Shown here one piece after another: positions 1-15,372 of a stretch of 15,372 nt of DNA. The stretch covers positions 1 to 15,372 of the forward strand of contig JALVOR010000158.1 in assembly GCA_027026295.1 (NCBI GenBank), given 5' to 3'. Within the stretch, counting starts at the first letter, position 1. Each line of letters starts with the position of its first letter. The notes below the pieces were generated by a model. It did no database searches. It had not been told where the DNA came from and saw only the letters and a list, made by a program, of their open reading frames with translations. Position numbers and translations under genes: made by a program. Source of the stretch: Anaerolineales bacterium (GTDB taxonomy: Bacteria; Chloroflexota; Anaerolineae; Anaerolineales; DRMV01).

Positions 1-1
1 G

Positions 2-67
2 CTGAAGGCCGAGGCTCAAAAAATTATACCCAGCGGTCCCGACGGGATTGGATTACGCAATGCGTAA
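2..67 (+). CDS. possible 3' end of an upstream gene (partial)
   Basis: From base 2 an open frame of 21 codons ends in TAA at 65-67 and reads LKAEAQKIIPSGPDGIGLRNA. I do not recognise the family. A terminator-like hairpin about 40 bases after the stop fits the end of a transcription unit. Twenty-one open codons can easily occur by chance, so this is only a suggestion; the sequence upstream of the window would settle it. Confidence 0.3.
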   Translation: MKAEAQKIIPSGPDGIGLRNA

Positions 68-105
68 AATCTCGCCGGCTCTCAACAAATTTGGGAATGG
101 GTTGA

Positions 106-135
106 CGCCTGAGGTTTTCTCAGGCGCTTTGATTT
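106..135 (+). terminator. putative rho-independent terminator
   Basis: CGCCTGAG (106-113) pairs perfectly with CTCAGGCG (119-126) around a GTTTT loop, and CTTTGATTTT follows. The 8-bp stem and T-rich tail fit an intrinsic terminator for a gene ending near base 67. The T tract is interrupted by GA, so strength is uncertain. Confidence 0.5.
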
Positions 136-196
136 TACACCAAGGGGAAATAAAAGTCAAATGAGACGGCGGGATGCAAGGCGCCTGAAATTAACT

Positions 197-227
197 TTGC
201 GTCTTTTACCTCACCTTGTGCTATACT
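197..227 (+). promoter_or_regulatory. putative promoter of the SNF2 helicase gene
   Basis: TATACT at 222-227 is preceded by TGC, giving an extended -10 element. The nearest -35-like hexamer is TTGCGT at 197-202, with a long 19-base spacer. Transcription would start near 234, leaving a leader of about 130 bases before the preferred start at 362. No clear operator dyad is seen around it. Confidence 0.4.
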
Positions 228-361
228 ACTCCCGGGTCACTCATTCAGCAGAAAAGGGGCGATAAGGCCTACAAAGACCGCACTTTCCACGAAGCGAGTG
301 CGTGTATATTTTTGCTTGTGCCCTGTACAAGAACTGCAATGGCTCTGTGGTGAGGGAAAAC

Positions 362-3300
362 GTGTCCAGTCTAAAGTTACAATCCGGCGATATTATTGAG
401 GCCTCTTTTTGGCCTGAACCCCTAAAGATCGACAAAATAGGGCCGGTGAGCACGGGCTATGTGCGCATTGTCGGCGCTTTGTTGCATAGCCGCCAGCACG
501 TAGATCAAATCTTGCCGCTGGATGCCTTGGATCGCTTGCATCGCCACAAAGTTACAGGGGTTTTTGATGCCCCACCGGCTGACGTCTTTCTGGCCTTGGA
601 AGCCAAACGCTATCGTTATGCTTCGCTTTATGACCCGTTGTTGGCCATGAACATTTCCAAAGTAGACCCGCTCCCGCACCAAATAGAAGCGGTCTACGGT
701 TACATTCTCCAACAGCCGCGTGTGCGGTTCTTGATAGCCGACGATCCCGGCGCAGGCAAGACCATCATGGCGGGGTTGGTCATCAAGGAGATGAAACTGC
801 GTGGCTTGATCAAGCGCATTCTCATCGTGGCACCGGGGCACCTCAAAGACCAATGGCGGCGTGAGATGAAGGAACGCTTTGAGGAGCGTTTTGTGCTTGT
901 TGACCGCCAAGCCATGCGTAGTCATTTCGGCGAAAACATTTGGGAAACCGAATATCAGATCATCACTTCTTTGGACTTTGCCCGGCAGGAAGACGTTATG
1001 CAAGCGTTGGCGGGCGTTTTCTGGGATTTGGTGATTGTTGATGAAGCCCATAAGATGGCGGCCTACCGCTATGGCAACAAGGTCAGCAAAACCAAACGTT
1101 ATCGGTTGGGGGAATTGCTTTCCCATAACAGTGCTCACCTCCTTTTCCTGACGGCGACGCCCCATCGGGGAGACCCTGAAAACTTTCGCCTCTTTCTGGA
1201 TTTGCTACAACCGGGAGCCTTCGCCACAACCGAAATGCTCAACGAATCCATTCGTCGCGGCGACAATCCCCTCTTCATTCGGCGGTTGAAAGAGGATCTG
1301 CGGGATTTTGAAGGCAAGCCACTCTTTTTACCTCGCTATGTCAAAACCCTTACCTTCAACTTGGGCAAAGAATCTCCTGCGGAAAAGGCTCTCTACAACG
1401 CGCTCTCGCGCTACGTCAACGAGCAATACAACAAAGCCCTCGCCAGCGGCGACAAGCGACGCAACGTGGCGTTCGCATTGGTCATTTTGCAACGTCGCTT
1501 GGCCTCCAGCACCTACGCGTTATACCGCTCGTTACAGCGCCGCAAAAAGCGCCTGGTGGAGATGCGCGAGCAAGCCGATGCCTTCAAGCGTGAGCGTCGC
1601 CCTGCCTCTCAAGGCTTCTTTTCTCTGGAGGAGGTGGAAGACCTCAGCGAAGAAGAACGGTGGGAGCAGGAAGCGCTTTGGGAAACCCTCAGTGTGGCCG
1701 AAAATCGCGCTGAACTGGAAGCCGAGATTCAGACTTTAGATAGCCTCCTTGCCCAAGCGAAAGATATCATTGAGCGCGGTGAAGAGGCAAAACTGCAGCA
1801 TTTCAAGCAGGCTTTGGAAACAATGCAAGCGCGCGAACCCGGTGAAAAGGTGTTGATTTTCACCGAGTCTCGCGACACGCTGGATTATCTGGAGCGTCGC
1901 TTGCGTGAGTGGGGCTACTCAGTCTGCACCATCCACGGCGGCATGCCTTTGGAAGACCGCATTAATGCCGAAAGGGTGTTCAAGAACGAAGCCCAAATCA
2001 TGGTTGCCACCGAGGCCGCCGGGGAAGGCATCAACCTGCAATTTTGCCACCTGATGATTAACTACGATATTCCTTGGAACCCCAACCGTTTGGAACAGCG
2101 GATGGGACGCATCCACCGCTACGGCCAAACGCAGGAGGTCACAATTTTCAATTTGGTGGCGGTTGACACCCGCGAAGGTCGCGTGCTCAACCGCTTGTTC
2201 GTCAAGTTGGACGAAATTCGCAATGCTTTGGGAAGCGACAAAGTCTTTGACGTGATTGACGAACTTTTCCCAGGGCGTAATTTGGCACAGTTGCTCACCG
2301 AAGCCGCCGCCAATGCCCGCACATTGGAGGACATCCTGCACGAAATTGAAATTCGCGTTGACGAAGATTACCTGCGCACCGTGCGGGCTAACCTTGGGGA
2401 AAGCCTTGCCACCCGCTACATTGACTACACCCGCATCCGCGAGATGAATGCTCGCGCTCGCGAACATCGTCTCATCCCAGAGTACACCCAGGCTTTCTTC
2501 CAAAAGGCTTGGGAACATCTGGATGGACGAATGCGGCCGCGCAGAGACGCCAGACGGAAAGGCTACTTCATTGTAGAGAAAGTGCCCTATCCTGTGCGGG
2601 CTATTGCCGAGCGAGATGAATTCAAGCGCCGCTTTGGCTACCTCCAGCGGCGATACCCTCTCATCACCTTTGATAAAGATTTGGCAATGCAGGAATCGCG
2701 CGCCGAATTTGTTTCCTTTGGGCACCCCCTCTTTGAAGCCGTCCTGCAGTGGGCAGAGCAGGCGTTGCTGAATGCTTTGCATCGTGGTGCAACTTTCCTT
2801 GACCTTGATGGCCTGCGCGATGGCGTCTTGCTCTTTTATGAGGGCGAAATTGTGGACGGATTGGGCGACATAGCGGGCAAGCGGCTCTTTGCCCTCTTCG
2901 TGCCGCGGGAAGGCGGCCCCATCCAGGCGGTTAATCCGGCCATGATATGGGATTTGGCGCCCGCCGATGCACCCGCCAAGAACGATTTTGATTTGGAAGG
3001 CCTCAAAAATCAGGGCATTGCCTGGCTCATCCCTCATTTGGAAACCTACCGGCAGGAATTGGCTGCCGAACGTCAACGCCAGGCCGAGATCAAGCGCCGC
3101 TACGGTGTGAAATCTTTGCGCTACCTTATTCTGGATTTGGACAACGACCTCATCAAATTGCAAGCCCGGGCGGATCAGGGGGAGGACGTGGCGTTGGTCA
3201 TTCGCAACAAACGCCAGCAAAAAGAGGCCTACCTGCGAGCCTTGCAGGAATTGGAAGAAACGCTGGAACGCGAGAACCGCCTTTCTTTGAACACCCCGCG

Positions 3301-3751
3301 CTTTCTCTCGGCAGTGCGGGTGATTCCTAAAATGGTGCCCGAGGCCGTGGATGCCGCCATGCATTCCAACGCCGAAATTGAACGCGTGGGCATGGAAATG
3401 ACCATGCGCTACGAACGTGAGCACGGTCGTCAGCCGGAAGACGTCGCCGCAGAAAACCTTGGCTACGACGTCCGCTCGGTGGAAACCCTGCCCGATGGCG
3501 CCACGCGTTACCGCTATATTGAAGTCAAAGCGCGGGCGGCTATAGGGCCGGTAGCGCTCACGAAAAACGAATGGTTCAAAGCCCAGCGCTTTGGCAAGGA
3601 CTATTACCTGTATGTGGTGCTCAATGCGGCCACGGAGCCACGGCTCTACATCATTCAGAACCCAGCCAGCCGCTTGCAGCCGGAAGAGATGGTAGAGGTA
3701 CGTTACAGAATCCCTCTGGAAGACATCCTCGAGGCGGGAGCGGCCCCGTAG
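362..3751 (+). CDS. SNF2-family DEAD/DEAH helicase with C-terminal DUF3883
   Basis: This is a superfamily 2 ATPase expected to translocate on duplex DNA. I chose GTG 362, giving 1129 residues: GAGGG at 352-356 lies about 6 bases upstream, and the protein then opens with the family-like LQSGDIIEASFWPEP. The longer frame from GTG 302 has no ribosome-binding site. From 362, motif I is DDPGAGKT (127-134), motif II is DEAH (227-230), motif III is TATP (264-267) and motif VI is QRMGRIHRYGQ (579-589), so the ATPase looks active. A charged helical stretch (about residues 400-500) separates the two RecA lobes. The C-terminal part (about 1030-1110) resembles DUF3883/NOV_C, with GYD at 1034-1036 and E-V-K at 1054-1056, compatible with a PD-(D/E)XK-like nuclease fold. 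SNF2-DUF3883 helicases occur in defence islands, including as DrmD of DISARM. The gene is less GC-rich than the operon downstream (28/60 in row 2221), so it may have been acquired separately. Confidence 0.93.
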   Translation: MSSLKLQSGDIIEASFWPEPLKIDKIGPVSTGYVRIVGALLHSRQHVDQILPLDALDRLHRHKVTGVFDAPPADVFLALEAKRYRYASLYDPLLAMNISKVDPLPHQIEAVYGYILQQPRVRFLIADDPGAGKTIMAGLVIKEMKLRGLIKRILIVAPGHLKDQWRREMKERFEERFVLVDRQAMRSHFGENIWETEYQIITSLDFARQEDVMQALAGVFWDLVIVDEAHKMAAYRYGNKVSKTKRYRLGELLSHNSAHLLFLTATPHRGDPENFRLFLDLLQPGAFATTEMLNESIRRGDNPLFIRRLKEDLRDFEGKPLFLPRYVKTLTFNLGKESPAEKALYNALSRYVNEQYNKALASGDKRRNVAFALVILQRRLASSTYALYRSLQRRKKRLVEMREQADAFKRERRPASQGFFSLEEVEDLSEEERWEQEALWETLSVAENRAELEAEIQTLDSLLAQAKDIIERGEEAKLQHFKQALETMQAREPGEKVLIFTESRDTLDYLERRLREWGYSVCTIHGGMPLEDRINAERVFKNEAQIMVATEAAGEGINLQFCHLMINYDIPWNPNRLEQRMGRIHRYGQTQEVTIFNLVAVDTREGRVLNRLFVKLDEIRNALGSDKVFDVIDELFPGRNLAQLLTEAAANARTLEDILHEIEIRVDEDYLRTVRANLGESLATRYIDYTRIREMNARAREHRLIPEYTQAFFQKAWEHLDGRMRPRRDARRKGYFIVEKVPYPVRAIAERDEFKRRFGYLQRRYPLITFDKDLAMQESRAEFVSFGHPLFEAVLQWAEQALLNALHRGATFLDLDGLRDGVLLFYEGEIVDGLGDIAGKRLFALFVPREGGPIQAVNPAMIWDLAPADAPAKNDFDLEGLKNQGIAWLIPHLETYRQELAAERQRQAEIKRRYGVKSLRYLILDLDNDLIKLQARADQGEDVALVIRNKRQQKEAYLRALQELEETLERENRLSLNTPRFLSAVRVIPKMVPEAVDAAMHSNAEIERVGMEMTMRYEREHGRQPEDVAAENLGYDVRSVETLPDGATRYRYIEVKARAAIGPVALTKNEWFKAQRFGKDYYLYVVLNAATEPRLYIIQNPASRLQPEEMVEVRYRIPLEDILEAGAAP

Positions 3752-3831
3752 GCGTTCCAATAGATGCCTTGACAGGGGTACAGTGGGGTGCATGCAAAAT
3801 CTGTAGAAATGTCCGCCGGGTTGCGGAAACG

Positions 3832-3927
3832 CCCTCACCCCTCAAGCCGCCTGGCGGCGGCTTTCTCCCCTCTCCCACTGGGAGAGGGGAGAAACGGCGA
3901 GCGCAGCGAGCCAAAGTGGGGTGAGGG
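3832..3927. repeat. dispersed palindromic repeat (REP/MITE-like)
   Basis: Nested inverted repeats: outer arms CCCTCACCCC (3832-3841) and GGGGTGAGGG (3918-3927), and an inner near-continuous hairpin with 16-bp perfect arms (3862-3877 and 3879-3894) around a single C. No protein is encoded. Elements with CCCTCACCCC ends and a CTCTCCC/GGGAGAG core are, from memory, dispersed intergenic repeats in several bacterial groups. It separates the helicase gene from the Fic operon and could also attenuate read-through. It has no poly-T tail, so it is not a classic terminator. Confidence 0.7.
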
Positions 3928-3974
3928 AGAAACAACGCTTTTACAACATTTGCCTGCGCCCGGTACAGTGAGCG

Positions 3975-4037
3975 TTATTTACATTTGGCTTGAAAAATGA
4001 TAATATGGTGGGGCGCTATTCACGTTTCTGTAAATAA
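3975..4037 (+). promoter_or_regulatory. promoter and putative operator of the fic-methylase-DUF499 operon
   Basis: TTTACA (3978-3983) and TAATAT (4001-4006) are 17 bases apart, a good sigma-70-type promoter, with a start expected near 4013. The -35 lies inside TTATTTACA (3975-3983), whose exact inverse TGTAAATAA is at 4029-4037 in the leader. The two half-sites are centred 54 bp apart, about five helical turns, so a bound protein could bridge them. The second site with its preceding C, CTGTAAATAA (4028-4037), recurs exactly at 11542-11551 in the AbiEi operator. The promoter call is moderate; repression through these sites is inferred. Confidence 0.55.
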
Positions 4038-4060
4038 GACCTTCTATCTGGAGCGGCGCT

Positions 4061-5269
4061 GTGAACCCCAACGAATTTCGTGATTCGCCAGCGGGGCGGT
4101 TGGTCAAAGCCAAGGGAGGGTATTGGGCGTTTGTGCCGAACCCCTTGCCGCCCACCATAACCTGGTCGGGCGAACTGGTCTCGGTGCTCTCGGAGGCAGA
4201 CCGAGCCATTGGTGAACTGGCCGGTCTGGGACGCTTGGTGCCCAATCCTCATCTGCTTATCCGCCCGTTCATCCGCCGAGAGGCGGTGTTTTCTTCCCGC
4301 ATTGAAGGCACGCAGGCGTCCCTCTCCGATTTGTTCACCTACGAAGCAGTGCAGTTGCCCCTCTTTGACCTGCCCGACGACGTGCGAGAGGTGCACAACT
4401 ATGTGCGGGCATTAGAGTATGGTTTAGCGCGGATGCAGGATTTCCCTCTAAGCCTGCGTCTGATTCGGGAAATCCATGCCGTGCTCATGGAGGGCGTCCG
4501 GGGCGAGACTCAGACGCCGGGTGAGTTCCGCCGCAGTCAAAATTGGATTGGAGCCCCAGGTGCCACCTTGTCCGAGGCCTCGTATGTCCCTCCGCCGGTG
4601 CCCGAGATGTGGGAGGCCCTGGATGCCTTTGAGAAGTTCCTTCACGCGCCCTCGCCGCTTCCGCCGCTCATCCGCATTGGGCTAATTCACTACCAATTTG
4701 AGGCCATTCACCCCTTTCTGGACGGCAACGGCCGGGTTGGGCGGTTGTTGATCACGCTGCTGCTTTGTGCCTGGGACTTGCTGCCCTCGCCGTTGTTGTA
4801 CCTGAGCCCCTATTTCGAAACCCATCGGGCGCAGTACTATGCCCGCCTGCGGGCTGTGACCAGCCAGGGGGCATGGGGAGCATGGCTGCTGTTCTTCCTC
4901 AAGGGTGTAGCCGTGCAGGCTAAGGATGCCGTGATTCGCATCAAGAGATTGCAGGCCATCAGAGAGCGTTACCGCGCGTTGTTGCAGGGCACCCGCGCCT
5001 CGGCCCGCCTGCTGCAAGCTATTGATTTGCTCTTTGAGAAGCCTGTGCTGCAAACGCGCCAGGTGCAGACGGCCCTGAATTTGACCAATTTCGTCACCGC
5101 CCAGCGTTATCTGGATAAATTGCGCGAGGCGGGTATTGTGCGGGAGATCACTGGCAAATCCCGGAACCGTGTTTACAAGGCTGAGGAAATTTTGGCCGTG
5201 CTGGAACAACCAACTTTGGAAGAACCCTCTGAGCCACAGCAAGCATCGCAAGGAGAATCCACCCTATGA
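4061..5269 (+). CDS. Fic family protein (AMPylase type) with C-terminal winged helix
   Basis: The gene encodes 402 residues from GTG 4061, with TGGAG 7 bases upstream. Fic enzymes transfer AMP or other nucleotide moieties from a nucleotide cosubstrate to protein hydroxyl groups. The catalytic loop HPFLDGNGRVGR (217-228) is complete, with catalytic His217 and the phosphate-binding G-N-G-R. The N-terminal Fic_N-type region contains SSRIEG (78-83), matching the class II inhibitory motif (S/T)xxxE(G/N), so activity is probably autoinhibited by Glu82. Residues of about 310-385 look like a winged-helix domain (LLQAIDLLFEKPVLQTRQVQTAL, then VTAQRYLDKLREAGIV), common in this subfamily and consistent with DNA binding or autoregulation. 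Its stop overlaps the methylase start (ATGA, 5266-5269), so the two are translationally coupled. The target is unknown: it could be a toxin or guard of the defence module, or a regulator. Confidence 0.92.
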   Translation: MNPNEFRDSPAGRLVKAKGGYWAFVPNPLPPTITWSGELVSVLSEADRAIGELAGLGRLVPNPHLLIRPFIRREAVFSSRIEGTQASLSDLFTYEAVQLPLFDLPDDVREVHNYVRALEYGLARMQDFPLSLRLIREIHAVLMEGVRGETQTPGEFRRSQNWIGAPGATLSEASYVPPPVPEMWEALDAFEKFLHAPSPLPPLIRIGLIHYQFEAIHPFLDGNGRVGRLLITLLLCAWDLLPSPLLYLSPYFETHRAQYYARLRAVTSQGAWGAWLLFFLKGVAVQAKDAVIRIKRLQAIRERYRALLQGTRASARLLQAIDLLFEKPVLQTRQVQTALNLTNFVTAQRYLDKLREAGIVREITGKSRNRVYKAEEILAVLEQPTLEEPSEPQQASQGESTL

Positions 5270-8127
5270 CCCACGACCGCCGCTTCATTGAAGAAACCTT
5301 CCCTGTTAAGGAAGTCAGCAAGCACGCCTCCAAAGAAAAAAACATCCGCCACGGGCACATCAGCACGCTGCATATCTGGTGGGCGCGCCGCCCACTGGCC
5401 GCCAGCCGCGCCACGGCCTATGCCGCCCTGGTCCCGCCCCCCAAGGACACGCTGGACTGGCAAAAGCAGCGTGACTTCATCGCCGACCTGAGCAAGTGGG
5501 AAAACGCCCTCAGCACGCCCCATTTGGAACGCGCCCGCCGGGCCATCTACGAGGCCCATGCCGAGCGCCTGAGCGCCGAGTTGGGCAAGCCCGTGACCGT
5601 AGAAGACATTGAAGCCGGTCGCGTGCCGCCGCCCCGCGTGTTGGACCCCTTTGCCGGGGGCGGCTCTTACCCGCTGGAAGCCCTGCGCCTGGGCTGCGAG
5701 GCCTACGCCAACGATTACAACCCCGTGGCCGTGCTCATCCTCAAGGCCACGTTGGAATACCCCCAGAAGTACGGCCGACCCTTCGCGGGCATGCCCGCCG
5801 ACCTGCTGGAGGATGACGAAGCCGCGCCTTCCGATGATGGCCCTCGGCAGATGGACTTGGGCTTGGAGGATGCGCCTGCCGCCGACGCCGTACCCAAGGA
5901 TTTCAACCCCCTCCTGGCCGCGGTGAAGAAGTGGGGCCGCTGGGTGCTGGAGGAAGCCCGCAAGGAACTGGCTGCTTTCTACCGGTCACCCGACCCCGAC
6001 GAGACCGTCGTCGGCTACATCTGGGCCCGCACCCTGCCCTGCCAGAACCCCTCCTGCGGCGCGGAGATCCCCCTCATGCGCCAGTTCTGGCTGGCGAAGA
6101 AGAAAGACCGCGAAATTGCCCTGCACCCCGTGGTGAGCGACGGCAAGGTGGATTTCGAAATCGTGGCCCGGGGCAAAAAGGTAGGGGCGCACGGCGGTGC
6201 GCCCGGTGCACCCTACGCCCCCTGGCCCGCGGGCTTCGACCCCAAACAGGGCACCGTGCGCCGCGCGGTGGTCACCTGCCCGGTGTGCGGCGCGGTGATG
6301 GACGCGGACACCACCCGCCGCCTGTTTCGCGAAGGCCACGCGGGGCAGCGGATGGTGGCCGTGGTCACAACCCGCAAGGGGCAGCGGGGCAAGCTCTACC
6401 GCCTGCCCACCCCGGAGGATTTGGACGCCTACGCCGCGGCCGAACGCGCTCTGGCCGAGAAACGCGAGCGCCTCGCCCCGGCGTGGGGCATGGAGCCAGT
6501 GCCAACGGAGCCAATTCCCCCAATTAGTGGGAAATTTAATACAACCTCATATGGAATGAATACTTGGGGTTCCCTATTCAACTCCCGCCAGCAACTGGCC
6601 CTGCTCACTTTTGCCGAGAAGGTGCGCCAGGCCCACGCCGCCATGGTCGCCCAGGGCTACCCGGGGGATTTCGCGCTGGCAGTGGCGACGTACTTGGGAT
6701 TAATTCTTTCACGCACGGTTGACTTTGAAAGTGGCTTATGCCGCTGGCATCCTCAGTGGGAATTTATCCCTAACACATTTGCGCGCCAGGCCTTGCCTAT
6801 GGCGTGGGATTTTGCCGAGTTAAACCTTTTCTCTCCTCTGCTCACCGGCACATGGGAGAGTATGCACCGCCAGATTATGCGAGCAATTCAGTCGGCGATT
6901 GTGTCATCAATACCGGGGAAAGTTTCCCACGCCTCGGCCACCCACCTGCCCTACCCCGACGACCACTTTGACGCGGTACTCACCGACCCGCCTTACTACT
7001 ATTCGATGACTTACGCTGACCTTTCAGATTTCTTTTATGTGTGGTTAAAACGTAGCTTGGGGTATCTTCATCCCGATTTGTTTTCCACACCACTAACGCC
7101 CAAGTCCGACGAAATTATTGAAATGCACTTTTGGGACAAAGCATCGCCTAAAGATAAAATTTGGTTCGAGAATAAATTGAGAGAGGCTTTTAAAGAAGTC
7201 CAGCGTGTCCTCAAACAAGATGGTGTTGCCATTGTTGTATATGCTCATTCAACGACGGAAGGTTGGGAAGCGGTTATCAACGCCTTGTTAGCGAGCGGTT
7301 TGGTTGTTTCGGGTGCGTGGCCTGTTCACACCGAGATGAAATCACGAATGATTGCCCATGACTCGGCCGCCCTGGCTTCTTCCATTTACATTGTGGCCCG
7401 CAAAATGGCCCGGCAGGGCGTGGGCTTCTACCCCGAAGTGCGGGCCGAACTGCGCCGCACCATGGACGCCAAACTCCAGCGCCTGTGGGAAGAGGGCATC
7501 GGCGGCGCGGACTTCTTCATTGCGGCCATCGGCGCGGGCATCGAGGTCTTCGGTAAGTACGAAAAGGTCATGGATTACGAAGGCAACCTCATCCGTGCCG
7601 AACAACTGCTGGACGATGTGCGGAAACTGGCCACGGATTTCGCCGTGCGCCAGATTTTGCACAACGGCTTCGCCGGTGAGGTGAGCGACCGCACCCGCTT
7701 CTATGTGCTCTGGCGCTGGAACTATGGCGAAGCCCGGGTGCCCTTCGACGAGGCCCGCAAGTTGGCCCAGTCCTGCGGCCTGGACCTGACCGAGGAGTGG
7801 CGCCGCAAAGGGAGTTTCGTCAAGAAGGAAAAGGAATTCGTCCGGGTGCTGGGTCCCCACCAGCGGGCGGCGGACGACCTGGCCTCATCCGGCGAACTCA
7901 TCGATGTGTTGCACCATGTGCTCCTGCTCTGGGAAAAGGGCCAACGCCCGGCCATGGTGCGCCGCCTGAGCGAGAGCGGCTACGGCACCTCGGAGGCCTT
8001 CTACCGCGTGGCCCAGGCGGTTTCCGAAAGTTTGCCCTTAGAGAGCAAAGAGAAGAAATTGCTGGACGGCCTGCTGACCGGCCGCGCCCGGCTGCAACAG
8101 GAAGTCAAGCAGAGCCGTTTGTTATGA
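5266..8127 (+). CDS. DUF1156 domain DNA methyltransferase
   Basis: The 953-residue protein starts at ATG 5266, with AAGGAG at 5249-5254. The N-terminus carries the DUF1156 signature (HIWWARRPLAASRA, about 40-53). SAM-binding motif I is DPFAGGG (127-133) and catalytic motif IV is DPPY at 574-577 followed by YYSMTYADLSDFFYVWLKR. DPPY indicates amino methylation, N6-adenine or N4-cytosine. Between them sits a zinc-ribbon-like pair, CQNPSC (259-264) and CPVC (338-341). The C-terminal 250 residues have no motif I can name. In the context of a SNF2 helicase and a DUF499 ATPase it is the likely self-marking enzyme of a restriction-like system. Base composition is patchy: segments between about 6505 and 7365, including the bases just after the catalytic motif, are AT-rich within an otherwise very GC-rich gene. 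The target sequence cannot be read from the protein. Confidence 0.92.
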   Translation: MTHDRRFIEETFPVKEVSKHASKEKNIRHGHISTLHIWWARRPLAASRATAYAALVPPPKDTLDWQKQRDFIADLSKWENALSTPHLERARRAIYEAHAERLSAELGKPVTVEDIEAGRVPPPRVLDPFAGGGSYPLEALRLGCEAYANDYNPVAVLILKATLEYPQKYGRPFAGMPADLLEDDEAAPSDDGPRQMDLGLEDAPAADAVPKDFNPLLAAVKKWGRWVLEEARKELAAFYRSPDPDETVVGYIWARTLPCQNPSCGAEIPLMRQFWLAKKKDREIALHPVVSDGKVDFEIVARGKKVGAHGGAPGAPYAPWPAGFDPKQGTVRRAVVTCPVCGAVMDADTTRRLFREGHAGQRMVAVVTTRKGQRGKLYRLPTPEDLDAYAAAERALAEKRERLAPAWGMEPVPTEPIPPISGKFNTTSYGMNTWGSLFNSRQQLALLTFAEKVRQAHAAMVAQGYPGDFALAVATYLGLILSRTVDFESGLCRWHPQWEFIPNTFARQALPMAWDFAELNLFSPLLTGTWESMHRQIMRAIQSAIVSSIPGKVSHASATHLPYPDDHFDAVLTDPPYYYSMTYADLSDFFYVWLKRSLGYLHPDLFSTPLTPKSDEIIEMHFWDKASPKDKIWFENKLREAFKEVQRVLKQDGVAIVVYAHSTTEGWEAVINALLASGLVVSGAWPVHTEMKSRMIAHDSAALASSIYIVARKMARQGVGFYPEVRAELRRTMDAKLQRLWEEGIGGADFFIAAIGAGIEVFGKYEKVMDYEGNLIRAEQLLDDVRKLATDFAVRQILHNGFAGEVSDRTRFYVLWRWNYGEARVPFDEARKLAQSCGLDLTEEWRRKGSFVKKEKEFVRVLGPHQRAADDLASSGELIDVLHHVLLLWEKGQRPAMVRRLSESGYGTSEAFYRVAQAVSESLPLESKEKKLLDGLLTGRARLQQEVKQSRLL
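6181..6216. repeat. GC-rich palindrome inside the methylase reading frame
   Basis: GGGCGCAC (6185-6192) and GTGCGCCC (6197-6204) form a perfect 8-bp stem, and outer GTAGGG (6181-6186) pairs with CCCTAC (6211-6216). Palindromes beginning GTAGGGGCGCAC resemble dispersed intergenic repeats I recall from several bacteria. Here it encodes VGAHGGAPGAPY, low-complexity residues just before the second zinc-ribbon half, and keeps the frame. Confidence 0.5.
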
Positions 8128-8140
8128 GGAGCGGAAGGCG

Positions 8141-11100
8141 ATGGATATCCGGAAGTTGATTACCCAGGGCGAAAGCCAAACCGTGGAATTCAAGAGCAGC
8201 CTGCAATGGGATGTCGAAGCAGGCCGGAAGAACAAAGACCTGCGTTTCGCGGTGCTCAAGACCATCGCCGCGTTCCTCAACACCGAGGGCGGCACCCTGC
8301 TCATCGGTGTTCAGGACGACGGCAGCGTCTTTGGGCTGGAAAAGGACCTGGAACTCCTGGGCGGCTCGCGGGATCGGTTCGAGCAGACCGTCGCCAACCT
8401 GATTCGGCGCTACCTGGGCGCTCAATTTGCCCCATTCATCACAACCCGCTTTGCGCGGGTGGAAGGCCACACCGTGTATGTGGTGCAGGTCCAGCCCGCA
8501 CCCGAACCGGCGTATCTGCAAACGGACAAAGGTAGGGCGTTCTTCGTGCGCATGGGGACCACATCCCCACCCCTGGATGTGGCCGAAACCCACAAGTACA
8601 TCCTCGCCCATTGGGGGCCTTCTGGCCGCGCTGCATCTGCTACACCTTCTTCCCCGGAGGCTGCTATGAGCCAACCATTCCACACCATCGCCGTCCCCCA
8701 CGAGGATATCTGGCAAGGCCGTTTCACTTTGGAAACCTTCGCTGCTGACCTCTGGAAGGTGGCCCACAAGCAGGGGCCGGAAGCGTATTGGGATGCCGAA
8801 TTGTTCTTCCGGCAGACTTATCCCACCCGCGGGCTGCAACACCTCTACGATGTGGTCGGTCAACGCCTGCGGGGCCGGGGCGGCGCGTCGGTCATCCAGT
8901 TGCAAACGCCCTTTGGCGGCGGCAAAACCCATGCCCTCATCGCCCTTTATCACAAGGCCCAGGAGTGGGGGGCTAACCCGGTGGTGGTTTCCGGCACCGC
9001 GTTGTCCGGTCGGGAAACGCTATGGGGCTTGATGGCCGAACAACTCACCGGCGCGCGGGCAGGGTTCGAAGAGCCCACCTCGCCGGGGCGGGCCAAACTG
9101 GAAGCCCTGCTCCGCGAGCACGAGCCTGTGCTGGTGCTCATGGACGAGGTGCTGGAATACATGACCAAGGCCGCGGGGGTAATGGTCGGTAAGACCACCC
9201 TGGCCGACCAGACCTTGGCCTTTTTGCAAGAACTCACCGAGGCCGCGGCCACGATGGCGCGCGTGGTTGTCGTGCTCACCCTGCCTTCCAGCCTGCTGGA
9301 GCATTACGGCGAGCAGGCCACCCACATGTTCGAGCAACTGAAGAAAATCAGCGGGCGGGTGGAAACCGTCTTCACCCCGGTGGACGATAGCGAAGTGGGC
9401 GCAATCATCCGCCAGCGCCTTTTTGCCTCGGTGAACGACGAGGCTGCGGCCCAGGTGGTCAACGCTTTTGTGGAGCAAGCCGAGCGGGAAGGGGTGCTGC
9501 CCCGCGGTGAAGAAAGTGTGGCCTACCGGGAGCGTTTCAAGCAAACCTATCCCTTCCTGCCCGAGGTGGTGGATGTGCTTTACCACCGCTGGGGCAGTTT
9601 CCCCACCTTCCAGCGCACGCGCGGCACCCTGCGGTTGCTGGCCCTGGTGGTCGGGGCGCTGCTGGATTCCAGCCGGCCATACATCTCCCTGGCCGATTTC
9701 GACCTGACCTCCCAAGAAATTCGCCGGGAACTGCTGAAGCATATCGAAAGCGCCTATGACAGTGTGCTGGCCGCGGACATCACTGGCGACACCGCCGGTG
9801 CCCGACGGGTCAACCGGGAAATCGGCCGGGCCTACCGCGGCCTGCGCTTGGGCGAGCGGGTGGCGACCACGATTTTCATGTATTCCCACGTCGGCGGCAA
9901 AGGCGAGGCCGGGGCCACCTTGGCTGAAATCAAACGCCAGAACCTGATGAGCGGCGTGCCAGCCAGCATCATCGCCGAGGTGCTGCAAAAACTGAGCAAC
10001 CGTCTGCTGTTCTACCTGCACGAGCACAACGGGCGCTACTATTTCACCACCACGGCCAACCTGAACCGCGCCCTCACCATCCGCATGGAAAATGTGACCG
10101 CGGAGGAACTGCAGGCCGCGGAATACGACCTCCTGCGCAAGGTGGCGGGGGACCAGCGCATGGCGACTTACATCTGGCCGACGGACACCGCCGACATCCC
10201 GGACAACGAAGCGCCCAAGTTGGTCATTTTGCCCACCGAGGCCCCCGAACGCATGATGGCCTTTCGCGACCAAAAGGGCCAGACGCCCCGGGTGAACCGC
10301 AACACCCTGTTCTTCCTGACGCCTTTGCGCGCGGCGCGGGCCAACTTCGACAACCTGCTGCGCCGCCATCTGGCCTATCAGGAACTGCTGGAGCAGGAAA
10401 CCCTCTCACTGACCGCCGAGCAGCGCAAGCGCCTGGAGCGGGATGCCAAGCGCACAGGGCAGGATTTGCACGAGCAAATCCTCAACCTCTACCGCCTGCT
10501 CTACCTGCCCGCCCGTGAGGGTTGGGATACCCTGGATCTGGGCACGCCCACCTTTGGCAGCGGCCAGAAGTTGAACGAGCGGGTCTATGAAACCCTCCAC
10601 CTCGAGAAGCGGCTGCTGGAAAAACTGGCCCCGCTGGTAATCAAGGAGCGGTTTCTGGCCGACCGTCCCTTTGTCGAGACGGTGCAACTGGCCCAGAGCG
10701 GCCCCCGCACGCCGGGGGAGATTCTGGCCGTCGGACGCCAGGCATGGGAACAGGCCATCGCGGAAGGTGTGCGGCAAGGGCTCTTTGGCCTGGGCGTGCT
10801 GGACGACGAGGGACGCCCGCGCTGCCTCTACTTCAAGCAGACGCCTACGGTGAGCCTGGAAGGGCGCGAGGTCATCCTCCGCGCGGACTTGTGCCAGCAG
10901 GAAGCCGCGGAGCCCTCGGCGCTTCCTGGGGGCGACGCCGCGCCTTCCCGGAGCATTAGGCAACCCGCGGGCAATTACCAGACCACGACCTTGCCCGGCT
11001 GGGGCGAGGGGGGCACGGCTACAGAAACCACTGTGCAAGGCCCCACACGCCAGCAACTCACCCTGCGGTTCGCCCTGCCCTTTGGTCAGGCTTCCAGCCT

Positions 11101-11248
11101 GCTGGGGTTGTTCAATCTGCTTCAGCACCGGTTCAAGACAATAGAGATTACCATCCAACTGCGCGACGGCGAAATCAGCGAGGCGGACATCGAAAGCAAA
11201 ATCCGCGAAACTTTTCGTCAGATTGGCACGGATGTGGATGTGGAATAA
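8141..11248 (+). CDS. AlbA_2 (Schlafen-like) domain fused to DUF499 ATPase
   Basis: The frame of 1035 residues starts at ATG 8141, 13 bp after the methylase, with GAGGAG upstream. Residues of about 10-70 match the AlbA_2/Schlafen domain (ESQTVEFKSS, then AAFLNTEGGTLLIGVQDDG), usually a nucleic-acid-associated or regulatory domain. After a Ser/Ala/Pro linker (about 160-175), residues 176-1035 match DUF499, a large AAA-type ATPase family: phosphate-binding TPFGGGKTH (256-264) and Walker B VLVLMDE with D335-E336. The C-terminus (about 950-1035) is a low-complexity linker followed by a final alpha/beta segment. DUF499 ATPases recur beside DUF1156 methylases in defence islands; a motor or remodelling role on DNA is inferred. 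The normal DUF499 start lies exactly at Met176, which has its own strong Shine-Dalgarno, so one frame may yield both the fusion and a separate 860-residue DUF499 protein. Confidence 0.9.
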   Translation: MDIRKLITQGESQTVEFKSSLQWDVEAGRKNKDLRFAVLKTIAAFLNTEGGTLLIGVQDDGSVFGLEKDLELLGGSRDRFEQTVANLIRRYLGAQFAPFITTRFARVEGHTVYVVQVQPAPEPAYLQTDKGRAFFVRMGTTSPPLDVAETHKYILAHWGPSGRAASATPSSPEAAMSQPFHTIAVPHEDIWQGRFTLETFAADLWKVAHKQGPEAYWDAELFFRQTYPTRGLQHLYDVVGQRLRGRGGASVIQLQTPFGGGKTHALIALYHKAQEWGANPVVVSGTALSGRETLWGLMAEQLTGARAGFEEPTSPGRAKLEALLREHEPVLVLMDEVLEYMTKAAGVMVGKTTLADQTLAFLQELTEAAATMARVVVVLTLPSSLLEHYGEQATHMFEQLKKISGRVETVFTPVDDSEVGAIIRQRLFASVNDEAAAQVVNAFVEQAEREGVLPRGEESVAYRERFKQTYPFLPEVVDVLYHRWGSFPTFQRTRGTLRLLALVVGALLDSSRPYISLADFDLTSQEIRRELLKHIESAYDSVLAADITGDTAGARRVNREIGRAYRGLRLGERVATTIFMYSHVGGKGEAGATLAEIKRQNLMSGVPASIIAEVLQKLSNRLLFYLHEHNGRYYFTTTANLNRALTIRMENVTAEELQAAEYDLLRKVAGDQRMATYIWPTDTADIPDNEAPKLVILPTEAPERMMAFRDQKGQTPRVNRNTLFFLTPLRAARANFDNLLRRHLAYQELLEQETLSLTAEQRKRLERDAKRTGQDLHEQILNLYRLLYLPAREGWDTLDLGTPTFGSGQKLNERVYETLHLEKRLLEKLAPLVIKERFLADRPFVETVQLAQSGPRTPGEILAVGRQAWEQAIAEGVRQGLFGLGVLDDEGRPRCLYFKQTPTVSLEGREVILRADLCQQEAAEPSALPGGDAAPSRSIRQPAGNYQTTTLPGWGEGGTATETTVQGPTRQQLTLRFALPFGQASSLLGLFNLLQHRFKTIEITIQLRDGEISEADIESKIRETFRQIGTDVDVE
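8656..8668 (+). promoter_or_regulatory. internal Shine-Dalgarno and start for DUF499
   Basis: GGAGG (8656-8660) lies 5 bases before ATG 8666-8668, in frame with the upstream AlbA_2 part. The encoded MSQPFHTIAVPHEDI is what a stand-alone DUF499 N-terminus looks like from memory. The site reads SPEAAM in the fusion. It implies internal initiation, or is a relic of a once separate gene. Confidence 0.7.
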
Positions 11249-11307
11249 GCCACCTGAAATCTGATGCGCGAGCGCGACTTGGCGCCAAAATCAAGATCCT
11301 TGAAAGC

Positions 11308-11353
11308 ACCACCCCTCCCGCCTGCACTCCACGGGAGGGGTGGTTGTCATTAC
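11308..11353 (+). terminator. hairpin repeat copy 1, likely operon terminator
   Basis: ACCACCCCTCCCG (11308-11320) pairs perfectly with 11332-11344 around an 11-base loop, 60 bases after the DUF499 stop. No strong T tract follows (TGTCATTAC), so rho-independent termination is plausible but not ideal. A close second copy lies at 12256-12305; the two share an identical 23-base segment (11331-11353 and 12283-12305). Confidence 0.6.
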
Positions 11354-11507
11354 TGTTGTGTGCTTCTGTGTTTCTTGGAGGGGGCATCACCGCTTTTGGG
11401 AAAAAGCGCCTGCACAAGTTCTTGCCTTTCTTTGTTCTCAGCCAGAAAGCAACGACCGTGATATCAGGTTGTCAGGCCTGAAACTATCGGGCTCGTGTCC
11501 GCGCAGA
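11354..11507. other. non-coding spacer without recognisable feature
   Basis: Between the hairpin repeat and the AbiEi promoter I find no convincing coding frame, RNA structure or repeat. A 65-codon frame across 11264-11461 runs through the hairpin and has no ribosome-binding site, so it is not called. Confidence 0.5.
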
Positions 11508-11536
11508 TTGACGACGTGCCTTTTTGTGAGTATAAT
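11508..11536 (+). promoter_or_regulatory. promoter of the AbiEi-like gene
   Basis: TTGACG (11508-11513) and a perfect TATAAT (11531-11536) are 17 bases apart. Transcription would start near 11543, inside the operator dyad, giving a leader of about 40 bases. This is the best sigma-70-type promoter in the window. Confidence 0.75.
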
Positions 11537-11572
11537 AATCACTGTAAATAAAGAGATTTACAGGGATTATTA
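11533..11572. promoter_or_regulatory. 40-bp operator dyad of the AbiEi-like gene
   Basis: TAATAATC, A, CTGTAAAT (11533-11549) is mirrored by ATTTACAG, G, GATTATTA (11556-11572) around AAAGAG: 17-base arms with a single mismatch. It overlaps the -10 box and the expected start. AbiEi antitoxins are known to repress their own promoter through inverted repeats, so this is probably the autoregulatory site. Confidence 0.75.
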
Positions 11573-11583
11573 CACACCAGCGT

Positions 11584-12222
11584 ATGTACAACACACCTTC
11601 CTTCCATCGGGCGCTGCAAGCCTTCCAGGGAAACAACGGCTGGCTGCGCACAAGCCAGGCGCTTCGGCTGGGCATTTCCCCGCGCACCCTCTACATGCTT
11701 CACAGGCAAGGGCATATCGTGCGGGCGGCCCGGGGCCTCTACCATCTGGCCGACCAGCCTGTGCCTGCCCATCATGATCTGCTGGTTGTGGCTCAACGTG
11801 TCTCCAAAGGGGTGATTTGCCTGCTCTCTGCCCTGGCTTATTATGACCTGACCACCCAGGTGCCCCATCAAGTGTACGTCGCGCTTCCCAACCACGCGGA
11901 GAAGCCGCTGCTGGATTACCCACCACTGCGCATCTTTTGGCTTTCAGAGCGCCCCTACCGTGCGGGTATTCAGGAGCACCGTATTGGCGGCATTCGGGTG
12001 CGCATGTATAGCCCCGAGAAGAGCATTGCCGATGCCTTCAAGTTCCGCAACAAAATCGGGCTGGATGTTGCTCTGGAAGCCCTCAAGCGTTATCTGCAAC
12101 AAGGCAATGTTCATCTGGAAACGCTGCGAGCCATGGCCCGCGTCAACCGTGTTGAGCGCATCATGCAGCCTTATCTGGAGGCGCTCCTTTCCATGTCGTT
12201 ACCGGCAAATGATACCGGATAG
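11584..12222 (+). CDS. AbiEi-like type IV antitoxin / transcriptional regulator (orphan)
   Basis: The 212-residue protein starts at ATG 11584. The N-terminus is a winged helix (WLRTSQALRLGISPRTLYMLHRQGHIVRAARGLYHLAD, about 20-55) as in AbiEi proteins, followed by the conserved LSALAYYDLT stretch and the C-terminal signature YSPEKSIADAFKFRNKIGLDVALEALKRYL (about 142-171). AbiEi antitoxins repress transcription and counter the AbiEii nucleotidyltransferase toxin. No AbiEii gene follows: the next gene is a recombinase on the opposite strand, so this copy is orphan, or its partner lies elsewhere. No good Shine-Dalgarno precedes the start; AGGG lies some 18 bases away. The gene sits between two copies of a hairpin repeat. 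A plain transcription-factor role for the defence locus is an alternative. Confidence 0.87.
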   Translation: MYNTPSFHRALQAFQGNNGWLRTSQALRLGISPRTLYMLHRQGHIVRAARGLYHLADQPVPAHHDLLVVAQRVSKGVICLLSALAYYDLTTQVPHQVYVALPNHAEKPLLDYPPLRIFWLSERPYRAGIQEHRIGGIRVRMYSPEKSIADAFKFRNKIGLDVALEALKRYLQQGNVHLETLRAMARVNRVERIMQPYLEALLSMSLPANDTG

Positions 12223-12255
12223 CCAATGAAACCAGAAGCCCCTCGCCCAAAACAA

Positions 12256-12305
12256 ACCACCCCTCCCACCTGCATTCCACGCACGGGAGGGGTGGTTGTC
12301 ATTAC
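12256..12305. terminator. hairpin repeat copy 2, likely bidirectional terminator
   Basis: ACCACCCCTCCC (12256-12267) pairs perfectly with 12285-12296 around a 17-base loop. It lies between the converging ends of the AbiEi-like gene and the recombinase. Read on the minus strand, the stem is followed by a T-rich run (TTTGTTTT), fitting a terminator for the recombinase. It differs from copy 1 by a few bases and a longer loop. Confidence 0.6.
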
Positions 12306-12321
12306 CCTGTGTTTCAGAACC

Positions 12322-13872
12322 TCATGTCTCAGCCGAATCTGCCATCACGAACGGATTTTCAAGGCGAAACCCGCCGTCGTCCAGGGCGTGTAAGCCTGGG
12401 ATGGTGTGGAAAAGGAGGAGATATTCCGGCTTGGGATAGACTTCCACAATGCGCTTCTCGGGGATGTTCACCACCACTTTTTGGAAAAGCATCTGCACCA
12501 GTTCCCGTCGTTCTTCGGCTTCGGCCACCTGCCATGCCTCGGCAATGTTCAGCAACTGCACAGCCGACGCCTCCACTTCCGAAGGCTGCATCCGCTCAAG
12601 CACGTTGAGGCGCGTCTGGATTTTCTCCACCTCCCGCCAGAATGCGGCTTCTTCGCCGTCGTACAGGTCATTGGCATAGAGTTTACGCAGCCGCTTGAGC
12701 CGGCCCTTCAGCTTGACGCTTTCTTTCCGCGGGTCGGGCTGCTGTTCCTTTTCTTCGTCCAGCATGGCTTCCACCATGGCTTCCCATCCTGTTGGCAGGT
12801 GCAGGTGCTGAATCAGGAAGCCCACTTGGGCCTCCATATCGTCGGCGCGCACGCTTCTGCGCTTGTTGGGGCAACTTGCGCCGCGGTCTCGGGCGGTATC
12901 GCGGTAGTAGCGGATACCGTGGGTGGCACTCTGCGCCCTGAGGGGCAAGCCGCAGTGGGCACAAACCAGCAGGCCGCCGTTGAGCAGGTAGGTGCGCCGG
13001 GTGTGCTGGTGATTCTTGACCCGTGCCCGGCGCAGGGCGCGGGCCTGCTGGCAGCGTTCAAAGAGTTCTTGCGAAATCAGGGGCTCGTGTCTTCCTATAA
13101 CGCCGATTTCCTGCTCGCCGTTTTCCAGTTTGCGGGCGTAGGCGCCCCGATACCTGACCATGCCGTAGTAGAAGGGGTTGGTGAGCATGGTGCGGACGCC
13201 GTCTTTGGTAAAAGGCCGCCCGCGCAAGGTGCGCATGCCCTGCTCGTTCAACCAGTCGGCAATCTGCTGGTCATAATACAGCCCGCTGGCACAGCGCTCG
13301 AAGGCTTCCCGAACGTAAGGCGCGGTTTTCTCGTCGGGAACGGCCTGCTTTTTGCCATTCACCTCGACGCTGCGATAACCCACCGGCGCCCAGCCATTGT
13401 GCAGGCCCTGCATGGCACGTTCGTACTTGCCCTTGTGGGTTTCGGCGCTGAGGTTGTCGGAATAGAACTCGCCCAGCGACGCGAGCAGGCTGAACAGCAA
13501 TTTGCCCTCCGCCTTCTCAAGGTCAAAATCCTGCTCCACGGCTTTGAGCACTACCTTGGACTGCTGCAGCAGGTGGATGATTTCCAAAGCCCATTCCAGC
13601 CGGCGCGCCAGGCGGTCGATTTTGTGGACATAGAGTATGTCAAAGCGCCCCTGCTGGGCATCCCGCAACATTTCGGTGATGCCGGGGCGGTGCTTGTGGC
13701 GGTAGGCGGAAATCGCTTCATCGGCGTAGAATTTGACAATGGTCACACCATCCCGGCGGGCGCGTTCCAGGATCTGGCGCCTCTGAGCTTCCAGGCTGAA
13801 AGAGTCGCTTTGCATCTCGGAAGAGTAGCGGATGTAACCGACGCCGATTTTGGGAGCCTTTGTTTTGTCCAT
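12322..13872 (-). CDS. large serine recombinase / site-specific integrase
   Basis: The protein has 516 residues from ATG 13872. The open frame extends 107 codons further upstream but without homology-like sequence, whereas MDKTKAPKIGVGYIRYSS is a standard recombinase N-terminus, with AAGG just before it. The resolvase domain (about 9-150) has YIRYS with catalytic Ser17 and KIDRLARR. A Recombinase domain follows (GWAPVGYR to NPFYYGMVRYRG, about 185-275), then a zinc ribbon (CAHC, later SCPNK, about 325-365), then a helical, charged coiled-coil-like region (about 390-480). This order is typical of large serine integrases, which recombine attP and attB and often mobilise islands. It converges on the AbiEi-like gene. 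A 68-residue ORF lies 95 bases upstream and could be co-transcribed. The attachment site cannot be identified with certainty. Confidence 0.92.
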   Translation of the reverse strand: MDKTKAPKIGVGYIRYSSEMQSDSFSLEAQRRQILERARRDGVTIVKFYADEAISAYRHKHRPGITEMLRDAQQGRFDILYVHKIDRLARRLEWALEIIHLLQQSKVVLKAVEQDFDLEKAEGKLLFSLLASLGEFYSDNLSAETHKGKYERAMQGLHNGWAPVGYRSVEVNGKKQAVPDEKTAPYVREAFERCASGLYYDQQIADWLNEQGMRTLRGRPFTKDGVRTMLTNPFYYGMVRYRGAYARKLENGEQEIGVIGRHEPLISQELFERCQQARALRRARVKNHQHTRRTYLLNGGLLVCAHCGLPLRAQSATHGIRYYRDTARDRGASCPNKRRSVRADDMEAQVGFLIQHLHLPTGWEAMVEAMLDEEKEQQPDPRKESVKLKGRLKRLRKLYANDLYDGEEAAFWREVEKIQTRLNVLERMQPSEVEASAVQLLNIAEAWQVAEAEERRELVQMLFQKVVVNIPEKRIVEVYPKPEYLLLFHTIPGLHALDDGGFRLENPFVMADSAET

Positions 13873-13925
13873 GGCCTTGTTTTCTTTGAAGGGTTTACCA
13901 GGGGAACCAGGAGCGCGGCTTCGAG

Positions 13926-13934
13926 ATTGTAGCA
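13926..13934 (-). promoter_or_regulatory. putative extended -10 promoter of the recombinase
   Basis: On the minus strand TGCTACAAT (13934 down to 13926) forms an extended -10. A possible -35, TTGCAC, sits about 20 bases further upstream, which is too far to be convincing. The leader to ATG 13872 would be about 45 bases. Confidence 0.35.
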
Positions 13935-13967
13935 GCCCGCGAGCATTTTGGGTGCAAAGTCGAGACT

Positions 13968-14174
13968 TCAGGGGGCGCGTGTCTCCAAAGAGGGTTTGTC
14001 CGACACGGGCGACGCATTTTGCCCGTGGGAGGTTTCGCCGCCCTGCAACGCCTGGGGCTGCCGCTGGAGCAAACGCTGCTTGCGGGTCATCCGGGCCAGC
14101 CAGCGGAAGAGCAACTGCATGGCGTGCGGGTCTGCTGTGGGGCGTGAAGTCAAAGTGGGGGTTGTCGGTTTCAT
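13968..14174 (-). CDS. small hypothetical protein upstream of the recombinase
   Basis: This ORF of 68 residues starts at ATG 14174, preceded by GGAGG with an ideal 5-base gap; a longer frame upstream has no such site. The sequence is MKPTTPTLTSRPTADPHAMQ, then a basic, Trp/Leu-containing helix (LLFRWLARMTRKQRLLQRQ, about 21-39) and a polar tail. I do not recognise the family. Its place just upstream of and in line with a serine integrase, behind TATACT and three 11-bp repeats, suggests a product of the mobile element. A recombination directionality factor is one possibility, but nothing in the sequence proves it. Confidence 0.5.
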   Translation of the reverse strand: MKPTTPTLTSRPTADPHAMQLLFRWLARMTRKQRLLQRQPQALQGGETSHGQNASPVSDKPSLETRAP

Positions 14175-14212
14175 GGGTTCCTCCAGGGCGCATGTGGGAT
14201 TGACTGTCCCGC

Positions 14213-14241
14213 AGTATACGGATTTTCCGCCCCCGTGCGTG
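14213..14241 (-). promoter_or_regulatory. promoter for the 68-residue ORF
   Basis: On the minus strand TATACT lies at 14218-14213. At a 17-base spacing the -35 position reads CACGCA, a poor match, so the promoter may need activation. The start would be near 14206, giving a leader of about 30 bases to ATG 14174. Confidence 0.4.
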
Positions 14242-14271
14242 GTAACTTTGTGGTAATTTTGTGGTAACCTG
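14239..14271. repeat. three tandem 11-bp direct repeats
   Basis: GTGGTAACTTT (14239-14249), GTGGTAATTTT (14250-14260) and GTGGTAACCTG (14261-14271) follow without gaps. All share GTGGTAA at exactly 11-bp spacing, about one helical turn, so a protein could bind all three on one face. They abut the weak -35 of the minus-strand promoter, as an activator or recombinase accessory site would. Confidence 0.65.
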
Positions 14272-14326
14272 ATGATCCGGCGAAACACGCCAATTTTTGC
14301 TCTGGAAAGCGCCTGGAGGCCGCGAA

Positions 14327-14464
14327 ATGACGGACGCGGAGCAGTATCCCCTGTTTGGTCAAACGCTGGTCGCACTGATTACCGCCAAAACCGGAAAGCG
14401 GGGACTCGTGATTGGTGATTCGTTACCTGGTTTGGCGTTGGTATGGCCGAGGTGGGCGGTGTAG
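14327..14464 (+). CDS. 45-codon ORF, possible gene remnant
   Basis: The frame begins at ATG 14327 with GGAGG at 14315-14319 (7-base gap) and ends at TAG 14462-14464. It starts MTDAEQYPLFGQTLVALITA and then loses protein-like character. The good ribosome-binding site but abrupt end suggest either a small protein or the 5' end of a gene truncated by rearrangement. It is divergent from the 68-residue ORF. I recognise no family. Confidence 0.35.
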   Translation: MTDAEQYPLFGQTLVALITAKTGKRGLVIGDSLPGLALVWPRWAV

Positions 14465-14499
14465 AAACAAAAAAAACTGCCATGCGCTGCTTCGAGGTT

Positions 14500-14549
14500 G
14501 TGGACAAATATGCAATGCGATTGCATATTTGTCCACGGTATGCTATCAT
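14500..14549 (+). promoter_or_regulatory. 37-bp palindrome and promoter of the AAA_14 ATPase gene
   Basis: GTGGACAAATATGCAAT (14500-14516) is mirrored exactly at 14520-14536 around GCG: 17-base perfect arms. TTGCAT (14521-14526) and TATCAT (14544-14549), 17 bases apart, form a promoter whose -35 lies inside the right arm, so a protein bound there would block transcription. A second dyad, CATGGG/CCCATG (14547-14564), overlaps the -10 and expected start. Confidence 0.7.
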
Positions 14550-14583
14550 GGGTGTACCCCCATGACCGTTTGAGGAGGCTCTG

Positions 14584-15372
14584 ATGATTCCCCGCACGCT
14601 GACCGCCAAACTCCTGGCCCTGGCCGGGCAGTATCCCGTGGTGATGCTGACCGGCCCCCGCCAGTCAGGCAAGACCACGTTGGTGCGGGCGGCCTTCCCG
14701 CACTGGCCGTATGTTTCCCTGGAAGAGCCGGATATCCGCCAGTTCGCCCGCGACGACCCGCGCGGTTTCCTAGATAATTACCCCGACGGTGTCATTCTGG
14801 ACGAGGTGCAACGCGTGCCGGCGTTGTTTTCCTACATTCAGGCCATCGTGGACCGCCAACGGGAAGCCCGCTTCATCCTGACGGGCTCCGCCAATTTCCT
14901 GCTGATGGAGCGGGTTACTCAAAGCCTGGCCGGGCGGACGGCAGTGCTCCACCTGCTGCCCTTTTCCCTGTCCGAACTGGCGCAGGGCGGTTTCACCTTC
15001 GACCGTTATGAAACGCTTCTTTTCCAGGGCCAGTACCCCCGCCTTTACGACCGGGGGCTTTCGCCTGCCGATTTCTACCCTTCTTACCTCCAGACCTATA
15101 TTGAGCGCGACGTACGCCTGCTGAAGAACATCGGCGATCTGGACGCCTTTATCCGGTTCGTGCAGTTGTGCGCCGGTCGGATTGGGCAATTGCTCAACTA
15201 CACCAGTTTGGCGAACGACGCCGGCATTAGCCCCAATACAGCCCGCGCCTGGCTTTCCATTCTGGAAGCCTCGTACATCGTCTATCGTCTGCGCCCCTGG
15301 CATCGCAACTTCAACAAACGGCTCATCAAAGCGCCGAAACTGTATTTTTACGATACCGGCCTGGCCTGCTCG
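14584..15372 (+). CDS. AAA_14 / DUF4143 family ATPase (3' end beyond window)
   Basis: ATG 14584 has GGAGG 5 bases upstream, and 263 codons stay open to the window edge. The protein opens MIPRTLTAKLLALAGQYPVV and has Walker A GPRQSGKT (24-31), Walker B VILDEVQ with D73-E74, and the family's LTGSANFLLM segment. From about residue 135 (LLPFSLSEL) onward it matches DUF4143, including the YIERDVRLLKNI stretch and a winged-helix-like part (SLANDAGISPNTARAWLSILEASYIVYRL). These STAND-related P-loop ATPases, usually about 380-420 residues, are abundant in archaea and in Chloroflexota-like bacteria, and their role is poorly defined. The gene has its own palindrome-covered promoter, so it is probably independent of the recombinase. 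Confidence 0.9.
   Translation, partial: MIPRTLTAKLLALAGQYPVVMLTGPRQSGKTTLVRAAFPHWPYVSLEEPDIRQFARDDPRGFLDNYPDGVILDEVQRVPALFSYIQAIVDRQREARFILTGSANFLLMERVTQSLAGRTAVLHLLPFSLSELAQGGFTFDRYETLLFQGQYPRLYDRGLSPADFYPSYLQTYIERDVRLLKNIGDLDAFIRFVQLCAGRIGQLLNYTSLANDAGISPNTARAWLSILEASYIVYRLRPWHRNFNKRLIKAPKLYFYDTGLACS

Follow-up and report, generated by a model that had tools for sequence, protein, structure and literature searches.

What is a Fic AMPylase doing between the helicase and methylase genes of a restriction-like defence locus? The question is raised by the window, by which we mean the whole stretch of 15,372 nucleotides that was analysed; it is the entire contig C158 of the draft genome of an Anaerolineales bacterium, for which a completeness of 82.5% is estimated. 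Four intact open genes, all on the plus strand, occupy positions 362-11248. A preliminary description had read them as a restriction-like defence locus made up of a SNF2-DUF3883 helicase, a DUF1156 methylase, a DUF499 ATPase and a Fic protein. The features referred to below are as follows.

362..3751, plus strand: hmaA, SNF2/Helicase_C plus NOV_C/DUF3883 (PADLOC HmaA, 2.8e-210)
3835..3935, no strand assigned: dispersed repeat in the hmaA-fic gap, present in similar form on further contigs of this genome
3973..4040, plus strand: promoter-like site (TTTACA-17-TAATAT at 3978-4006) and half-sites upstream of fic
4061..5269, plus strand: fic, Fic_N plus Fic, a Sofic-type class II Fic AMPylase by profile (PADLOC SoFic, 4.1e-123)
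5266..8127, plus strand: hmaB, DUF1156 DNA methylase of the N6/N4 type (PADLOC HmaB, 3.8e-136)
8141..11248, plus strand: hmaC, AAA+ DUF499 ATPase with an N-terminal AlbA_2 domain at about 8171-8572 (PADLOC HmaC, 3e-114)

Identity of the core system

The strong PADLOC matches to HmaA, HmaB and HmaC bear out the restriction-like reading, and by these matches the core is a complete three-gene Hma set, adjacent and on the same strand. Hma was described by Payne et al. in 2021 as a helicase, a methylase and an ATPase, with 1,638 instances in 26 phyla (PMC8565338). In 2026 it was renamed the Type-1 DUF499-centred BREX-related system, whose parts are a helicase-nuclease effector, an N6 methylase and a DUF499 ATPase (PMC12839542). 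The locus has in common with it the SNF2 and DUF3883 helicase, the DUF1156 methylase and the DUF499 ATPase, all in a single locus. All four proteins named in the preliminary description are real, but the system to which the core belongs had gone unrecognised, and its treatment of the core as missing known partners is not supported, since the set is full. The same description had set DISARM aside, a reading that is supported: DrmD models fit the helicase worse than HmaA does and stay below the NCBIfam DrmD cut-offs, and no PADLOC match to DrmB or DrmC was seen for the five proteins scanned (for the helicase, among its best 25 of 71 families). RapA and DpdE readings of the helicase were also rejected, being weaker than HmaA or far under curated cut-offs. 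An AbiEi gene at 11584-12222 was discarded as a part of the system; it has its own promoter-like site, and no AbiEii-like match was found among the window proteins scanned.

The key sequence motifs are in place. A motif search found GAGKT, DEAH and GYD...EVK intact in HmaA, whose GTG start lies at 362 (a GTG at 302 is an alternative). The last of these motifs begins at residue 1034, within the C-terminal NOV_C/DUF3883 domain (residues 1006-1098), so that, by motif, HmaA carries the putative active C-terminal PD-(D/E)XK nuclease of a Type-1 BREX-related system; DUF3883 had already been interpreted as a restriction-nuclease domain (PMC3710099). Likewise, HmaB retains DPPY, from D574, together with DPFAGGG, and HmaC an intact GGGKT.

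The core system is therefore one already known, and what is unusual here is the Fic between hmaA and hmaB, unlike typical Hma, and the AlbA_2 head on HmaC. Searches of one literature library that paired Fic with DUF1156 gave nothing beyond one sediment proteomics study, judged by its title, and those pairing DUF499 with DUF1156 nothing beyond PMC12839542, whose main text contains no mention of Fic, Fido or AMPyl.

A Schlafen-type head on HmaC

The DUF499 ATPase of the preliminary description is confirmed as HmaC, but its N-terminal domain had been overlooked. Pfam places SLFN_AlbA_2 at residues 11-144 (5.6e-20). A HEPN domain, a frequent but not obligatory partner of the DUF499 ATPase (the fusion is reported for 1370 of 2446 taxa in PMC12839542), was not found at the N-terminus of HmaC; SLFN_AlbA_2 occupies that position, unlike in many Type-1 BREX-related relatives. 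Inspected by eye, 42 of the best 120 of 3303 HmaC relatives carry PF04326 with PF04465, a share biased upward because the query itself has AlbA_2. Rhodothermus profundi is among the carriers.

The best PDB sequence match of the head is a Schlafen chain (E 0.0037; other Schlafens, 0.02-0.03). In the alignment, E11, E16 and D59 fall opposite E218, E223 and D261 of chain 5yd0, a site with the same spacing (5, 38) as E205/E210/D248, the Glu-Glu-Asp site of rat SLFN13 (PMC5862951). Among 40 fused HmaC proteins longer than 940 aa, the window included, these residues are conserved at 98%, 98% and 100%, respectively. The head is thus predicted to have a Schlafen-type Glu-Glu-Asp site, and may replace HEPN as the putative RNase head on HmaC.

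The Fic protein and its overlap with hmaB

As the preliminary description had stated, the Fic protein is of class II with both of its characteristic motifs intact, the catalytic HPFLDGNGRVGR from H217 and the inhibitory SSRIEG from S78. These fit the Sofic pattern of a catalytic HxFx(D/E)GNGRxxR and an N-terminal (S/T)xxxE(G/N), and the best PDB matches are SoFic chains; against the NCBIfam SoFic model the protein scores 182 bits, under the cut-off of 550. Like Sofic, it has Fic_N plus Fic, the inhibitory motif ahead of the Fic core, and a C-terminal region that is wHTH-like (HTH_13 and MarR_2 matches, below cut-off, in the Thermus and L060 Fic proteins introduced below). The catalytic motif is kept in all eight aligned Hma-linked or Hma-adjacent Fic proteins and the inhibitory motif in seven, the exception being Zixi_L139. 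Between the window and L060, whose synonymous sites are close to saturated, dN is lower for Fic (0.15) than for HmaB (0.22) or HmaA (0.29); by its low dN, Fic looks to be under constraint.

Sofic of E. coli has been described as a toxic abortive-infection AMPylase that by itself ranks as a defence system, and the gene that follows it encodes a 47-residue antitoxin, AS1 (PMC12249575). In the window, by contrast, the next gene is the methylase, and the fic stop and the hmaB start share the ATGA at 5266-5269, the 4-nt overlap already seen in the preliminary description. No AS1-type small antitoxin gene lies downstream of fic, and there is no room for one, because hmaB begins within the fic stop codon. 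A paper of 2013 had noted Fic/Doc toxins next to PrrC/RloC in restriction operons, and PrrC/RloC, and Fic/Doc or RhuM in restriction-modification operons, resemble the present case in that a toxin is nested in a DNA-modification operon; unlike in those PrrC/RloC restriction-modification neighbourhoods (PMC3710099), the host operon here is Hma/BREX-related.

Fic in other Hma loci

Fic beside DUF1156 extends beyond the source genome, and it is uncommon. That it occurs only in this genome is refuted: the neighbourhood check found it inside Hma loci in L060, L134, L052 and Thermus plasmids. That it is a standard part of Hma is ruled out by the same survey, since in most of the Hma loci read no Fic was found inside or adjoining. 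HmaB-Fic distances in the genome surveys, and contig numbers, were compared by eye, and as the genomes are fragmented the resulting counts are lower bounds.

Of 400 genomes from the same phylum, 100 contain HmaB. These and 15 others make up 115 genomes, 56 of which have a SoFic match (40/80 plus 16/35) and four a Fic near HmaB: the window's own, G173, G096 and G035. G173 (L052) has the order hmaB-fic-hmaC, with fic starting on the last base of hmaB (1-nt overlap) and an AlbA_2 protein after hmaC; in G096 (L043) Fic lies downstream of hmaC and is oriented oppositely; and G035 has only a Fic fragment, between hmaA and hmaB. No SoFic match was found in the HmaB-positive genomes G111, G117, G253 and G317, whose HmaB positions were not among the rows listed. 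The 15 others come from a set of 26 HmaB-positive genomes, nine of which, with weak HmaB matches (G016, G018, G055, G074, G081, G086, G093, G095 and G100), lay outside the Fic search.

Among the 80 named HmaB loci (the best 80 of 587 relatives), a local Fic profile HMM placed Fic in or adjoining three. L060, from Anaerolineae, has hmaA-fic-hmaB as in the window; L134, from the planctomycete Singulisphaera, has hmaA-fic-hmaB-hmaC with fic overlapping hmaA; and in L139, from Zixibacteriota, fic lies about 400 bp upstream of hmaA. Many of these loci end at contig ends, so that a Fic just past the end would be missed in the count. By contig number, a PF02661 search in 79 of the 80 genomes added no further Fic-Hma case. 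In the phylum of L134, HmaB was found in 56 of 392 genomes; Fic occurs in 37 of the other 55 HmaB-positive genomes, and the tables, inspected by eye, show none within 10 kb of HmaB, the nearest being at 11.5 kb. Viral contigs gave Fic in 0 of 27 HmaB loci.

HmaB was also found in 198 plasmid records. Fic overlaps the match in 12 of the 60 listed, all of them Thermus; the records name only features that overlap the match, so that an adjoining, non-overlapping Fic is invisible, 138 of the 198 lie outside the listed set, and related strains make the counts non-independent. Conversely, the search for Fic in plasmids gave 1195 matches; 12 of the 60 listed are Thermus records, and each of these is also a listed hmaB match. 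The Thermus records number 16, six of which were read directly (H17, H34, H12, H16, H13, H22) and the others by listed feature names. In pVV8 of T. thermophilus HB8, fic overlaps hmaB by 8 nt and hmaA is divergent; T. brockianus has hmaA-fic-hmaB with a fic/hmaB overlap of 20 nt. In the sixteenth, from T. oshimai (H32), the hmaB match contains a transposase.

INDEPENDENCE, trees and chance

A FastTree analysis covered 118 HmaB proteins. In it, the six intact loci with Fic in the operon fell into four separate HmaB clades: the window with L060, Thermus including pVV8, L134, and G173. Parsimony requires six changes, two of which come from scoring G006 (L032) and a deleted Thermus plasmid (L169) as Fic-less. 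At its coarser level, the Fic tree, only three of whose twelve inner branches are starred, groups the window with L060 and Thermus with an unlinked Fic, and sets L134 with L052 in a distant subfamily. The Hma-linked Fic proteins belong to at least two subfamilies, with 22-27% identity between them, and their insertion points in the loci are several. A single ancient recruitment of Fic is ruled out by the two or more subfamilies and the scattering of the Fic-bearing HmaB proteins.

Could chance account for these cases? With 159 PF02661 matches in 288.5 Mb (79 genomes), 0.037 same-strand Fic genes would be expected in the internal gaps of the 80 loci, which total 133 kb, and two were observed (P 7e-4); the estimate uses match counts and rounded genome sizes, and its density null ignores the clustering of defence genes. 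When L060 is excluded as close kin of the window, one observed against 0.037 expected, L134 alone, is a weak excess. The strongest evidence is that Fic recurs in HmaB clades distant from one another, and does so in overlapping frames.

Fic as one accessory among several

Fic can be lost while Hma is kept. Among the 15 T. thermophilus and T. brockianus records listed, three plasmids (SNM1-1, SNM1-7 and SNM6-6) have the same deletion, about 0.9 kb long, which spares the upstream region, roughly 25 initial codons of fic and the final 57-58 residues of its product, the two remnants being mutually out of frame; in JL-18 a transposase gene lies within fic. All four have hmaA, hmaB and hmaC annotated at full length. 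In view of these plasmids, and of the many loci without Fic, the earlier phrase of an AMPylase "wired into" a methylation-based system is too strong.

Other genes take the same slots. G006, a close relative of the window, has an OLD-like AAA_21/AAA_15 ATPase in the A-B slot in place of Fic, and in the loci read, gaps of at least 350 bp occur at 60 of 105 A-B and 45 of 100 B-C junctions. Pfam assigned 114 inserted ORFs to, among others, AAA_21 (9), AAA_15 (8), SLFN_AlbA_2 (5), Fic (5), NYN (4), DarT (3), HEPN (2), GmrSD (2) and Macro (2). The set was hand-picked, mostly same-strand and above 140 aa, nearly all of it from 195 gap ORFs, with the L060 fic and one L169 ORF added, and three of its five Fic genes (window, L052, L168) are from loci fetched on account of Fic. 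By Pfam and PADLOC, the other inserts in Hma operons match known defence families. Fic is therefore one kind of accessory among OLD-like ATPases, AlbA_2, DarT, NYN and HEPN. PMC12839542 reports numerous nuclease inserts in Type-1 BREX-related loci, a range that Fic and DarT broaden to non-nuclease toxins.

The region upstream of fic

The hmaA-fic gap is 310 bp in the window and only about 115 bp in L060. The block with TAATAT upstream of fic is common to both, and the region holds two promoter-like sites against 0.1 in shuffled sequence. The gap and the nearby promoter-like site suggest that Fic is possibly transcribed separately from the helicase, and that fic, hmaB and hmaC may form a single transcript apart from hmaA. 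By eye, the window has the half-sites TTATTTAC ... GTAAATAA upstream of fic; compared with L060, the pair is TTATTTAC/GTAAATA for the window and TTATTTGC/GCAAATA for L060, so that the arms co-vary, both differing together. Of 11 stretches upstream of fic genes that were scanned by script, six, that of L060 among them, contain an inverted repeat with at least 10 matched pairs. The window, L053 and L055 gave none; the window's two arms match imperfectly and are widely separated. The repeat of L054 sits well upstream. The wHTH-like C-terminus of Fic could be an autoregulator.

Discussion

Taken as a whole, the locus is, by its predicted proteins, a variant of a known defence system; it is complete, holds a Sofic-type AMPylase nested among its genes, and bears a Schlafen-type head on the ATPase. 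The interpretation that we favour, with moderate confidence, is that an Hma restriction-modification-like system carries the Fic as a second, abortive-infection line. Judging from work on the families, HmaB would mark self DNA, HmaC would scan, or assemble on, unmarked DNA, and HmaA would translocate and cut through its C-terminal PD-(D/E)XK domain. Fic, probably expressed from its own promoter and translationally coupled to HmaB, would be restrained by its inhibitory motif and possibly also by Hma proteins. An infection that perturbs either the cell or its Hma complex would then be the trigger on which Fic AMPylates a host target and growth stops. Such an abortive-infection branch, of the abortive or guard kind suggested in the preliminary description, is plausible.

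Alternatively, Fic may be a passenger, a self-contained Sofic gene that landed in an insertion-tolerant operon, its overlap reflecting compact packing and its product having no functional contact with Hma. The long A-B and B-C junctions, with their many unrelated genes, would be expected if this were true, as would the loss of Fic from Thermus plasmids that retain Hma; moreover, Sofic alone counts as a defence system (PMC12249575), and close relatives of the Fic occur without hmaB in the stretch read (for example L056, 64% identity). We nevertheless consider this rather unlikely, in that separate insertions have repeatedly yielded same-strand frames overlapping hmaB or hmaA, and every one of the 12 Thermus records among the listed Fic plasmid matches is also an hmaB match. 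One could also envision a control switch, in which Fic works chiefly through its wHTH as an autorepressor of a fic-hmaB-hmaC promoter, like a restriction-modification controller protein, and AMPylase activity tunes the repression. The promoter-like site and co-varying operator-like half-sites directly upstream of fic, the inverted repeats in other stretches and the wHTH-like C-terminus are consistent with this, and the three deleted Thermus plasmids lost the catalytic domain but still have the sequence upstream of fic, the segment for the wHTH and the overlap with hmaB. The remnant wHTH, however, is out of frame with the old fic start, which now reads 31 codons, so that its translation is uncertain; the window, L053 and L055 showed no inverted repeat by the script, and the retention of the catalytic motif in all eight aligned Fic proteins and of the inhibitory motif in seven also counts against it. 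We regard a control switch as quite improbable.

We raise one further idea, which we hold to be unlikely: that HmaB, or an Hma complex containing it, is the antitoxin of Fic, so that Fic would be silent while HmaB is intact. The slot that AS1 occupies after E. coli sofic is the hmaB slot here and in Thermus, overlapping the fic stop. A phage that inhibits, degrades or titrates HmaB would then release Fic, and AMPylation, if this is true, would sense that DNA modification has failed, much as PrrC detects an attack on EcoprrI.

Hma is widespread, in 26 phyla (PMC8565338), and poorly understood. Phages have been isolated on T. thermophilus HB8, the host of pVV8 (PMC11437467), and since fic-hmaB is carried on that plasmid, restraint of the Fic toxin by the methylase would be directly testable, with the natural Fic-deleted Thermus plasmids as ready controls. 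If protein-modifying toxins, and not nucleases alone, were shown to be repeatedly built into Hma, this would group Hma with the restriction systems that have a suicidal backup.

Genes nested in Hma operons and Fic at other loci

Among the inserts of loci L032-L169 (alignment A2), ORFs chosen mostly from the hmaA-hmaB and hmaB-hmaC gaps, Pfam identified the DarT domain three times and the Macro domain twice. The presence of these domains suggests that DarTG-type modules could possibly reside inside Hma operons. Another nested gene, in the hmaB-hmaC interval of L033, adjoins a gamma-glutamylcyclotransferase-like gene; its product carries a motif that looks HEPN-like by eye and was without a match in Pfam.

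L033 8977-9717, unassigned 246-aa protein with an RNGILH motif

Outside the window, Fic sequences occur, among other places, in the same-phylum genome G035 and on pSYSX.

L036 2-1222, minus strand, Fic fragment of G035
L171 6989-8065, Sofic-like Fic of Synechocystis PCC 6803 pSYSX

Because the G035 fragment and hmaB lie in one common frame without stops, the fragment might be an N-terminal extension and not a dead remnant. On pSYSX, a type I restriction locus has its hsdS gene convergent with this fic gene, and the two overlap.

Sequences surrounding the window genes

The hmaA-fic gap contains a repeat that is dispersed through the genome: four further contigs bear long copies similar to it, and shorter ones occur elsewhere. 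Three genes lie downstream of the Hma locus.

3835-3935, dispersed repeat (long copies: C276, C315, C280, C202)
11584-12222, AbiEi_4 family protein (PADLOC AbiEi, 8.9e-71)
12322-13926, minus strand, large serine recombinase related to CcrB/XisF
14584-15372, AAA_14/DUF4143 ATPase, incomplete at the contig end

The AbiEi_4 gene has a promoter-like site of its own (11508-11536), and no AbiEii-like partner was matched among the window proteins scanned. The recombinase, which scores under the curated CcrB and XisF cut-offs, may mark a mobile element with the island aboard.
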